A DNA stretch of 64,000 nt, taken from Microbispora sp. H11081 (GTDB lineage Bacteria; Actinomycetota; Actinomycetes; Streptosporangiales; Streptosporangiaceae). This document shows, in pieces, positions 1 through 64,000 of the stretch (its first letter is position 1; the number at the start of each line of letters is the position of its first letter). Made by a program: the position numbers and the translations under genes. The stretch is from contig NZ_JABBWV010000004.1 of assembly GCF_012999535.1 (NCBI RefSeq), forward strand, positions 248,001-312,000. The letters are read 5' to 3'. The notes beneath the pieces are model-generated. The model was not told the origin of the DNA, did not search any database, and was given only the letters and a program-made list of their open reading frames with translations.

Positions 1-444
1 CGCGGCTCTCTCACGGCCGGCGCGGTCGCCCTGCCCGCACAAGGCCGTACGCTCACGACGGCGGTGCCGCCGGAGCTGCCGGAGAAGGCGCGCGAGCCGT
101 TCCGCATCGCGGTCAGCCGCACCCGGCCGCCCGAGTTCGTCCGTGAGCTGGCCGCCCGCCTCGGCGGGGAGCTCGTCCCCATCGGCTCGGCCGGCGCCAA
201 GATCGCCGCGGTCCTCACCGGAGAGGTCGAGGCGTACGTGCACGCCGGGGGCCAGTACGAGTGGGACTCGGCCGCGCCGGTCGCGGTGGCGGTGGCGGCG
301 GGGGCCCACGCGAGCAGGATCGACGGCTCACCCCTGACCTACAACCAGGGGGACCCCTCGCTGCCCGATATCCTGGTCTCCCTACCGGATCTGGCGCCAA
401 CGCTGCTCGCCGGAATCCGTGACCTGCATCGCCAGACTCCGTGA
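1..444 (+). CDS. cysQ: 3'(2'),5'-bisphosphate nucleotidase CysQ-like, C-terminal part
   Basis: The reading frame is open from base 1, so the N-terminus lies outside the window and about 147 residues are left. The stretch YEWDSAAPVAVAVAAGA matches the C-terminal WD-x-A-A...AG signature of the inositol monophosphatase/CysQ family, whose Asp binds metal. CysQ hydrolyses PAP, the by-product of PAPS-dependent sulfotransfer, back to AMP. Its stop overlaps the region just before cysD, so it probably shares an operon with cysDN, and three sulfotransferase genes lie within 19 kb. That context favours a PAP phosphatase over an inositol phosphatase, but the N-terminal metal-binding motif cannot be seen. 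Confidence 0.8.
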   Translation, partial: RGSLTAGAVALPAQGRTLTTAVPPELPEKAREPFRIAVSRTRPPEFVRELAARLGGELVPIGSAGAKIAAVLTGEVEAYVHAGGQYEWDSAAPVAVAVAAGAHASRIDGSPLTYNQGDPSLPDILVSLPDLAPTLLAGIRDLHRQTP

Positions 445-455
445 AGGAAGTCCCC

Positions 456-1370
456 ATGCTTCAGCGTGACTACACGACGTCGCAGCTCGACGTGCTCGAG
501 GCCGAGGCGATCCACATTATGCGCGAGGTCGCGGCCGAGTTCGAGCGCCCGTGTCTGCTCTTCTCGGGCGGCAAGGACTCGATCGTCATGCTGCGGGTGG
601 CGGAGAAGGCCTTCTGGCCGGCGCCGATCCCCTTTCCTCTGATGCACGTGGACACCGGCCACAACTTCCCCGAGGTGATCGAGTTCCGCGACCGGCGGGT
701 CGCCGAGCTGGGCGCGCGGCTGGTGGTCGCCTCCGTCCAGGCGTCGATCGACGCCGGGCGGGTGGTGGAGCAGACCGGGCGGCGGGCCTCCCGCAACCGG
801 CTGCAGACCACGACGCTGCTGGACGCGATCGAGGAGCACGAGTTCGACGCCGTGTTCGGCGGGGCCCGGCGCGACGAGGAGAAGGCCCGGGCCAAGGAGC
901 GGGTGTTCTCCTTCCGGGACGAGTTCGGCCAGTGGGACCCGAAGAACCAGCGTCCCGAGCTGTGGAACCTCTACAACACCAAGATCAGCAGGGGTGAGCA
1001 CATCCGGGTGTTCCCCCTGTCGAACTGGACCGAGCTGGACGTGTGGCACTACATCCGGCGCGAGGAGATCGAGATCCCGTCGATCTACTTCGCCCACTCG
1101 CGCAGGGTCTTCGAGCGCGACGGCATGCTGCTCGCGGACGCCGAGGTGGTGCAGCGGGGCGACGACGAGCCGGCGTACGAGGCCGTCGTCCGTTACCGCA
1201 CCGTCGGCGACATGACCTGCACGGGCGCGGTCGCCTCCCCCGCCACGACGGTCGAGCAGATCATCGAAGAGATCGCCGCCACCCGGATCACCGAGCGCGG
1301 GGCCACCCGCGCCGACGACCGGGCCTCCGAGGCCGCCATGGAAGATCGCAAGAAGGAAGGCTACTTCTGA
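456..1370 (+). CDS. cysD: Sulfate adenylyltransferase subunit 2 (CysD)
   Basis: Small subunit of ATP sulfurylase; it adenylates sulfate to APS in complex with the GTPase CysN. A PP-loop SGGKDS motif lies at residues 37-42, followed by the family's HVDTGHNFPE segment and FGGARRDEEKARAKER. The length, 304 aa, is normal for the family. I chose the ATG at 456 because AAGGAAG sits just before it; an in-frame GTG at 441 would place that Shine-Dalgarno inside the gene. It overlaps the next gene, cysN, by one base (TGATG). In this context its APS probably feeds PAPS synthesis for the nearby sulfotransferases, although assimilation is also possible. Confidence 0.96.
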   Translation: MLQRDYTTSQLDVLEAEAIHIMREVAAEFERPCLLFSGGKDSIVMLRVAEKAFWPAPIPFPLMHVDTGHNFPEVIEFRDRRVAELGARLVVASVQASIDAGRVVEQTGRRASRNRLQTTTLLDAIEEHEFDAVFGGARRDEEKARAKERVFSFRDEFGQWDPKNQRPELWNLYNTKISRGEHIRVFPLSNWTELDVWHYIRREEIEIPSIYFAHSRRVFERDGMLLADAEVVQRGDDEPAYEAVVRYRTVGDMTCTGAVASPATTVEQIIEEIAATRITERGATRADDRASEAAMEDRKKEGYF

Positions 1371-2632
1371 TGGACATCCTTCGTTTCGCGACGGCGGGCA
1401 GTGTCGACGACGGCAAGTCGACGCTGATCGGGCGGTTGCTGTTCGACTCCAAGGCGATCTTCGAGGACCAGCTCGAAGCGGTCGAGCGCACCTCCCGCGA
1501 CAGGGGCACGGAATACACCGACCTGTCGCTGCTGACCGACGGCCTGCGGGCCGAGCGCGAGCAGGGCATCACGATCGACGTGGCGTACCGCTACTTCGCG
1601 ACGCCCAAGCGGAAGTTCATCATCGCCGACACCCCGGGGCACATCCAGTACACCCGGAACATGGTCACCGGCGCATCCACCGCCGACCTGGCGATCATCC
1701 TGATCGACGCGCGCAAGGGCGTGCTCGAGCAGTCGCGGCGGCACGCCTTCCTGACCACGCTGCTGCGGGTGCCGCACCTCGTGCTCGCGGTCAACAAGAT
1801 GGACCTCGTCGACTACTCCGAGGCCAGGTTCGAGGAGATCCGCGAGGAGTTCACCTCGTTCGCGAGCAAGCTCAACGCCTCGGACCTGACGTTCATCCCC
1901 ATCTCGGCCCTGCACGGCGACAACGTCGTGTCCCGGTCGGAGAACACGCCGTGGTACGAGGGCTCGTCGCTGCTGCACCACCTGGAGAACGTGCACATCG
2001 CCTCCGACCGCAACCTGGTCGACGTGCGCTTCCCGGTGCAGTACGTCATCCGCCCGCACAGCGCCACCAGCCAGGAACTGCACGACTACCGGGGCTACGC
2101 GGGACAGGTCGCGGGCGGCGTGCTCAAGCCCGGCGACGAGGTGCTGCACCTGCCCTCCGGCCTGGCCACGACGATCACCGCGATCGACACGTTCGACGGC
2201 CCGGTGGAGGAGGCGTTCGCGCCGATGTCGGTCACGCTGCGCCTGAGCGACGACATTGACATCTCCCGTGGCGACATGATCTGCCGGCCGAACAACCAGC
2301 CGCAGACCGCCCAGGAGATCGACGCCATGGTGTGCTGGATGGCCGACGGCGTGAAGCTCCAGCCCAGGTCCAAGCTGATCATCAAGCACACCACCCGTAC
2401 GGCGCGGGCTCTCGTGCGCGATCTGCACTACCGGCTCGACGTCAACACCCTGCACAGGGATGAGTCGGCCACCGCGCTCGGCCTGAACGAGATCGGCCGG
2501 GTTTCGCTGCGTACGACCCAGCCGCTGTTCGTGGACGACTACGCCCGCAACCGCATGACCGGCGGTTTCATCCTGATCGACGAGGCCACCAACGGCACCG
2601 TCGGAGCGGGGATGATCGTCGACGCGCGCTGA
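1370..2632 (+). CDS. cysN: Sulfate adenylyltransferase subunit 1 (CysN), GTPase
   Basis: EF-Tu-like GTPase that drives ATP sulfurylase with CysD. Visible G motifs are GSVDDGKST near residues 10-18, DTPGH, and NKMD; beta-barrel domains follow. It is 420 aa, the length of a stand-alone CysN without a fused APS kinase (CysC) domain. The ATG overlaps the cysD stop, so the two are translationally coupled. The missing CysC domain is consistent with the separate APS kinase gene at 23591-24808. A hairpin follows the stop. Confidence 0.96.
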   Translation: MDILRFATAGSVDDGKSTLIGRLLFDSKAIFEDQLEAVERTSRDRGTEYTDLSLLTDGLRAEREQGITIDVAYRYFATPKRKFIIADTPGHIQYTRNMVTGASTADLAIILIDARKGVLEQSRRHAFLTTLLRVPHLVLAVNKMDLVDYSEARFEEIREEFTSFASKLNASDLTFIPISALHGDNVVSRSENTPWYEGSSLLHHLENVHIASDRNLVDVRFPVQYVIRPHSATSQELHDYRGYAGQVAGGVLKPGDEVLHLPSGLATTITAIDTFDGPVEEAFAPMSVTLRLSDDIDISRGDMICRPNNQPQTAQEIDAMVCWMADGVKLQPRSKLIIKHTTRTARALVRDLHYRLDVNTLHRDESATALGLNEIGRVSLRTTQPLFVDDYARNRMTGGFILIDEATNGTVGAGMIVDAR

Positions 2633-2646
2633 CCGGCGCGTGAAGA

Positions 2647-2663
2647 AGGGCCGGGAAGGCCCT
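2647..2663 (+). terminator. Hairpin after cysN
   Basis: AGGGCC and GGCCCT form a six-base-pair stem around a five-base loop 14 bases after the cysN stop. There is no U tract, as is usual in high-GC actinomycetes, so intrinsic termination is plausible but not certain. Confidence 0.5.
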
Positions 2664-2782
2664 GTTCAGACGCCCCCGGGGGCATCGAGGCGCGAGGTGG
2701 CGATCCGCCGCTCATGACGGGCGGCGCCGCCCGCGCCCGGCCCCCGGGCCGCACCCGCAAGGGGTCGCCCGCAGTAGATCCT

Positions 2783-2811
2783 TTGGCGATTGGCAGCCAT
2801 CCGATTACTCT
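2783..2811 (+). promoter_or_regulatory. Possible promoter for the sulfotransferase-glycosyltransferase operon
   Basis: TTGGCG at 2783-2788 and TACTCT at 2806-2811 are separated by 17 bp and fit a loose housekeeping-sigma promoter, 45 bp before the GTG start of the next gene. The match is weak, but the position, after the cysN hairpin and before a three-gene coupled run, is suitable. Confidence 0.35.
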
Positions 2812-2855
2812 CCGCGCTAGTGTCGTCGCGTTTCGCACTCATCCGTGGAGGGCAC

Positions 2856-3779
2856 GTGGCCGACACTCAGCCAGTGATCTTCGTGGGCGGCCTGGGACGC
2901 AGCGGCAGCACCCTGCTCGAACGTCTCCTCGGCGAGGTGCCAGGGGTGGCGCCACTCGGTGAGGTCGTCCACCTGTGGGATCGCGGCGTACGCGCCGACG
3001 AGCCCTGCGGCTGCGGGCAGCGGTTCTCCCAGTGCCCGTTCTGGACGAAGGTGGGCGCCCGGGCGTTCGGGCAGTGGCGGCAGAGCCAGGCGGGCTGGCT
3101 GCCCGGCCTGCGCGCCCGTGTCGACAGAACCCGCCGCCTGCCCTTCCTCGCCCTCGGGCTCGCGAGCCGTGAGGCCGAACTGGCCGAGTACGTCCGGTCG
3201 TACTCCCGCATCTACGCGGCGGCGGCCGGGATCGCCGACGCCCGGGTCGTCGTCGACTCCAGCAAGCACGCCTCCCTGGCGTACTGCCTGGCGGCGATCA
3301 TGGAGCTGCGGGTCGTCCAGGTGGTGCGCGACCCTCGCGCGGTGGCCGCGTCGTGGCGGCGCAGGGTGCGCAGGCCCGAGGACGGGCGGCCGATGACCCG
3401 CTGGACGCCCGCGCGCACGGCCGTCCACTGGCTGGCCCAGAACCTCGCCTTCGAGGTGCTGCGCCGCAAGGGCGTGCAGGTCGTCCGGGTGCGTCACGAG
3501 GACCTGGTGCGCGACCCCCGCACGACCCTGGCGCGCCTGGCCGCGCGGCTCGGACTCCCCGACGGCGGCCTCGACTTCCTGGACGACCGCGAGGCGCTGC
3601 TCGGGGTCGCGCACACCGTCTCAGGCAACCCGATGCGCTTCTCCGTCGGCCCGGTCGCGCTCAGGGACCGCCCCGCGCCCCTGCCGCGCACCCAGCGGTG
3701 GCTCGTCACCGCGCTCACCCTTCCGCTGCTCCTCTTCTACGGGTACGGCCTCGCCTACCGCAGGGGAGCCCGGCGGTGA
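2856..3779 (+). CDS. PAPS-dependent sulfotransferase family protein
   Basis: Predicted to move sulfate from PAPS to an acceptor, perhaps a sugar. GGLGRSGSTLLERLL at residues 11-25 is the 5'-phosphosulfate-binding loop near the N-terminus, and VVRDPRAVAASWRR in the middle fits the 3'-phosphate-binding strand and helix. It is 307 aa, typical of bacterial sulfotransferases. I chose GTG 2856 because GGAGG lies 4-5 bases upstream; longer in-frame starts have no good site. Its stop overlaps the GTG of the following glycosyltransferase. It is one of three divergent sulfotransferases in the window and directly follows cysQDN, so a role in glycan sulfation is inferred. The acceptor is unknown. Confidence 0.85.
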   Translation: MADTQPVIFVGGLGRSGSTLLERLLGEVPGVAPLGEVVHLWDRGVRADEPCGCGQRFSQCPFWTKVGARAFGQWRQSQAGWLPGLRARVDRTRRLPFLALGLASREAELAEYVRSYSRIYAAAAGIADARVVVDSSKHASLAYCLAAIMELRVVQVVRDPRAVAASWRRRVRRPEDGRPMTRWTPARTAVHWLAQNLAFEVLRRKGVQVVRVRHEDLVRDPRTTLARLAARLGLPDGGLDFLDDREALLGVAHTVSGNPMRFSVGPVALRDRPAPLPRTQRWLVTALTLPLLLFYGYGLAYRRGARR

Positions 3780-4699
3780 GGCCGTCCGTCGGCGTCGTCA
3801 TCCCCACCCGGGGTGACCGGCCGGACCTGCTCGTCGCCGCGCTGACCGGGGTGCTCGCCCAGGACTACGCCGGGCGGGTCGACGTGGCGGTCGTGGCCGA
3901 CGGCGTCCCCGCCGTCCTGGTCGCCCGGCAGGTGGCCGGCGTCGCCGGCGAGGGGCCCGCCGGAGCAGTCCGTAGCGTCCGCGTGCTGGACAACCGGAGC
4001 GTCAGCGGCCTGCCGGGCGCGCGGAACACCGGGATCTCCGTGCTCGGCACGGACCTCGTCGGCTTCTGCGACGACGACGACCTCTGGCTGCCCGGCAAGC
4101 TGACCGCCCAGGTCGCCGCCCTCGCGGAGGAGCCCGCCGCCGGCTTCGCGAGCTGCGCCGTAGAGGTCGAGTACGGCGACCGCCGGATGCCGCGGCTGGC
4201 CGGCACGGGCAGGGTCACCCACAGGCAGCTCACCCGCTCGCGAATGATGATGGTGCACTCCTCGACGTTCCTGTTCCGCCGGGGCTGGGCCTGGGTGGAC
4301 GAGAGCGCTCCTGGCGGGCAGAACGAAGACTGGGACCTCGCGCTGCGGGCCGCCCTGCGGCATCCGATCGTGCACGTCGACCGGCCGCTCGTGCGGGTGC
4401 GCTGGGGCTCCTCGCACTACTCGGGACGCTGGGCCGACCGCATCGCGGGCCTTGAGTGGATGCTCGCCCGGCATCCCGGCCTGGCCGCCGAGCCACGGGG
4501 CGCGGCCCGCGTCTACGGGCAGCTCGCCTTCTGCCACGCCGCCCTGGGCCGGCGTCGCGAGGCCGCCCGCTGGTCGCTGCGCGCCTTCTCCGCGCGGCCG
4601 GGCGAGCCGCGCGCGGCGGTGGCACTGGCGGTCGCCGGAGGGCTGGTCAGCCCGCGCGCCGTGCTGCACGTCCTGCACCTCCGCGGGCACGGCATCTGA
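3776..4699 (+). CDS. Family 2 glycosyltransferase
   Basis: GT-A-fold inverting glycosyltransferase, cytosolic face. It begins with PSVGVVIPTRGDRPDLL, then SGLPGARNTGI, and FCDDDDLWLPGKL, the acidic DxD-type motif that binds metal and nucleotide sugar; NEDWDLALR in the second half fits the ED catalytic-base motif. It is 307 aa. The GTG start overlaps the preceding stop by four bases (GTGA), and the stop overlaps the next ATG, so the three genes are coupled. Donor and acceptor sugars cannot be told from the sequence. Confidence 0.9.
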   Translation: MRPSVGVVIPTRGDRPDLLVAALTGVLAQDYAGRVDVAVVADGVPAVLVARQVAGVAGEGPAGAVRSVRVLDNRSVSGLPGARNTGISVLGTDLVGFCDDDDLWLPGKLTAQVAALAEEPAAGFASCAVEVEYGDRRMPRLAGTGRVTHRQLTRSRMMMVHSSTFLFRRGWAWVDESAPGGQNEDWDLALRAALRHPIVHVDRPLVRVRWGSSHYSGRWADRIAGLEWMLARHPGLAAEPRGAARVYGQLAFCHAALGRRREAARWSLRAFSARPGEPRAAVALAVAGGLVSPRAVLHVLHLRGHGI

Positions 4700-5517
4700 T
4701 GGCCGACAGCCCCGCCCCCACGGCGGAACCGGCGCGGGCCCGGGCCGACAGGGTCCGCGTGGGCGCGGTGCGGCTCGACCCGCTCACCGAGGCGCAGGTG
4801 GTCGCGCACGTCATGGCCGCCCTGGAGCGCGGCGTGGGCGGTCACATCGTCACCCCGAACGTGGACATCTGCCGCGCCGCCGCCCGCGACCCGTCGCTCC
4901 GGGCGCTGGTCGACGCGGCCGAGATCGCCGTCGCCGACGGCATGCCGCTGGTCTGGGCGTCGCGGCTGCTCGGGCGCCCGCTGCCGGAACGGGTCACGGG
5001 AGCCGACCTGATCTGGTCGCTGACCGGGGCCGCCGCCGCCAGGGGCATGCCCGTCTACCTCATCGGGGGTCCGCCCGGCGTCGCGGAGGCCGCGCGCGAC
5101 GCGCTGCGCGAGCGGCATCCCGGCCTGGTCGTGGCGGGCGTCCACGCCCCGCCGTACGGGTTCGAGACCAGTGCGGCGGCGATGGCGGAGCTGCGGGCGC
5201 GGCTCGTCGCCGCGCGGCCCCGCCTGGTCTTCGCCGGGCTCGGCTTCCCCCGGCAGGACCGGCTCATCGCGGCGCTCCGGGCCGACCTGCCCGACACCTG
5301 GTTCGTGGGGTGCGGCGCGGCCATCGCGTTCGCCGCCGGGTCCGTGCGCCGCGCCCCGGGATGGATGGGCGACCACGGGCTGGAATGGCTGTTCCGCCTG
5401 CTCGGCGAACCCCGGCGGCTCGCCCGCCGCTACCTCGTCGACGACCTCCCTTTCGCCCTGCGCCTCCTGTCGGGCGCCCTGCTGCGCAGGGCCTTCGGGC
5501 CGCGAAGCAAGGGGTAG
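4699..5517 (+). CDS. WecG/TagA/CpsF family glycosyltransferase
   Basis: Member of the GT26 family, which adds a ManNAc-type or related sugar to a lipid-linked intermediate in teichoic-acid, enterobacterial-common-antigen and capsule pathways. Family motifs seen are HIVTPNVDI, VADGMPLVWASRLLG, VTGADL, and AGLGFPRQDRLIA. It is 272 aa, a normal length. ATG 4699 overlaps the glycosyltransferase stop. As the last gene of a sulfotransferase-GT2-GT26 run it supports a lipid-linked surface glycan made here; which sugar is transferred is not visible. Confidence 0.9.
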   Translation: MADSPAPTAEPARARADRVRVGAVRLDPLTEAQVVAHVMAALERGVGGHIVTPNVDICRAAARDPSLRALVDAAEIAVADGMPLVWASRLLGRPLPERVTGADLIWSLTGAAAARGMPVYLIGGPPGVAEAARDALRERHPGLVVAGVHAPPYGFETSAAAMAELRARLVAARPRLVFAGLGFPRQDRLIAALRADLPDTWFVGCGAAIAFAAGSVRRAPGWMGDHGLEWLFRLLGEPRRLARRYLVDDLPFALRLLSGALLRRAFGPRSKG

Positions 5518-5527
5518 GAAGCAGAGG

Positions 5528-5902
5528 TCAGAAGGCGTACGGACCGAAGCGGCCCCAGGCGACCACGGCGGCCAGCACCAGGAGCACCAGGTTGACGACG
5601 ATGACCTGGGATTCCGCGCGGCGGGCGTGGACGACGACCGCCCCGGCCATGATCAGGACGATGCCGAGCGCGGCGAGCGGCGTCAGGACCGGGGCGATGC
5701 CCGTGGCGGCGGGCAGGACGAGGCCGAAGGCGACCAGCACCTCGAGAGCACCGATGCCCTTGACCGCGCCCGCGGAGAAGTTCTCGGTCCAGGCCATGCC
5801 GGACGCGGCCAGCCTGTCCTTCGGCTGGGCGAGTTTCATCACCCCGGCGACGAGGAAGGCGAGGGTGAGCAGGCCGGCGATGGCCCAAAGGACGACGTTC
5901 AT
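5528..5902 (-). CDS. DoxX-family small membrane protein
   Basis: A 124-residue protein with four hydrophobic segments (MNVVLWAIAGLLTLAFLVAG, a KGIGALEVLVAFGLVLPAA segment, LAALGIVLIMAGAVVVHA and VIVVNLVLLVLAAVVAW), the layout of DoxX/DoxX-like proteins. The motif VAGVMKLAQP near residues 18-27 is common in the family. Some relatives take part in redox or thiol stress responses, but the family function is broad. The start is the Met at 5902; a longer frame upstream is arginine-rich and unlike protein. It converges on the glycosyltransferase run and is probably monocistronic. Confidence 0.8.
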   Translation of the reverse strand: MNVVLWAIAGLLTLAFLVAGVMKLAQPKDRLAASGMAWTENFSAGAVKGIGALEVLVAFGLVLPAATGIAPVLTPLAALGIVLIMAGAVVVHARRAESQVIVVNLVLLVLAAVVAWGRFGPYAF

Positions 5903-6135
5903 GGGGAGTCCGTTCTTGCGGCAACAGGGCGAAATGTAGCGGATGGGCGAGCCGTGGCCATCGCCGCGGATCGCTGTCACGCCTGTCTCGATGCCGCCGG
6001 CGTCCAGGGTTCGTGTCCGGCGCCGGAGACGCCGAATCTTCCGTCCACGGCACGACGCCGCCATGACCACCCCATGAGGGGTGAGCTCGGCGACCGGCGT
6101 CCCGTAAAGGTTCTTCGAAGAAATCCGGGAGGCGG

Positions 6136-6164
6136 TGTCGGATTAGGGCGGTGGTGTTCGTAGC
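6136..6164 (+). promoter_or_regulatory. ECF-type promoter candidate upstream of the first YCII/ECF module
   Basis: TGTCGG at 6136-6141 is followed after 17 bp by CGTAGC. It resembles the published ECF42 target pattern (TGTCGA at -35, CG[A/T]C at -10) with a changed last -35 base and imperfect -10. It lies about 50 bp before the reductase-family gene at 6215, which runs into the YCII and ECF42 genes, and would allow autoregulation. The rest of the 312-bp gap (5903-6214) shows no gene. Confidence 0.4.
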
Positions 6165-6214
6165 AGGGGTGAGCCGTCCACGAGGGACGGCGCCAAGGCA
6201 GAGGAACCGCGATC

Positions 6215-6835
6215 ATGAAGCTGACGACCATGACTCAGGTCACCGTCGACGGGGTGATGCAGGGAAACGGCGCCGCGTCGGATGACCGCAGGAACGGATT
6301 CGAGCGCGGCGGATGGGCCCTGGGCAAGGGCGACGACGAGACCCACGCGTTCATCAAGCAGACCTACCAGCGCGCCGAGGCGTTTCTGTTCGGCCGGCGC
6401 ACCTACGAGCTGTTCGCCGGCTCGTGGGGGTCCTCGACCGTCCAGGATGTCCCGGGCTGGGAGCCCGTCCTGCGGGCGTTGAACACACGGCCCAAGTACG
6501 TGGCGTCGGCCACGATCACAGATCCGGCATGGTCGGGGACGACCGTCCTGTCCGGAGACGTCGCGGCCGCCGTCCGGGAACTGAAGGCCAAGCCGGGGGG
6601 TGAGCTGCAGGTGCACGGCAGTGGCATCCTGAGCCGGTGGCTGCTGGAGAACGATCTGGTCGACGAGATGACTCTGATCACCATCCCGGTGGTCGTCGGC
6701 CAGGGCGCGCGGCTGTTCCCCGACGCCGGCCCGGATCTAGCGCTCGACCTGATCGAGTCGCGCGTCGACTCCAAGGGCGTGACGATCCAGGTCTACCGGC
6801 CGGCCGGGCGCCCGCAGTATGCGCCGACGGCGTGA
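6215..6835 (+). CDS. Dihydrofolate reductase / RibD C-terminal family protein
   Basis: 206 aa. MKLTTMTQVTVDGVMQGNG at the start, FGRRTYELFAGSW and NTRPKYVAS in the middle, and a late VHGSGILSRWLLENDLVDE are typical of the RibD C-terminal/DHFR-like family, NAD(P)H-dependent reductases of mostly unknown substrate. AGAGGAA at 6200-6206 serves as Shine-Dalgarno. It sits 53 bases upstream of the YCII gene and the ECF42 sigma gene. Such reductases and DGPF/YCII proteins often co-occur with this sigma group, so it may be a target or part of the module. Confidence 0.8.
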   Translation: MKLTTMTQVTVDGVMQGNGAASDDRRNGFERGGWALGKGDDETHAFIKQTYQRAEAFLFGRRTYELFAGSWGSSTVQDVPGWEPVLRALNTRPKYVASATITDPAWSGTTVLSGDVAAAVRELKAKPGGELQVHGSGILSRWLLENDLVDEMTLITIPVVVGQGARLFPDAGPDLALDLIESRVDSKGVTIQVYRPAGRPQYAPTA

Positions 6836-6888
6836 AGTCCCTGACCACCGAACCACTCTGTCTTGACACCACAGGAGGCGATCTTCAG

Positions 6889-7212
6889 ATGCGGTACCTG
6901 GTTTCCGTGATCGATGACAAGAGCAATCCCGGCAGCACGGACAGGCAGCCTGCCATCAGCGCGTTCAACGAACGACTGATCGCCGAGGGCTACTGGGTCT
7001 TCGCGGGCGGACTCGCGGACACCGACGCAGCCACGGTCATCGACAACCGGGGCGAGGAGGCGGTGTTCAGCGACGGGCCTTTCGTGGAGTCGAAGGAGTA
7101 CCTCGCCGGCGTCTGGGTGTGGGAGGCCCCCGATCTGGATGTGGCGCTCAAGCTCGCCACCGAGGCGTCGAAGATCTGCGATCGGAAGATCGAGGTGCGG
7201 CCGTTCCTGTGA
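6889..7212 (+). CDS. YCII/DGPF-domain protein (ECF42 partner)
   Basis: 107-residue single YCII domain. MRYLVSVIDD begins the first strand, and FSDGPFVESKEYLAGVWVWE contains the DGPF signature. Family members are small alpha-beta barrel dimers of uncertain catalytic role. AGGAGG at 6873-6878 supports the ATG at 6889. The stop overlaps the GTG of the next gene, an ECF42-type sigma factor, by four bases. DGPF proteins are the known genomic partners and targets of ECF42 sigma factors, which supports both calls. Confidence 0.88.
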   Translation: MRYLVSVIDDKSNPGSTDRQPAISAFNERLIAEGYWVFAGGLADTDAATVIDNRGEEAVFSDGPFVESKEYLAGVWVWEAPDLDVALKLATEASKICDRKIEVRPFL

Positions 7213-8450
7213 ACGACGTCGACGTCCGCGACGCGATCACCCGGGCCCACCACGAGGAGTGGGCCCGGGTGGTCGCCTCTCTGACCAGGCGCTTCGGTGA
7301 CCTCGACATCGCAGAGGAGGCGGCCGCCGAGGCGTTCGCGACCGCCGTTCAGCGGTGGCCGGCAGACGGCGTGCCCCCCAACCCGGGCGCCTGGCTGACC
7401 ACCACCGCCAACCGCCACGCCATCGACCGGATCCGGCGGGAGAACAAACGCGACGACAAGCACAGGAAGGCTCAGATGTCATACGACGATGACCCGCCCG
7501 AGGCTGTTGGCGCCGTCGACGACGACCGGCTCCGGCTGATCTTCACCTGCTGTCACCCGGCATTGGCGATGGAGACCCGCGTGGCGCTGACGCTGCGCAT
7601 GGTCGCCGGCCTGACCATGCCCGAGATCGCCCGCGCCTTCCTGGTGGCCGAGAGCGCCATGGGGCAGCGGATCACCCGCGCGAAGGCCAAGATCAAGGCG
7701 GCCCGCATCCCCTATCGGGTGCCGTCGGCGGAGGATCTTCCGGCGCGCGTTTCCGGGGTCCTCGCCGTCCTCTACCTCGTCTTCAACGAGGGCTACCTGG
7801 CCACCGGCCCCGGCACCGATCCCGTACGGCACGAGCTGACCGCCGAGGCGATCCGGCTCACTCGCCTGATCCGCGCGCTCCTGCCACAGGACGGTGAGGT
7901 GGCCGGGCTGCTGGCGCTGATGCTTCTGACCGAGGCCCGCCGCCCCGCCCGGGTCTCGGCCGACGGCGAACTGGTCGCTCTCGACGAGCAGGACCGTGGG
8001 GCCTGGGACGCGGCGCTGATCGCCGAGGGTCACCGGCTGGTGCGCGAGCGCCTGGCCGCTGCCGCCGCCGGGGCGGCTCCGGGTCGCTACCAGATTCTCG
8101 CGGCGATCAACGCCGTGCACACCTCCGCCCGCGACATGCGCGACACCGACTGGTCGCAGGTCCTCGCCCTCTACGACCAGCTCGTCCGCCTCGACCCCTC
8201 GCCGATCACCGCACTCAACCGGGCCATCGCGGTGGCCGAGCTCGACGGCCCGGAGGTGGCACTGGCGGCTGTCGGCCGTCTTGAGCCCAGGTTGGCCGGT
8301 TATCACGCCTACCACGCCACCCGCGCCGACCTGCTGCGCCGGCTGGGCCGCGGCCGGGAGTCGCGCGCGGCCTACGACAGAGCCATCGAACTGGCCGGCA
8401 ACACCGCCGAGACCGCCTACCTGACCCGCCGCCGCGACCAACTGCGGTAG
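7209..8450 (+). CDS. ECF42-type RNA polymerase sigma factor with C-terminal extension
   Basis: 413 aa. The first about 170 residues hold region 2 (DLDIAEEAAAEAFATAVQRW, then NPGAWLTTTANRHAIDRIRR) and region 4 (LTMPEIARAFLVAESAMGQR). The remaining 240 residues are an alpha-helical extension with TPR-like repeats ending in AETAYLTRRRDQLR. A sigma factor without an anti-sigma but with this long C-terminal domain and a linked YCII gene fits group ECF42. GTG 7209 is coupled to the YCII stop. It faces a second, divergent-sequence copy of the same module. Confidence 0.9.
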   Translation: MNDVDVRDAITRAHHEEWARVVASLTRRFGDLDIAEEAAAEAFATAVQRWPADGVPPNPGAWLTTTANRHAIDRIRRENKRDDKHRKAQMSYDDDPPEAVGAVDDDRLRLIFTCCHPALAMETRVALTLRMVAGLTMPEIARAFLVAESAMGQRITRAKAKIKAARIPYRVPSAEDLPARVSGVLAVLYLVFNEGYLATGPGTDPVRHELTAEAIRLTRLIRALLPQDGEVAGLLALMLLTEARRPARVSADGELVALDEQDRGAWDAALIAEGHRLVRERLAAAAAGAAPGRYQILAAINAVHTSARDMRDTDWSQVLALYDQLVRLDPSPITALNRAIAVAELDGPEVALAAVGRLEPRLAGYHAYHATRADLLRRLGRGRESRAAYDRAIELAGNTAETAYLTRRRDQLR

Positions 8451-8532
8451 CGCCCACGGACGCTCGCACGGGAAGTCCGGTGGTGTTCCGCTGCTCGCCC
8501 GCACCATGGCCGCCGCATGACCGCGCCACCTG

Positions 8533-9777
8533 TCAGGTTCCATTGGTCTCGGCGAGCCTGCGGGTGAGATAGCGGCGCTCCGCGTCCGTCGGCGCGAGTG
8601 CCAGGGCCTCCTCGTAGGACTGCGCGGCCTCCGCCGTACGGCCCAGCCGGCGCAGCAGGTCCGCACGGGTCGCGGCGAGCAGGTGGTGCCCGGCCAGCCG
8701 GCCGTCGGCTCGCAGCGTGTCGACGAGCCGCAGACCGGCGAGGGGACCGTCCGCCATCGCCACGGCCACCGCCCGGTTCAACTCGACCACCGGGGACGGC
8801 GCCAGCCGGGCCAGCCGCGCGTACAGCCCGGCGATCTGCGGCCAGTCGGTGTCGTCCGGGTCGAGGGCGGTGGCGTGGCAGGCGGCGATGGCCGCCTGCA
8901 CCTGGTACGGCCCGGAGCGGCGGCGCGCCAGCGCGTCGTCCAGCAGACGCAGCCCCTCCTCGATCTCGTCGTGATCCCACTTCGCGCGGTCCTGGAACTC
9001 CAACGTGACGATGTCGCCCGCCGCGTCGAACCGGGCCGCGCGCCGTGAGTCCTGCAGCAGCATGAGCGCGAGCAGCCCGAGCGCCTCGGGCTCGTCCGGC
9101 ATGAGCCCGGCGAGCACCCGGGCGAGCCTGATGGCCTCGGCCGCCAGTTCCGGCCGGGCGGGGCTCGGCCCGCCGCTGGCCGAGTATCCCTCGGTGAACA
9201 GGACGTACAGCACGCCGAGCACACCCGCCGTACGCTCGGCCAGGAGATGCGCGGGCGGCACCCGGTAGGGGATGCCCGCGTTGCGGATCTTCCGCTTGGC
9301 CCTGACCAGCCGCTGCGCCATGGTCGCCTCGGGCACTATGAACGCGGCGGCGATCTCGGCCGTGGTCAGCCCCGCGAGCGTACGGAGCGTGAGGGCGACC
9401 TGCGCCTCCAGCGGCAGAGCCGGGTGGCAGCAAGTGAACATCAGGCGCAGCCGGTCGTCGGGCACGTGATCCTCCTCGGCGGGCTCCGGATCGGGGTCGG
9501 CCGGCGCCGACGCCAGTGCGCGCAGCCGCGCCTCCTCGGTGGCGCCGCGGCGGAACCGGTCCAGCGCCCGGTTGCGGGCGGCCGTGGTGAGCCACGCCCC
9601 GGGACGGCGCGGCACGCCGTCCCGGGGCCAGCGGGCGAGCGCCTGGGCGAACGCGTCCTGGGCGCACTCCTCGGCCAGGTCCCAATCGCCGGTCAGCCGG
9701 ATGAGCGTGGCGACGACGCGGCCCCACTCCTCGCGGAACGCCTCCTCGACGACCCGGGTGACGTCGGCGTCGCTCAT
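8533..9777 (-). CDS. Second ECF42-type sigma factor with C-terminal extension
   Basis: 414 aa, same architecture as the sigma factor at 7209-8450: region 2 (DWDLAEECAQDAFAQALARW, RPGAWLTTAARNRALDRFRR), region 4 (LTTAEIAAAFIVPEATMAQR), and a helical C-terminal domain ending DAERRYLTRRLAETNGT. The two sequences are clearly paralogous but far from identical, so this is not a recent duplication. The ATG at 9777 overlaps the YCII stop (ATGA). The gene converges on its paralogue with about 80 bp between the stops. Confidence 0.9.
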   Translation of the reverse strand: MSDADVTRVVEEAFREEWGRVVATLIRLTGDWDLAEECAQDAFAQALARWPRDGVPRRPGAWLTTAARNRALDRFRRGATEEARLRALASAPADPDPEPAEEDHVPDDRLRLMFTCCHPALPLEAQVALTLRTLAGLTTAEIAAAFIVPEATMAQRLVRAKRKIRNAGIPYRVPPAHLLAERTAGVLGVLYVLFTEGYSASGGPSPARPELAAEAIRLARVLAGLMPDEPEALGLLALMLLQDSRRAARFDAAGDIVTLEFQDRAKWDHDEIEEGLRLLDDALARRRSGPYQVQAAIAACHATALDPDDTDWPQIAGLYARLARLAPSPVVELNRAVAVAMADGPLAGLRLVDTLRADGRLAGHHLLAATRADLLRRLGRTAEAAQSYEEALALAPTDAERRYLTRRLAETNGT

Positions 9778-10088
9778 TCCGGCCAGAACGGCCTCACCTC
9801 GATCGCGCCGAACGACGCCACGGGATGCTTCGAGGCGATCTCGATGGCCTCGTCCAGGTCGGCGCAATCGATGATGTCGAATCCGGCGATCTGCTCCTTG
9901 GTCTCGGCGAACGGCCCCTGGGTCACCAGTCCGCCTCGCACCGTCGTGGCGTCGTCGGCGGCGCACAGGCGATGCCCGTCGATGCGTACGCCTCGGCGCT
10001 CGGTCTCCTCGACCCACGGCTCGGGGTCGGCCTGCTCGGGGCTGACCTCGATCGACTCATCGACACAGACCAACAGTAGGTACTTCAT
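9774..10088 (-). CDS. Second YCII-domain protein
   Basis: 104 aa. MKYLLLVCVDESIEV begins the barrel and VTQGPFAETKEQIAGFDII is the DGPF-equivalent loop, with Gln in place of Asp. The start is fixed by GGAGGAGA just upstream of the ATG at 10088; a longer frame to 10157 is arginine-rich and unlikely. It is coupled by an ATGA overlap to the downstream ECF42 sigma gene and has a good ECF42-like promoter in front. Confidence 0.88.
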   Translation of the reverse strand: MKYLLLVCVDESIEVSPEQADPEPWVEETERRGVRIDGHRLCAADDATTVRGGLVTQGPFAETKEQIAGFDIIDCADLDEAIEIASKHPVASFGAIEVRPFWPE

Positions 10089-10141
10089 CGGTTCTCTCCT
10101 CCGGTGCGCGGCGGCCGCCTCGCGGGGCCGCTCTCCTCTAC

Positions 10142-10167
10142 GACGCGGAAGAGTCACGAAATCGACA
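10142..10167 (-). promoter_or_regulatory. ECF42-type promoter of the second YCII/sigma module
   Basis: On the minus strand TGTCGA (10167-10162), a 16-bp spacer and CGTC (10145-10142) match the published ECF42 consensus TGTCGA...CG[A/T]C exactly. It lies about 55 bp before the YCII start, so the module probably activates itself. Confidence 0.6.
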
Positions 10168-10239
10168 GCCGGTGCCGCCCGAATCTCGAAAACCTGTCGG
10201 CCGTACGGGGGCGCCCGGCGCGGGCGGGAGGGGGACGTG

Positions 10240-11085
10240 TCAGCCGCGTTCGGCGGATCGGACGGTGTGCCGCAGCAGCAACGCGGTGGTGACCGGGCCC
10301 ACCCCGCCGGGCACGGGGGTGAGCGCCCCCGCCTTCTCCGCGACCGCGATGGCGTCGACGTCGCCGACCAGGCCGCCGTCCTCGGTGGGGTTGGTGCCGA
10401 CGTCCACGACGACCGCCCCCGTACGCACGTGCTCGGCCGTGATCAGCCCGGGGCGGCCGGCCGCCGCCACGACCACGTCGGCCACGGCGGTGACCGCGGC
10501 GAGGTCGCGCGTGCGGGAGTGGCAGACCGTCACGGTGGCGTTCCTGTCCAGCAGGAGATGGGCGACGGGCTTGCCGACCACCGTGGACCGGCCGACCACG
10601 GCGACGTGCAGGCCGGCCAGGTCGACGCCGTGGTGGTCGAGGATCGCCACGATCGCCTCGGCGGTCGCCGGAGCGAACGCGGGCAGGCCCGCAGCCAGGC
10701 GGCCCAGCGACAGCGGGTTGGCGCCGTCGACGTCCTTCCCGACCGTGATCGCGCCGGCCAGGTCCTCCAGCTTCGCTCCCCGAGGCAGCGGGGTCTGGAG
10801 GATGACGCCGTGGACGGTGTCGTCGGCGCTCAGCTCCGCGAGCCGGTCGCGGATCCGGCCGGGGTCGGCCTCCGCGCCGAGGCCGACGATGTCGCAGGCG
10901 ATGCCGGCCTTCTCGGCGGCACGTGCGATCGAGCGCACGTACCAGGCGCTGGACTCGTCCGCGTTCGCCACGACGACCGCGAGCTTCGGCGGCCTGCCGG
11001 CCGCGGCGAGCGCGGCGGCCCGCTCGGCGGCCTCGGCCCGGACGGTGGCGGCGAGCTCCTTGCCGGAGAGCACCTGGGCGCTCAC
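10240..11085 (-). CDS. folD: Methylenetetrahydrofolate dehydrogenase FolD, cyclohydrolase Lys missing
   Basis: 281 aa, full FolD length. Family motifs are VHGVILQTPLPRG, VGKDVDGANPLSLGRL, the NADP-binding VVGRSTVVGKPVAHLLL, and a C-terminal TPVPGGVGPVTTALLLRHT. It oxidises 5,10-methylene-THF to methenyl-THF. In normal FolD the lid motif is Y-V-x-x-K, whose Lys (human Lys56) is needed for the cyclohydrolase step; here the sequence is WYVRSIARAAEKAGI, with Ile at that place. The Gln of ILQTPLP and Asp of DVDG are kept. Dehydrogenase activity is therefore expected but cyclohydrolase is doubtful. It starts with GTG in a GTGA overlap with the upstream cyclodeaminase-family gene, which may supply the missing step. 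Confidence 0.92.
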   Translation of the reverse strand: MSAQVLSGKELAATVRAEAAERAAALAAAGRPPKLAVVVANADESSAWYVRSIARAAEKAGIACDIVGLGAEADPGRIRDRLAELSADDTVHGVILQTPLPRGAKLEDLAGAITVGKDVDGANPLSLGRLAAGLPAFAPATAEAIVAILDHHGVDLAGLHVAVVGRSTVVGKPVAHLLLDRNATVTVCHSRTRDLAAVTAVADVVVAAAGRPGLITAEHVRTGAVVVDVGTNPTEDGGLVGDVDAIAVAEKAGALTPVPGGVGPVTTALLLRHTVRSAERG

Positions 11086-11702
11086 CTGGCGATCTCCGTA
11101 CGGACCGCGGCGGTGACCCGTTCGGCCCGCGCGGCCACGTCGTCCACGCCTGCCGCCACGGCGGTCAGCTCGGCGCGGGCCCGCTCGTCCTTGATCCCGC
11201 CGAGATTGATCTCGATGTTCACCCGGGCGGTGGTCGCCGCGGACCGCGCGGCCTCGGTGGCGGCGGCGATGTCGGAGACGACGTTCCGGTTGCCGACGGG
11301 CAGCAGTTCCTCGGCGATGCCGACGGCCCTCCCCGCGACGCCGACGACCTCGGCCGGGACCCTGCCCGCCCCCACCAGCGCCTCGGCGATGGCGGCCGAC
11401 CGGGCGGCCTTCGCCTCGTCGGTGTCCTTGGGCAGCTTGTACGCCTCGGTGACCGCCGTGAACGCCGCCTCGTCGTCCTCGGCCAGGCGCAGCGCGCTCG
11501 ACCGCAGTTCGTCGGTCTCGCCGATGATCCGCTCGATCAGGGACGCGTGCCCGGCGTACTTCTCACCGGTGCTGTACCGCGCGACCATGCCCAGCAGCGC
11601 AGCGGCCTGGGCGGCCTGCAGGGCCGCGGCGGCGCCTCCGCCCGGGGCGGGGACCCGGTCGGCGAGCCGGGAGAGGAAGTCGCTGATCTTTTCGTCGTGC
11701 AT
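11082..11702 (-). CDS. Cyclodeaminase/cyclohydrolase family protein (FTCD-C/FchA-like)
   Basis: 206 aa, all helical. It starts IDFL-type ISDFLSRLADRVPAPGGGAAAALQ, containing the PAPGGG-A motif of the formimino-THF cyclodeaminase / methenyl-THF cyclohydrolase (FchA) family; GNRNVVSDIAAA and NIEINLGGI are also typical. It acts on one-carbon folates. It is first in a two-gene operon and its stop overlaps the folD start. Because the adjacent FolD lacks its cyclohydrolase lysine, a methenyl-THF cyclohydrolase role is more likely here than histidine breakdown; no hut gene is seen nearby. Confidence 0.85.
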   Translation of the reverse strand: MHDEKISDFLSRLADRVPAPGGGAAAALQAAQAAALLGMVARYSTGEKYAGHASLIERIIGETDELRSSALRLAEDDEAAFTAVTEAYKLPKDTDEAKAARSAAIAEALVGAGRVPAEVVGVAGRAVGIAEELLPVGNRNVVSDIAAATEAARSAATTARVNIEINLGGIKDERARAELTAVAAGVDDVAARAERVTAAVRTEIAR

Positions 11703-11841
11703 CGCGCCCGTCCTCCGGTGGTGACAGCACGGCCCTGAGAAATCCTCCCACGTGCCGCCCGCCGCGCCCGCGCCGCCTTCCCTGTCTCCTGCGCCTCGCG
11801 TGTCCTCCGCCTCCTGTGTCCCCTGTCAGCTGTGTCCCCTG

Positions 11842-12795
11842 TCAGCGGGACGGGCGGGCGTGCTCGGCCGCGGGCGGCTCGGCCGGGGGCCGTACGGGCT
11901 CGGGCGGGGCGGCGGGAGTGGTCGGCGACGACGTCTGGCCGAGCAGGGTGCCGCCGAGGGCGAGGACCATGCCGAGCAACTGAATCGGGCTGAGCGCCTG
12001 ACCGAGGGCGACCCAGCCGATCACGGCGGCGGACACCGGACTCAGCAACGCGAGGAAGGCGACCGACGTGGCGGGCAGGCGGCCGATGCCGCGGAACCAG
12101 ATCCAGTAGGCGATGGCGGTGCCGAAGAGGCCCAGATAGGCGTAGCCGAGCAGGTTCTCGCCGCTGAGGGCGGGCGGCGCGCCCTCGATGAGCAGGGCGA
12201 CCGGGACGAGCAGCAGCCCGCCGGCGGCGAGTTGCCATCCGGTGAGGGCGAGCGCGCCCACGCCCTCGGGACGGCCCCAGCGCTTGGTCAGCACGGTCCC
12301 CGCCGACATGGAAGCGGTCCCCAGGAGTCCGGCGAGCACCCCGACCATGTCCAGTTGCGCCTCGGCGCGCAGGACGACCAGGCTGACCCCGAGCAGCCCG
12401 ACGAGCCCGGCGAACACCTTGTGCAGCGTGGGTCGCTCGGCCAGCAGCAGGGCGGCGAGGGCGAGCGCGATCAACGGGCCGGCGGCGCCCAGCACGGCCG
12501 CGACGCCGCCCGGCAGCCGGTAGGCCGCGAGGAACAGCAGAGGGAAGAACACGCCGATGTTCAGCGCGCCGAGCACCGCCGCCCGCCAGATCCACACTCC
12601 TCGCGGCAGCACGCGGGTGACGGCGAGCAGCACGAGCCCGGCGGGCAACGCCCTGGTCAACGCCGTGAACAGCGGACGGTCGGGCGGGAGGAACTCGGTC
12701 GTCACGGCGTAGGTCGAACCCCAGACGAGTGGGGTGAACGCGGTGAGGGCGAGCGTGCCCGGCGCCTGCAGGGAACCACGATCGGCGATTCTCAC
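11842..12795 (-). CDS. EamA/DMT-family transporter
   Basis: 317 aa with ten predicted membrane helices in two EamA halves (first PLVWGSTYAVTTEFL, second GTASMSAGTVLTKRWG to VALGQALSPIQLLGMVLALG), as in RhaT/YdcZ-type metabolite exporters. The tail after residue 290 is Pro/Ala/Glu-rich and cytosolic. The GTG at 12795 has GAGGAG upstream. It is divergent from a MarR regulator, with a shared inverted-repeat operator in the gap, so it is probably MarR-repressed. The exported compound is unknown. Confidence 0.88.
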   Translation of the reverse strand: MRIADRGSLQAPGTLALTAFTPLVWGSTYAVTTEFLPPDRPLFTALTRALPAGLVLLAVTRVLPRGVWIWRAAVLGALNIGVFFPLLFLAAYRLPGGVAAVLGAAGPLIALALAALLLAERPTLHKVFAGLVGLLGVSLVVLRAEAQLDMVGVLAGLLGTASMSAGTVLTKRWGRPEGVGALALTGWQLAAGGLLLVPVALLIEGAPPALSGENLLGYAYLGLFGTAIAYWIWFRGIGRLPATSVAFLALLSPVSAAVIGWVALGQALSPIQLLGMVLALGGTLLGQTSSPTTPAAPPEPVRPPAEPPAAEHARPSR

Positions 12796-12813
12796 GGCTG
12801 CTCCTCGTTGATA

Positions 12814-12874
12814 ATCTCAGCGTTGAGATAACAGCATGCCGAACAGTTCGACGTCAAATAAACGAACGCTGAGA
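12814..12874. promoter_or_regulatory. Inverted-repeat operator pair between EamA and MarR genes
   Basis: ATCTCA-GCGT-TGAGAT at 12814-12829 is a perfect six-base inverted repeat. Its ten-base half TCTCAGCGTT recurs in opposite orientation as AACGCTGAGA at 12865-12874, just before the MarR start. Two sites, one next to each gene, suggest that the MarR protein represses both the transporter and itself. Confidence 0.6.
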
Positions 12875-12892
12875 GACTCCGCGGGAGGCCGG

Positions 12893-13393
12893 ATGGGCGA
12901 CGCCGTCGACTTGCTGCTGGACCAGTGGCGGCGGGAACGGCCGGACGTCGACCCCTGGCCGATCGGCGTCGTCGGGCGGGTCTCCAGGCTGGCGCGGCTG
13001 CTGGACCGTGAGCTCAAGGAGTTCTTCTCGTCGTACGGGCTGGAGCCGTGGGAGTTCGACGTGCTCGCGACCCTGCGCCGATCAGGCGCGCCGTACGAGC
13101 TGACGGCGGGAGCCCTGAACAGGGCGGCCATGGTGACCTCCGGCGCGATCACGAACCGCATCGACCGGATGGCGGCCCGAGGTCTGGTCGAACGGATCCC
13201 GGATTCCGGCGACCGGCGGTCCGTCCGCGTACGGCTCACCGGCAGCGGCCTCGCGCTCGTGGACCAGGTGCTGGCGCCGCACGTCGCGAACGAGGCGCGG
13301 CTGCTGGCGCCGCTGGACCCCGAGGAGCGCGATCACCTGGTGGGCGCGCTGCGCACCCTCCTCGCCTCCCTCGGCGACACCACCCTCGGCTAG
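12893..13393 (+). CDS. MarR-family transcriptional regulator
   Basis: 166 aa. A winged helix-turn-helix is visible: LEPWEFDVLATLRRSG, LNRAAMVTSGAITNRIDRMAARG as recognition region, and the wing VERIPDSGDRRSVRVRLT. MarR dimers usually repress a neighbouring efflux gene until a phenolic or similar ligand binds. I chose ATG 12893 because GGGAGG precedes it; an ATG at 12836 lies close to the operator and would add 19 unrelated residues. It is divergent from the EamA transporter. Confidence 0.9.
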   Translation: MGDAVDLLLDQWRRERPDVDPWPIGVVGRVSRLARLLDRELKEFFSSYGLEPWEFDVLATLRRSGAPYELTAGALNRAAMVTSGAITNRIDRMAARGLVERIPDSGDRRSVRVRLTGSGLALVDQVLAPHVANEARLLAPLDPEERDHLVGALRTLLASLGDTTLG

Positions 13394-13449
13394 CGGGACC
13401 GCTGGTTCAGGGTTTGTGGTCGCCCCGTCGGAGGCGTGGGCGGTGCGCT

Positions 13450-14292
13450 TCAGTCGGGCCGCATTGCCCGCACGAGATCAGCGGCGAGGAGGGACGTCGC
13501 CAAGGCGACAGTTTCAGGTTCACCGATGCCCTCTTCCGCGCGTCCCGCCATCCTCGCTCCGAGCGCGTCAGGGCTCGATGCGAACAGTGCAGCTAGGTAT
13601 TCGACGGCCTGATCGGTGGTCTCGCTGCTGATGGGGTCACCGAGTAGGGCGTCGAAGGCGGCAGCCAGTTGGAGGGTGTCGGTGTCGATCAAGATGCGGT
13701 ATATGTCGTGTGCGTCCTTGTCGTTGAGCCGGTGCGGAACGGCTACGCGTTCGAAAATCTTGTGGAGCTTGGCCACTAGTAAGGCCGCAGGCCCGGCGAC
13801 CTTGACCCGATACGACCGGTGGTCGTGCGGGTCAAGCGCGGTGACCTCCATGACCATGTTGTCGATGACGGCGGCTTCGAGACCTCGAGCACGGCGGGCA
13901 GCACGCCGATCATGCGGGGGGATACGTGCACCTCGTGTGTTCTTGGTGCCGGATCCTGCGAGAGCTTCGGGCACCATCAGATCGACAGGAATGCCCTCGG
14001 AGTTCAGCCACGCGCCGGGCTGCCCACCAAGGGGGTCACGGTAGAACCCCGCACGGCCCATGGACTGCTCCAGAAGGGGCTCGTCCTCCAGCACCCTCGG
14101 ATCGAGTGCGAGATCGCTGTCTTTGGTCGTTTCGGCCAGCGCCACGGGGCTCCGCACGGTGTGCAGGTAGATGGCCTGCGCGCCGATCACGATCACCGCG
14201 TCGCGATGTGCATCCAGAGCGGCCAGAGCATCGAGAAGCGCGGAGCGAGAGCGAACGAGGAGGTCGCCTCTATCTACGCCAGGACGGTTCAT
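13450..14292 (-). CDS. Nucleotidyltransferase-fold protein, possible toxin of an AbiE-like pair
   Basis: 280 aa. VIVIGAQAIYLHT (about residues 33-45) and TKDSDLALDP (about 57-66) are the G-S/A and DxD signatures of the MNT/AbiEii-type nucleotidyltransferase fold. VKVAGPAALLVAKLHKIFERV in the middle is also common in such proteins. The start overlaps the end of the upstream wHTH gene by 23 bases, so the two are coupled. Base composition is slightly less GC-rich than the neighbours. A type IV toxin-antitoxin role is inferred from gene order and folds; the pair could instead be a stand-alone defence module. Confidence 0.65.
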   Translation of the reverse strand: MNRPGVDRGDLLVRSRSALLDALAALDAHRDAVIVIGAQAIYLHTVRSPVALAETTKDSDLALDPRVLEDEPLLEQSMGRAGFYRDPLGGQPGAWLNSEGIPVDLMVPEALAGSGTKNTRGARIPPHDRRAARRARGLEAAVIDNMVMEVTALDPHDHRSYRVKVAGPAALLVAKLHKIFERVAVPHRLNDKDAHDIYRILIDTDTLQLAAAFDALLGDPISSETTDQAVEYLAALFASSPDALGARMAGRAEEGIGEPETVALATSLLAADLVRAMRPD

Positions 14293-15352
14293 TGCGCGTC
14301 ATCCATTCGACAAGTTCTTCGGCTTCGGCAGGACTGCGCCCAGGACCTGTCATGAGGTCGACGGCGACCTGGGATGGCGCTGCGATCGACAGGCCGGCGG
14401 CGTCGACTAGGGCGCGAGCGAAGACGACGTCGATTTCGGGCTCGGCCAACATGACATTCGCCCCGGCATCTGCGGGACGGAGATCCCAAAGCCGTGCGGA
14501 TCGCTCGGCGTCCGACGTATAGATCATCGCGGAGCGGGCGGGGGCGTAGGGAGCCCACGTAGCGGCGGCCAAGGTCCCGGTCACGGCGTAGCGAACAGAA
14601 CTCCCCGCTGCCCGTTGCAGGAGATTCGATAGACCTCTCGGTGCTATCCAGCGGGTGACGCGGCTGTTCCGCACGAACCCGTAGTCCTCGCTCCAGCGCC
14701 GCAGAAGCGGAACCCAGTCGGGCACGATGACAGCTCCCGAACTGTTTCGCATCGCGAAGCCCTCTGTCTCGAGGAACTCAATCACCCGGTAAGTCGACCC
14801 CGTGGAAACGCCCGCGATATCAACCAATTCGCGAATCGCCCATGATCTGTCATGGTCTAGCAGCGCACGTACGACTTTGGCCGCAGGAGCGCCCTTCAGT
14901 GTTCCGCGTGGTCTGCCGGGGCCGCGCCATGGGTCGCGGTCAGCGCCTCGGTCCGCTATGTAGAGTCCGGGCCGAGGCGCGGTCAAATGGATGTTGCCTG
15001 TCGCGTCGATGTAGGACAGGCCGGCGTTGGAGAGCTGTTCACGTACCGGTGGCGACAGGTATCTGGACACGACAACCCCACGGCTGCCTGGCATGGTTCC
15101 TGTGGAGGTGTTCAATCGCTGAAGCAGTGTGGCGGTGTCGCGCCTTTCCACCAGGCGTTTGGCTTCCACCACCAGCACGACCGTGCTTCCATCTGGTGCG
15201 GTCACCTCCCAGACTGCGTCGAAGCGGGTATCGGGAACTCTGCCGTGGCTGCGTGACCGGACGTCCCACCCCGGTGGCAACCGGTCTCTGAGGACGGCGA
15301 TCCCGGCCGTCAGGACTTCAGCCTCGTTCTGAGGCCGCGCCCTCGACTCCAT
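14270..15352 (-). CDS. wHTH protein with N-terminal nuclease-like domain, possible AbiEi-like antitoxin
   Basis: 360 aa. The N-terminal half holds DTRFDAVWEVTAPDGS then VVLVVEAKRLV, a D...ExK pattern like PD-(D/E)xK nuclease folds. The centre is a winged HTH (RSWAIRELVDIAGVSTGSTY, then VIEFLETEGF). The C-terminal half, with YAVTGTLAAATWAPYAP, resembles the AbiEi C-terminal region. I chose ATG 15352, preceded by a GGGAGAGC site; the longer frame upstream lacks codon bias. It precedes the nucleotidyltransferase gene with a 23-base overlap. Whether the nuclease-like domain is active is not clear. Confidence 0.6.
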   Translation of the reverse strand: MESRARPQNEAEVLTAGIAVLRDRLPPGWDVRSRSHGRVPDTRFDAVWEVTAPDGSTVVLVVEAKRLVERRDTATLLQRLNTSTGTMPGSRGVVVSRYLSPPVREQLSNAGLSYIDATGNIHLTAPRPGLYIADRGADRDPWRGPGRPRGTLKGAPAAKVVRALLDHDRSWAIRELVDIAGVSTGSTYRVIEFLETEGFAMRNSSGAVIVPDWVPLLRRWSEDYGFVRNSRVTRWIAPRGLSNLLQRAAGSSVRYAVTGTLAAATWAPYAPARSAMIYTSDAERSARLWDLRPADAGANVMLAEPEIDVVFARALVDAAGLSIAAPSQVAVDLMTGPGRSPAEAEELVEWMTRNEPSWRR

Positions 15353-15489
15353 GTGCTCTCCCGCTCTCGTGCAGTTCGGGAAACAACGTACCTCCGCCGT
15401 CGGCGGAATGATGGATTTTCCCGAACTCGATGGTGTCCACCACTGACCGGCACCAGCCCTCCAATACGTAGTCGTGGGCGACACGCCGA

Positions 15490-16398
15490 TCAGCCGTACG
15501 CCAGGGCGCGTACGCGGGCGGCGTCGTCCTGGGGGAGTGAGGCCGACATGAGGGCCCGCCGGGAGTCCATCGGGCGGTAGGCCGTACGGGACAGGCCCGT
15601 CCAGGCGAAGGCGGGGCGAGATCCGGGGCGGGAGCGCGTGCAGGCCGCGGTGATCCGGCGGGCGGCGCGGCCGGTCCAGGGCAGGCCGCACCAGTCGTAC
15701 AGGTCGCGGAAGCCGTCGACGGGCGCGGCGCACAGGTCCTCGTAGCGCACGACCCTGACGCCTGCCGTCCGCCGGGCCACCGTGTCGGTGACCCGCCGCG
15801 CGGCCCGCCACAGCACGGCCGCCGCGGTGACCACGTCCCGCTCGCCGATGTGGCGCCCGAGATCGGCCACGTACGGGTGGTCACGCAGCAGGAAGGGCTG
15901 GCCGAGCAGTTCGCGCACGTCCACCCGCCAGCCGAGCCGCCGCCAGCTCGCGGCGAACGACACCGGGTCGCGGACCACGACGACCACCCGGCAGCCGAGG
16001 CGGGCGGCGAACCACTCGGCGGACAGCAGCGCGAACGGATCGTCGAGCAGCGCCCGCCTGGCCAGCAGGCGGCCCAGGGTGAACGCCGTGCCGTACTTGG
16101 CCATCCGCGCGAGGTCGCCGGGGCCGTGGTTGCGGCGGATCTCGGCCGCCCAGCCGTAGCGCAGCGCGACCGTACGGGAGAACGCCGCGAGCCAGGGCGT
16201 CTCGTCGTCCGGGCAGATGTACTGGAAACGGTGCGTCACGGACGCGTCGAGCACGCCGGGGGAGCGGCCGGGCGGGCGCTGCGGGTTCAGCGGCTCGTTG
16301 ACGTAGACCAGCCGCCCGCTCGCGGTGAGCATCCGGCCCACCCAGCTCGTGCCGCTGCGCGGCAGGCCCGTGACCAGCACGGGAGGCTCGGCGGTCAC
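15490..16398 (-). CDS. Sulfotransferase family protein (second)
   Basis: 302 aa. PVLVTGLPRSGTSWVGRML at residues 6-24 is the PAPS phosphosulfate loop; VVVVVRDPVSFAASWRRLGW is the 3'-phosphate site; RVVRYEDLCAAPVDGFRDLY is the conserved C-terminal segment. It is the last gene of the six-gene leftward polysaccharide run and starts with a GTGA overlap on the flippase stop. Predicted to act in the cytosol on a lipid-linked or nucleotide-linked sugar before export. The acceptor is unknown. Confidence 0.87.
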   Translation of the reverse strand: MTAEPPVLVTGLPRSGTSWVGRMLTASGRLVYVNEPLNPQRPPGRSPGVLDASVTHRFQYICPDDETPWLAAFSRTVALRYGWAAEIRRNHGPGDLARMAKYGTAFTLGRLLARRALLDDPFALLSAEWFAARLGCRVVVVVRDPVSFAASWRRLGWRVDVRELLGQPFLLRDHPYVADLGRHIGERDVVTAAAVLWRAARRVTDTVARRTAGVRVVRYEDLCAAPVDGFRDLYDWCGLPWTGRAARRITAACTRSRPGSRPAFAWTGLSRTAYRPMDSRRALMSASLPQDDAARVRALAYG

Positions 16399-17696
16399 GC
16401 GGCCGCCCGCGCGGGTTCGGCACGCCTCGCGCCGAAGGGGAGCAGGCCGTACCGGCGGCGGACCTGGACGGCGGGCAGCAGGTTCTTCACGAGCACGCCG
16501 CCCGACCAGCCGAGCACCGCGCCAAGCGCGCCGTACGCGGGGACGAGCAGCAGGTCGAGGGCGACCGTCACGGCGAGGGCCGCGGTCACGTTGGCCAGGC
16601 TGGCGGCGGTGCGCCCGCCCGCGACGAGCACGACGTCGACCATGCCGCAGGCGGTCGCCACCATCATCGTCGCGGCGAGGACGAGCGCGATCGCGCCGCC
16701 GCCCGCGTAGGCGGGCCCGAACAGCGGCAGCAGCCACGGCGCGAGCGCCGCGTAGCCCAGCCACAGCGGCCAGGTGAGCACGACCAGCCACCTGGTGGTG
16801 GTGCGATAAAGCGCGCGGGCGCCGTTCAGGTCGCCTTCGGCGAGTGCCCTGACCAGCCGTGCCTGCGCGGCCTGGGCGAGACCCTGACCGGCGAGCTGTC
16901 CCACCACCTTGAACCGGGTCGCGGCGGTGTAGACGGCCGCGGCGGCGGGCCCGGCGAGCAGCGCCACGACCACCACGTCGAGCCGCTGGAAGACCGACTG
17001 CAGGGCCGCCGCCGCCGAACGCGGCCAGGTGTGCCGCCAGAAGGCCCCGACCTCTCCCATGTCGTACGGCCCGAGCCCGCGCAGCCGTACGGCGGCCAGC
17101 ACCGCGCCCGCCACCGGGGGAAGCGCCCAGGCGGCGGCCAGCACCTGCGGCGGGGCCGCGCAGAGCACGGCGGCGGTGACGAGCGCGAGCTGCCCGAGCG
17201 GCTGTACGGCCCCGGCGAGCAGCAGCGTCGGCCGCATGGTGCCGAGGCCGCGAGTGGCGCAGATCAGCACGTCGGACAGGGCGACGAACGGCAGGGCGGC
17301 GGCCAGCACCACCCAGACGCCGCCGGGCACGCCGGTGAGCCCGGCGAGCGGCCCCGCCGCCACGGCGACCCCCGCGCCGGTCACGGACGCGAGCACGGCC
17401 ACCGGCGCGAGCACCCCGAGGACGAGCCGCCGGCCCCCGCCCGGGGCGGGGACGGGATGGTCGCGGGCCAGGGCGTGGACCAGCCCGTTGCCGGCGTCGA
17501 GGCGCACGATGCCCGCGAGCATCAGGCACACCGACGTGGCGGTGAAGAACGCCCCGGCGGCCTGCGGCGAGAGCGACCGCGTGACCACGAGGACGAGCGC
17601 GAACTGCCCGCCCGCGGCGGCGGCCGCCGTGGCCAGGCCCGCGATTCCGTGCCGGAGAAGACCGCCGGGCCGCGTCGGGCCGGTCAGCGCCGCCAC
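16395..17696 (-). CDS. Wzx-type polysaccharide flippase (MOP superfamily)
   Basis: 433 aa with 12-14 hydrophobic segments throughout, for example GQFALVLVVTRSLSPQAAGA at the N-terminus and LDVVVVALLAGPAAAAVYTA in the second half, the pattern of oligosaccharide flippases that move undecaprenyl-linked repeats across the membrane. I chose GTG 17696, which overlaps the upstream sulfotransferase stop by 13 bases; the much longer open frame is a shadow of that gene. Wzz- and ligase-like genes in the same operon support a Wzx/Wzy-type pathway. Confidence 0.85.
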   Translation of the reverse strand: MAALTGPTRPGGLLRHGIAGLATAAAAAGGQFALVLVVTRSLSPQAAGAFFTATSVCLMLAGIVRLDAGNGLVHALARDHPVPAPGGGRRLVLGVLAPVAVLASVTGAGVAVAAGPLAGLTGVPGGVWVVLAAALPFVALSDVLICATRGLGTMRPTLLLAGAVQPLGQLALVTAAVLCAAPPQVLAAAWALPPVAGAVLAAVRLRGLGPYDMGEVGAFWRHTWPRSAAAALQSVFQRLDVVVVALLAGPAAAAVYTAATRFKVVGQLAGQGLAQAAQARLVRALAEGDLNGARALYRTTTRWLVVLTWPLWLGYAALAPWLLPLFGPAYAGGGAIALVLAATMMVATACGMVDVVLVAGGRTAASLANVTAALAVTVALDLLLVPAYGALGAVLGWSGGVLVKNLLPAVQVRRRYGLLPFGARRAEPARAAA

Positions 17697-18538
17697 GAGG
17701 GCACCGCTCCCAGCCACGGCACGAGCAGCGCGTCCCACGGCTCGAAGTGCTCCCTGAGCCGGCGGTGGACCGACGTGGGCATGGGCTGACGCGGCCGGGC
17801 GTTGTGCCGCTCGAACGCCACGTCCCCCAGCCGGGGCAGCCCGAGGAAGCCGAGCACCCGGTCGTATGCGGTGGCGGGGTCGCGGAACAGCAGCCCGCTG
17901 TCGAGCACCAGGATCCGGTCGCGCCCCACCAGGGGCTCCAGCCGGGCGAGCTGCTCGGCGTACCGGCCCCGGGCAAGGTACGCGTGATGCCGGTGCGCGT
18001 GGCTCGCGTAGCCGGGGTCGGCCCGCAGCCGTTCGGCCTCGCCTTCCAGGCGCTCCGGCTCCAGCGCGAGGGCGTGCTCGAAGCTCGGCTCGGTCTCGAA
18101 CCCGCGCGCCAGTTCGTGCGCGTGCGCGGAGCGGGCCCGCTCGACCGGATCCCTGACCAGGACGATCAGCTTGACGCCGGGCAGGTCGGCCGCGATGCGT
18201 GCCCCCGCAAGGGGATGGAACAGGTAGTAAGGGGCCGACTCGAACGCCTGGGGCGCCAGGCCGTACCGAAAGCCGAGCATCCGGGCACTGGACGTCAGCG
18301 GGAAGTGGGCGCGATACCACGGCAGGCCACGCTCGTAGGCCATGTCGAAGTAGTGGACGCCCTTGCGCAGCACCGGCTTCATCACCAGCGGGTGGCGGGA
18401 AAGGGCGCGGTACAGCGAGGTCGTGCCGCACCGCTGCGCGCCGACGACCAGGAACGACGGCAGCACCCTCCCGGCGCTGGTCGCCCGGCCCGCGGCGTAG
18501 GAGACGGCGTGCGCCGACTGCTTCAACGGCGTCTTCAC
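17684..18538 (-). CDS. Sulfotransferase domain protein (third)
   Basis: 284 aa. FLVVGAQRCGTTSLYRALSR at residues 30-49 is the phosphosulfate-binding loop of the heparan-sulfate/NodH-type sulfotransferase domain; KLIVLVRDPVERARSAHAHE is the 3'-phosphate site; FEPWDALLVPWLG near the end is typical of this branch. The GTG at 18538 overlaps the phosphotransferase stop. It differs strongly in sequence from the other two sulfotransferases in the window, so each may modify a different position or sugar. Confidence 0.88.
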   Translation of the reverse strand: MKTPLKQSAHAVSYAAGRATSAGRVLPSFLVVGAQRCGTTSLYRALSRHPLVMKPVLRKGVHYFDMAYERGLPWYRAHFPLTSSARMLGFRYGLAPQAFESAPYYLFHPLAGARIAADLPGVKLIVLVRDPVERARSAHAHELARGFETEPSFEHALALEPERLEGEAERLRADPGYASHAHRHHAYLARGRYAEQLARLEPLVGRDRILVLDSGLLFRDPATAYDRVLGFLGLPRLGDVAFERHNARPRQPMPTSVHRRLREHFEPWDALLVPWLGAVPSWRR

Positions 18539-19461
18539 AGCAGGCACTCCTGGTGGTCCACGAGGGGGTTCAGCCAGACGGCGGGCGGCCCGAGCGGCTC
18601 GTGGCCGTCGCGACGATGCCGCTCCGCCAGGGCGATCAGGTAGTGGACCGCGGTACGGCGGGCCAGGCCCACGTCCACCCCGAACGGCTCCAGCAGCCCG
18701 CCCGCCTGGGCGAGACAGGACCGGGCGGCGACCGCGGGCGGCATCCGGCGCAGCGCCCGGTGGAAGAAGTGGTGGAGGGCGTCGAAGCCGAGCGGCACGC
18801 CCACGGCGAACCGTTCCCAGTCCCACACGAGCAGCCGTCCGTCCGCCCCCGCCGCGACGTTCCACGGGGTGAAGTCACCGTGCCAGGCCGCCTCCCCCGT
18901 CCCCTCGTCGCCGTACGGCCGGATGGCGGCGATCTCCCGCGCGGCCGAGGTGAGCAGGCCGGCGGGCACGCGGCGGGAGGAGACGGGGAGCGGGGACAGC
19001 ATCAGCACCTCAAGGCCGCGCCACTCGCCGTGATACAGCAGGTCGGGCGGGACGACGACCTTCAGGGGCCGCCCGGCGAGCATGCGCAGCACCTCGCTCT
19101 CGTACCGCACCAGGCGCCTGGCCGGCGGCGAGTCGCCGATCTTCACGAACCCCGCGAGCCCCGACTCGTCGTACGCCTCCAGGATCGGCTTGCGGTTGGC
19201 GCGGCGGGCGGGCCTGACGTGGACGACCACCCGCACGCGGCGGCCGAGGACGTCGCTCAGGTGCGTCTCGATCGTGTCCGGCCCGCCGCCGACGGGCAGG
19301 GCGCGGCCCAGCGCGCCGTGCCACCACGCGCGCGGGACGACCCGCCGGGGGACGAGACGGTGCGGCAGCACGCTGCGGGCGCCAGGACGGGCGCCCTGGC
19401 CGGGGAACAGCAGGTCCATGACCTGGTCCAGGTAGCGGAGACGGTCGGCGGCGTCCCTCAT
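18535..19461 (-). CDS. Aminoglycoside-phosphotransferase/choline-kinase-like kinase
   Basis: 308 aa. The kinase catalytic loop is WHGDFTPWNV and the metal-binding DxD-type motif is VWDWERFAVG; GLAGFVKIGD may be the ATP-binding lysine strand. These are APH-fold signatures. GGGGAGG precedes the ATG at 19461, which overlaps the ligase stop (ATGA). Position between an O-antigen ligase and a sulfotransferase argues against antibiotic resistance and suggests phosphorylation of a sugar or lipid carrier in the glycan pathway. The substrate is not visible. Confidence 0.8.
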   Translation of the reverse strand: MRDAADRLRYLDQVMDLLFPGQGARPGARSVLPHRLVPRRVVPRAWWHGALGRALPVGGGPDTIETHLSDVLGRRVRVVVHVRPARRANRKPILEAYDESGLAGFVKIGDSPPARRLVRYESEVLRMLAGRPLKVVVPPDLLYHGEWRGLEVLMLSPLPVSSRRVPAGLLTSAAREIAAIRPYGDEGTGEAAWHGDFTPWNVAAGADGRLLVWDWERFAVGVPLGFDALHHFFHRALRRMPPAVAARSCLAQAGGLLEPFGVDVGLARRTAVHYLIALAERHRRDGHEPLGPPAVWLNPLVDHQECLL

Positions 19462-20936
19462 CGGGCCTCCCCGAGGTCCGTTGCGACGGCGGCGTTGCGC
19501 CAGAGCAGGGCGAAGGAGATCAGGAAGAGGGTCAGGGCGCTGATCAGCCCGTCGTAGACGACCATGTAGAGCAGCACCAGGATCATCACGAGCGTCCCGG
19601 CCTTGCCGATCGGCGACCGGTCCGACCAGTAGCGCCGCACCGCGCCGGCGAAGAAGGCGACGTACAGCAGGGCGCCCGTGAAGCCCTGGCTGATCAGGAG
19701 CAGCCACAGTTGCCCGTCGCTGCCGAGCGGGGGATGGCCGCAGTCGACGCACCACGCGCTGCGGCCCGTCGTCACGGTCCGGTGGCTGCCGTACGCGTTG
19801 CGGGTGTTGCCGTAGCCGATCACCGGGGACGTGGTCGCGACCCGGATCGTGGACGTGACCGTGAACGCGCGGATGCCGTTGCTGTGCGGGTTGTCCAGCC
19901 GCTGGGCGACGATGCCGCTGAGCGGCGACAGCAGGAACGCCGCCGCGGCGACGGCCGCGACCGCGCCCGCCACCAGGGGGCGCCCGCCCCGGATCACGAG
20001 ATAGGCCACCGAGACCCCGAGCCCGATCCACAGGCCGCGGTTGAGCGAGTAGACGACGGGGACGGCGGCGACGGCGAGCGCGAGCACGGCCACCACGCGC
20101 CGGTAAGGCCCGCCGTGGGCCCACCAGCCCACCACGAACCAGATCACCAGCACCGACACGTCGCTGCCCCAGGCGTTGGCCCACTCGAACGGCGCCTCCG
20201 GGCGTGGCGCGGCGTGCCCGAGCACGTGCTGAATCTGGGCGGCGGTCGGGTGGATCAGGTTGGCGACGAAGGGATGCCCGGCGATCGGCTGCGGCAGCGC
20301 CATCTCCATCGGCGAGGTGAACTCGAAGCCGGGCGCGAGCACGCCCAGCAGGCCGCCCGCGACGGCCGTCAGGAACAGCACGCCCAGCCACCTGACCAGG
20401 GTGCGCTGCGGCAGTTCGTCATGGGTGAGGTTGCCCAGGTAGAGCACCATGATCAGAAGTGAGACGTAGACGGCCAGCCGCATCAGGTAGCCGATGACCC
20501 GGCCGGTGGCGAACTCGCCGTACGTGCCGTCCGGGGTCTCTGCGAGCGTGAGCGCGCTGACGAGGTAACCCGTGAGCAGCAGCGCCCACAGGCCGAAGCC
20601 CTTCGGCACGCGGATCGGCCGCCTGCGCCACAGCATCGCCGTCATGGGCCCGGCCAGCACCACCACCGACAGCCCGCCGAGGCCGAGCGCCCACCAGACC
20701 GGATAGCCGAGCAGGAGCGCCGCGATCGGCCACGCCGCCCGCGCCGGACGACGGCGCCGGCGTCCCGCGCGGCCGGAGGGAAAGGGCTGGTCGGCGGCGG
20801 GCGGCCGGTCCCCCCACCCCGTCCTCGATCCCGGCCCAGATCCCGGCCCAGATCCCGGCTCCCGCGCCGGGACCGGCGGCGGGAGGGCGGTGACCGCGGC
20901 GACGCCGATCGCGTCACGGGGGCCGGGGGGCGTCAC
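19458..20936 (-). CDS. O-antigen ligase / Wzy-like polysaccharide polymerase
   Basis: 492 aa, about a dozen membrane segments after a proline/glycine/arginine-rich cytosolic N-terminus of about 70 residues. A long outer loop with SPVIGYGNTRNAYGS followed by HPPLGSDGQLWLLLISQGFTG is the Wzy_C/O-antigen ligase signature. I chose GTG 20936, which overlaps the Wzz-like stop by four bases; a GTG nine bases earlier is possible. It probably polymerises or ligates the exported repeat unit on the outer face. Ligase and polymerase cannot be told apart by sequence reading. Confidence 0.8.
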   Translation of the reverse strand: MTPPGPRDAIGVAAVTALPPPVPAREPGSGPGSGPGSRTGWGDRPPAADQPFPSGRAGRRRRRPARAAWPIAALLLGYPVWWALGLGGLSVVVLAGPMTAMLWRRRPIRVPKGFGLWALLLTGYLVSALTLAETPDGTYGEFATGRVIGYLMRLAVYVSLLIMVLYLGNLTHDELPQRTLVRWLGVLFLTAVAGGLLGVLAPGFEFTSPMEMALPQPIAGHPFVANLIHPTAAQIQHVLGHAAPRPEAPFEWANAWGSDVSVLVIWFVVGWWAHGGPYRRVVAVLALAVAAVPVVYSLNRGLWIGLGVSVAYLVIRGGRPLVAGAVAAVAAAAFLLSPLSGIVAQRLDNPHSNGIRAFTVTSTIRVATTSPVIGYGNTRNAYGSHRTVTTGRSAWCVDCGHPPLGSDGQLWLLLISQGFTGALLYVAFFAGAVRRYWSDRSPIGKAGTLVMILVLLYMVVYDGLISALTLFLISFALLWRNAAVATDLGEAR

Positions 20937-22225
20937 GCGCCCCACTCCGCGGTCTCGGGCACGGGCGCGACGAACCCCGGTGGCACGGCGACGGCCCCGA
21001 GCACGCGGGCGCCCTGCCTGGCGAGCTGACGTACGGCGCCGGCGACCTCGGTGGAGGTCGTCCGCCCCAGGCCGACCAGCAGCAGGGCGGCGTCGGGATG
21101 GGCGGACCTTCCGGTCACGACCGTCACCGGCGCGAGATGCGCGAGCGCGGATCCGAGGCCCTTGGCGAGCGGCCTGACCGCGGTCTGCGTGCTCTCGCCT
21201 CCGTGGCCGCCCCTACCTCCGTGACCGCCGACGCCTTCGAGGAGCAGCCGGTGAGGACCGCCGCCCAGCGACGTGGCGACCGCGGCGGCCATCTCGTCGA
21301 GGACCTTGGCGTCCGGCCTGGCCGGAAGCTCGGCGAGCAGCGGCACGCCGCACAGCCTCTCGATGTCCCCGCACGTGCGGACGCGGGTGTCCAGACGGTC
21401 GCGGCAGAACGCGGCGCCCACCCCGGCCAGGATGCCGAGGAAGAGCCCGCTGCCGAGGAAGAGAGGCGGGCTCGGGTGGGCCGGTCGCTCCGGCGGCCTG
21501 GCGGGGCTGATGACCGTGCCAGGCGTCACCGCGATGGTCCTGAGTGCGTCGTAGCGCAGCGTGAGGTCGGACACCTGCCGGGCGAGCATGGCCCGCCGCG
21601 CCGTCGCGGTGTGTGCCGTCGCGGTCTGGGCGGCCGTCGTCTGGGTGGCCGTGGTCTGGGTGGCGGCGGTCTGGGCGCTCTCGGTGGCCTCGTTGAGGTC
21701 GTCCTGGACCACGCGCAGCCGTGCGGCGATCAGCTTGAGCTGGGCGCCGATCGAGTCCTCGGCGGCGCGGGCGCGGTTGCCCAGGTACGCCTCCGCGTAC
21801 GCCTGCGCTCCCGCCGCCGCGGCCCGGGGATCGGACGCGGAAAATGAAATGGAAAGAATGGCGGAATTGGGGGGAACGTCCACCACCACGTGCTCCCGCA
21901 ATCCCTCCGGATCTGGACTTTTCAGAATCTCGGCGGCGCGGGCGGAGACGACCGCGGACCGGGCGATCTGCGATTCCGTGTCGAGATTGAGCACTTCTCG
22001 CTGCCGCGCGTTCGGCACGTTGAACTGTTCCTGCGCGCCGGTCGGCAATACCTGCACCTGGGCGGTCGCGGTGTACCGCTCGGGGGTCAGCGTGAGCGCC
22101 GCCGCGCCGCCTCCCACCCCCGCGAGCAGGCAGAGGGCGGCGATCAGACGCCTGCGCCCGAGCACCGAGCCGTACTCCGCGAGGCCGTGATCCACCCGGT
22201 GACGGCTGTGCGGCGGCAGGCTCAT
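20933..22225 (-). CDS. Wzz-like chain-length determinant / polysaccharide co-polymerase
   Basis: 430 aa. An N-terminal helix (RRRLIAALCLLAGVGGGAAAL) and a second one near residue 265 (LFLGSGLFLGILAGVGAAFC) bracket a periplasmic-type region, the Wzz/CapA layout. Between them lies a coiled stretch with degenerate Gln-Thr-Ala repeats (TQTTATQTTAAQTATAHT). The C-terminal cytosolic part resembles a BY-kinase fold but shows no Walker A motif, so it is not expected to be a kinase. ATG 22225 follows GGGGAG; a GTG at 22252 is possible. It is first in the six-gene operon. Confidence 0.78.
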   Translation of the reverse strand: MSLPPHSRHRVDHGLAEYGSVLGRRRLIAALCLLAGVGGGAAALTLTPERYTATAQVQVLPTGAQEQFNVPNARQREVLNLDTESQIARSAVVSARAAEILKSPDPEGLREHVVVDVPPNSAILSISFSASDPRAAAAGAQAYAEAYLGNRARAAEDSIGAQLKLIAARLRVVQDDLNEATESAQTAATQTTATQTTAAQTATAHTATARRAMLARQVSDLTLRYDALRTIAVTPGTVISPARPPERPAHPSPPLFLGSGLFLGILAGVGAAFCRDRLDTRVRTCGDIERLCGVPLLAELPARPDAKVLDEMAAAVATSLGGGPHRLLLEGVGGHGGRGGHGGESTQTAVRPLAKGLGSALAHLAPVTVVTGRSAHPDAALLLVGLGRTTSTEVAGAVRQLARQGARVLGAVAVPPGFVAPVPETAEWGA

Positions 22226-22546
22226 CGGACTCCCCGTGCCCTCGTCGGTCACGCGGCCGGGGGCCTCGGTGCGGGGGGCGTGGTCCCCCGGGCGAGGGAG
22301 AAACCGCCGGGCGCGTTCGTGGTCCCGGCGGCGGTCCGGCGGGATCCGTTTTCGAACTATAGGCCGCCGCGGAGTTTCGTCCCCGGCTATTCCCGAATTC
22401 GGCCCAGGAAATGGCTACGCAATTAGCTGATGAACTTGGACATTTCCGTACATGTGAGATGCGGAAACGGCTCCGGAGCCACGGGAATTGATGGGAAGGT
22501 GTTTGCCCATCCGGTCATTGTGAGGTCCGCCGAGGAAGGGGGCGCG
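22226..22546. other. Divergent intergenic region, wzz-like / GH26-like
   Basis: About 320 bp with no gene, clearly more AT-rich than its surroundings between 22340 and 22520. On the minus strand TATAGT (22361-22356) could be a -10 for the polysaccharide operon, but no good -35 lies at the expected distance. GAGGAAGGGGG just before 22547 is the Shine-Dalgarno of the rightward gene. No obvious inverted repeat operator is seen. Confidence 0.5.
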
Positions 22547-23575
22547 ATGAGACTCATCGCCGGCTTGGCCGTACTGGTGGCGGGGGCGTGCGCGACGGCC
22601 TGCACGGGCACCGCCACGAGCGGGCGGGTGCCGGAGGGCGCCAAGGCGACGCCGGTCGCCTGCGCGGTCACGGACAAGCTCATCCCGACGTGCGGGGCGT
22701 GGTGGGGGATCGCGCCCGACGTCTTCTCCGGACGCGGCCCGATCCGCTCCGTGGAGATGGCGGAACGGCGCATGGGCCGCAGGGCCGACATCGTGCACGT
22801 CTACCACCGGGGCGGTGAGCTCTTCCCCACCATGGAGGAGCGGGAGGTCGCCAAGGGCCCCCGGCTGCTGCTGGTGAACTGGAAGCCGGCCCTCGACCAC
22901 ACCTGGGCCGAGGTCGCGCGCGGCGTGGTGGACGCGCGCGTCGACCGGCTCGCGGAGCACATCAGGCGCACCTTCCCCGGCCGGTTCTTCCTCACGATCC
23001 ACCACGAGCCGGAGAACGACGTGCGCGAGGGCGGGGGGTTCAGCGCCGCCGACTACGTCGCGATGTACCGCCACGTGGTGACGCGCCTGCGGCAGCAGGG
23101 CGTGCGCAACGCGGTGACCGTGATGACCTACATGGGCGCGCCCAACTGGGCGGCCAAGCCGTGGTTCGGCCGGCTCTACCCCGGTGACGACGTGGTCGAC
23201 TGGGTGGCCTTGGACCCGTACGCCGACGGCCGGGTGAGCGACTTCGCCGGGCTGGTGAACAAGACGCGGCCCGACGTGCCCGGCTGGCCCGGGTTCTACC
23301 GGTGGATGCAGGCGAGGTTCCCGGCCAAGCCGATCATGGTCGCCGAGTGGGGCGCCTTCGAACGGCCGGGGGCGCCCCGCTTCAAGCGCGACTTCTTCGA
23401 CTCGGTCCAGCGCCAGATCGGGGACTACCCGCAGATCAAGGCGCTGGTCTACTTCGACTCGCCGCTGGCTCCCCGTGGCGACACCAGGTTCGACACCACG
23501 CCGGGCGCCACCCGGGCGTTCACCGAGCTCGGGCGGTCGCGCCGCTTCACGTCGACGCCGGTGCCGCCCTCCTGA
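22547..23575 (+). CDS. GH26-like glycoside hydrolase, secreted lipoprotein
   Basis: 342 aa. The N-terminus (MRLIAGLAVLVAGACATACT) is a signal peptide with a Cys at a lipobox-like site. FFLTIHHEPENDV carries the HxEPE acid/base motif, and PIMVAEWGAFE the later catalytic Glu of GH26-type TIM barrels (beta-mannanase-like); WVALDPYAD fits between. It is divergent from the polysaccharide operon, and a surface or secreted hydrolase beside wzx/wzz/ligase genes may trim or release the polymer. The substrate, mannan or other, is not known. Confidence 0.72.
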   Translation: MRLIAGLAVLVAGACATACTGTATSGRVPEGAKATPVACAVTDKLIPTCGAWWGIAPDVFSGRGPIRSVEMAERRMGRRADIVHVYHRGGELFPTMEEREVAKGPRLLLVNWKPALDHTWAEVARGVVDARVDRLAEHIRRTFPGRFFLTIHHEPENDVREGGGFSAADYVAMYRHVVTRLRQQGVRNAVTVMTYMGAPNWAAKPWFGRLYPGDDVVDWVALDPYADGRVSDFAGLVNKTRPDVPGWPGFYRWMQARFPAKPIMVAEWGAFERPGAPRFKRDFFDSVQRQIGDYPQIKALVYFDSPLAPRGDTRFDTTPGATRAFTELGRSRRFTSTPVPPS

Positions 23576-23590
23576 AACCCGGGAACGGCC

Positions 23591-24808
23591 TCAGCGGACC
23601 CAGCCGCCCGAGGTGACCAGATTCAGCACGGCGCCGACCGCCCGCTCGATCGACATGTCCGTCGTGTCGAGGACGAGGTCGGCGTCCTCCGGCTCCTCGT
23701 ACGGGTCGGAGATCCCGGTGAACTCCGGGATCAGCCCGGCCCGTGCCTTCGCGTACAGGCCCTTGCGGTCGCGGCGCTCGCACTCCTCCAGCGGGGTGGC
23801 GACGTGGACGAGCAGGAAGTCGCCGCCGACCTCCTCGACCATCGCGCGCACCTCGTCCCTGGTCTCGGCGTACGGCGCGATGGGGGCGCAGATCGCCAGG
23901 CCGCCGTGCCGGGCGACCTCGGCGGCGACGAAGCCGATCCTGCGGATGTTGCGGTCGCGGTCCTCCCGCGAGAACGTCAGCCCCGCGGACAGCATGCGCC
24001 GCACCACGTCGCCGTCCAGGTAGGTGACCGTGCGTCCGCCGCGCTCCAGCAGCGCGTCACGCAGCCCCCGCGCGATCGTCGACTTGCCAGAGCCGGACAG
24101 CCCGGTGAAGAACACGACGAGCCCCCGCCGGTGCGGCGGCCCGGGGATCGTGACCGGCGCGGGGCCCGCGTAGTGCTCTGTGGCGCCGTAGTTGCGCGCC
24201 ACGTGCTCGCGGAGCTCCAGGTCGATCTCGGCGTCCTCGCGCGGGGCGAGCGGCACCGCGACCACCGTCGCACCGGGGAACCGCTCGGCGGCCTTGAGCG
24301 CGGCCCGCACCACGGCGGGGCCGCCCTCGCCGAAGACGAGGGGCATGAGGAGCACCGTCGCGTCCAGTTCCTCGGCGGTCGCGGCCACGTCGTCGAGCGC
24401 GGCGGAGTCGAGCGGCCCGCGCATGGTCACCGCGAGCACCTCGCCGTCTGGCAGGCCCTTGCGCACCTCCTCCGGCGTACGGCGCAGCCGGGCGAACGGG
24501 CCGTACGCGGGGGTGTCGAGCGCCTCGACGGGTCCCGCGGCGTGATGGCCGTCACGTTCCACGATGGTCAGCACCGCGACCGCCGCGCCCTCGGGGTCGG
24601 TGAGCGTCACCCGGTCGCCCGGGCCGAACTCGTCGGGAAGGGCGATGGTGATCGGGTCGGGCCAGGGCGCGCCGCCGGGCAGCCGCCCGCGCGTCGCCAC
24701 GCTCTCCGCCTCGCCGGAGGTGAGGAAGCCGGTCAGCGGCGCGTACGCCCCGGAAAGCAGTAGCTCCAGGTCGGCCAGCTCACGTGCGTCGGGCGTCCAC
24801 TCGGTCAT
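23591..24808 (-). CDS. cysC: Adenylylsulfate kinase with degenerate ATP-sulfurylase domain
   Basis: 405 aa. The C-terminal about 185 residues are a full APS kinase: Walker A FFTGLSGSGKSTIARGL, YLDGDVVRRMLS, GLTFSREDRDRNIRRIGF, and PYEEPEDADLVLDT. It phosphorylates APS to PAPS. The N-terminal about 215 residues follow the ATP-sulfurylase layout (LLLSGAYAPLTGFLTSGEAESV, VARNYGATEHY), but the catalytic QxRNPxHRxH segment is replaced by VTMRGPLDSAALDD and the GRDH motif is absent, so that domain should be inactive. The gene converges on the GH26-like gene. With cysDN at the left it completes PAPS synthesis for the sulfotransferases. Confidence 0.9.
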   Translation of the reverse strand: MTEWTPDARELADLELLLSGAYAPLTGFLTSGEAESVATRGRLPGGAPWPDPITIALPDEFGPGDRVTLTDPEGAAVAVLTIVERDGHHAAGPVEALDTPAYGPFARLRRTPEEVRKGLPDGEVLAVTMRGPLDSAALDDVAATAEELDATVLLMPLVFGEGGPAVVRAALKAAERFPGATVVAVPLAPREDAEIDLELREHVARNYGATEHYAGPAPVTIPGPPHRRGLVVFFTGLSGSGKSTIARGLRDALLERGGRTVTYLDGDVVRRMLSAGLTFSREDRDRNIRRIGFVAAEVARHGGLAICAPIAPYAETRDEVRAMVEEVGGDFLLVHVATPLEECERRDRKGLYAKARAGLIPEFTGISDPYEEPEDADLVLDTTDMSIERAVGAVLNLVTSGGWVR

Positions 24809-24933
24809 GGCATCCGTTTCCGCTTGGTCGATCGGACCTCGATGGGGTCGGTTACGCACCCTACTGGCATCGGCACGCATAGCGCGCCCACGCTCGCGCG
24901 TCTACAGGCAGACGTCAGTCCGAGGAGGTGATC

Positions 24934-25452
24934 GTGGACGCCGCAGAGGAGCGACGATTCCGCGCGTTCGTGTCGGCCCGCGCGCCGGCGCTCATGCGGC
25001 TGGCTTATCTGCTGACGGGAGGGGACCAGCACTCCGCGGAGGACCTGCTGCAGACCGCCCTGGCCAAGGCCGTCACACGGTGGAGCGGGATCGAGGAGCC
25101 GGAGGCGTACGTGCGCCAGGTGATGTACCGGCAGCAGATCAGCTGGTGGCGGCTGGCCTGGCGGCAGCGGGAGACCAGCGTGGCCGACGTGCCGGAGCGG
25201 CCCGCCGGGCGTCAGGGCGCCGACGACGCGGAGCTGAGGATGATCCTGCGCCGCGCGCTCGCCCGGCTGACGCCCCGGCAGCGCGCCGTGCTGGTGCTGC
25301 GCTATCTGGAGGACCTGCCGGAGAACGAGGTGGCCCGCATCCTCGGCTGCTCCGTCGGGACCGTGCGCAGCACCGCCCACCGGTCCCTCGCGCGGCTGCG
25401 TACGACCGCGCCGGAACTCGCCGATCTGCGCCTGAGTGAGGTGATCTCATGA
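24934..25452 (+). CDS. SigE-family ECF sigma factor
   Basis: 172 aa. Region 2 is LMRLAYLLTGGDQHSAEDLL and following residues; region 4 is LTPRQRAVLVLRYLEDLPEN and VARILGCSVGTVRSTAHRSL. The perfect AGGAGG at 24923-24928 points to GTG 24934 rather than the GTG at 24928, which it overlaps. The stop overlaps the start of the next membrane-anchored gene, which may act as its regulator although it has no clear anti-sigma fold. Confidence 0.9.
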   Translation: MDAAEERRFRAFVSARAPALMRLAYLLTGGDQHSAEDLLQTALAKAVTRWSGIEEPEAYVRQVMYRQQISWWRLAWRQRETSVADVPERPAGRQGADDAELRMILRRALARLTPRQRAVLVLRYLEDLPENEVARILGCSVGTVRSTAHRSLARLRTTAPELADLRLSEVIS

Positions 25453-26717
25453 CGCCCCGCATGCTGAAGCAGGCACTGGAGGAGTGGTCGCGAGAGGCCC
25501 AGGTGCCCGGTGACCTCGCCGACCGCGCGCTGCGCCGCCGGTCGCGGCTGCGCCTGACGAGATTCGCGGGGGCGGTCTCGTGCGCGGCCGTGGTGGCGGC
25601 CGTGGTCCTGCTGGTGCCGCTCGTCGTGGTCCCGCGCCTCACCGCGCGGCCGATCTCGCAGGTGGGCGGCCCGCCGGTGGTCGTTCCCGTCCAGCCGTAC
25701 CAGCCGTCGCCCCCGGCGGAGGGCGTGCTCGCCGACACGGAGAACTCGCCGCCGAAGACGATGATCGCGGCGGGCCGGGTGGCCGTCTCCGCCTACGTGA
25801 CGTGGCGGTGGCGCACCGACGACGGCGGCCGCAGGCTGCTCGACCGCACCTGGTATCTCCTCGACCCCGTGACGAGCCGCTACGAGAAAACGGAGTGGGG
25901 CTGGGCCGAGGTCGCGCCCGGCCTGCGCTGGGCGGCGGTCCTGGAGAAGGACCTGCCCGTACGGAGGATCGGCGTCTTCGACATGGAGACCCGGCGGGTG
26001 CGGGCCTGGGTGGCGGTCGACCACCCAGTGGGCGGCGTCGCCTGGTCCCCGGACGGCACACGCCTGGTCGCCACCGCCTACGACGAGTCCCCCGACCTGG
26101 ACACGACGTCCGTCCAGGGTAGGCGGCAGTGCCCGGTGCGGGTCGCGACGACGCCGGACGGCCCCCCGCAGCCGCCGTACGAGACGATCGACACCAGCCG
26201 CACGGGCTTCTACGTCGTCGACGTGGCGACCGCGACGGCGGGGGACTTCCACGCCGTCGATCCCTGCCTGACCGAGAACAGCAACGTCAGGCGCGACTTC
26301 GGCTGGAGCGACGACGGCGCGCTGGTCCGCGAGGCCAGCAACGTCTGGAAGCGACCTGACGGCTTCTACGACCTTGCGGGCAGACCGCACGACGCGCCCT
26401 CCGGGTACGTCGCGACCGAGTCGAAGGCGGGCGTGTCGCCCGGCGGCACGCTGCTCGCCGGCCCCGACGGCATGCCCACCAAGGTCACCGAGCTCTCGAC
26501 GGGCAGGGTCGTAGGCCGGCAGAAGGTGCTCCAGCTTCTCGCCTGGGCCGACGACCGCCGCCTGGTCGCCCTGGGCTGCGCGGGCGCGTGCGGGAACGAG
26601 TTCCACAACGGCCTGGTCCTCGTGAGCGTCGACGGCAGGCAGACGGTTCCGCTGTCGGCGTACCGGAAGAACAGCCAGAGGCCCGAGGAGTGGCAGCCGG
26701 TGTTCGCCCTCAGGTAG
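25449..26717 (+). CDS. Membrane-anchored protein downstream of SigE-type sigma factor
   Basis: 422 aa. The first about 38 residues are cytosolic, then one membrane helix (FAGAVSCAAVVAAVVLLVPLVVV), then a large outer domain with WD40/PD40-like strands such as VGGVAWSPDGTRLVATAYDE and RDFGWSDDGALVREAS. Such proteins usually follow SigE-type sigma genes in actinomycetes and are suspected sensors. ATGA overlap with the sigma gene. No ZAS zinc motif is seen, so an anti-sigma role is inferred from position only. The gene ends inside a 24-bp tandem duplication. Confidence 0.7.
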   Translation: MTPRMLKQALEEWSREAQVPGDLADRALRRRSRLRLTRFAGAVSCAAVVAAVVLLVPLVVVPRLTARPISQVGGPPVVVPVQPYQPSPPAEGVLADTENSPPKTMIAAGRVAVSAYVTWRWRTDDGGRRLLDRTWYLLDPVTSRYEKTEWGWAEVAPGLRWAAVLEKDLPVRRIGVFDMETRRVRAWVAVDHPVGGVAWSPDGTRLVATAYDESPDLDTTSVQGRRQCPVRVATTPDGPPQPPYETIDTSRTGFYVVDVATATAGDFHAVDPCLTENSNVRRDFGWSDDGALVREASNVWKRPDGFYDLAGRPHDAPSGYVATESKAGVSPGGTLLAGPDGMPTKVTELSTGRVVGRQKVLQLLAWADDRRLVALGCAGACGNEFHNGLVLVSVDGRQTVPLSAYRKNSQRPEEWQPVFALR

Positions 26718-26753
26718 CGGCTCGGATGAGCCCTCAGGTAGCGGCTCAGATGA
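26706..26753. repeat. 24-bp tandem duplication over two convergent stop codons
   Basis: GCCCTCAGGTAGCGGCTC(G/A)GATGA is present twice back to back with one mismatch. The first copy contains the stop of the membrane-anchored gene; the second contains the stop of the opposing methyltransferase. This is a small slippage-type duplication at a convergent gene junction. Confidence 0.8.
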
Positions 26754-27477
26754 GGCGGGCGAAGTGGTTCTGCGGGCGGCGGATCACCATGGTGATCTCG
26801 TCCTCGGTGCCGTTGAGCCCGCCTCGCGAGAGCGCGGACACGACCCGGCAGACCATGGAGACCAGGCCGCCGTGCGGTCCCCGCCTGGCCGGGCCGCTCA
26901 CCGCCGAGTAGTCCTCGGCGATCATCAGCCCGCGCATCAGGCAGTACGCCTGGATGCCCTCCCGGGAGGCCAGCGGCTCGTACACCGCGGGGAGCGGCCC
27001 CACGGACCCGGCGGGGGCGAGCGCGCGCCACAGCATCCGCCGCAGCCGGCGGGGGGTCACCCGGTCGCAGAAGCCGTACGCCGACTTCCTGTCGCGCATC
27101 TTCAGCAGCAGCAGCCCGCCGGGGCGCAGCCCGGCGACGAGCCGGTCGAGCACCAACTCGGAGTGGCGGATGCGTTCGAGGAGGAACGACACGTAGACGA
27201 CGTCGAAGGAGCGCGGCGGGATCGGCACCAGCCGCAGGTCGCCCAGGTAGGACGCCTCCAGGTCGCCGCGGGCGGCGGTCTGGACCCGCAGGGGCGGCAG
27301 GTCCTCGTCCACCCCCGTCATCCTCGGCTCGTACCGCCCCACGTCGAGGACCCCGCCCCGGCCGCATCCGGCGATGAGGATGTCGAGCCGCCGCCCGAGC
27401 TGGTCGGTCCACTGCTCACGAATCCGCTGGCTGAACACGTCGTCCTGGTCGACGGACGACACCCGAACCTCTGTCAT
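26746..27477 (-). CDS. Class I SAM-dependent methyltransferase-like protein
   Basis: 243 aa. ILIAGCGRGGVLDVG is motif I for AdoMet binding, MTGVDED the acidic motif at the end of strand 2, SFDVVYVSFLLERI motif II, and LRPGGLLLLKMRDR motif III, all of the UbiE/Methyltransf_11 type. The tail (GTEDEITMVIRRPQNHFARL) resembles glycan-locus methyltransferases. The start is the Met at 27477; a Met 18 bases earlier is possible and neither has a strong ribosome site. The substrate is unknown. Confidence 0.75.
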   Translation of the reverse strand: MTEVRVSSVDQDDVFSQRIREQWTDQLGRRLDILIAGCGRGGVLDVGRYEPRMTGVDEDLPPLRVQTAARGDLEASYLGDLRLVPIPPRSFDVVYVSFLLERIRHSELVLDRLVAGLRPGGLLLLKMRDRKSAYGFCDRVTPRRLRRMLWRALAPAGSVGPLPAVYEPLASREGIQAYCLMRGLMIAEDYSAVSGPARRGPHGGLVSMVCRVVSALSRGGLNGTEDEITMVIRRPQNHFARLI

Positions 27478-27703
27478 GCCACTGAGAGTAATCATTTGAA
27501 GACTCGGAGTTGCGCATTTGCCGTCACCCATCTTGTCCGGACCGGGCGGCCGAGCGGAGCGAGGCGAGCGCGCAGGGCGTAGCCTGGATAGCCGCGGCCC
27601 GGTTGGAGCATCTCGTCGATCTTCGCTCAGGCGGGGACCGGCCGGATGCCGGGGCCGTTTCCGTACGCCTGCTGTCTTTGTCACGGGGCTCTTGAAGGCA
27701 TCG

Positions 27704-31201
<3,498 letters not shown>

Positions 31202-31253
31202 CCCGCGAAATTGTCAACATATGCGTGGCCGGTGTCGTTCGGGAGGATCGTCC

Positions 31254-31934
31254 GTGAAGTCGTATCGAGTGCGCGCCGCCGTGGCGCTGGCGGCGGCCGG
31301 TATCGCCGTGACCGCCTGCGGCGGCCCCGTGCAGGCGGGTTCCGCGGCCATCGTGGGCAAGGAGCGCATCACCTCCAGCCAGCTGAACGACGAGGTCCGC
31401 GCGCTGCGCGCCGACCTGGCCGCCAACAAGATCCCCGAGAACCAGCTCCAGCTGTCCTTCTCGCTGCCGCAGACGGTCCTGCTCAACATGACCACGAGCA
31501 GGCAGTTCCAGGAGCTCGGCAAGCGCAAGGGCATCACGGTCACCGACCGCGAGGTCGACGACGTGGCGACGGCCCAGGGCGGCTGGGACGAGTTCAACAA
31601 GGTGCTGCTGGCCAACGGCATCCCGCTGGACGAGAGCCGTGACTTCATCCGCGCCGTCATCATCCGCAACAAGCTGGCGCAGCAGTCCGGGGCCGGTCAG
31701 GACCAGGCGAGCCAGCAGGCCGCCCTCCAGAAGATCGTCGAGGAGGCCGACTCGGCCGTGCCGGTGAAGTACAGCCCGCGCTACGGCAAGTTCGACCCCC
31801 AGCAGGGCTTCGTCGCCGACGACCGCTTCGGCGCCCCCGCCGGTGCGGGGGCCCCCGGTCCGGAAGGAGCCGGCGCACCCGAAGGAGCTGGCACGGAAGG
31901 AGCCGGCACGGAAGGCGCCCCCCAAACCAGCTAA
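31254..31934 (+). CDS. SurA N-terminal-like lipoprotein
   Basis: 226 aa. The signal peptide ends in a lipobox, AVTACGG, with the lipidated Cys near residue 22. The body (ITSSQLNDEVRALRADLAAN and EFNKVLLANGIPLDESRDF) resembles the SurA/PrsA N-terminal chaperone domain, with no parvulin domain. The last about 40 residues are a Gly/Ala/Glu repeat tail (PEGAGAPEGAGTEGAGTEG). GGGAGG at 31241-31246 supports the GTG start. It lies between mfd and mazG, a common actinomycete order. Confidence 0.83.
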   Translation: MKSYRVRAAVALAAAGIAVTACGGPVQAGSAAIVGKERITSSQLNDEVRALRADLAANKIPENQLQLSFSLPQTVLLNMTTSRQFQELGKRKGITVTDREVDDVATAQGGWDEFNKVLLANGIPLDESRDFIRAVIIRNKLAQQSGAGQDQASQQAALQKIVEEADSAVPVKYSPRYGKFDPQQGFVADDRFGAPAGAGAPGPEGAGAPEGAGTEGAGTEGAPQTS

Positions 31935-31949
31935 TCCCCCACCCCGGCC

Positions 31950-32184
31950 GTGATCTTGTAGTTTGTCGCACGTACGGCCGTGACCTGCGGGTTCACTCTT
32001 CGTGATCATGCAGTTTTCTCGCGATCTGGCCTCTGGCCTGGCGATACATAGTGCGTGATCTTGCAATTGCAAGATCACGCACTATGTTGTGCCTGGCGGT
32101 CGTGCTCCCGGCCGAATTCGCGCAAGATCACGAAGGGTGAAAGTGCAGGTGAAGGGGGTTGCCTGCGACTAATTGCATGATCAC
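31950..32184. repeat. Nested inverted-repeat array with perfect 42-bp palindrome
   Basis: Bases 32046-32087 form a perfect 42-bp palindrome centred between 32066 and 32067. The motif GTGATC(A/T)TG(C/T)A starts at 31950, 32002 and 32055, and in inverted form ends at 32078, 32131 and 32184, so six copies lie 52-53 bp apart in mirror symmetry. The outer arms (31950-32012 and 32122-32184) match over most of their length; the inner spacers have diverged. It fills the gap between the SurA-like gene and mazG. It could be a terminator, a cruciform or a genome repeat family. Confidence 0.85.
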
Positions 32185-32224
32185 GCCGGGGGTGGTGGGG
32201 GCGGGGCGTGAATAGGGTGGGGGT

Positions 32225-33292
32225 ATGGCGTTGATCGTGGTGACCACCTCGCCCAGGGTCGCTCCGGGGCTGTTCTCGCCCGCGGCCTGGAAGGCCCTCA
32301 CCGGGGGGCGGGTGCTCACCGGCACCCCCGGCCATCCCTGCCTGCGCTACCTGGACGAGGCCGGCGTCCGGGTAGAGGTGGTGACCCCGGACCCCGGCGC
32401 GATCGCCCGCGAGAGCCGTACGGACACGATCGTGTGGCTGGCCGCGCAGGACGGCGACGAGGACTTCATGCGGGCGGTCGGCCACGCCGCGATCTCCCTC
32501 GACGAGCCGCCGGAGATCGAGGTCGTCCCCGGCTCCTACGACCTGCCCGGCGCCCGGCTGATCGATCTCGTCCAGGTCATGGACCGCCTGCGCCGCGAAT
32601 GCCCGTGGGACCGCAAGCAGACCCACGAGTCGCTCGTGCCCTACCTGGTCGAAGAGGCCTACGAGGTGCTGGAGACCATCCACGAGGGCGACTACGGCGC
32701 GCCGCTGCGCGAGGAACTCGGCGACCTGCTGCTGCAGGTGGTGTTCCACGCCAGGCTCGCCATGGAGCGGATGGGCACGGACGGGGCGGCGGAGGGCGAC
32801 GGCTTCGACATCGACGACGTCGCGGCCGGGATCGTGGAGAAGCTGGTCCGCCGTCACCCGCATGTCTTCGCGGACGTCGCGGTCTCCGGCGCGGGCGAGG
32901 TCGCCGACAACTGGGAGACGATCAAGGCGGCGGAGCGGGCCGCCAAGGGGGAGACCCCCTCGGTGCTCAGCGGCGTTCCCATGGGCCAGCCCGCGATCTC
33001 CCTGGCCGCCCAGCTCCTGCGCAGGGCCGGCCAGGCCGGCGCGCCCGGTGTCCTCGCCGAGGATCTCGCCGCGCCCGCGGGCGCCCGCCTGTTCGCGCTC
33101 GTACGGGAGATCCAGGATGCGGGGCTCGATCCCGAGGCCGAGTTGCGGGCCGCGGCCAGGGAGTACCGGCGGCGCGTGGAGCACTGGGAGAGCGCGCAGG
33201 GCTCCTCCCCAGAAGACGCGCCGGGCTCCCCAGAAAACGCGCAGGCCCCCGCACAGGACGCGCAGGGCCCCGCCGCATCCGGGCGCGGCTGA
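32225..33292 (+). CDS. mazG: Nucleoside triphosphate pyrophosphohydrolase MazG
   Basis: 355 aa. The MazG core begins near residue 110: LIDLVQVMDRLRRECPWDRK, then VEEAYEVLETI and EELGDLLLQVVFHARLA, the ExxE...ExxD metal-binding set, then HPHVFADV and NWETIKAAE. It hydrolyses (d)NTPs to monophosphates for nucleotide-pool cleaning. The first 100 residues are an actinomycete-type N-terminal extension, and the tail is a Pro/Ala/Gln-rich repeat. It starts 40 bp after the nested palindrome. Confidence 0.92.
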   Translation: MALIVVTTSPRVAPGLFSPAAWKALTGGRVLTGTPGHPCLRYLDEAGVRVEVVTPDPGAIARESRTDTIVWLAAQDGDEDFMRAVGHAAISLDEPPEIEVVPGSYDLPGARLIDLVQVMDRLRRECPWDRKQTHESLVPYLVEEAYEVLETIHEGDYGAPLREELGDLLLQVVFHARLAMERMGTDGAAEGDGFDIDDVAAGIVEKLVRRHPHVFADVAVSGAGEVADNWETIKAAERAAKGETPSVLSGVPMGQPAISLAAQLLRRAGQAGAPGVLAEDLAAPAGARLFALVREIQDAGLDPEAELRAAAREYRRRVEHWESAQGSSPEDAPGSPENAQAPAQDAQGPAASGRG

Positions 33293-33360
33293 ACTCACGC
33301 CCGTACGCCCCGGGGGACACGCGAGTGGATCGGGCGGCCCTCCGCCGTACCGGGTAGTAG

Positions 33361-34692
<1,332 letters not shown>

Positions 34693-34832
34693 CGGCGCCA
34701 GATGCGGGTAGCCCGGCTGCACACGCCCCGCGCGCGAGCGACTTCGCGACGCGGAGCGTGTACGGCCGGGACGGGCGGTTAGTGTGGCCGTCGAATCGGG
34801 CCACGCGCTGACCGACCGGGAGGGGTGGTTTC

Positions 34833-35279
34833 GTGGCGGCGAAGCGGCCGCAGCTCACCGGGCGCGCGGCGATCCTCGCGATCGTCGTGTGCGCCATCGC
34901 CATGAGCCTCGCCTATCCCGTACGGGAGTACGTCGCGCAGCGCAGGCAGATCGCCCAGCTGGAGGCACAGCAGGCGAACGCGCTGCGCAAGCTCCAGAAC
35001 CTGGAGGAGCGCCGCCGGCGGCTGGAGGACCCGGAATACATCAAGCGCCTGGCCAAGGAGCGGCTGTTCTACTGTGAGCCGGGCGCCGACTGCTATCAGG
35101 TGCTCGACGAGGAGCAGGCCGGCGCCGCCGCGGCCAAGGCGGGGACCAAGTCACCGGAGCGGCCCGCCTGGTACGTCACGCTCTGGCGGTCGTTCGAGGC
35201 GGCCGACAAGGGGCGGTCCGCCGCACCCCAGCAGGGGCAGCCGAGCCCGGCGCCGGCTTCGGCGGGCGCGGCGGGATGA
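34833..35279 (+). CDS. FtsB/DivIC-family septum formation protein
   Basis: 148 aa. One N-terminal membrane helix (RAAILAIVVCAIAMSLAYPV) is followed by a heptad coiled coil (QRRQIAQLEAQQANALRKLQ), then DPEYIKRLAKERLFYCEPGA, the FtsB/DivIC signature, and a Pro/Gln/Ala-rich tail. It belongs to the divisome FtsQLB-like complex. The stop overlaps an ATG in the DUF501 frame. Standard neighbour of eno in actinobacteria. Confidence 0.88.
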   Translation: MAAKRPQLTGRAAILAIVVCAIAMSLAYPVREYVAQRRQIAQLEAQQANALRKLQNLEERRRRLEDPEYIKRLAKERLFYCEPGADCYQVLDEEQAGAAAAKAGTKSPERPAWYVTLWRSFEAADKGRSAAPQQGQPSPAPASAGAAG

Positions 35280-35335
35280 GGGCCGTGGACGACGCCACGG
35301 CCGCGGCGGGCATCGTGAAGGGCGAGGAGAGCGAC

Positions 35336-35890
35336 GTGGCGGACGATCGGGTGGACGCCGTGGACCGGGCGGACCTGGCGGCGGCGGGGGCGCAGCTCGG
35401 GCGGCAGCCGCGCGGGGTGCGGGCCGTCGCCCACCGGTGCCCCTGCGGGCTGCCCGACGTGCTGGAGACCGCGCCGCGCCTGCCCGACGGCGCGCCGTTC
35501 CCGACCTTGTTCTACCTGACCTGCCCGCGGGCGGCCTCGGCGATCGGCACGCTGGAGTCGTCCGGGATGATGCGGCGGATGCAGGCGCGGCTCGCCGAGG
35601 ACCCGGACCTCGCGGAGGCCTACCTGGCGGCCCACGAGGACTACGTCGCCCGCCGCGACCGTGCGGCGGAGGAGGACGGTCTTGAGCCGCTGCCGCGCGA
35701 CATGCAGAGCGCCGGCGGCATGCCGGGCCGGGTCAAGTGCCTGCACGCGCTGGTCGCCCACGAGCTGGCCGCGCCGGGGGTCAACCCGTTCGGCCGCGAG
35801 GCGCTGGACGCGCTGCCCGAGTGGTGGGCCGACGGGCCCTGTGTCGTCGTGGAGCAGCGGGAAGAGCCGATCGGAGGCCGGGAGGGATGA
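35336..35890 (+). CDS. DUF501 protein
   Basis: 184 aa. QLGRQPRGVRAVAHRCPCGL, PFPTLFYLTCPRAASAIGTL, and SAGGMPGRVKCLHALVAHEL with the C-terminal NPFGREALDALPEWW define the DUF501 family, conserved between ftsB and ppx. Four conserved Cys/His positions suggest metal binding but no function is known. I chose GTG 35336 (GAGGAGA five bases upstream), which matches the usual N-terminal length; an ATG at 35276 overlapping the ftsB stop would add 20 residues. Confidence 0.85.
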   Translation: MADDRVDAVDRADLAAAGAQLGRQPRGVRAVAHRCPCGLPDVLETAPRLPDGAPFPTLFYLTCPRAASAIGTLESSGMMRRMQARLAEDPDLAEAYLAAHEDYVARRDRAAEEDGLEPLPRDMQSAGGMPGRVKCLHALVAHELAAPGVNPFGREALDALPEWWADGPCVVVEQREEPIGGREG

Positions 35891-36825
35891 GCGTGGAGAC
35901 CAGGCGGGTCGCGGCCATCGACTGCGGGACCAACTCGGTCCGGCTGCTCATCGCGGACATCTCGGGCGACGACCTCACCGACGTCGAACGCCGGATGGAG
36001 ATCGTCAGGCTCGGCCAGGACGTCGACCGTACGGGACGGCTCGCGCCCGAGGCCCTGGAGCGGACCTTCACCGCGATGCGCGGGTACGCCAAGCTGATCA
36101 GGGAGCACTCCCAGGACGGCCAGGTGCCGGTCCGCGTGGTCGCCACCTCGGCGACGCGCGACGCCGCCAACCGGGACGACTTCGTCTCCGGCGTACGGGA
36201 CATCTTCGGCGTGGAGCCGGAGGTGGTGTCCGGTGACGAGGAGGCGCGGCTGTCCTTCACCGGCGCGACCCGGGGCCTCGCCGGGTCCGCCGCGGAGACG
36301 CCCTTCCTGGTGGTGGACATCGGGGGCGGCTCCACGGAGTTCGTCGTCGGCTCCAGGGCCGTCGAGGGCGCGCTGTCGGTGGACATCGGCTGCGTACGGC
36401 TGACGGAACGCCACCTGCGCGACGACCCTCCGGCCACCGGTGACGTGGAGGCCGCGGTCGCCGACATCGAGGCGGCCATGGACCGGGTCGAGGAGAGCGT
36501 CCCCGTGCGTACGGCGCGCACGCTGGTCGGCCTGGCGGGCTCGGTGACCACGGTCGCCGGGATCGCGCTCGGCCTGCCCGCCTACGACCCGGCGCGCATC
36601 CATCACTCGCGCATCGCCGCCGAGCGGGTCCACGAGGTGTCCGCGTGGCTGCTGGCCGCGACGCACGACGAGCGGGCGGCCGTCCCGGTCATGCACCCCG
36701 GCCGGGTGGACGTCATCGGCGCGGGCGCGCTCATCCTCGACCGCATCGTCCGCCGCTACGGCTTCTCCGAGGTCGTGGTGAGCGAGCACGACATCCTCGA
36801 CGGCATCGCCTGGTCCCTGGCCTGA
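35887..36825 (+). CDS. Exopolyphosphatase Ppx/GppA family
   Basis: 312 aa. AAIDCGTNSVRLLIADI is the phosphate-1 loop of the ASKHA fold; VRVVATSATRDAANRDDF, VVDIGGGSTEFVVG, and GLAGSVTTVAGIALGL follow in order. It hydrolyses polyphosphate or pppGpp. The length fits the short actinomycete Ppx form without the C-terminal helical domain. ATG overlaps the DUF501 stop. Confidence 0.92.
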   Translation: MSVETRRVAAIDCGTNSVRLLIADISGDDLTDVERRMEIVRLGQDVDRTGRLAPEALERTFTAMRGYAKLIREHSQDGQVPVRVVATSATRDAANRDDFVSGVRDIFGVEPEVVSGDEEARLSFTGATRGLAGSAAETPFLVVDIGGGSTEFVVGSRAVEGALSVDIGCVRLTERHLRDDPPATGDVEAAVADIEAAMDRVEESVPVRTARTLVGLAGSVTTVAGIALGLPAYDPARIHHSRIAAERVHEVSAWLLAATHDERAAVPVMHPGRVDVIGAGALILDRIVRRYGFSEVVVSEHDILDGIAWSLA

Positions 36826-36927
36826 ACCCGGCTCCGGACCACGCCGGGCATCGGGCCGAGAAGCCGAGAAGCCGAGAAGCGAAAGGAAAGCCACGTAGGC
36901 ACCGGAACGCCCTACAGATCTTGGCGC

Positions 36928-36946
36928 TACTACGCTATGCGTAGTA
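36928..36946. promoter_or_regulatory. Palindromic operator before the PadR gene
   Basis: TACTACGC-TAT-GCGTAGTA is a perfect eight-base inverted repeat with a three-base spacer. It contains the upstream in-frame ATG at 36937, which argues that translation starts later at GTG 36958. It lies where the promoter should be and probably binds the PadR protein itself. Confidence 0.6.
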
Positions 36947-36957
36947 CTGTGCGATGC

Positions 36958-37287
36958 GTGGACGGTAGCCAGCTACTCAAAGGGGTCCTCGACCTCGCGG
37001 TCCTCGCCGTGCTCGCCGAGCGCGACAGCTACGGCTACGACGTCGTGCGCCGCCTGCGAGAGGCCGGGCTCGAGGACGTCGGCGACGCGTCGGTGTACGG
37101 GACGCTGCGCAGGCTCTACAAGGCCGGAGCGCTCACGTCCTACGTGGTCGCGTCCGACGAGGGCCCGCATCGCAAGTACTACGGCCTGAACGACGTGGGC
37201 CGCTCGCTCCTGCAGACCTCGGCGAAGACCTGGACGTCCTTCGCCGCCACCATGCACGACCTGCTCAAGGAGGTCGACCGAGGATGA
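36958..37287 (+). CDS. PadR-family transcriptional regulator
   Basis: 109 aa. LLKGVLDLAVLAVLAERDSY, GYDVVRRLREAGL, and SVYGTLRRLYKAGALTSYVV form the PadR winged helix; KYYGLNDVGRSLL is the wing and dimerisation start. GTG 36958 lies about 11 bases from the end of the palindrome, so the mRNA may be nearly leaderless. The stop overlaps the ATG of a HAAS-domain gene, the usual partner of PadR-s1 regulators. Confidence 0.87.
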   Translation: MDGSQLLKGVLDLAVLAVLAERDSYGYDVVRRLREAGLEDVGDASVYGTLRRLYKAGALTSYVVASDEGPHRKYYGLNDVGRSLLQTSAKTWTSFAATMHDLLKEVDRG

Positions 37288-38297
37288 ACCCCCCGATGAC
37301 GCCCCAGGACTACGCCGCCGCCGTACGCGCGGCGCTCGCCGATCTTCCCGGCAGCGACAGGGAGACGCTGCTGGAGGACCTGGACGAGCATCTCGCCGAG
37401 GTGGCCGCCGAGCCGGGCATGTCGCTGGAGGAACGCCTCGGCAGCCCCGAGGCGTACGCGGCCGAGTTGCGGGCCGCCTACGGCGGGGGGCCGCGGAGCC
37501 GAGGCCGCTCGCTGTTCGGTGAGCGGGTGCGCGAGCGCCTGCACGGGCGGGTGACCGGAGCCGCGCGGCGCGTCCACACGCGGCTGCTCGTGCTGCCGCC
37601 CTACCGTCAGGCCGCCGTCTTCGCCCCCGAGCTTCGCCCCGCCTGGTGGGTGCTGCGGGGCTACGCGATCGCGCTGGCCGTGCTCGCGCCGATCAGCTCG
37701 CCCGGTCTGGTCCCCGGGGACATCGCCGCGTGGGCGTTCACACTGGTGGTCGTCTGGGCGTCGGTGTGGCTGGGCCGGCGGGGTCTCGCGCGGCCGTCGC
37801 GCTGGGGCAGGGTGCTGCTGCTCGGGGCCAACCTGGTGGCCGCAGCCCTCGTGCTGGGGACGATGGCCGACGTTCCGAGCACGTCGTCGCGCAGCGTGGC
37901 CTTCGACTACGGCCCCCGGCTGGTCGAGCACGTGCCGCGGATGCGGGTGGAGATGGTGTCCTCGCCGAACGGGGGCGTCTACAACATCTTCCCCTACGCG
38001 GAGGACGGGACGCCGTTGCGCAACGTCCGGCTCTACGACCAGGACGGCAACCCGATCACGATGGATCCGGAGATGTACGGCCAGACCGCGGTCCCTTCCT
38101 GTGGCAGTGAGCCGCCCCTCCGCAATGCCTACCCCCTGGCACTGCGGCCGATCGAGAATCCGGGCGATGTCGCCGGCGACGGACCGTGGGCGACCTGCGC
38201 GACCGTCACCCCCACCCCGACCCCCACGCCCACCCCGACCCCCACACCCACACCGTCGTCCGCGCACCCGTCGCCCTCCGCCGCGCCGACGCGCTGA
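37284..38297 (+). CDS. HAAS-domain membrane protein
   Basis: 337 aa. The N-terminal 65 residues (YAAAVRAALADLPGSDRETL, LEDLDEHLAEVAAEPG) form the helical HAAS domain linked to PadR regulators. Three membrane segments follow (around GYAIALAVLAPIS, AAWAFTLVVVWASVWLG, LLGANLVAAALVLGTM), then an outer domain and a C-terminal (Thr-Pro)n stretch of about ten repeats. The extracellular Thr-Pro tail may be a flexible or glycosylated spacer. It is coupled to the PadR gene and ends at a strong hairpin. Confidence 0.78.
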   Translation: MNPPMTPQDYAAAVRAALADLPGSDRETLLEDLDEHLAEVAAEPGMSLEERLGSPEAYAAELRAAYGGGPRSRGRSLFGERVRERLHGRVTGAARRVHTRLLVLPPYRQAAVFAPELRPAWWVLRGYAIALAVLAPISSPGLVPGDIAAWAFTLVVVWASVWLGRRGLARPSRWGRVLLLGANLVAAALVLGTMADVPSTSSRSVAFDYGPRLVEHVPRMRVEMVSSPNGGVYNIFPYAEDGTPLRNVRLYDQDGNPITMDPEMYGQTAVPSCGSEPPLRNAYPLALRPIENPGDVAGDGPWATCATVTPTPTPTPTPTPTPTPSSAHPSPSAAPTR

Positions 38298-38312
38298 ACT
38301 CGGGGGTCCGCG

Positions 38313-38345
38313 CTCCGGCTCCGTCTCAGCGAGACGGAGCCGGAG
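38313..38345. terminator. Strong bidirectional hairpin between HAAS gene and P450
   Basis: A 15-bp stem (38313-38327 with 38331-38345) around the three-base loop AGC, lying between two convergent genes. No U tract on the plus strand. The length and position fit a bidirectional terminator. Confidence 0.8.
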
Positions 38346-38360
38346 GAGAGAGCCAGGACC

Positions 38361-39566
38361 TCAGCCGTGCAGGCGGACCGGCAGGGAGAACAGGCCGCGC
38401 ATGATCGCGCTCGGCCACCACCTCAGCGTGCCGGGATCGGCGGCCAGGGCCAGGCGGGGGAACCGTTCGAGCACCCGGCCGATCGCGATCTCCCCCTCCA
38501 CTTTCGCCAGGGCGGCGCCGACGCAGTAGTGCGGGCCCCTGCCGAAGGCGAGGTGCGGCTCACCGATCCGGCCAGGCGCGAACGCGTCCGGGTCGTCGAA
38601 CGCCGCCGGGTCGCGGTTGGCGGCCAGCAGGGAGACGAGGATGGGCTCTCCCGGCAGCATCTCCTGGCCGCCGATGACCACGGGCTCCGTGGGAAAGCGC
38701 CAGGTAGCGTTCCGCACCGGGCCGTCGTAACGCAGGATCTCGTCGACGAAGTCCGGCAGCCGCGAGGGGTCGGCGCGCAGGGCCGCCGCCTGGTCGGGGT
38801 GCCGCAGCAGAGTGAGCAGGCCGTTGCCGATCAGCGCCACGGTCGTCTCGTGCCCCGCGACGAGCAGCAGGAACGCGGTCGAGGTCAGCTCGTCCTTGTC
38901 GATCTCGCCCTGGTTGGACCGCCGTACGAGGTCGGTGAGCATGTCGTTGCCGGGCCGGGAGCGCTTGAGCTCGACCAGGTCGGCGAGGAAGCTCTCCAGG
39001 GCGTCGGTGGCGCGGGCGATCTCCTCCACGTCGGACGCCGCCGCCGAGTCGATCACGGAGGCGTGGTGGTGGAAGGTGGCCCTGTCCTCCTCCGGCACGC
39101 CAAGCAGGTCGCAGATGATCGTGATCGGCAGGGGATAGGCGAGGCCGGAGACCAGATCCGCCTCCTGGCCGTCGAGGCGGTCGAGCAGCGCGTCGGTCAC
39201 CTCAAGCACCCGCGTGCGCAGTCCCGCCATCCGCCGGGGGGTGAAGGCCGCGCTCACGAGCCGCCGCAGCCGCGCGTGGTCGCCGCCGTCGGCGTTGAGC
39301 ATGTGCCGGGCGAGCCCCGGCCGGTGGTCCAGGGGCAGGCCGAGACTGGCGGCCCGCCACTCGGGCGAGCCGGCCGCCGGGTCCTTGGCGAGCGAGGGGT
39401 GGGTGAGCGTGGCCACGGCGTCCTCGTACCGGGTGACCAGCCACGCCTCACAGCCGGGCAGCGGCACGCGGGCCACCGGCGCGTTGCGGCGCAGCCAGTC
39501 GTAGGCGGGGTAGGGGTCGGTGTCGAACGCCGGACCGAACAGCGGGGGGCATGGGTCGATGGACAC
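38361..39566 (-). CDS. Cytochrome P450
   Basis: 401 aa. I-helix AGHETT, K-helix ExxR in DEILRYDG, and the haem loop FGRGPHYCVGAALAKVE with the Cys thiolate ligand are all present. It resembles bacterial class I P450s of the CYP105/107 type that need ferredoxin; no ferredoxin or reductase gene lies next to it. I chose GTG 39566, which gives standard length; the frame is open further. It is probably monocistronic. The substrate is unknown. Confidence 0.92.
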   Translation of the reverse strand: MSIDPCPPLFGPAFDTDPYPAYDWLRRNAPVARVPLPGCEAWLVTRYEDAVATLTHPSLAKDPAAGSPEWRAASLGLPLDHRPGLARHMLNADGGDHARLRRLVSAAFTPRRMAGLRTRVLEVTDALLDRLDGQEADLVSGLAYPLPITIICDLLGVPEEDRATFHHHASVIDSAAASDVEEIARATDALESFLADLVELKRSRPGNDMLTDLVRRSNQGEIDKDELTSTAFLLLVAGHETTVALIGNGLLTLLRHPDQAAALRADPSRLPDFVDEILRYDGPVRNATWRFPTEPVVIGGQEMLPGEPILVSLLAANRDPAAFDDPDAFAPGRIGEPHLAFGRGPHYCVGAALAKVEGEIAIGRVLERFPRLALAADPGTLRWWPSAIMRGLFSLPVRLHG

Positions 39567-39696
39567 GGGCCCTACGTACCCATTTCCCGTACGAGGGAAA
39601 GATCCAAATTTTGGAGGTGCCCATGCGGCTGGAGTGATCGAACGGAGATCGGGTTTCCGGGCGGCCCATCCCATTTGACCTGGCACGATCGGTGGT

Positions 39697-40494
39697 ATGA
39701 GTTTCGTTCCCCCCGGTTCAGGCTGGCCGGGCGACCCCGCGTCCCCCGACACCCCCGTCGCGCGGGACGCCCACGAGGTCGCCGGGCTCGCGGCGGAGAG
39801 CCGTACGCCGTCCGACCTGACGGCGCGGCAGTCGGTGTGCCGCGCCTGCCCGCGTCTCGTGCGGTGGCGGGAGGAGGTCGCCGACGTCAGGCGGCGGGCG
39901 TTCGCGGACGAGACCTACTGGGGCAGGCCGGTCGCGGGCTGGGGCGACGACGCGCCGCACACGCTCATCGTGGGCCTGGCCCCCGCCGCCCACGGCGGCA
40001 ACAGGACCGGGCGGATCTTCACCGGCGACCGCAGCGGCGACTGGCTTTTCGCGTCGCTCTACCGCACCGGGCTCGCCGCGCAGGAGACCAGCGTGCGCGC
40101 GGGCGACGGGCAGCGGCTGATCGGCGCGCGGATGATGGCGGCGGTGCGGTGCGCGCCGCCCGCCAACAAACCGACACCGGAGGAGCGGGACACCTGTTTC
40201 CCGTGGCTCGCCAGGGAGATCGCGCTGATGGCGGGCACGACCCGGGTGATCGTCGCGTTGGGCGGCTTCGCCTGGCAGGCGGTGTGGCCGGCGCTGCGCG
40301 CGGCCGGGTTCACGCTGCCGCCGCGCAGGCCGGCGTTCGGGCACGGCGTGGAGGTGCCCCTGACCCACGGCGTCGCCCCGGTGACGCTCATCGGCTGCTA
40401 CCACCCCAGCCAGCAGAACACCTTCACCGGCAGGGTGACCGCGGAGATGCTCGACGCGGTCTTCGCCCGTGCCGCCGCTCTGGGGACCTTGTGA
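39697..40494 (+). CDS. udgB: Type-5 uracil-DNA glycosylase (UdgB)
   Basis: 265 aa. Cysteines in SVCRACPRL and AVRCAPP fit the 4Fe-4S cluster. Motif A is [19 protein letters not shown], without the catalytic Asp of other UDGs as in UdgB, and motif B is [14 protein letters not shown]. It removes uracil, hypoxanthine and related bases from DNA. ATG 39697 is adopted although it has no clear purine-rich site. The stop codon lies inside the first Rex-type operator of the next gene. Confidence 0.9.
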
Positions 40495-40507
40495 ATCGTT
40501 TCACGAG
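40488..40507. promoter_or_regulatory. Rex-type operator 1 upstream of ndh
   Basis: CTTGTGAA-TCGT-TTCACGAG is an inverted repeat with one mismatch and matches the Rex consensus TTGTGAA-N4-TTCACAA closely. It overlaps the udgB stop codon, about 165 bp before ndh. An 8-bp AT-rich inverted repeat (40529-40536 with 40554-40561) follows and may be a udgB terminator. Confidence 0.7.
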
Positions 40508-40638
40508 TGTGAAGTCGGTCACTGCGAGGAAGATTTCACGATCTTTCTGGGAAAAATCTTCATGATGTGACTATTTGGGGAAATTCGCGAGACCTTCGGC
40601 CCTGGTGGGTTGGTACGGTCACCATCTCATGACGTAGC

Positions 40639-40658
40639 CTTGTGAATGCTTTCACAAG
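40639..40658. promoter_or_regulatory. Rex-type operator 2 upstream of ndh
   Basis: CTTGTGAA-TGCT-TTCACAAG is a perfect inverted repeat identical to the Rex consensus in both arms. It lies 13 bp before the ndh start codon, just upstream of the Shine-Dalgarno, so bound Rex would block transcription when NADH is low. Confidence 0.85.
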
Positions 40659-40671
40659 CCTGGAGGGCATC

Positions 40672-42003
40672 GTGGCAGACCGCAACTGGAAGCACGTCGT
40701 CATCGTCGGCGGTGGATACGTGGGCCTCTACACGGCTCTTCGTCTCCAGCGCACGCTCCGCCGTGAGCTGCGCGACGGCAGCGTGCGGATCACGCTCATC
40801 GACCCGCAGTCGTACATGACCTACCAGCCGTTCCTCCCCGAGGCGGCGGCGGGCAACATCTCGCCGCGCCACGTCGTGGCCCCGCTGCGCCGGGTGCTGC
40901 CGAAGGTGCGCATCCTCAACGGCAAGGTCTCCAAGGTGCACCACGAGGCGCGCACCCTGACCTTCGAGCCCGCCGCGGGCCAGTCCAGGGAGATGGAGTA
41001 CGACGTCATCGTCATGGCGGCCGGCTCTATCTCGCGTACGCTGCCGATCCCCGGCCTTGAGGACGCGGCCATCGGCTTCAAGACCGTCGGCGAGGCCATC
41101 GCGCTGCGCAACCGGGTGATCGCCCTGCTCGACCGGGCCGAGTCGAGCGAAGACGAGGACGTGCGCCGCCGGGCGCTGACCTTCGTCGTGGTCGGCGGCG
41201 GGTTCGCGGGCATCGAGGCCCTCGCCGAGCTCGAGGACATGACCGAGGACGCGATCAGGTACTACCCGAGCATCGACAGGAAGGACCTGCGCTGGGTCCT
41301 CATCGAGGCGTCCAACCGCATCCTGCCCGAGGTCGGCCCCGAGATGGGCGAGTGGACCGCCGAGCAGCTGCGCGAGCGCGGCATCGAGCTCAAGATGGAG
41401 ACGTTCCTGCAGTCCTGCGAGGGCGGCCTGGTCAAGACCTCGGACGGCGACGAGTTCGAGTCGGCCACCATCGTCTGGACCGCGGGCGTCAAGCCCAGCT
41501 CCATCGTCAACTCCACCGACCTCCCGCTCGACGAGCGCGGCCGGATCAAGACCACGACCCGCCTGACGGTCGCGGGCTCCAAGGGCGCCTTCGCCGCCGG
41601 CGACATCGCGGGCGTGCCCGACGTGACCAACCCCGGCCAGTACTGCGCGCCCAACGCGCAGCACGCCGTACGGCAGTCGAAGGTCCTCGGCGACAACATC
41701 GCCGCGTACCTGCGCGGCGAGAAGCTGAAGGACTACCGGCACAAGTACGCGGGCTCGGTCGCCGGGCTCGGCCTGTACCGGGGCGTCGCCAACGTCTACG
41801 GCGTGAAGCTGCGCGGCTTCCCCGCCTGGTTCATGCACCGCACCTACCACCTGTCGCGGGTCCCCACCGTCAACCGGAAGGTCCGCGTGGTGATGGACTG
41901 GACGCTGTCGCTGTTCTTCAAGCGCGAGACGATCTCCCTGGGCGAGATCGAGCACCCGCGCGACGAGTTCAGGGCGGCCGCCCACAGCGGCCGCAGGCGC
42001 TGA
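40672..42003 (+). CDS. ndh: Type II NADH dehydrogenase
   Basis: 443 aa, membrane-associated FAD enzyme passing electrons from NADH to menaquinone without proton pumping. HVVIVGGGYVGLYTALRL is the FAD Rossmann loop, FVVVGGGFAGIEALAEL the NADH loop, and FAAGDIAGVPD the second FAD contact. The C-terminal amphipathic region (VMDWTLSLFFKRETISLG) fits membrane attachment. GTG 40672 has TGGAGGG upstream. Two Rex-type operators in front imply control by the NADH/NAD+ ratio. A strong hairpin follows. Confidence 0.93.
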   Translation: MADRNWKHVVIVGGGYVGLYTALRLQRTLRRELRDGSVRITLIDPQSYMTYQPFLPEAAAGNISPRHVVAPLRRVLPKVRILNGKVSKVHHEARTLTFEPAAGQSREMEYDVIVMAAGSISRTLPIPGLEDAAIGFKTVGEAIALRNRVIALLDRAESSEDEDVRRRALTFVVVGGGFAGIEALAELEDMTEDAIRYYPSIDRKDLRWVLIEASNRILPEVGPEMGEWTAEQLRERGIELKMETFLQSCEGGLVKTSDGDEFESATIVWTAGVKPSSIVNSTDLPLDERGRIKTTTRLTVAGSKGAFAAGDIAGVPDVTNPGQYCAPNAQHAVRQSKVLGDNIAAYLRGEKLKDYRHKYAGSVAGLGLYRGVANVYGVKLRGFPAWFMHRTYHLSRVPTVNRKVRVVMDWTLSLFFKRETISLGEIEHPRDEFRAAAHSGRRR

Positions 42004-42060
42004 CCTCCCTCGGGCGCAGACCTCCCTCAGGTGCCGCTCCCGACGGCCGCAGGACATCGG

Positions 42061-42090
42061 ACGGCCCGGCGGTGCACACCGCCGGGCCGT
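42061..42090 (+). terminator. Strong hairpin after ndh
   Basis: ACGGCCCGGCGGT (42061-42073) pairs perfectly with 42078-42090 around the loop GCAC, followed by TCCC. A 13-bp GC stem 57 bases after the ndh stop is a convincing intrinsic terminator. Confidence 0.85.
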
Positions 42091-42269
42091 TCCCTGTTCC
42101 CATGGCTCTGCCATGCTGGTGTGATGGACGGGAGAGAAGGGGGCGGAGGGTCTCCCGGACCTTGACCGGGCCCGGCCGCCCACGCCGTTCGCCCGCTCTT
42201 GAAAGGGGGACAAGCCGCGTAAGACGTAACTTGCTTACAGAGGAGTGATCCGTGACATATGATCGCGGC

Positions 42270-42342
42270 GCCCCCGTAGCCCAATGGCAGAGGCAAGCCC
42301 CTTAAAAGGGCTGTGGTGTGGGTTCGAGTCCCACCGGGGGCA
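42270..42342 (+). tRNA. tRNA with UAA anticodon, short variable loop (target of integration)
   Basis: 73 nt fold as a cloverleaf: acceptor GCCCCCG/CGGGGGC, a D arm at 42279-42294, anticodon stem AGCCC/GGGCT with loop CTTAAAA, a five-base variable loop, T arm GTGGG-TTCGAGT-CCCAC, and discriminator A. The anticodon position reads TAA, which would decode UUA (Leu), but real tRNA-Leu has a long variable arm and this one does not. The next bases are CTA, not CCA. The 3' half from 42298 is the left copy of the element's attachment repeat. The identity as Leu is therefore uncertain. Confidence 0.75.
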
Positions 42343-42343
42343 C
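42298..42343 (+). repeat. attL, left 46-bp attachment repeat
   Basis: Identical over 46 bp to 60738-60783. It covers the anticodon loop, anticodon stem, T arm and acceptor of the tRNA, so integration keeps the tRNA sequence whole. The sequence after it is CTA-type here and CCA-type at the right copy. Confidence 0.92.
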
Positions 42344-42472
42344 TAACTGTAGCCTCTCCGAATCAGCCCGTGACCTGGGGAAGCGTGGCCACGGGCCGAT
42401 CTTAAATGTCCGGTTGACTACGGCTGAATACGAGCGTCTACGGAAAGCTGTGCCCGTGGTGTGCCCGCGATT

Positions 42473-43846
42473 TCATTCCTCGCTCAGCACGTCGGCGATG
42501 CGCTGCCGTGCCTGTTCTTCCTGGCCGGAGATGCACTTCGCATAGACGTGCAGTAGCACGGCCACGCTGTGGCCGGCCCACTCCGCGACCTGGGGAGCGG
42601 GCACACCGGCGTTCAGCCATGTCGAGACCGCCGCATGGCGAAGGTCGTAAGGCCGCTTCGCCAGCGGGGAGGCGAACTCCTCTTCCGTAAGCGCTGCCTT
42701 TCGTGCCTTCCGCCAGACCCGGTGATACGTGCTCTCGTGCAGGTACGTCCCGCCCTTGAGAGCCCAGAAGATCCGGCCGTCCGGCGCGGCGCCGAGGTCC
42801 TTCAGGTGCGCGTGCAGAATCCGCGTCAGCTCGGGAGGACAGGGGGCGATGCGGCTCTCGCCTCGCTCGCGATGCTTGAGAGGACCGGGATCGCGCCGAT
42901 CGCCGCTGTTGGACCACGCCGTGCCCGGGGCCGGGTTGGCCGTCTCCAGGATCAGTTCCCCCCACCCCTCCTCGAGAAGCACGAGATTGCTCTTGCGGAG
43001 GTTGACGGCCTCCTCGGGGCGCAGCGCGGCGTAGTACATGAGCGCGAAGAACGCCACCAGCCGCGGGCCGCTGGGCTTCTGGGCGCGTACGGCCTCCAGG
43101 AGCGCGCGGGCCTGAGCGGGATTCACCACGACGCGCCTGTCCACCTGCCGTACGGACTTGGTCGCCTTCCACGGGAGATCGGTGATCGGGTTCCGGTTGA
43201 GCAGCCGGAGCTCTATGGCGTACTGCATCGCGTTGACGAGCACGCCCCGCGTGCGCTGGACCGTGCTCGCGGCCATCCGCTTGCCATCCCGGCGGGTCGA
43301 GAGCGCCTCCAGAGCCTTCCTGGCCATCGAGGGGTCCTCCAAGTCGCCTACGGGGCGCGTGTTCTGCTTGAGCCACTCCACGGCCCTGCGAAGGTCCTCC
43401 GGAGGCTCACCTTCGTTGCGGCGGCGGGTGTTGAACGCCCACTCCAGAAGAGCCCGACGCAACGTGTCGTCGTCCGGGCGCCCACGGCTGGTGGAGAGCA
43501 GGGCGAAAGTGACGTCCCGAAGGGTGCTCGCGGAGATCCGCCGGGAGTGGCCGGCCAGGTTCGGCCACTTCATGTCCATGTAGGCGCACGCGAAGTCGAA
43601 CCAGCTCATGACCCGCTCCGCACGCTCCCAGGACACCGGCAGTCCGGTGCCCGTGCTGAACGCCTCGCCGCGGCGGGCCGCCGACAGCAGATCAGCACGG
43701 TAGCTCTCGGCATGCGCCTTGGTCGCGAAGGCCATGCGGTGCACGCGACTGTCGACCTTCCACCGCACGCGGTAGGTGGTCGCCTTCTCATGCTCGCGGA
43801 TCTCGATTTTGTAGATCCGCACGTCGTAGGTGCGCTCCTTCAGCAA
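42473..43846 (-). CDS. int: Tyrosine-recombinase integrase
   Basis: 457 aa. Catalytic residues are visible: Arg I in YYAALRPEEAVNL, HxxR in RPYDLRHAAVSTW, His/Trp box in AEWAGHSVAVL, and the nucleophile Tyr in LHVYAKCISG. The N-terminal part is a SAM-like DNA-binding domain. It lies 130 bp from attL and points to it, the usual arrangement. The start overlaps the excisionase stop by seven bases. It integrates and, with Xis, excises the element at the tRNA. Confidence 0.95.
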   Translation of the reverse strand: MLKERTYDVRIYKIEIREHEKATTYRVRWKVDSRVHRMAFATKAHAESYRADLLSAARRGEAFSTGTGLPVSWERAERVMSWFDFACAYMDMKWPNLAGHSRRISASTLRDVTFALLSTSRGRPDDDTLRRALLEWAFNTRRRNEGEPPEDLRRAVEWLKQNTRPVGDLEDPSMARKALEALSTRRDGKRMAASTVQRTRGVLVNAMQYAIELRLLNRNPITDLPWKATKSVRQVDRRVVVNPAQARALLEAVRAQKPSGPRLVAFFALMYYAALRPEEAVNLRKSNLVLLEEGWGELILETANPAPGTAWSNSGDRRDPGPLKHRERGESRIAPCPPELTRILHAHLKDLGAAPDGRIFWALKGGTYLHESTYHRVWRKARKAALTEEEFASPLAKRPYDLRHAAVSTWLNAGVPAPQVAEWAGHSVAVLLHVYAKCISGQEEQARQRIADVLSEE

Positions 43847-44037
43847 GCGGCGTCCTCCAGTGTGGCGAGCCAGCGGTCAAGGTCCGTACGGCGGATGCGC
43901 AAGTCGCCGTTCGGGAGTTTGAGGCAGCGAGGCGCGCGGCCCTTGGCGCGCCAGTCGTAGAAGGTGGAGCGGGAGATGCCGAGTTCGGCGCACAGCTCGG
44001 CTACGGTCAGCGGTTTGCTCGTGGCGGCGGTGGCCAT
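43840..44037 (-). CDS. xis: Excisionase-like helix-turn-helix protein
   Basis: 65 aa. LTVAELCAELGISRSTFYDW is a MerR/AlpA-type helix-turn-helix, followed by the wing CLKLPNGDLRIRRTDLDRWL. AAAGGA lies before the ATG at 44037; the longer frame upstream is low-complexity. Partner of the integrase by position and overlap; it probably bends the att DNA for excision. Confidence 0.88.
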   Translation of the reverse strand: MATAATSKPLTVAELCAELGISRSTFYDWRAKGRAPRCLKLPNGDLRIRRTDLDRWLATLEDAAC

Positions 44038-44125
44038 GGGCGTCCTTTCGGGTTCCGAGATCGGAGGCTGAGGCGGCGATAGACGTCGTGGCGGGGAGCG
44101 CGAAGAGAGCGGTTTTGAGGGGGTG

Positions 44126-44265
44126 AGCCGTCCCAGCCGTCCCAGGCTCATTTCCGCAGGTCAGCCCTGGGACGGCTTTTCTGCTGGGACGGCTCAAGCC
44201 GTCCCAGGGATTGGAGCCGTCCCGCTGTGACCTGGGCTGATGATGCTGGGACGGCTGGGACGGCT
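44126..44265. repeat. Eight copies of GGGACGGCT in mixed orientation
   Basis: The nonamer GGGACGGCT occurs at 44169, 44186, 44248 and 44257, and its complement AGCCGTCCC at 44126, 44135, 44197 and 44215. Copies 44184-44194 and 44197-44207 form an 11-bp hairpin with only CA between. The array covers the space upstream of xis and the last codons of the DUF3631 gene. It may be a replication, Xis or repressor site, and the central hairpin could terminate the leftward transcript. Confidence 0.8.
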
Positions 44266-45372
44266 ACCCCTCTCGAACGGGACCACCTCCCCCTCTGGGA
44301 CGGGGTCGAGAGTGGGGCAGTAGCGGGTCCAGGCGTCGATGAAGTCGGCCCGCTGGTAGCCCTTGGCCTGGGTGCCATCGGGGAAGCGGATGTTGCTCGA
44401 CCGGATCTCGTACTCGCGCAGAATCGCCGCGAGCCGCATCGGCGTGAGTCCCGTGGGGCCGTAGTCGGCCCAGGGCGCTTCCGGGTCGGCCTTGAGCCTT
44501 TGCAGCAGATCGGCGGTGGCCAATGCTGTGTCGGAGCCGAACGCCGTGCGGCAGTCGGCCAGCAGCCGAACGCGGGTGGAGGGCTGGCCGTTGTCGTCGG
44601 CTTCGGCGGTCAGGGCGAGTACGGCGGCGCGGGCGCGCTCGGTCCAGTGGTCGCCGGCGTGGTCGGCGACGACGACGAGGGGTTCCCAGGTGTCGGCGGC
44701 GCGGTCTTCGACGGGCATGGGTGGTTCGGCCTTCTCCAGGGTGTCGAGGTCGGCGCGGAGCCATGCGGCGAGGTCGGCGGCGAGCTGGCGGAGGGCGGGG
44801 CGGTCGCGGCGGTGGCGGTAGGGGGCGACGGTTTCGCCGGGGCCGCGTCGGCGCATGCGGATGACGACGGCGCGGTCTTCGATGGTGTCGGGCATGGCGC
44901 CGATCCCCGCCAGGGCGGCCATGGCGAAGGTCGGGATGGACTCGACGCGGCCGGTGTTGGCGTCGTAGCGCTTGGCCGGCCGGTTGCGCTGGTGCCCGGC
45001 GTTCAGCAGCCCGCGCAGGTCCTCGTTGCCGTCTGCCTTGGGGCCGAAAATGGTGTCGGCCTCGTCCACGAGCAGCGTCGGCGGGTCGTCGGTGATGGAG
45101 CGGTAGACGGCGGCGGGCGAGGAGTTGACGGTGATGAACGGGTCGTGGCAGGTGGCCTCTACAACGTCGAGCAGCCGGGACTTGCCGCAGCGCTTCTCAG
45201 GCGCGCGGATAACCAGTCGAGGGGCATGCGGCCAGGCCGGTTGGGCATGGGTCGCGGCGATCCACAAGACCACGGCGTCGGCGGCCTCGGGGGTCGGCAG
45301 GATCACGTAGCGCGTGAGCGCGGCCAGCAGCGAGTCCAGCAGCACGGCGCCACGGTTGGCGGATGGGTTCAT
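44194..45372 (-). CDS. DUF3631-domain ATPase (replication helicase-like)
   Basis: 392 aa. Walker A is RAPEKRCGKSRLLDV and Walker B TLLVDEADTIFG. DLRGLLNAGHQRNRPAKRYD and the DUF3631 block (EPPMPVEDRAADTWEPLVVV to GLTPMRLAAILREYEIRSSN) follow. In AICEs and phages this protein follows the prim-pol and is thought to act as replicative helicase or initiator. The ATG has GGAGCC upstream; the longer frame is a shadow of the prim-pol gene. The C-terminus runs through three copies of the nonamer array. Confidence 0.85.
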   Translation of the reverse strand: MNPSANRGAVLLDSLLAALTRYVILPTPEAADAVVLWIAATHAQPAWPHAPRLVIRAPEKRCGKSRLLDVVEATCHDPFITVNSSPAAVYRSITDDPPTLLVDEADTIFGPKADGNEDLRGLLNAGHQRNRPAKRYDANTGRVESIPTFAMAALAGIGAMPDTIEDRAVVIRMRRRGPGETVAPYRHRRDRPALRQLAADLAAWLRADLDTLEKAEPPMPVEDRAADTWEPLVVVADHAGDHWTERARAAVLALTAEADDNGQPSTRVRLLADCRTAFGSDTALATADLLQRLKADPEAPWADYGPTGLTPMRLAAILREYEIRSSNIRFPDGTQAKGYQRADFIDAWTRYCPTLDPVPEGEVVPFERGSRPSRPSIISPGHSGTAPIPGTA

Positions 45373-45392
45373 GAGTGCGGCTCCTTCAGCGG

Positions 45393-46292
45393 TTATGCGG
45401 CGACGGTGCGGGGGCGCTTGGCCCCGTGGCGCAGCCCGGATGCGACGGTGCGGTCGGCTTCGCGCCGGTCGAGCCCGGCGGCGACCCCTGCCTGTCCAAG
45501 CAGGGTGGTGACCTGGTCGGCGTCGAGCGCGCCGCCGGCGACGAGTTGCCCCAGGGCGATCGCGGCCAGGAACAACGTGCGGTTGCGCTCTCCCACGGGG
45601 GCCGCTGCGACGCGATCCAACTCGCCGTTGATCGCCGCGCGCAGGAATGCGCCACGCCGGTTTTCGGGCAGGGCCAGGCGGAGCGGCTTGGCCGCCTGCG
45701 GGGGCGGGGGGACAAGCCGCTTGGACAGCCAGGGGGGCAGCGGGGCTGGGGGCGCGTTGTAGATGACCTCGTAGGCGCCGGTTCCGTCCGACAAGTCCAC
45801 GAAGCTGCCGGGGCCGATGACGTACCCACCGGCCGCGCGGGTGTCGATCAACCAGCCAAGTCCGTTGCCCTTGTCGCCTTCGGTGTTGCGCAGTTCGGGA
45901 CCATCCGGCGCGGCGTAGTACAGGTGGATCCCACCGCGCCGGGTACGGACCTGGAAGGTCTCCAGCGTCGGGAACGGCTGCCCGGCCCGTTCGCAGACCA
46001 ACGCGAGCACGTCCGCGCCGTCGTTGACGCCAGGCAGATCCCACACCGGCGGCGGCACCTCGCCCGGCTTCGGGGTGTCGAGGTCGATCACCACCAGGCG
46101 CGAGGGACCGCACGCGATGCCGATGTTGTACGGCTGCTGTGCCCACCAGCGGCGGATGACTTCGGGGTCAGCGGTGGCGCGGCGTTCCCAGTGGTCGAAC
46201 CCTCGCGGCGGGGTCTTCCCACCAGGGACGAGCGGGAAGACGTGCCAGCCACGGGCGGCGGCGGCCAGGGCGTAGCGAAGCTGATCGTTCAT
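45393..46292 (-). CDS. Bifunctional primase/polymerase (RepSA-type prim-pol)
   Basis: 299 aa. The archaeo-eukaryotic primase fold is seen in GWHVFPLVPGGKTPP, NIGIACGPSRLVVIDLDTP (DxD metal site), RRGGIHLYYA, and LGWLIDTRAAGGYVIGPGS. It starts replication of the excised circle and lies just downstream of the GTGACA-rich region proposed as origin. Together with the DUF3631 gene it replaces a single fused RepSA. Confidence 0.9.
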   Translation of the reverse strand: MNDQLRYALAAAARGWHVFPLVPGGKTPPRGFDHWERRATADPEVIRRWWAQQPYNIGIACGPSRLVVIDLDTPKPGEVPPPVWDLPGVNDGADVLALVCERAGQPFPTLETFQVRTRRGGIHLYYAAPDGPELRNTEGDKGNGLGWLIDTRAAGGYVIGPGSFVDLSDGTGAYEVIYNAPPAPLPPWLSKRLVPPPPQAAKPLRLALPENRRGAFLRAAINGELDRVAAAPVGERNRTLFLAAIALGQLVAGGALDADQVTTLLGQAGVAAGLDRREADRTVASGLRHGAKRPRTVAA

Positions 46293-46340
46293 GCGGTGGG
46301 TGCTCCTTGAGCGTGTTCGGGCAGCACGAGATCGGCAGGC

Positions 46341-46474
46341 GTGACAGGTGCGGGTGTCACGGAAAGGGGCTGGGGATGGGAGTTACAGGTCAGCGGGGGT
46401 GTGACCCCGTGACAGCAGCTCCGTGACAGCCCTGTGACAGGTGGCGTGAACGGGTGTGACACCCGTGCGTGACA
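46341..46474. repeat. GTGACA iteron-like region, candidate replication origin
   Basis: GTGACA occurs at 46341, 46409, 46423, 46434, 46456 and 46469, plus the inverted TGTCAC at 46355-46360, within 134 bp. GGGTGT-G-ACACCC at 46453-46465 is a palindrome. The 272-bp gap between tra and prim-pol holds no gene. Its place directly upstream of the prim-pol gene is typical of an AICE origin. Confidence 0.55.
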
Positions 46475-46564
46475 AGATCATCCGCGCGGGCGCGGCGCGT
46501 CCCACGCGCAGCCGCACGAGGGCCGGGGGCGGAGCCGTCGTCACGGCCCGCCCCGGGCCCAGGG

Positions 46565-48862
46565 TCAGGCGGCGCGGTCGTAGCCGTCGCGGCCGTGGTC
46601 GTCGTGGTCGAGTGGTGACAGGTCGGTGATGGTGTAGGCGCGGGCGGTCCCGGACTTGGTGATGGTCAGGACGCCGCGGTCGGTCAGGTCGGACAGCACC
46701 TTGTAGATCCAGCCGCGTCCGTTGCCGGTCTTGTACCGTACGGCGGTCAGCTCGTCGTCGGTGGCGGTGAAGGTGGGGTTGCCGGTCTGGTGGCGGTGGC
46801 GCAGCCAGGCGTAGACGAGCTGGCGGGCCTGGGCTGGGTCGAGCTTCACCATGGGACCGTCGGCCTGCAGGGCGTCGGCCTCCTCCGGGGTGGGCTGGCG
46901 GATGGCGTCGTCGGGGCCGGCCGACAGGGACGGGTCGGGATCGTCCATGTGGGCGAGGGCGGCGGTGACGACGTCCCCGGTCGCGCGCAGCTGCTCCATC
47001 AGCTGCGGAGCGTTGCGGTCGTCGGCGGCCACCAGGACGGGCCGGACATCGCCGCCGGGGGCAGGCGGACCGACGATGTCCTTGCGCTGGAGGGCTTCCA
47101 GCAGGCGCAGGCAGTCGGTCCAGGCGATGCGCAGCTTGCGCTGCAGCATGGCCGGTGAGGCGTGCTGGGTGGCAATCACCAGCTGGGCGGCGTCGGCCAG
47201 CAGTTCGGCGAAGTCGGCGGCGAACTCCTCCTGCTCATCCTGCGGCTCGTACCCGCTGCCGCCGGCGGGCGTGGCCGCCGTGCTGGCGGCGGGGGCCGGG
47301 CCGGTAGGGCGGGCCAGGGCGGCCGTGAACTCGTCCACCTCCTTGCTCCTCGCGGGGTAGATGGCGGCGTGGGCGGCCATCGCGGCGCGGGCTTCGCCGC
47401 TGTTGCGGCCCCAGGTGTAGGTCCGCAGAGGCATGGCGTAGTGGGTGGCGCGGATGCTGCGGGCGTCCAGGTAGGCCATGCCGGGGTAGTGGTCTTCCCA
47501 CTCGTGCGGGACGACGTCGGCCTTACGCTGCCGGGCCGACACGCCGTACTTGACGTCGTCGGGGTCCGACAGGCCGAAGCACATCTTGGCCATCTGGGAC
47601 CGGAACAGGGTGGGGATCTGCGTGTAGTCGGCGCGCTGCAGCGACAGGATCACGCTCCCGCCGGCCGACCGCATCTCCTTGAGAATCTCCCCAAGCCGTT
47701 CCTCATCGTCGGCGCTGAGCTCGTTGACGAGCTTGGCGATCTCCTCGATGTGTAGGTACCAGTAGGTCAGCCCGCAACCCGGCTCCCAATCGCTGTAGCC
47801 GTGGTCGGCCAGCCACTTCGTCCGCTGCGGGATCGCCTCATGCATGGCGCGGATCAGCTCTACCGCACCGGCCTTGCCGGTCTCGAACCGGTGCAGGCCC
47901 TCCCGCAGCGGCCCCATGGTCTGGTCGTCCTTGGAGATGTCGATGGAGAACACCGCCGCGTCCTTGCGGGTGATGATCTCCCCGATGATGTTCCACGCCC
48001 CGCCGATGCTCTTGCCGGACCCGGTGCGGCCCATGATCTGCAGGTGGTGCCCGACGAACCGATACTCGACATCGTCCCCGTCCTGATACAGGCCGATGCG
48101 CAGCGGCTTGTCGATCGAGGCGCCGGGGTGGGACGGGCCGGGCCAGGCGATGGGCTGGCGGATCGCGCGGGGGTCAGAGACGGTGATGTGCGCGCGGTCG
48201 GCCCGGTCGTCGTCGCGGGCGACGATCACGCTGCCGGGCGGCAGCTGCATCCCGGACTCGATGCGGTCGGTGGCCTTGATGGCGTCGTCGGCGGTCTTCT
48301 CCCCGGGCGGGAGCTGCATCTGACCTTTCACCTTGTGGTCGGTCACCTGGGTCGCGCGGACCTTCGCGCCCTTGAGCCCGGCCTGCTCGCGGGCGCGGGC
48401 GAACAGCGTGCCGAGGGCGTCCCCGCCGTCGTGCTCGCCGTCGCCGCCTGTGTTGCGGATGACGGTGCGGATGTTCCACGACAGGGCCAAGGTCGCGCCG
48501 CCGAAGAACAACGCCCCGTTCACGACCGGGGTGCCCAGGCCGGTGATGGTGGCAGTGGTGAACCACGCCGACGCGGCGGCGGTGGTGATGGTGGCGTGCA
48601 GGCGTCCGATCAACCTGCGCTGGTGGGTGATCGCCCAGGTAAGAGCTGTCAGGGCGGTGGAGCCGAGGGTGCAGCCGACCGCCGCCCATGTCACCGCCGG
48701 CGCGTCTCCCCATAGGGCGTGGGAGATGGCCCCGGCGGCGGCCTCCACACCGAGGATGACCCACGGCGGGACCAGCACGCCGACCTTGGACAGCGTCGCG
48801 GCGGCCAGGCGTTCCATGGTCGCGTCCTGCACCAGCTGCAGGGAGGTGGTGTTGCGTGCCAT
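46565..48862 (-). CDS. tra: FtsK/SpoIIIE-type DNA translocase (conjugal transfer protein Tra)
   Basis: 765 aa. Two to four membrane helices near residues 25-130, then the motor domain: Walker A IMGRTGSGKSIGGAWNII, Walker B WYLHIEEIAKLVNEL, and GGSVILSLQRADYTQIPTLF. The C-terminus (ATDDELTAVRYKTGNGRGWI to DRGVLTITKSGTARAY) is a winged helix that probably recognises clt repeats. TraB-type proteins move double-stranded DNA between mycelia as hexamers. ATG 48862 overlaps the upstream stop (ATGA). Confidence 0.93.
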   Translation of the reverse strand: MARNTTSLQLVQDATMERLAAATLSKVGVLVPPWVILGVEAAAGAISHALWGDAPAVTWAAVGCTLGSTALTALTWAITHQRRLIGRLHATITTAAASAWFTTATITGLGTPVVNGALFFGGATLALSWNIRTVIRNTGGDGEHDGGDALGTLFARAREQAGLKGAKVRATQVTDHKVKGQMQLPPGEKTADDAIKATDRIESGMQLPPGSVIVARDDDRADRAHITVSDPRAIRQPIAWPGPSHPGASIDKPLRIGLYQDGDDVEYRFVGHHLQIMGRTGSGKSIGGAWNIIGEIITRKDAAVFSIDISKDDQTMGPLREGLHRFETGKAGAVELIRAMHEAIPQRTKWLADHGYSDWEPGCGLTYWYLHIEEIAKLVNELSADDEERLGEILKEMRSAGGSVILSLQRADYTQIPTLFRSQMAKMCFGLSDPDDVKYGVSARQRKADVVPHEWEDHYPGMAYLDARSIRATHYAMPLRTYTWGRNSGEARAAMAAHAAIYPARSKEVDEFTAALARPTGPAPAASTAATPAGGSGYEPQDEQEEFAADFAELLADAAQLVIATQHASPAMLQRKLRIAWTDCLRLLEALQRKDIVGPPAPGGDVRPVLVAADDRNAPQLMEQLRATGDVVTAALAHMDDPDPSLSAGPDDAIRQPTPEEADALQADGPMVKLDPAQARQLVYAWLRHRHQTGNPTFTATDDELTAVRYKTGNGRGWIYKVLSDLTDRGVLTITKSGTARAYTITDLSPLDHDDHGRDGYDRAA

Positions 48863-49242
48863 CACAGATCGACCTTCCCCTTGTACTCCGCGCGCTTGGT
48901 GTCGCGCTTTTCCATCGCTTCCAGGGCCTCGAGGAACTCCTGCCGGAACTGCAGGTTGAACTTCACCGCCTCCGCCGAGATGCCTTGGGCGATCTCGCGG
49001 GCCTCCCGCAGTTGGCGGGCCACCCGCCACGCGCGGGCGCGCACGTCGATTCCCCGCAGCAGGGGGTGACCCTTGAGCTGGCTCATCGCGGCCTCGGCCG
49101 CGGCTTCGGCGTGGTCGAGCTCGCGGGCCAGGTCGTGCGCGAAGCGCTGGGTGGCCAGGGTGTAGGCGGCGATTTTCGCCGGTACCTTGCCGTGGAACTC
49201 GATACCGGCGATCTCGTCCAGCCGGTCGTTACCGGTCCCCAC
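48862..49242 (-). CDS. Small element protein, helical (paralogue 1)
   Basis: 126 aa, not recognised. The core IAGIEFHGKVPAKIAAYTLA, AEAAAEAAMSQLKGHPLLRG, and RARAWRVARQLREAREIA is nearly all helical and charged. It resembles the next protein upstream (49264-49581) in order and spacing of motifs, so the two are tandem paralogues. Overlap with tra suggests a transfer accessory role. No membrane helix or Cys cluster. Confidence 0.75.
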   Translation of the reverse strand: MGTGNDRLDEIAGIEFHGKVPAKIAAYTLATQRFAHDLARELDHAEAAAEAAMSQLKGHPLLRGIDVRARAWRVARQLREAREIAQGISAEAVKFNLQFRQEFLEALEAMEKRDTKRAEYKGKVDL

Positions 49243-49263
49243 TAGAGCCCCTCCTTCCTCGTG

Positions 49264-49581
49264 TCAGTGGTTGGGCAGGAAGTGCTTGCGGTAGGAGCGG
49301 GGGAAGTCCTCGCCCCGCTCAGCCAGGGCCGCGGCCAGGTCCCGGGCGCGCTTGAGCCGCTTGGCCACCCGGCGGGCCCGGACCTTGGAATCCAGGCCGA
49401 ACAGCAGCGCACGGCCCTTCATGGTCGACATCGCGGCTTCGGCGTCCACCGCCGCGATCTCCAGCTCGACGCCCCACCGCTCCCCGAGCGCGGTCAGCTG
49501 CTTGCCGTAGGCGTGGAACGCCTCACCCAGGGAGCCGGTGAACTCGATCGCGGACAGCTCGGTGATATTGCGGCTGCTCAT
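49264..49581 (-). CDS. Small element protein, helical (paralogue 2)
   Basis: 105 aa, not recognised. ELSAIEFTGSLGEAFHAYGK, AEAAMSTMKGRALLFGLDSK, and VRARRVAKRLKRARDLAAAL parallel the protein at 48862-49242. I chose ATG 49581, which overlaps the upstream stop; AGGAGG lies about ten bases before it. It is part of the same transfer operon. Confidence 0.75.
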   Translation of the reverse strand: MSSRNITELSAIEFTGSLGEAFHAYGKQLTALGERWGVELEIAAVDAEAAMSTMKGRALLFGLDSKVRARRVAKRLKRARDLAAALAERGEDFPRSYRKHFLPNH

Positions 49582-49898
49582 CAGCGCCACACCTCCTGAT
49601 CGGTGTTGATGACCTCGGCGTCGACCACGCCGCCGCCGGGGTCGCTCAGGTGGCTTGTGCAGGTGCGGCACTCAGCGGCGACCACCCTGGCGACCGCGGC
49701 GGCCAGGCGGCGAACCCGGGGGAGCAGCGGGGGCAGACCCACCAGCGCGGTCAGCCACGCATCCGCCGCCGTGACCAGCAGCACCAACAGGGCGAGCGCC
49801 ACACACAGCGCCACACGCAGCCAGACGCCGATGCGCGGCCAGGCGCCGGGCCGGGGCCGCTCGTCGGCGGCGGCCCCGGGAACGCAGACGGTCCTCAC
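49581..49898 (-). CDS. Small membrane protein of the transfer operon
   Basis: 105 aa, not recognised. One or two hydrophobic helices (VWLRVALCVALALLVLLVTA and the following LTALVGLPPLLP) in the middle, a basic stretch, and CRTCTSH near the end. GTG 49898 overlaps the upstream stop. Small membrane proteins in this place in AICEs are often spread (Spd) proteins that help intramycelial plasmid movement. Confidence 0.65.
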   Translation of the reverse strand: MRTVCVPGAAADERPRPGAWPRIGVWLRVALCVALALLVLLVTAADAWLTALVGLPPLLPRVRRLAAAVARVVAAECRTCTSHLSDPGGGVVDAEVINTDQEVWR

Positions 49899-50236
49899 GC
49901 CGTCTCCTCGCCGGTCGGGCCGGTCAGGGTGAACAAGGGCTCTTGACCCTCGCACAGGGCGCACGGCTCCCACTCGCGGCAGTCGTGCCGCTGGGGATCG
50001 CGGCACTGCTGGCGGGCGGGCACCAGCGGCAACGTGGTGATGTGCCGCTCCAGGTCCATCCGGGCCAGGCTGCGCACCTGGTGCACGTCGCCCGTCCTGC
50101 CGCAGGTGCAGCGCATCTGGTAGGTCCTGCCGACCGTGTCGGCCCCGGATGCGACGACCGGGCGATGCCGCACCACAGTCGACACCGAGGCCGGCGCCTG
50201 GGCCGCCGTGACGGCCTTCCTCGGGCGGGCCATCAT
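49895..50236 (-). CDS. Small Cys-rich element protein
   Basis: 113 aa, not recognised. MRCTCGRTGDVHQV and CRDPQRHDCREWEPCALCEG give six or more cysteines with histidines, a likely zinc site. The ATG at 50236 overlaps the upstream stop (ATGA); a second ATG follows directly. Probably cytosolic. Confidence 0.65.
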   Translation of the reverse strand: MMARPRKAVTAAQAPASVSTVVRHRPVVASGADTVGRTYQMRCTCGRTGDVHQVRSLARMDLERHITTLPLVPARQQCRDPQRHDCREWEPCALCEGQEPLFTLTGPTGEETA

Positions 50237-51180
50237 GCACCCCCGGCCAGGGCGTCGCGGACGGCGCGGGCGTCGTCCATGCCGCACCGCAAGATGCGCT
50301 GCAGCCGGTAAGCGCTCGGGGCTGTCGGAAGCTCCCCGGTCGCGATGAGCGCCTGCGCCCGCTCGATCAGCCGGGCCACCTCCGGACTATGGGCGTTTGC
50401 GCTGTACGTAAGGCCGGTAAGCCGTCCGGCTTGCCTGTGGTCGAGGGTGGTGAAGGCGGCCAGGATGATCGGCAGGGCGGTCACGACAGCGACCGCGACG
50501 ACCGGCCCCAGGATGTGCAGCACCAGGCGGGACAGAGAGAAGGACTCCCCCTGAGGGAGCGCCCACGGCAGGTGGGGCCAGGCGTTCATGCCGAGCGTCA
50601 GCCCCAGGAACAGGTACTCGATCCTGATCAGCTTGGGATCGTTGAGCGGCTGGCCGCGGGTGCCGAGGTAGGCCCGGGCGCCGACGACGACCAGCAGGGC
50701 CAGCGACATGAACGGCTCGACCAGCCAGGCGAACAGCCAGCCGGGCGACCACGAGGCGGCGCCATCGGCGGCGAAGGACTGGACGCCCGCGGTGGACCAG
50801 CCGAGCGCGAGCGCCAGCGACACCAGCGCGGCCGTCACCAGCAGCCGCAGCATCCGGCTCGCCTGCCAGGCGCGCATCGCGGGGTCCTGGCCCAGTGCGT
50901 GCAGCCGGGCGGCCTCGTGCGCCTTCTTACGCCGCTTGCGCACCCTTGGGGTGTCCAGCAGGAGCGGGGCGTCGTCGTCCTGCAGGCCGGCCAGCAGCTG
51001 CGCCTCGGCCACCTCCGCGCGCAGCCGCTGCACGCGGCGAGTCTCTCCCGGCACGCTGCCGGTGCGACTCACCGGGGGGCGGGGGACGGGGGCGGTCTGG
51101 GCGAGGTGCTGCTCGATCGCGGCCAGGCCCCGGGAGACTTCCTCGGGGTTCGGTTCCGGCAGCGGATTGGTCAGGTTCAT
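50233..51180 (-). CDS. Membrane protein, Spd/DUF2637-like
   Basis: 315 aa. The N-terminal 110 residues are charged and cytosolic. Four membrane helices follow (MLRLLVTAALVSLALALGWS, PFMSLALLVVVGARAYLG, IEYLFLGLTLGMNAWPHLPW, LHILGPVVAVAVVTALPIIL). The pattern GLTLGMNAWPHLP resembles DUF2637 proteins of actinomycete plasmids and AICEs, linked to spread. The C-terminal 60 residues (ARLIERAQALIATGELPTAP) resemble a DNA-binding HTH. Overlaps on both sides show it belongs to the operon. Confidence 0.75.
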   Translation of the reverse strand: MNLTNPLPEPNPEEVSRGLAAIEQHLAQTAPVPRPPVSRTGSVPGETRRVQRLRAEVAEAQLLAGLQDDDAPLLLDTPRVRKRRKKAHEAARLHALGQDPAMRAWQASRMLRLLVTAALVSLALALGWSTAGVQSFAADGAASWSPGWLFAWLVEPFMSLALLVVVGARAYLGTRGQPLNDPKLIRIEYLFLGLTLGMNAWPHLPWALPQGESFSLSRLVLHILGPVVAVAVVTALPIILAAFTTLDHRQAGRLTGLTYSANAHSPEVARLIERAQALIATGELPTAPSAYRLQRILRCGMDDARAVRDALAGGA

Positions 51181-51371
51181 CGCGAACCTGCCTTCCAGCA
51201 CGTGGGGCAGCCGGGCCGGGCGCACCAGTTGGCCGGGGCCGCTGCCCAGGTGCGGGCGGCGACATCGGCGGTGTGGCCGGTCAGGGCGGCGGCGGTGATG
51301 ATCTGGCGGGCGCGTGCCCAGGTCGCCACCTCGGCGAGGCACACGCGGGCGGTCAGGTTGAGCGGCTTCAC
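51177..51371 (-). CDS. Small element protein with C-terminal Cys cluster
   Basis: 64 aa, not recognised. LTARVCLAEVATWARARQII is helical and NWCARPGCPTCWKAG near the end has CxxxxCxxC, a possible metal knuckle. GTG 51371 and the stop both overlap neighbouring genes, which is the best evidence that it is real. Confidence 0.55.
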   Translation of the reverse strand: MKPLNLTARVCLAEVATWARARQIITAAALTGHTADVAARTWAAAPANWCARPGCPTCWKAGSR

Positions 51372-51619
51372 GCGGCCACCTCCCCGGTTCTGGTGGGGGA
51401 GAGGGCGCGCAGGCGGGCGGCGGCCTCAATGGCCAGCTCGGCCAGCCGGTCCATCGCGGCGGCCTGAGCCTGGACGTCGTCGCCGGTGAGGTTCAGGGCG
51501 AACCAGACGTGCTCATGCGAGATGGTCAGGAACATGGCCGCGGACTTGGTGCCGTCCTTGAGGCTCATCTCTTCGGCGCGCGGCTCGTAGATCGCCAGGT
51601 TGACGTTAGTCGTGCTCAT
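51368..51619 (-). CDS. Small element protein, unknown
   Basis: 83 aa, not recognised. It begins MSTTNVNLAIYEPRAEEMSL and contains AAMFLTISHEHVWFALNLTG followed by a helix rich in Ala/Glu. No Cys cluster or membrane helix. Overlaps at both ends (ATGA and GTGA) place it in the transfer operon. Confidence 0.6.
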   Translation of the reverse strand: MSTTNVNLAIYEPRAEEMSLKDGTKSAAMFLTISHEHVWFALNLTGDDVQAQAAAMDRLAELAIEAAARLRALSPTRTGEVAA

Positions 51620-51789
51620 GCGGCCCTCCCGAGCGTGGCGGGGAACTCGGTGGTCAGGTCGGCGGCGTAGACCGACCGCTGGCAGGTGGCGCAGTGAAAC
51701 AGCACCGGGCCGCCGTCCAAGGCGGTGCGGCAGCGCGGGCAGCCCTTGGCCGGTGGGAGCCGGGCCGGGCGGGCGTTGGTGGTGGGCAT
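51616..51789 (-). CDS. Zinc-ribbon-like mini-protein
   Basis: 57 aa. GCPRCRTALDGGPVLFHCATC gives two CxxC knuckles 14 residues apart, the zinc-ribbon pattern. ATG 51789 starts 12 bases after the preceding gene ends, and its stop overlaps the next start. Function unknown. Confidence 0.6.
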   Translation of the reverse strand: MPTTNARPARLPPAKGCPRCRTALDGGPVLFHCATCQRSVYAADLTTEFPATLGRAA

Positions 51790-51800
51790 GCCGGGGCCTC

Positions 51801-51971
51801 CTACAGGCAGATCCGGACACGGGACAGGGCGCGGCACGAGCCGCAGGAGTGGACCGCGCGGACGCCGTGCAAGCGGCAGACCTCCACCTGGCAGCCCGTG
51901 CAGTGGCAGCGTGGGCAGCCAGTCGCCGACCCGTGGTCGCGGTCGCACTCGATGCACTGGAAGCGGGCCAT
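51801..51971 (-). CDS. Cys-rich mini-protein
   Basis: 56 aa with nine cysteines: FQCIECDRDHGSATGCPRCH, CTGCQVEVCRL, and SCGSCRALSR. It starts MARFQC, like the next gene upstream (MARYQC), suggesting they are related by duplication. Likely binds two zinc ions. ATGA overlap with the upstream gene. Confidence 0.58.
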   Translation of the reverse strand: MARFQCIECDRDHGSATGCPRCHCTGCQVEVCRLHGVRAVHSCGSCRALSRVRICL

Positions 51972-52117
51972 CAGCGGCCACCCCCGCACGGGGGAGTGGC
52001 AGCGGCCTCCCCGCACTGACCGCAGCGCGGGGAGTAACCGGTGCCGTGGACCGGGCACCGCGCCTGGTCCTCGGTGCGGTGGATGCCCTGGCACAGCGGG
52101 CACTGGTAGCGGGCCAT
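51971..52117 (-). CDS. Zinc-ribbon-like mini-protein, paralogue of the previous
   Basis: 48 aa. MARYQCPLCQGIHRTEDQAR and GYSPRCGQCGEAA give two CxxC pairs plus CPVH. The start overlaps the WhiB-like stop (ATGA). Similar beginnings to 51801-51971 argue for tandem duplication. Confidence 0.58.
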   Translation of the reverse strand: MARYQCPLCQGIHRTEDQARCPVHGTGYSPRCGQCGEAAATPPCGGGR

Positions 52118-52431
52118 CAGGCCACCTCCCGCGTATCGGCCGGCACCAGGGACAGGGCGCGGACCTCGTCGGAGGTGAGCCCGGCCCACACTCCCTCGCC
52201 GGGGCGCAGGGCCAGGGCGTAGGCCAGGCACTCGGGCCGGGCCGGGCACGAACGGCACACCCTCTTGGCCGCGTTCTCCCGATACCGGCGGACGCCGGCC
52301 CGTTCGGGCTCGAAAACATCGGGACCGGTGAACAGCTCAGCGTCGGCCATGGTGCAGGCCGGACCGGCCTGCACCATGGCCTCGCGCAGCTCGCTCACCA
52401 GGTCGCGGGCGGTACGCGTACGGGTGCCCAT
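52117..52431 (-). CDS. WhiB-like iron-sulfur regulator
   Basis: 104 aa. The four conserved Cys are in PACTMADAELF, VCRSCPARPEC (CxxC then x5 C), followed by the GVWAGLTSDE turn, all diagnostic of WhiB (Wbl) proteins that hold a 4Fe-4S cluster and contact sigma region 4. Wbl genes are often carried by actinomycete plasmids and phages. It lies near the promoter end of the transfer operon and may tune host or element transcription. Confidence 0.9.
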   Translation of the reverse strand: MGTRTRTARDLVSELREAMVQAGPACTMADAELFTGPDVFEPERAGVRRYRENAAKRVCRSCPARPECLAYALALRPGEGVWAGLTSDEVRALSLVPADTREVA

Positions 52432-52571
52432 CAGGCGGCCTTACCGTTCGAGGCGTTCGGTCGGCAGATCGGGCAGGGGTAGGGGCCGGACCCGGGATTC
52501 CAGATCTGGCCGTTACGGCAGTCCGAGGTGCACCGGTCGGACCTGACGCCAGACGTGTGCGTAGCGGTCAT
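52431..52571 (-). CDS. Cys-rich mini-protein, 46 residues
   Basis: 46 aa, shorter than usual gene-calling limits. DRCTSDCRNGQIWNPGSGPY followed by PCPICRPN gives CxxxC and CxxC, a zinc-knuckle pattern. ATG 52571 overlaps the next gene's stop, and its own stop (TGATG) overlaps the WhiB-like start. The overlaps on both sides and the Cys pattern support it. Confidence 0.6.
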   Translation of the reverse strand: MTATHTSGVRSDRCTSDCRNGQIWNPGSGPYPCPICRPNASNGKAA

Positions 52572-52708
52572 CAGGCACCGCCCTCACACCGTGAGCAGGT
52601 CGAGCCGGTGGTCTGGCCGCCGCACCCGCTGCACGTGTTCATCGGCCGCGAAGGGCCGTCGTTCGCCCCGGCAGGCCACTGCTGCCGGGCACAGGACCCA
52701 TGGGTCAT
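52571..52708 (-). CDS. Zinc-ribbon-like mini-protein, first of the transfer operon
   Basis: 45 aa. NTCSGCGGQTTGSTCSRCEG holds two CxxC pairs. AGAGGTG lies upstream of ATG 52708. It would be the first gene after the promoter at 52827-52855, with a leader of about 110 bases. A longer open frame starts inside the promoter and is unlikely. Confidence 0.5.
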   Translation of the reverse strand: MTHGSCARQQWPAGANDGPSRPMNTCSGCGGQTTGSTCSRCEGGA

Positions 52709-52802
52709 GATGAGAACACCTCTCTGAAGGGGTGCCGGGGCGTGGATCTCGTTTGGCGACTTGGGCCACGCCTCGGCTTTTTCATGGCCAGCTCCCTCAT
52801 CT

Positions 52803-52855
52803 ACTCGACTAGAGGAGCTGTGCTTCATGTATCCAAACTCGTCTAGAGGAGTCAA
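52803..52855 (-). promoter_or_regulatory. Transfer-operon promoter with two GntR-type operators
   Basis: On the minus strand -35 TTGACT (52855-52850), a 17-bp spacer and ATACAT (52832-52827) form a promoter. ACTCGTCTAGAGGAG (52837-52851) lies in the spacer, and ACTCGACTAGAGGAG (52803-52817) near the expected start site; both are imperfect palindromes around CTAG. Two operators, one between -35 and -10, are well placed for repression by the adjacent GntR protein. Confidence 0.7.
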
Positions 52856-52858
52856 GCG

Positions 52859-53644
52859 CTATCGCGCAGGAAGTTGGTAGGAGAGGACGTAGGCGTCGCT
52901 CGACATGACGGTGTCGCAGACTTCGACGGGCTTGCCGGATTCCGCGTAGGCCGTCCGGATCAGGTGGAAGACCGGCACGCCGGGAGCAAGCTTGAGCGCC
53001 CTGATCTCGTCGCGCAGAGGCATCCGGGATCGGATCTCCTCATCGAAGTGATCCAGTCGGTGGCCCAACTCCTCCAGCCGCGCATAGATGCCGCCGGGGC
53101 CGGAGTCCGGTTCTGCGATCCGCGTACCGCGGGCGATGCTTGAGGGGATGTAGGAGACGGCCGTCTCTACAGGATGGCCATCGATCAGGTACCGGCGCGA
53201 CCTAGTGATCACAGTCTCGCCCTGGTGGAGGCCGAGTCGGTTGCCGACATCGTCTGGCGGCTGGGCCTCGCTGATCTGGATCGAGTCGACGGCCGGCTTG
53301 CCGCCGGCACCCTCCGTTTCGACGATGAAGGCGGCTTTGCCTTGCTCCCGGTGGCGACGGGCGAAGCGATCGGAGGCCAGGCGTCGCACAGGCGGCCGGG
53401 AACGCACAAACACTCCGCGGCCGTGCTCGGCAACCGTCAGCCCTTCGCTCTGCAAGAGCTGGAGGGCGTTACGGATGGTCATGCGGGCAACACCGTAGTG
53501 AGCGATGAGTTGGCTCTCCGAGGGCACTTTCGACCCGGGCGGAAGAGTGCCATGGTTCATGGCCTCACGGAGGTGATCAGCGATCTGCTTGAAGACCGGG
53601 CGGTCAGACGTCGGGTCGAGTCCTGGCAGGGCGATGTCCGCCAC
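52859..53644 (-). CDS. GntR-family repressor with UTRA domain (KorSA/TraR-like)
   Basis: 261 aa. The N-terminal winged helix is PVFKQIADHLREAMNHGTLP, PSESQLIAHYGVARMTIRNA, and GRGVFVRSR. The C-terminal UTRA ligand domain includes HQGETVITRSRRYLIDGHPV and VFHLIRTAYAESGKPVEV. GGAGGAG upstream points to GTG 53644 rather than GTG 53659. Orthologues repress tra and pif-type genes in AICEs. It lies directly beside the operators in the transfer promoter; the region before it (53660-53717) also has a partial palindrome (CATACGTGTAT) that may be its own operator. Confidence 0.88.
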   Translation of the reverse strand: MADIALPGLDPTSDRPVFKQIADHLREAMNHGTLPPGSKVPSESQLIAHYGVARMTIRNALQLLQSEGLTVAEHGRGVFVRSRPPVRRLASDRFARRHREQGKAAFIVETEGAGGKPAVDSIQISEAQPPDDVGNRLGLHQGETVITRSRRYLIDGHPVETAVSYIPSSIARGTRIAEPDSGPGGIYARLEELGHRLDHFDEEIRSRMPLRDEIRALKLAPGVPVFHLIRTAYAESGKPVEVCDTVMSSDAYVLSYQLPAR

Positions 53645-53717
53645 GGTCAACTCCTCCACTCGTACATACGTGTATTACGGTGAGTCTAATTGGGCTGATG
53701 GGCCATCGGAGGGCCGC

Positions 53718-54161
53718 ATGGATCAGGACAACCGCCACTCGGTGAGCGTCGCCGGCGTCGTTCTCGACGAGCAGGGCCGCGCGCTACTTATCCAGCGGCG
53801 GGACAACGGCCACTGGGAGGCGCCGGGCGGAGTCCTGGAGCGTGACGAAGACATCCTTACGGGCCTTCGCCGGGAAGTTGCCGAGGAGACTGGCCTCGAC
53901 GTCGAACCGGAAGCGCTAACCGGTGTCTACAAGAACATGGCCCGGGGGATTGTGGCTCTTGTCTTCCGATGCCGTGCCGTTAATGGAGCTCTCACTGAAA
54001 CGGATGAAACGCAGGCCTTCCGATGGGTGACCGCTAACGAGGTTTCGTCAATCGCGTCCGAGGCGTTCGCGATCCGCATCCTCGACGCGATGCGGCATAG
54101 TGACCACCCGGCAGTCCGGCAGCATGACGGGGTGCACTTGATCGCACGTAACCGCCCTTGA
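53718..54161 (+). CDS. NUDIX hydrolase (Pif-like)
   Basis: 147 aa. The Nudix box is GGVLERDEDILTGLRREVAE followed by ETGL, with all Glu ligands present. SVAGVVLDEQGRALLIQRRD is the usual entry strand. GGAGGG precedes ATG 53718. In pSAM2 the Nudix protein Pif prevents redundant transfer between donor cells; position next to the GntR gene supports this role here. Base composition drops after this gene. Confidence 0.85.
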   Translation: MDQDNRHSVSVAGVVLDEQGRALLIQRRDNGHWEAPGGVLERDEDILTGLRREVAEETGLDVEPEALTGVYKNMARGIVALVFRCRAVNGALTETDETQAFRWVTANEVSSIASEAFAIRILDAMRHSDHPAVRQHDGVHLIARNRP

Positions 54162-54853
54162 CGACTCGTTCAAGTTCTCTGGCACCTACCGCTCGAGGAG
54201 CTTGCAAGAGTGCTGGCCGACCTGTAACCGCTCAAATCTGCGGCACCAGGCGTTCGCCAACGAATGTCTAGTCCCTTGAGATGCCTGACGTTTCTGTCCT
54301 AGGACATGGACGACAGGTGATGTAGGGAACATGGTCGAACATGCGGGGAGGGTGAGCCTTGTGGTTGCGAATCGGGTGTCGGTGGTCCGTTGCAGGTTTT
54401 CTTACGAATTCAAGCCGCGGCCCTTGCGGGGCGGCGGTGACCCGCCCGCTCTACGCAGCCTCATGACAGCCTGGCCGCAGGCCGGTGTGACTAACAGTAC
54501 GAGCACGACATTGGCCGCCGTGACCAGGCGGACGCGCCGTAGCTGGCCGAGCTCCTTTTGCTGCCCACGCCGGAGACCCCGGCCTCCGGTCTGATCATCT
54601 CGCCAGAAGCCGGGGTTTGGGCTGGAGCCTGATCGCCTTGCCCGCCGTCGATCTAGATAAGCCCAGCAGACCGACTCCTCCGGTCTAAGATCAACCTTAA
54701 GCAATGATCGCCTAATCGCCGAGGAATAGCGCCCATGCTGAGGTACACGCGAGGCCAGCCTTGCCCCTGCATCATTGGCTCACTGCCGCTCTGTGGTGGG
54801 GCGATGGCCTATGCCTGATCGGGTTGGAGCTGTTTGTTGACTATGGGCACGGG
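54162..54853. other. Gene-poor 692-bp junction between transfer module and cargo
   Basis: No convincing gene. Two overlapping open frames (54331-54594 plus, 54402-54704 minus) lack ribosome sites and codon bias; the minus one has a short hydrophobic stretch (VTAANVVLVLLVTPA). Composition is mixed and less GC-rich. It probably marks a cargo-insertion joint with decayed sequence. Confidence 0.5.
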
Positions 54854-57800
54854 CTATGCCGGTGATTGTTCCAGTTCATTGTGAATCATAACCAATGGAG
54901 ACACCACGAACCCTAGCGTCACCAATCGTGTTGCGACATCAGCTGGACTTTTTCCTGTCTTTCCAGCCGCAGCGATTAGTCGGCCGGGCGATATCGGCTG
55001 ATCAGGGGATAGCCAGGGGCGGTGGCCGTCCAGGTTCGTTGAGACGATGATGTCATCCATGGGCTCAGATTTGGTTGCGAGACTAGCAGGGTCTGGTGTG
55101 GTGAACCCGAGCATTTTGAGGCGGGCGGCTACCTGTGCCGGAGTTTGCCCCGTCTCGACAGCGGCAGCGATCACATGCCCAATAGGGACCGGATTATCAA
55201 TGTGCAACCACGGTGAACTTCCGGTTCTGTCTGCGGTGACGATTATGCGATCGTTGGGTTCAATGTTGGTGGGGAGGGTGGCGGGGTCTGGTGTGGTGAA
55301 CCCGAGCTTGTGGAGGCGGGCGGCTACCTGTGCCGGAGTTTGCCCCGTCTCGACAGCGGCAGCAATCACATGCGCGTGCGGGACCGGCTGATCAATGGCC
55401 AGCCACGGTGAGCGGCTGTCCAATGGCGCGCGGACGAAAATGCGATCGCTGGGTTCAATGTTGGTGGGGAGGGTGGCGGGGTCTGGTGTGGTGAACCCGA
55501 GCTTGTGGAGGCGGGCGGTTACCTGTGCCGGAGTTTGCCCCGTCTCGACAGCGGCAGCGATCACATGTCCAATGGGGACCGGATTATCAGCGGCGAGCCA
55601 CGGTTGCTGGCCGTCCAGGTCTGCGGTGACGATTATGTGATCGTTGGGTTCAATGTTGGTGGGGAGGGTGGCGGGGTCTGGTGTGGTGAACCCGAGCTTG
55701 TGGAGGCGGGCGGCTACCTGTGCCGGAGTTTGCCCCGTCCCAAGAGCGGCGGTTGTCACACGGCCAGCTGGTATCGGTTGGTCAGCAGGTAGCCAGGGTC
55801 GATTGCCATCCATGTTAGCGCTGGTGATTATGTGATCGTTGGGTTCAATGTTGGTGGGGAGGGTGGCGGGGTCTGGTGTGGTGAACCCGAGCTTGTGGAG
55901 GCGGGCGGCTACCTGTGCCGGAGTTTGCCCCGTCTCGACAGCGGCAGCGATCACATGTCCAATGGGGACCGGATTATCAGCGGCGAGCCACGGTTGGTGG
56001 CCGTCCAGGTCTGCGGTGATGATGATGCGGTCGCTGGGGTCAGTGCTGGGGGGGAGGCTGGCCGGATCGGGCGTGGAGAACCCAAGCTCTTTCATGCGAG
56101 CGGCCACATCCCTCGGACTCCGCCCCGTCTCTGCAGCAGCAGCCGTTACGCCTGCAGGCGTCACGGGATGATCAGCGGCTAGCCCAGGGGAGGGGCGGTT
56201 CAATTTCATGATGATGATGATGATGCGGTCGCTGGGATCAGTGCTGGTGGGGAGGGTGGCGGGGTCTGGTGTGGTGAACCCAAGCTCTGTGAGGCGAGCG
56301 ACCACCTGCGCAGGGGTTTGGCCGGTTCCCGCAGCGGCAGCGATCACATGCCCAGCGGGGACCGGATCATCAATGGCGAGCCACGGTTGGTGGCCGTCCA
56401 GATGTGCGCTGATGATGGTGCGATCCGTGCGATTAGTGCTGGGGGGGAGGCTGGCCGGATCGGGCGTGGAGAACCCAAGTTCTGTGAGGCGAGCGACTAC
56501 CTGCGCAGGGGTTTGGCCCGTCCCCACAGCAGCAGCGATCACATACCCGAAGGGGACCGGGTCTTCGTCGGACAGCCAAGAATTATTTTGTAGGGCCGTC
56601 GACCTATCGTCCCCACGCCTTCGGCCACTATTCAAAAGAAGGTAATCGGACGGGCGTGCAACCGGAATATGCGAAAGTGATACCACAGACAAGCCAGGGA
56701 TGAGCCCCGACCTGCTCCAGGCCAGTGCCCGCCAGGTGGATATAACATCAGGGATATACGCCGTGCGTCCTCTGTTATACGCTCGCATACCTGACCTGAG
56801 ATGGACGGGGCTGCCTTTGCTTATCCCCCCGAGCAGCAACTTTTTATCCGGGAAGCAGCCAACTATAGTGATGTCGGCTTCCTGTCCAGCTGCGATCCAT
56901 GGCCGACGGCCCACAGTCAGAGCTTGTTCAAAAATGACATCAGCCAGGGCGGGGTCGTAATCGGCCAAATAGAGCAGCCACTCATGGGTGAGTACCTTGG
57001 CTGCCTCCGGTGTCAGTGCAGCGCTCTCCTGGTGAAGTAGTTTTCTTACCCTCTTCTTGTCATAATCGAGCATCTGTTTGCGGTCGACGGTCAATTGTGG
57101 CATAAACGGACCGGTGAGGTTGACGACCGCACCGAATAGTGGCGTTCCTGCCCATAGTCCGTCAGCGAGAATTCCGCCAGAGGAGTCACACCACCAAACC
57201 TCGGGGGTTGTGGTTGCGTCGACGTGCTCGGCACGACGTCGGGCGCCCGCGGCGAGAGGGTCGTCGGACCCGATGGGAGCGATTTCGGACAAACGGCCGG
57301 CCCGCCATGTGTGGCTTCCGCCCGGATCGGTAGCGGTCACCTGATACTCAGGAATCCAAAGAATTCGACGCAGTAGGTCAACGCACGAGACCGGCGTGTC
57401 AGTGTCACGGAGGTGCAGGCGGACTGTGGTGAACGAACGCTCCCCTGAACCGAGATCGCGGACCCGGAACAAGGCGCCCGGCCCTGCGATGTGCACTTCA
57501 AGGACGTTTCGTGGCCGACCCGCTCGGTCGAAGCGGCAGGTGGTCACTGTAATCTCATCGGCCAGCATGAAGTAGCTAAGGACGCCTATGCCGAATCGGC
57601 TATTCGGATGGAGCGTGATTCCCGCTTCCTCCCACTCGGCCTGCTCCTCGATGAACTCGGGAAGGTCAGTGAAGCGGATTCCGGCGTAAGAGAAGATGCT
57701 CACGAGTTCCCGCATCCCCATCCCGACGCCATTGTCGGTGCAGTCGAGATATGGTCTGCCATGCTCGTCAATTCCCTGAGTGAAGACTATCTCGCCAAGC

Positions 57801-59872
57801 CAGGGGGCTGAGCGGGCACCCTTGGACCGCAGGTACTCTCCCCTCGCCTGCCGGTATCGGCAGGCATCGAGCGCGTTCTGGTACAATTCCCGGATTGCCA
57901 GAGCTGGGTCGCCATACAGCTGTGCACCCATTAGTAGTTCTTGGATGCGATCATCGGCAAGTCTGAATCGGAAACCCGACGAGTCATAGGCTCGACTTCC
58001 GCCGGCCAGGGTCACTGCCTGTACCCGGTCCCCCGTTGCATGCGCTGGCATATCTGTCAGGGGTACCAAAGACCCGTTGTCCCCTGCGGCGGTATCGATC
58101 TCGGTGAGTAGCGCATCGATCTGGGCAGCGTGCTCGCGTAGAGCCAGTTCAACCGCAGGATGGTTGCAGCGCGCCTCTAAGATTCTTGTCCGGCCTTGAG
58201 CGATCCATTTCGCCTCTCTGATCGTCGTATGTATGTCAGGAATGTTGACCCCAAAGCTGATCCCAAGGTGATCGACCACTACCTCAGGCAGCCCAGTGGC
58301 ATCGATCGTGAAAAGGTAAGCTGTAGTGAGCAGGTAGGCGAGCAGCTGTTCGCGTACACCCTGCTCGTTCTCCGTCCCGCCAGCAACTTGCCGGATCGGG
58401 CTCAGCGTGGACTTCCGATCTGAACGGGTAAGCAACGCGGTGTCCATCTGCAGAGCGCGGAGCATCTCCAGCACTCGCTCTGGTTCGAATACCTCTCCGG
58501 TGAGTATGTCGAGGTCCCCGCTCCCCGCCACGTTCTCAAAAGCGAGTAGCTCGGAGATGATCTGGCCGGGCTGATAGCAGTCAGGCTGGCGTGCCAGCCA
58601 CCGGTGGAACAACCACCAGCCGATGGCTGAGACGACGGAAGCATCTCCGGCTTCGGAAGCACGCTTAGCGCGGCGAAGCAAGCGCCCGTGGCCAGCCGCG
58701 AAGTTCCTGAATCGCCTGCCTTCGTCGGAACTGTCGCCAACCAAGTCCTGCGGATTTACATGACATCGCCGGGCGGCATGCCGGGCCCAGAACGACTCAT
58801 ACAGGAATGGGAACGCGACCAGTAGCGCTGCCTCCGCCGACGAGAGCTTCAGTTTGTCGGGATTCAGCACCGTCTGCAGCAGCCAGCGGATCTTTGAATT
58901 CATACGGACGGCAAATTGCTGATCCCGCCACGGATCGTCCTTCAGCGTCCTAGCGTCACTTTCCCATTTCGCTGCAAGCTGCTCAACTAAAGCCACGGTA
59001 GCTTCATATAAGCCATCGGCGCCTGGACCGTCGCCCACTTGTTTCCATGCCACGTGATCGCGAGCCTGGATTGCCCAGTTGTCTCGGCGACTCGTGTCCT
59101 GATCGCGCTCTTTTCGAGGGAAAACGACGAAGCCATTAGTGTCCGTCTCGGTCAGGACCCTAATTTGTTGTCTTGGTACCTGAGAGTCTGACGCGAGGCT
59201 GTCGAGCGCATCCTGGAGGGTCGGCTTAAGCTCGGCCAGTGTGCGCGGCCCGCTCTCGTTCTCTGCAATTTCGGTGAGAGAACGGGAGAACAAGCTGAAC
59301 GTGGCCGCTCCCGCTGTGACATAACGTGCTCGTTCCCCTGGGGAACAGGCATAAACGTAGGCGAACCTCCGCGTCCCGGTCCGCTCGACACGGCGTTCTG
59401 ACCAACTCGTAGCGTTTATGGCTCCCATTTCGCGAAGGTCGATGCCTTCACGGCAGGCATCGATAAAAACGAGAACATTACCCGCCCGGCTGTGTTCGAC
59501 GTATCGGCCGAACTCTATTGGTACACACCCGGAGGGGAAGTTGCGTGAACGGGTGAAAGCATCCGAGGGAACTAGATAATCCGTTCCCGAATGATGCACG
59601 CCGTGCCCGCTCAGGTATATAAGCAGAGTCTGCTCAGGGGTTGCATCTTCAATAAAGAATTCAACTGCGCTATTAATCTGGCCTAGTCCGGTTCGATTCA
59701 CATCGTGAACCTCTACGCTGTATCCGACGTCGCGGAGCACTGTCTCCAGTGCGGCCATGTCGCTTACAATAAAGGGGAGGTCTTTGATCGCCCCATCCTC
59801 GTAGAAAGGAACGCCGATCAGCAGCGCGCGAAACGGGCTCGCCCCTAGGGAGCCATCACCGGGCGTGGTCAC
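54854..59872 (-). CDS. Caspase-like peptidase / GHKL (HSP90-like) ATPase / nine-repeat protein
   Basis: 1,672 aa. Residues 15-250 are a C14 caspase-like domain (ALLIGVPFYEDGAIKDLPFI, catalytic His90 in YLSGHGVHH, Cys140 in VFIDACREG), apparently active. Residues 260-620 are helical and not recognised. Residues 640-1000 are a GHKL/HSP90-type ATPase: AIRELYQNALDACRYR (Glu662, Asn666), CTDNGVGMGMRELVSIFSYA, and SRFGIGVLSYFM. Residues 1098-1660 hold nine 65-residue repeats with core GHVIAAAVETGQTPAQVAAR and LGFTTPDPATLPT, probably small helical (wHTH-like) units. The GTG start overlaps the upstream small gene by four bases. Likely an NTP-regulated conflict system; the target and trigger are unknown. 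Confidence 0.85.
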   Translation of the reverse strand: MTTPGDGSLGASPFRALLIGVPFYEDGAIKDLPFIVSDMAALETVLRDVGYSVEVHDVNRTGLGQINSAVEFFIEDATPEQTLLIYLSGHGVHHSGTDYLVPSDAFTRSRNFPSGCVPIEFGRYVEHSRAGNVLVFIDACREGIDLREMGAINATSWSERRVERTGTRRFAYVYACSPGERARYVTAGAATFSLFSRSLTEIAENESGPRTLAELKPTLQDALDSLASDSQVPRQQIRVLTETDTNGFVVFPRKERDQDTSRRDNWAIQARDHVAWKQVGDGPGADGLYEATVALVEQLAAKWESDARTLKDDPWRDQQFAVRMNSKIRWLLQTVLNPDKLKLSSAEAALLVAFPFLYESFWARHAARRCHVNPQDLVGDSSDEGRRFRNFAAGHGRLLRRAKRASEAGDASVVSAIGWWLFHRWLARQPDCYQPGQIISELLAFENVAGSGDLDILTGEVFEPERVLEMLRALQMDTALLTRSDRKSTLSPIRQVAGGTENEQGVREQLLAYLLTTAYLFTIDATGLPEVVVDHLGISFGVNIPDIHTTIREAKWIAQGRTRILEARCNHPAVELALREHAAQIDALLTEIDTAAGDNGSLVPLTDMPAHATGDRVQAVTLAGGSRAYDSSGFRFRLADDRIQELLMGAQLYGDPALAIRELYQNALDACRYRQARGEYLRSKGARSAPWLGEIVFTQGIDEHGRPYLDCTDNGVGMGMRELVSIFSYAGIRFTDLPEFIEEQAEWEEAGITLHPNSRFGIGVLSYFMLADEITVTTCRFDRAGRPRNVLEVHIAGPGALFRVRDLGSGERSFTTVRLHLRDTDTPVSCVDLLRRILWIPEYQVTATDPGGSHTWRAGRLSEIAPIGSDDPLAAGARRRAEHVDATTTPEVWWCDSSGGILADGLWAGTPLFGAVVNLTGPFMPQLTVDRKQMLDYDKKRVRKLLHQESAALTPEAAKVLTHEWLLYLADYDPALADVIFEQALTVGRRPWIAAGQEADITIVGCFPDKKLLLGGISKGSPVHLRSGMRAYNRGRTAYIPDVISTWRALAWSRSGLIPGLSVVSLSHIPVARPSDYLLLNSGRRRGDDRSTALQNNSWLSDEDPVPFGYVIAAAVGTGQTPAQVVARLTELGFSTPDPASLPPSTNRTDRTIISAHLDGHQPWLAIDDPVPAGHVIAAAAGTGQTPAQVVARLTELGFTTPDPATLPTSTDPSDRIIIIIMKLNRPSPGLAADHPVTPAGVTAAAAETGRSPRDVAARMKELGFSTPDPASLPPSTDPSDRIIITADLDGHQPWLAADNPVPIGHVIAAAVETGQTPAQVAARLHKLGFTTPDPATLPTNIEPNDHIITSANMDGNRPWLPADQPIPAGRVTTAALGTGQTPAQVAARLHKLGFTTPDPATLPTNIEPNDHIIVTADLDGQQPWLAADNPVPIGHVIAAAVETGQTPAQVTARLHKLGFTTPDPATLPTNIEPSDRIFVRAPLDSRSPWLAIDQPVPHAHVIAAAVETGQTPAQVAARLHKLGFTTPDPATLPTNIEPNDRIIVTADRTGSSPWLHIDNPVPIGHVIAAAVETGQTPAQVAARLKMLGFTTPDPASLATKSEPMDDIIVSTNLDGHRPWLSPDQPISPGRLIAAAGKTGKSPADVATRLVTLGFVVSPLVMIHNELEQSPA
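54893..56581 (-). repeat. In-frame 195-bp repeat array encoding nine 65-residue units
   Basis: The array makes up the C-terminal third of the caspase/GHKL gene. The same stretch recurs at exact 195-bp steps, for example from 55261, 55456, 55651 and 55846, with near-identical DNA over more than 100 bp. Units at the two ends and the third from the N-terminal side have diverged. Central units look recently amplified, so the unit number may vary between strains. Confidence 0.92.
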
Positions 59873-60207
59873 CGGCCGAACGTCAGCGTGATGGCGCCCT
59901 TACCGGCCGCTTGCGTGCTTACGCCGACAAGAGCGATTCCGCCGCTGGCTGTGACCTCGAAGGTGATTTGCGCCTCCTTCAGCGGCAAACCGCCCTCAGT
60001 TGCTGCGACCTCGTCGAACAACTCCCGCAGAGCGCCTACGGTGCGACGCAGGTTTTCTCGTAACACCGCCACAGGGATGTGCCGTACCGAGAGCGTCGTT
60101 TCGCCCCGACTGAATATCCCCATGTCCCCCTGGGTGCCGTCGCCCTCGGCGTCGTTAACGAGGAACGGGAGGGTCTCGGTAGGTATCTCCGCTGCGGCAT
60201 CAAACAT
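59869..60207 (-). CDS. Small peptidase-co-occurring protein (Pepco/Trypco-like)
   Basis: 112 aa. GDMGIFSRGETTLSVRHIPV, AVLRENLRRTVGALRELFDE, and AQITFEVTASGGIALVGVST then GAITLTFGR, the layout of small actinomycete proteins coded next to caspase- or trypsin-type conflict genes. ATG 60207 has AGCAGG upstream; the frame further upstream is not conserved-looking. The stop overlaps the giant gene's start, so the two are coupled and probably act together. Its role (sensor, inhibitor or substrate) is not known. Confidence 0.7.
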   Translation of the reverse strand: MFDAAAEIPTETLPFLVNDAEGDGTQGDMGIFSRGETTLSVRHIPVAVLRENLRRTVGALRELFDEVAATEGGLPLKEAQITFEVTASGGIALVGVSTQAAGKGAITLTFGR

Positions 60208-60394
60208 GTTCCTGCTCTCAATTTCTGTGGTGCCTAAGGAGGGAAGGCCGATCGTACAGGCCGGGTCGCGCAGCATTCCAGAGTCTGACCGATAACAATT
60301 CTGTTGACCCTATTTATAACCGAAACTCCGTTTTGTGTGGTTCTATCAGATGTTGCGGAGCGAACGTGGCAGGCCCGAGCGTGTCTAACTGGTC
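60208..60394. promoter_or_regulatory. AT-rich divergent promoter region of the caspase operon
   Basis: Between the small cargo gene and the GntR HTH gene, the most AT-rich stretch is 60290-60350. A TATAAA hexamer is present on the minus strand (60318-60313), but no good -35 at 17 bp. TTGACC at 60304-60309 lies on the plus strand. The exact start sites are not resolvable by eye. Confidence 0.4.
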
Positions 60395-60616
60395 GTGGCC
60401 GACCATATGACAGGCCGAATTGAGCGAGGCGACCTCAAGCCGGGACAGCGGCTACCTTCGGAGCTGGATCTCTCCGAGCAGTACGGCGTGGCACGGATGA
60501 CCATCAGGCGCGCCATGAAGGAGTTGCGGGATCGGGGCCTCATCCGCAGCGTCCACGGCAAGGGCACCTACGTGCAGGCGCCGCCGGCCACCGAAGCCGC
60601 TGTCACGGACGAGTGA
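60395..60616 (+). CDS. GntR-type HTH-only protein
   Basis: 73 aa. VADHMTGRIERGDLKPGQRL, PSELDLSEQYGVARMTIRRA and GLIRSVHGKGTYVQAP form a complete GntR winged helix with no ligand domain. An in-frame stop lies just upstream, so it is not an obvious N-terminal loss from a longer frame. It is divergent from the caspase operon across about 190 bp of AT-rich DNA and could repress it; it might instead be a remnant of a larger regulator. Confidence 0.65.
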   Translation: MADHMTGRIERGDLKPGQRLPSELDLSEQYGVARMTIRRAMKELRDRGLIRSVHGKGTYVQAPPATEAAVTDE

Positions 60617-60737
60617 GCCAGGCCGGAAAGGCCGGCAGGACGGGACTGTGCCCCATGCGTGCCCAGGATGACAGCAAGAGGGGCACCAGAGAGCGGTTGC
60701 GCCAGCTCAGAAGGCACGCTGAGGCGTGGTAGCGGGA

Positions 60738-60783
60738 CCCCTTAAAAGGGCTGTGGTGTGGGTTCGAGTCCCACCGGGGGCAC
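60738..60783 (+). repeat. attR, right 46-bp attachment repeat
   Basis: Perfect copy of 42298-42343. It is followed by CATCGCC so that GGGGGCACCA is read, meaning the chromosome before insertion carried an encoded CCA end. Not a second tRNA, because the 5' half is missing. Confidence 0.92.
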
Positions 60784-61166
60784 CATCGCCTTCCAGCATC
60801 CATAAGGCCGTGACCAGCGCAAGCCCGTTCGCCGAGGGCTCCGCCGCGCCAGTGTCCATGGCCGGCGGTTGATCGACTCCGTTGCGTGTCCTGCCCGGTA
60901 CGCCCTGGAAATAAAACGCTCCGAGCGCGCCGAGATGCGTTTCCGAGCCTGTTCTACGTGACCGGCAATGCGCATGGCGTAAACGCGCGGAAGCGCACCT
61001 GACACCGGGTGTCAACTGCAGGGGCCGGCGGTCCGGCCGAGTGGCTCGCGTACCGGCGGTAGGACCGGCCCGCGGGCCGGATCGCCGGTGATCGCGGCGA
61101 TGCTCTCCCGGTAGATCTTCCTGCTCGGGTTTGCCACGGGGAACCCATGCTCGGATACATTTGCGC
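60784..61166. other. Chromosomal spacer right of attR
   Basis: About 380 bp between the attachment repeat and the protease gene. Open frames on the minus strand here lack codon bias. Nothing recognisable except possible promoter sequence close to the protease start. Confidence 0.5.
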
Positions 61167-61937
61167 ATGCGTTTCGTCCTTTTTGTCATGGTTATTGCTG
61201 GTTTGGTGGTTGCGACCGTCGCGCCGGCCTCGGCCATCACCCATGGCACGGTCGATACGGAGCACCCGGAGGTAGGCGCACTGATCGGCGACGCCCCGGA
61301 ACGCGACGGCACCTGGGCGTACTGCACGGGCACGCTCATCTCGCCGACCGTCTTCCTCACGGCCGCCCACTGCGGGCACAAGGGACAGAAGACCGCACGG
61401 GTCTCCTTCGCCGGCCACTACAAGGCCGGAGGCGAGCTCCACGCCGGTCGCTTCGTGCCCGACCCTCGCTACACGGGCAAGAACGAACTCCATGACATGG
61501 CGGTCGTCGTGTTCCCCACCCCCGTACGCGGCATCACGCCGGCCATGCTGCCGTCACTCGGTCTGCTCGACCGGCTCGAGGCCGACGGCGTGCTGAAGAC
61601 CGCGCGCTTCACCCCGGTCGGGTACGGCTCGGTGGAGCCCACGAAGAATCGGCACGAACTGCGGTTCCACTACACGGACACGCGCAGCCGGACGTCCATC
61701 TCCTTCAAGAACCTCCGTGGCAGGTGGCTCGAACTGGCGCCGGACTCGCGCGACGAGGGCGGGACCTGCTACGGCGACTCGGGCGGCCCCAACTATCTGG
61801 GCGGCCCGAGCTCGAAGCTGCTCGTGGCCACGACGATCAGCGGGCTGGACGACGCCTGCCAGTTCGTCAACCTCGACTACCGCCTCGACACGCCGTCGGC
61901 CAGGAAGTTCCTCCGGGACTTCGTCGCGCTTCCCTGA
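61167..61937 (+). CDS. Secreted trypsin-like serine protease (S1)
   Basis: 256 aa. A signal peptide (MRFVLFVMVIAGLVVATVAP, ASA) is followed by the triad: His in FLTAAHCGHK, Asp in ELHDMAVVVF, and Ser in CYGDSGGPN. Cysteine pairs fit disulfides. The Asp/Ser pocket suggests trypsin/chymotrypsin fold; substrate preference is not determined. It is outside the mobile element, so it is not part of the caspase cargo. Confidence 0.87.
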   Translation: MRFVLFVMVIAGLVVATVAPASAITHGTVDTEHPEVGALIGDAPERDGTWAYCTGTLISPTVFLTAAHCGHKGQKTARVSFAGHYKAGGELHAGRFVPDPRYTGKNELHDMAVVVFPTPVRGITPAMLPSLGLLDRLEADGVLKTARFTPVGYGSVEPTKNRHELRFHYTDTRSRTSISFKNLRGRWLELAPDSRDEGGTCYGDSGGPNYLGGPSSKLLVATTISGLDDACQFVNLDYRLDTPSARKFLRDFVALP

Positions 61938-61966
61938 CGCCGCCCGATTGGGGTTATAGACATATG

Positions 61967-61979
61967 CCCCCAGTGGGGG
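61967..61979. promoter_or_regulatory. Palindrome before the RHH/Clp-N gene
   Basis: CCCCC-AGT-GGGGG lies 13 bp before the ATG at 61993, next to a TTATAGACATATG AT-rich stretch. RHH proteins commonly bind such short palindromes, so the encoded protein may repress itself here. The role as a hairpin is also possible. Confidence 0.45.
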
Positions 61980-61992
61980 TACTGATTGATGC

Positions 61993-62796
61993 ATGCCTAA
62001 GATCAATGTCTATCTGCCGGACGATCTCGCGGAGGCGGTCAAGGAGGCGGCCCTGCCGGTGTCCGCCATCTGCCAGCGCGCGCTGGAGCAGGCGGTCCGC
62101 CGGGTGGCGGCCATCAGGGAGAGCGTCCTCGGCGACGTCGAGATCGACGACCCCCGCCTGTCGCACTTCACCGCCAGGACCCGCGCGGTCCTCCGGCTGG
62201 CGCTGGAGCGGGCGAGGACCGAGGGCGCCTCGGGAGTCGGCACCGAGCATCTGCTCGCCGCGATGCTGGCCGAGGGCCGGAACCTCGCCCTGCACGTCCT
62301 GCGCGCCATCGAGATCGAGCCCGCCCTGCTCGAACGCGACCTCGCGAGCCGCCGGTCGTCCGCACCCGCCCCGGCGGCGGGCGCGGAGCCGGCCGGGGAC
62401 GGGGGAGCGCGGGAGGACGGTCCGATCCGGTTCGAGACGACCGCCGCCAACGCGCTCGAACTGACGGTGACCGAGGCGCACGCGCTGGGGCACAACTACA
62501 TCGGCTGCGAGCACCTGCTGCTCGGCCTGGTCGGGGAGCCGGACGGGGTCGCCGGGCAGGTGCTGCGGGCGAGGGGCGCCGAGCCCCGTCTCACGCGGCG
62601 CGCGGTCACCGCGGCGCTCGCCGGTTACGTCCACCTCCGGGCGCAGGGGCAGGAGGCCGCCAAGGACACCACTTCGGACACCATGCGGATCGTGGCGGCG
62701 GCCGTACGGCAGGAGATCGCTCCGCTCCTGCGGCGCGTCGAGCGGCTGGAGCGGCACGCCGGGGTCGGCGCGCCCGCCGAGGACGGCGCCTCGTGA
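61993..62796 (+). CDS. Ribbon-helix-helix protein with Clp N-terminal repeats
   Basis: 267 aa. MPKINVYLPDDLAEAVKEAA is a CopG/Arc-type ribbon-helix-helix start. Two Clp_N (R-domain) motifs follow: GVGTEHLLAAMLAEGRNLAL near residue 80 and IGCEHLLLGLVGEPDGVAGQ near 175. No AAA+ ATPase is present, so this is not a Clp chaperone but may be an adaptor or regulator sensing unfolded substrates. The stop overlaps the GTG of the asparaginase-like gene (GTGA), so they form an operon. Confidence 0.8.
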   Translation: MPKINVYLPDDLAEAVKEAALPVSAICQRALEQAVRRVAAIRESVLGDVEIDDPRLSHFTARTRAVLRLALERARTEGASGVGTEHLLAAMLAEGRNLALHVLRAIEIEPALLERDLASRRSSAPAPAAGAEPAGDGGAREDGPIRFETTAANALELTVTEAHALGHNYIGCEHLLLGLVGEPDGVAGQVLRARGAEPRLTRRAVTAALAGYVHLRAQGQEAAKDTTSDTMRIVAAAVRQEIAPLLRRVERLERHAGVGAPAEDGAS

Positions 62797-63764
62797 CCGG
62801 ACGCGTGCTGCTGGTCGCCACGGGCGACGTCATGGCGTACGCCCGCCACACCGGCCGCCCCGGGCTCGCGACGGCCGCCGGCCTGCTCGCGACCCTGCCG
62901 GACGGCCTCGGTGTGGAGGTGGTGACCGAGGACGTCCAGGCAGAGCCGAGCTGGGACACCTCGCCCTCCACGATGCTGCGGTTGGCGAGGCGGGCCAGGT
63001 CGGCCCTGCTCGACGAGGGGTTCGACGGCGTGGTCGTCACCCACGGCCTGGACACGATCGAGGAGACGGCCTTTCTCACGGACCTGATGGCCGGGCCCGC
63101 CGCCACGCGCGGCGGCATCGTGCTGACGGGCGCGGTGAGAGCGCTGGACGAGCTGTCGAGCGACGGCCCGCGCAACCTCGCGTCGTCCCTGGTCGCCGCC
63201 GCCGATCCCGCTCTGCGCGGCGTCGGCGCGGTGGTCTGCGCCGACGACGAACTGCACGCCGCCCGATGGGTCACGATGAGCGACGCGACGGGAGTGAGGG
63301 CCATGTCCTCGGCCCCCGCGCCGATCCTCGGCAGAGTGGTGGACGGGCGGGCCGAGCCGACCGCCCCGCCGCCGCCACGGCCCCCGGCCGCGCGAGGGGA
63401 GCCCGAGTCGCACGTCGCACTGATCAAGACCTACCCGGAGATGGACCCCGTGCTCCTCACGGCCGTCGTGGACGCCGGCGCCAGGGGCGTCGTGCTGGAG
63501 GGCACCGGCGCGGGAAACGTGCCGATCACCCTCTACGCGGCCATCGCCGAACTGACGGAGTGGGACATCCCCGTGGTCGTCGCCTCGCGGTGCCGGACCC
63601 GGCCCGTCGCGCTGGAGGACCTGCCGCCGGGGCTGGGACTGGCCGCGAAGGTCGGCGCCATTGGGGCGCGCGGGCTGGCCGCGGCGAAGGCCAGGGTCGC
63701 CCTGATGGTGGCGCTCGGCGGAGGCGGGCGGCAGGCCGTCCAGGACTGGTTCGCCCGCCTCTGA
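62793..63764 (+). CDS. Asparaginase-fold protein, catalytic residues mostly lost
   Basis: 323 aa. The overall type I/II asparaginase fold is present: VVVTHGLDTIEETAFLTDLM, GGIVLTGAVRALDELSSDGP, and the C-terminal GARGVVLEGTGAGNVPI. But the N-terminal TGGTI is TGDVM (catalytic Thr lost), GTDT is GLDT (second Thr lost, Asp kept), and the VTK motif is VTM (Lys lost). Normal asparaginase activity is doubtful. It is coupled to the RHH/Clp-N gene, so a binding or regulatory role is possible. Confidence 0.82.
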   Translation: MTGRVLLVATGDVMAYARHTGRPGLATAAGLLATLPDGLGVEVVTEDVQAEPSWDTSPSTMLRLARRARSALLDEGFDGVVVTHGLDTIEETAFLTDLMAGPAATRGGIVLTGAVRALDELSSDGPRNLASSLVAAADPALRGVGAVVCADDELHAARWVTMSDATGVRAMSSAPAPILGRVVDGRAEPTAPPPPRPPAARGEPESHVALIKTYPEMDPVLLTAVVDAGARGVVLEGTGAGNVPITLYAAIAELTEWDIPVVVASRCRTRPVALEDLPPGLGLAAKVGAIGARGLAAAKARVALMVALGGGGRQAVQDWFARL

Positions 63765-63770
63765 CCGCCG

Positions 63771-64000
63771 TCAGGCCCGGCTGCCCCCTGCCCGTCCCCG
63801 CGCCGCCTCCAGCTGCGCGGTCAGGGCGTACGGACGCTCGCCGTTGCGGCTCTCGGGGTGTGCCGCCGCGGCGTCGTTGTTCGGCGGGCAGCCGGAGACC
63901 GGCACCCACATCACGAACATGGCGCCGCCGTACGTCGACTCGGCGGCGGTGAGCGTGCCGCAGTGGGCGCGGGCGATGTCGCGGGCGATGGCCAGACCGA
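63771..64000 (-). CDS. Sensor histidine kinase, C-terminal fragment
   Basis: The last 76 residues of a gene that continues beyond the window. GLAIARDIARAHCGTLTAAE and GGAMFVMWVPVS are the G2 box and final strand of a HATPase_c domain as in phytochrome/PAS or EnvZ-type kinases. About 45 residues of low-complexity tail follow. The domain order and partner regulator are outside view. Confidence 0.75.
   Translation of the reverse strand, partial: GLAIARDIARAHCGTLTAAESTYGGAMFVMWVPVSGCPPNNDAAAAHPESRNGERPYALTAQLEAARGRAGGSRA

Follow-up and report, generated by a model that had tools for sequence, protein, structure and literature searches.

What does a caspase-like protease do when it is fused to an HSP90-type ATPase and a long repeat array, coupled to one small partner gene and carried at the end of a mobile element? 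This question is raised by two overlapping genes in the window, the whole 64,000-nucleotide stretch of Microbispora sp. H11081 that was analysed. The answer that we favour, with somewhat more confidence than doubt, is a predicted defence module of two genes, proteolytic and gated by an ATPase, that an AICE carries as cargo and whose action would leave the infected cell arrested or dead.

Two coupled genes and their products

The larger gene (54854..59872, reverse strand) begins with a GTG codon and encodes the 1,672-residue protein of the original prediction, in which an active-looking caspase, a GHKL/HSP90-type ATPase with intact motifs and nine 65-residue repeats had been recognised; all of these parts were recovered here. 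The N-terminal effector position is filled by the caspase domain (residues 15–233; 59174..59830, reverse strand), which was identified by PF00656 (E 7e-14), by alignments and by a Foldseek match to the MALT1 paracaspase. Its catalytic dyad is intact, with His90 (codon 59603–59605, reverse strand) in the motif SGHGV and Cys140 (codon 59453–59455) in FIDACREG. The locus is the sole Peptidase_C14 match in its own genome, and PADLOC recognised the caspase once (31 bits, E 3e-8) but gave no match of any kind for the partner gene.

The GHKL ATPase region (residues 628–906; 57155..57991, reverse strand) carries the motifs RELYQNALDA (Glu662, Asn666), DNGVGM (713–718) and FGIGV (760–764), and E662, N666, D713, G715, G717, G761 and G763 are invariant in 49/49 rows of an alignment that leaves out 8 further caspase loci. 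NCBIfam HSP90/HtpG models match inside residues 647–823 with scores far under their full-length cut-offs, and a profile–profile comparison aligned residues 645–824 with HtpG-like proteins of Lentzea (E 1.9e-10). A part resembling the HSP90 middle domain follows at about residues 824–1000 (56873..57403, reverse strand), recognised from the Foldseek match to TRAP1 and from R931 (in PQLTVDRKQML), which is likewise invariant in all 49 aligned rows; R931 may correspond to the catalytic arginine of HSP90, a position beyond the HtpG profile comparison, which spans only residues 645–824. A structure model of residues 1–1090 built from the 49-row alignment (pLDDT 86.6, pTM 0.73) matched the N-terminal plus middle domains of TRAP1 (E 9.8e-10 over 484 alignment columns), a whole-chain match that is partial (TM-score 0.42 by target, rmsd 10.6) and bears on the domains rather than on their relative placement, and the MALT1 paracaspase (E 1.5e-8). 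Sequence profiles agree with both assignments (MALT1 3e-9, HtpG 3e-9).

Between the caspase and the ATPase lies an iHD-CE domain (residues 266–619; 58016..59077, reverse strand; PF24401, E 2.4e-98, 330 bits against a cut-off of 27), which also matches the related HD-CE model PF24391 (E 3e-33). HD-CE degrades nucleotides, and this homology could mean that the module acts by depleting nucleotides through its HD-CE-like domain, the caspase serving only to process its own protein. However, the domain scores its 330 bits as iHD-CE, and residues 266–619 contain no His-Asp doublet, so that the HD domain appears degenerate (we read the 'i' of the Pfam name as inactive); we give the nucleotide-loss explanation very little credence and retain the caspase as the predicted output of the defence module.

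The remainder of the protein consists of nine tandem repeats of the Pfam family PF24410, 'wHTH-Hsp90_Na-assoc' (54857..56581, reverse strand), matched in nine stretches with 470.8 bits (E 1.5e-144) and with a period of 65 residues, one repeat having 66. This was the only PF24410 locus found in its own genome, where 150 of 392 candidates were scored. A model of residues 907–1672 (pLDDT 82.2) has the secondary structure of a regular helical series and gave no match in the PDB at E<=0.001, the best being PPR10 (E 0.024). The iHD-CE domain at residues 266–619, the part resembling the HSP90 middle domain and the membership of the repeats in a named family had all been overlooked in the original prediction. 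We attach least weight of all to the reading that the module has decayed or travels as an inactive passenger, given an open frame of 1,672 codons with intact catalytic motifs.

The upstream gene (59869..60207, reverse strand) encodes the small protein that had been assigned to a family found beside conflict peptidases, and its 112 residues indeed match Pepco (PF24393, E 2.8e-17). Its ATG at 60207, the start used in the original prediction, sits after the purine-rich GAGAGCAGGA, and its stop codon overlaps the GTG start of the large gene (GTGA), in agreement with the predicted coupling. It is the sole Pepco in its own genome and found no match in a PDB sequence search; across 40 Pepco sequences the conserved positions are mostly Leu, Gly and Thr, and no evident catalytic set is present among them. 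A divergent ORF that comprises only a GntR DNA-binding domain (60395..60616, forward strand; Pfam GntR, E 7e-19) is a possible local regulator. Promoter and terminator scans gave signals at chance level only.

The mobile element and its cargo

Carriage on a mobile element, also part of the original prediction, was borne out by an AICE-like element of 18.4 kb that lies between the two copies of an exact 46-bp repeat from tRNA-Leu and has the caspase pair as its final cargo. One att site (42298..42343, forward strand) is the 3′ end of a tRNA-Leu(TAA) gene (42270–42343), and the other (60738..60783, forward strand) is an exact copy of these 46 bp. From left to right the element encodes a tyrosine integrase (42473..43846, reverse strand; PF00589, E 2.5e-10), an excisionase-like protein (43840..44151, reverse strand; TIGR01764, HTH_17), a DUF3631 protein (44194..46146, reverse strand) that is the likely AICE replication protein (Rep), a TraB/FtsK-like transfer protein (46565..49030, reverse strand; FtsK_gamma and NF041214, E 3.7e-126, 422 bits and thus under that model's cut-off of 800), a GntR/UTRA regulator (52859..53659, reverse strand) and a NUDIX protein (53589..54161, forward strand). 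The gene set of an AICE (integrase, excisionase, putative Rep and transfer protein) is present together with the corresponding integration feature, direct att repeats at a tRNA-gene 3′ end. The lower GC content that had been noted also holds, with 0.602 for the operon against 0.697 for the remaining parts of the element and 0.721 for the window outside the element.

Both flanks of the element were matched in 15/15 genomes of the genus, its own included, although some matches were partial or on separate contigs. In one congener (G597) a base alignment shows the tRNA gene running directly into the right flank, which represents an empty site. In three others (G187, G168 and G155) the distance from the tRNA end to the right-flank match is 0.25–0.37 kb by coordinates only, that match beginning about 325 nt into the flank. 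The iHD-CE domain was found in 0/9 of the congeners listed. Phage records gave no match, and among plasmid records there were 15 with a match, none of which covered >80% of the query at one place.

The position of the pair invites a further explanation, namely that the module guards the element by excluding competitors or by killing cells that lose it in an addiction-like manner, with Pepco as a labile caspase inhibitor. The pair is the final cargo and adjoins the att site, it forms a coupled two-gene operon with the small protein first, an order seen in many antitoxin–toxin pairs, and a divergent GntR DNA-binding ORF lies beside it. However, the integrase, excisionase, replication and TraB proteins of this element had no relative (E<=1e-8) in 94 stretches around related loci, a set in which six are the same places twice and in which only the backbone genes of this element were sought. 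The linkage of module and element is thus not conserved, and carriage by an AICE was not seen in these stretches. Relatives of the integrase itself are common, being present in 113/200 family genomes at E<=1e-80, its own included; eight integrase-relative regions were examined for backbone genes, with ORFs listed for one.

Relatives, partners and a proposed effector exchange

The family is widespread, and the caspase–iHD-CE–HSP90–repeat architecture is not unique to the window. When 84,980 species genomes were scanned at E<=1e-3, 383 stretches proved to encode a relative, and the best 80 of these, chosen by the HSP90 module, were examined (L040–L119); by record title these comprise 75 actinobacteria, 3 cyanobacteria and two records named Methanosarcinales archaeon and Nealsonbacterium. 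At closer range the distribution is patchy, with iHD-CE in 11/200 family genomes including its own (10/199 others) and above the cut-off in 3/396 genomes of the phylum, again including its own. Using profiles derived in this work from 13 caspase and 5 Pepco sequences, which distant members may escape, we found both caspase and Pepco at 39 of the best 80 of 383 loci, caspase without Pepco at 17, neither at 24 and Pepco alone at none. Wherever the two occur together Pepco is upstream and on the same strand (39/39), with its stop 7–41 nt ahead of the caspase domain in 35/39 and 174–222 nt ahead in three (L080, L088 and L090), while in L097 it stands ahead of the first of two tandem large genes.

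Ten loci among the best 80 of 383 encode an intact caspase with no Pepco by profile, a combination that an essential antitoxin would forbid, and together with the missing linkage this leaves the guarding of the element, in our judgement, an unlikely role. One of the ten, from Actinomadura rayongensis (L111), has an EACC1 gene in the place of Pepco. For the defence module that we favour, Pepco is most likely a dedicated peptidase partner, predicted to act as a substrate with an effector or complex-forming fragment or as a bound regulator. Five of the six Pepcos in the family survey adjoin iHD-CE; the sixth (G167, locus L039) is divergent from a gene for a trypsin-like peptidase (Trypsin_2, E 4e-16) that is followed by an NB-ARC/TPR gene. 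The idea that Pepco never occurs without a caspase consequently holds only inside the best 80 of 383 loci, and because the G167 Pepco adjoins a trypsin-like peptidase, Pepco goes with peptidases beyond the caspases. On the tree, a sign test of Pepco against caspase in independent pairs was not significant; caspase changes are few, so this test cannot support coupling of the two.

Evidence on the role of the caspase came from its exceptions. Both His and Cys are intact in 50 of 57 caspase-bearing proteins (those of 56 of the best 80 loci plus the window), and the seven that have lost the caspase cysteine (L066, L068, L069, L070, L076, L079 and L091) alone carry a TIR domain at the N-terminus, called by Pfam for two of them and by similarity search for all seven. 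None of these TIR forms has a Pepco by profile. In a quick tree they form a single Frankiaceae clade that has full SH-aLRT support, so that TIR gain and caspase loss count as one event and not seven. Our reading is that TIR took over the output of the caspase in this clade, as the coincidence of TIR gain with a dead caspase would suggest, which fits the caspase being the effector.

A caspase is missing from 25/88 tree rows, which go back to three changes on the tree and group as Lentzea, as Dactylosporangium/Micromonosporaceae, and as Actinomadura with Streptomyces, Kitasatospora and G021. Since these rows keep the iHD-CE–HSP90–repeat core, the core may serve other roles too. For an N-terminal HTH in the caspase-less forms there was one weak match (L103, 17.3 bits against a cut-off of 27) and none in L107, L116 or L044. 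Such forms, which recur in Lentzea, Dactylosporangium and Actinomadura, in several species of each, and the relationship to HSP90 would suit a chaperone–protease of host physiology, active in stress or development of filamentous bacteria and mobile here by chance. A housekeeping chaperone gene should nevertheless be more stable than the iHD-CE family, which is patchy, has a TIR swap in one clade and uses EACC1 as an alternative partner; we consider a physiological role quite unlikely. For the defence module, the TIR form with its dead caspase, the neighbourhood of the G167 Pepco and the patchy distribution strengthen a role in biological conflict. The anti-phage or anti-element function originally proposed is plausible on this evidence, whereas its association with AICE carriage was not seen in the 94 stretches around related loci.

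Pfam already has names for the caspase, iHD-CE, repeat and Pepco families, and an HSP90-module conflict class, with the HD-CE naming, reportedly goes back to work by Nicastro, Burroughs, Iyer and Aravind in NAR in 2023. The features of this class, as drawn from the Pfam names (PF24391, PF24401, PF24410 and PF24393), are all present here, namely an N-terminal effector domain, iHD-CE, an HSP90-type ATPase with intact nucleotide motifs, PF24410 repeats and a neighbouring Pepco. We place the module in this known class, from whose other members that of the window differs in its nine unusually alike mosaic repeats and its AICE location. The order of effector, NTPase and repeats is also that of STAND/NLR (Avs-type) sensors, which have an N-terminal effector, a central NTPase and C-terminal repeats, although their NTPase is of the P-loop STAND type and that of the window protein is of the HSP90 type. 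Sensors of this kind are also treated in PMC10907252. Among GHKL proteins, the Shedu protein VcSduA loses phage defence when its ATPase is mutated (PMC12137116), and there too a GHKL ATPase is proposed to control a fused effector, which is however a nuclease at the opposite end of the chain.

Two described caspase systems resemble the module in their gene pairing. In Canu (PMC12799240), a MALT1-like caspase activates an adjacent, dedicated pro-nuclease and defends in E. coli; the likeness lies in a MALT1-like caspase with a dedicated partner encoded alongside, and the difference in Ig/TPR domains there against an HSP90-type ATPase here. No Pfam match to an MBL-fold nuclease, a feature of Canu, was obtained among the neighbouring proteins scanned, with some small ORFs outside the scan, nor was there any match to a MoxR–vWA pair or to VMAP, as in VMAP-type ternary systems, among the neighbouring proteins scanned. 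EACC1–caspase pairs, which are predicted conflict systems according to Kaur et al. 2020 (eLife 9:e52696), likewise combine a constant small partner at the 5′ side with a 3′ gene for an N-terminal caspase and a variable part; their partner is EACC1 and that of the window is Pepco, and the window caspase misses the EACC1-type model NF047832 (60.6 of 140 bits), while the relative from Actinomadura rayongensis shares EACC1 with them. The main texts of Kaur et al. 2020 and 2021 do not mention Hsp90, GHKL, HD-CE or Pepco. Literature searches on iHD-CE, Pepco and HD-CE gave, among the matches listed, titles on other topics.

The repeat array and the proposed mechanism

The repeats of the window protein have a mean within-protein identity of 0.68, the highest of 73 proteins measured from 81 given; L106, which was left out of these 73, has three repeats that are 88–92% alike in their DNA cores. 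Identical DNA runs of 109 nt (R4/R5), 115 nt (R4/R7) and 101 nt (R5/R7) compare with shuffle means of 20–25 nt, and these lengths were reached in 0/2,000 shuffles; the result for R4–R7 also stands for third codon positions alone. In R6 the core carries single changes, giving runs of 69–84 nt. Over R1–R8, to which the test was applied without R9 and independently of any division into core and variable columns, 12/28 pairs beat all 2,000 shuffles, with no signal for R1 against R4–R8 or for R3 against R4, R6 and R7. When columns were split into core and variable, a choice made post hoc after looking, pS in R4–R7 was 0.46 in the variable segments and 0.017 in the core. As such runs of identical third positions are hard to obtain from purifying selection on the protein, repeats 4–7 are most simply read as products of recent recombination, or gene conversion, between repeats; the high variable pS and low core pS likewise indicate recombination and not fast amino-acid change. 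Positive selection was considered and rejected, with pN/pS of 0.67 in the variable segments of R4–R8 (bootstrap 0.42–1.11).

The clustering of variable columns is weak (103/5,000 shuffles were as high), and column variability correlates with that of nine other arrays at a Spearman coefficient of 0.20–0.53, a result that structural constraint by itself could explain. The mosaic is no general feature of the other arrays: beyond the window it was seen in one pair of L089 (core 0.94, variable 0.56), one pair of L062 has the reverse pattern (core 0.47, variable 0.85), and L111, L052 and L106 contain mostly copies of whole repeats. Mapped on the structure model, the variable part covers the border between repeats, with its strand and linker, and the beginning of helix 1. 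The R4–R7 cores of ~100–115 nt might serve as recombination handles that shuffle the diverged segments, making the array a diversifying recognition array, an idea that we hold to be doubtful.

The module reading is supported by intact catalytic sets, by the fusion, by the gene overlap, by the recurrent pairing of Pepco and caspase and by the location on an integrated element. The repeats had been predicted as sensor and we infer the same role: the array would detect an invader molecule or a change that the invader causes. ATP makes HSP90 ATPases close their N-domains, and MALT1-type caspases become active once they are brought into proximity; for this reason we propose an ATPase-gated caspase. 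ATP would drive the HSP90 module to close or dimerise, and this change, passed on through iHD-CE, would gather the caspase domains and so activate them, much as NLR and apoptosome ATPases do. An Asp two residues before the Cys has a role in MALT1-type S1 pockets, and as Asp138, two residues ahead of the catalytic Cys, is invariant, the caspase is probably specific for basic residues; it would cut Pepco, host proteins or both. Pepco would then serve either as a bound regulator or as a substrate that yields a fragment with an effector or complex-forming role. The infected cell would be arrested or killed, and the module is probably a defence of the cell-suicide type.

A caspase fused to an HSP90-type ATPase opens the gating idea to a direct test with a single cassette of two genes. 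The Frankiaceae forms, with a TIR domain added and the caspase Cys lost, predict that the caspase is the effector, and the mosaic array yields a concrete hypothesis on the residues that recognise the trigger. Should the array diversify as suggested, a mobile HSP90-gated caspase would be able to change its recognition without loss of frame, in the manner of an NLR whose repeat sensor can evolve. If HSP90-type ATPases gate death effectors, they would form a further class of switch beside STAND and GTPase sensors.

Surroundings of the operon and possible further elements

Divergent from the operon, and lying between it and the att site, window positions 60395-60616 encode a GntR DNA-binding domain that lacks a ligand domain. 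Beyond the element, though still close to its att site, positions 61993-62796 encode a protein that has Clp N-terminal domains and whose start weakly resembles CcdA. In a congener (genome G119, contig C104, 68538-71920) the 46-bp att sequence occurs a second time, as an exact copy some 3.4 kb behind tRNA-Leu; one more small element may be inserted at this site. The window's own genome holds a second gene for a related tyrosine integrase, at 48% identity (G000:C11:110333-111679), which may mark a further element of this kind.

Partner genes, gene order and spread

Among the best 80 (L040-L119) of 383 stretches encoding a relative, caspase-Pepco forms extended to cyanobacterial records and one record labelled Methanosarcinales archaeon (L101, L104, L119 and L106). 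An EACC1 gene occupied the position of Pepco ahead of the caspase-iHD-CE-HSP90 gene in L111 (9567-9920), and in L097 (6542-15771) one Pepco gene was followed by two caspase-iHD-CE-HSP90 genes in tandem. At a separate locus in genome G167 (L039:3372-6947), a trypsin-like peptidase gene preceded an NB-ARC/TPR gene, with a Pepco-family gene divergent from the peptidase gene.

Forms with an inactivated caspase or none

Seven Frankiaceae proteins (L066, L068, L069, L070, L076, L079 and L091) carried a TIR domain fused N-terminal to the caspase; all seven had lost the catalytic Cys, and no Pepco was found beside these loci. The dead active site of L079 also contained a tandem short-peptide insertion (repeated ADDFA). 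No caspase was found in the iHD-CE-HSP90-repeat proteins of Lentzea (L044-L047, L049, L050), of Dactylosporangium and a Micromonosporaceae MAG (L054-L057, L059, L062, L063, L074), or of Actinomadura, Streptomyces and Kitasatospora (L103, L107, L109, L112-L118). These caspase-less forms recurred across several species within a genus, and may have been retained vertically.
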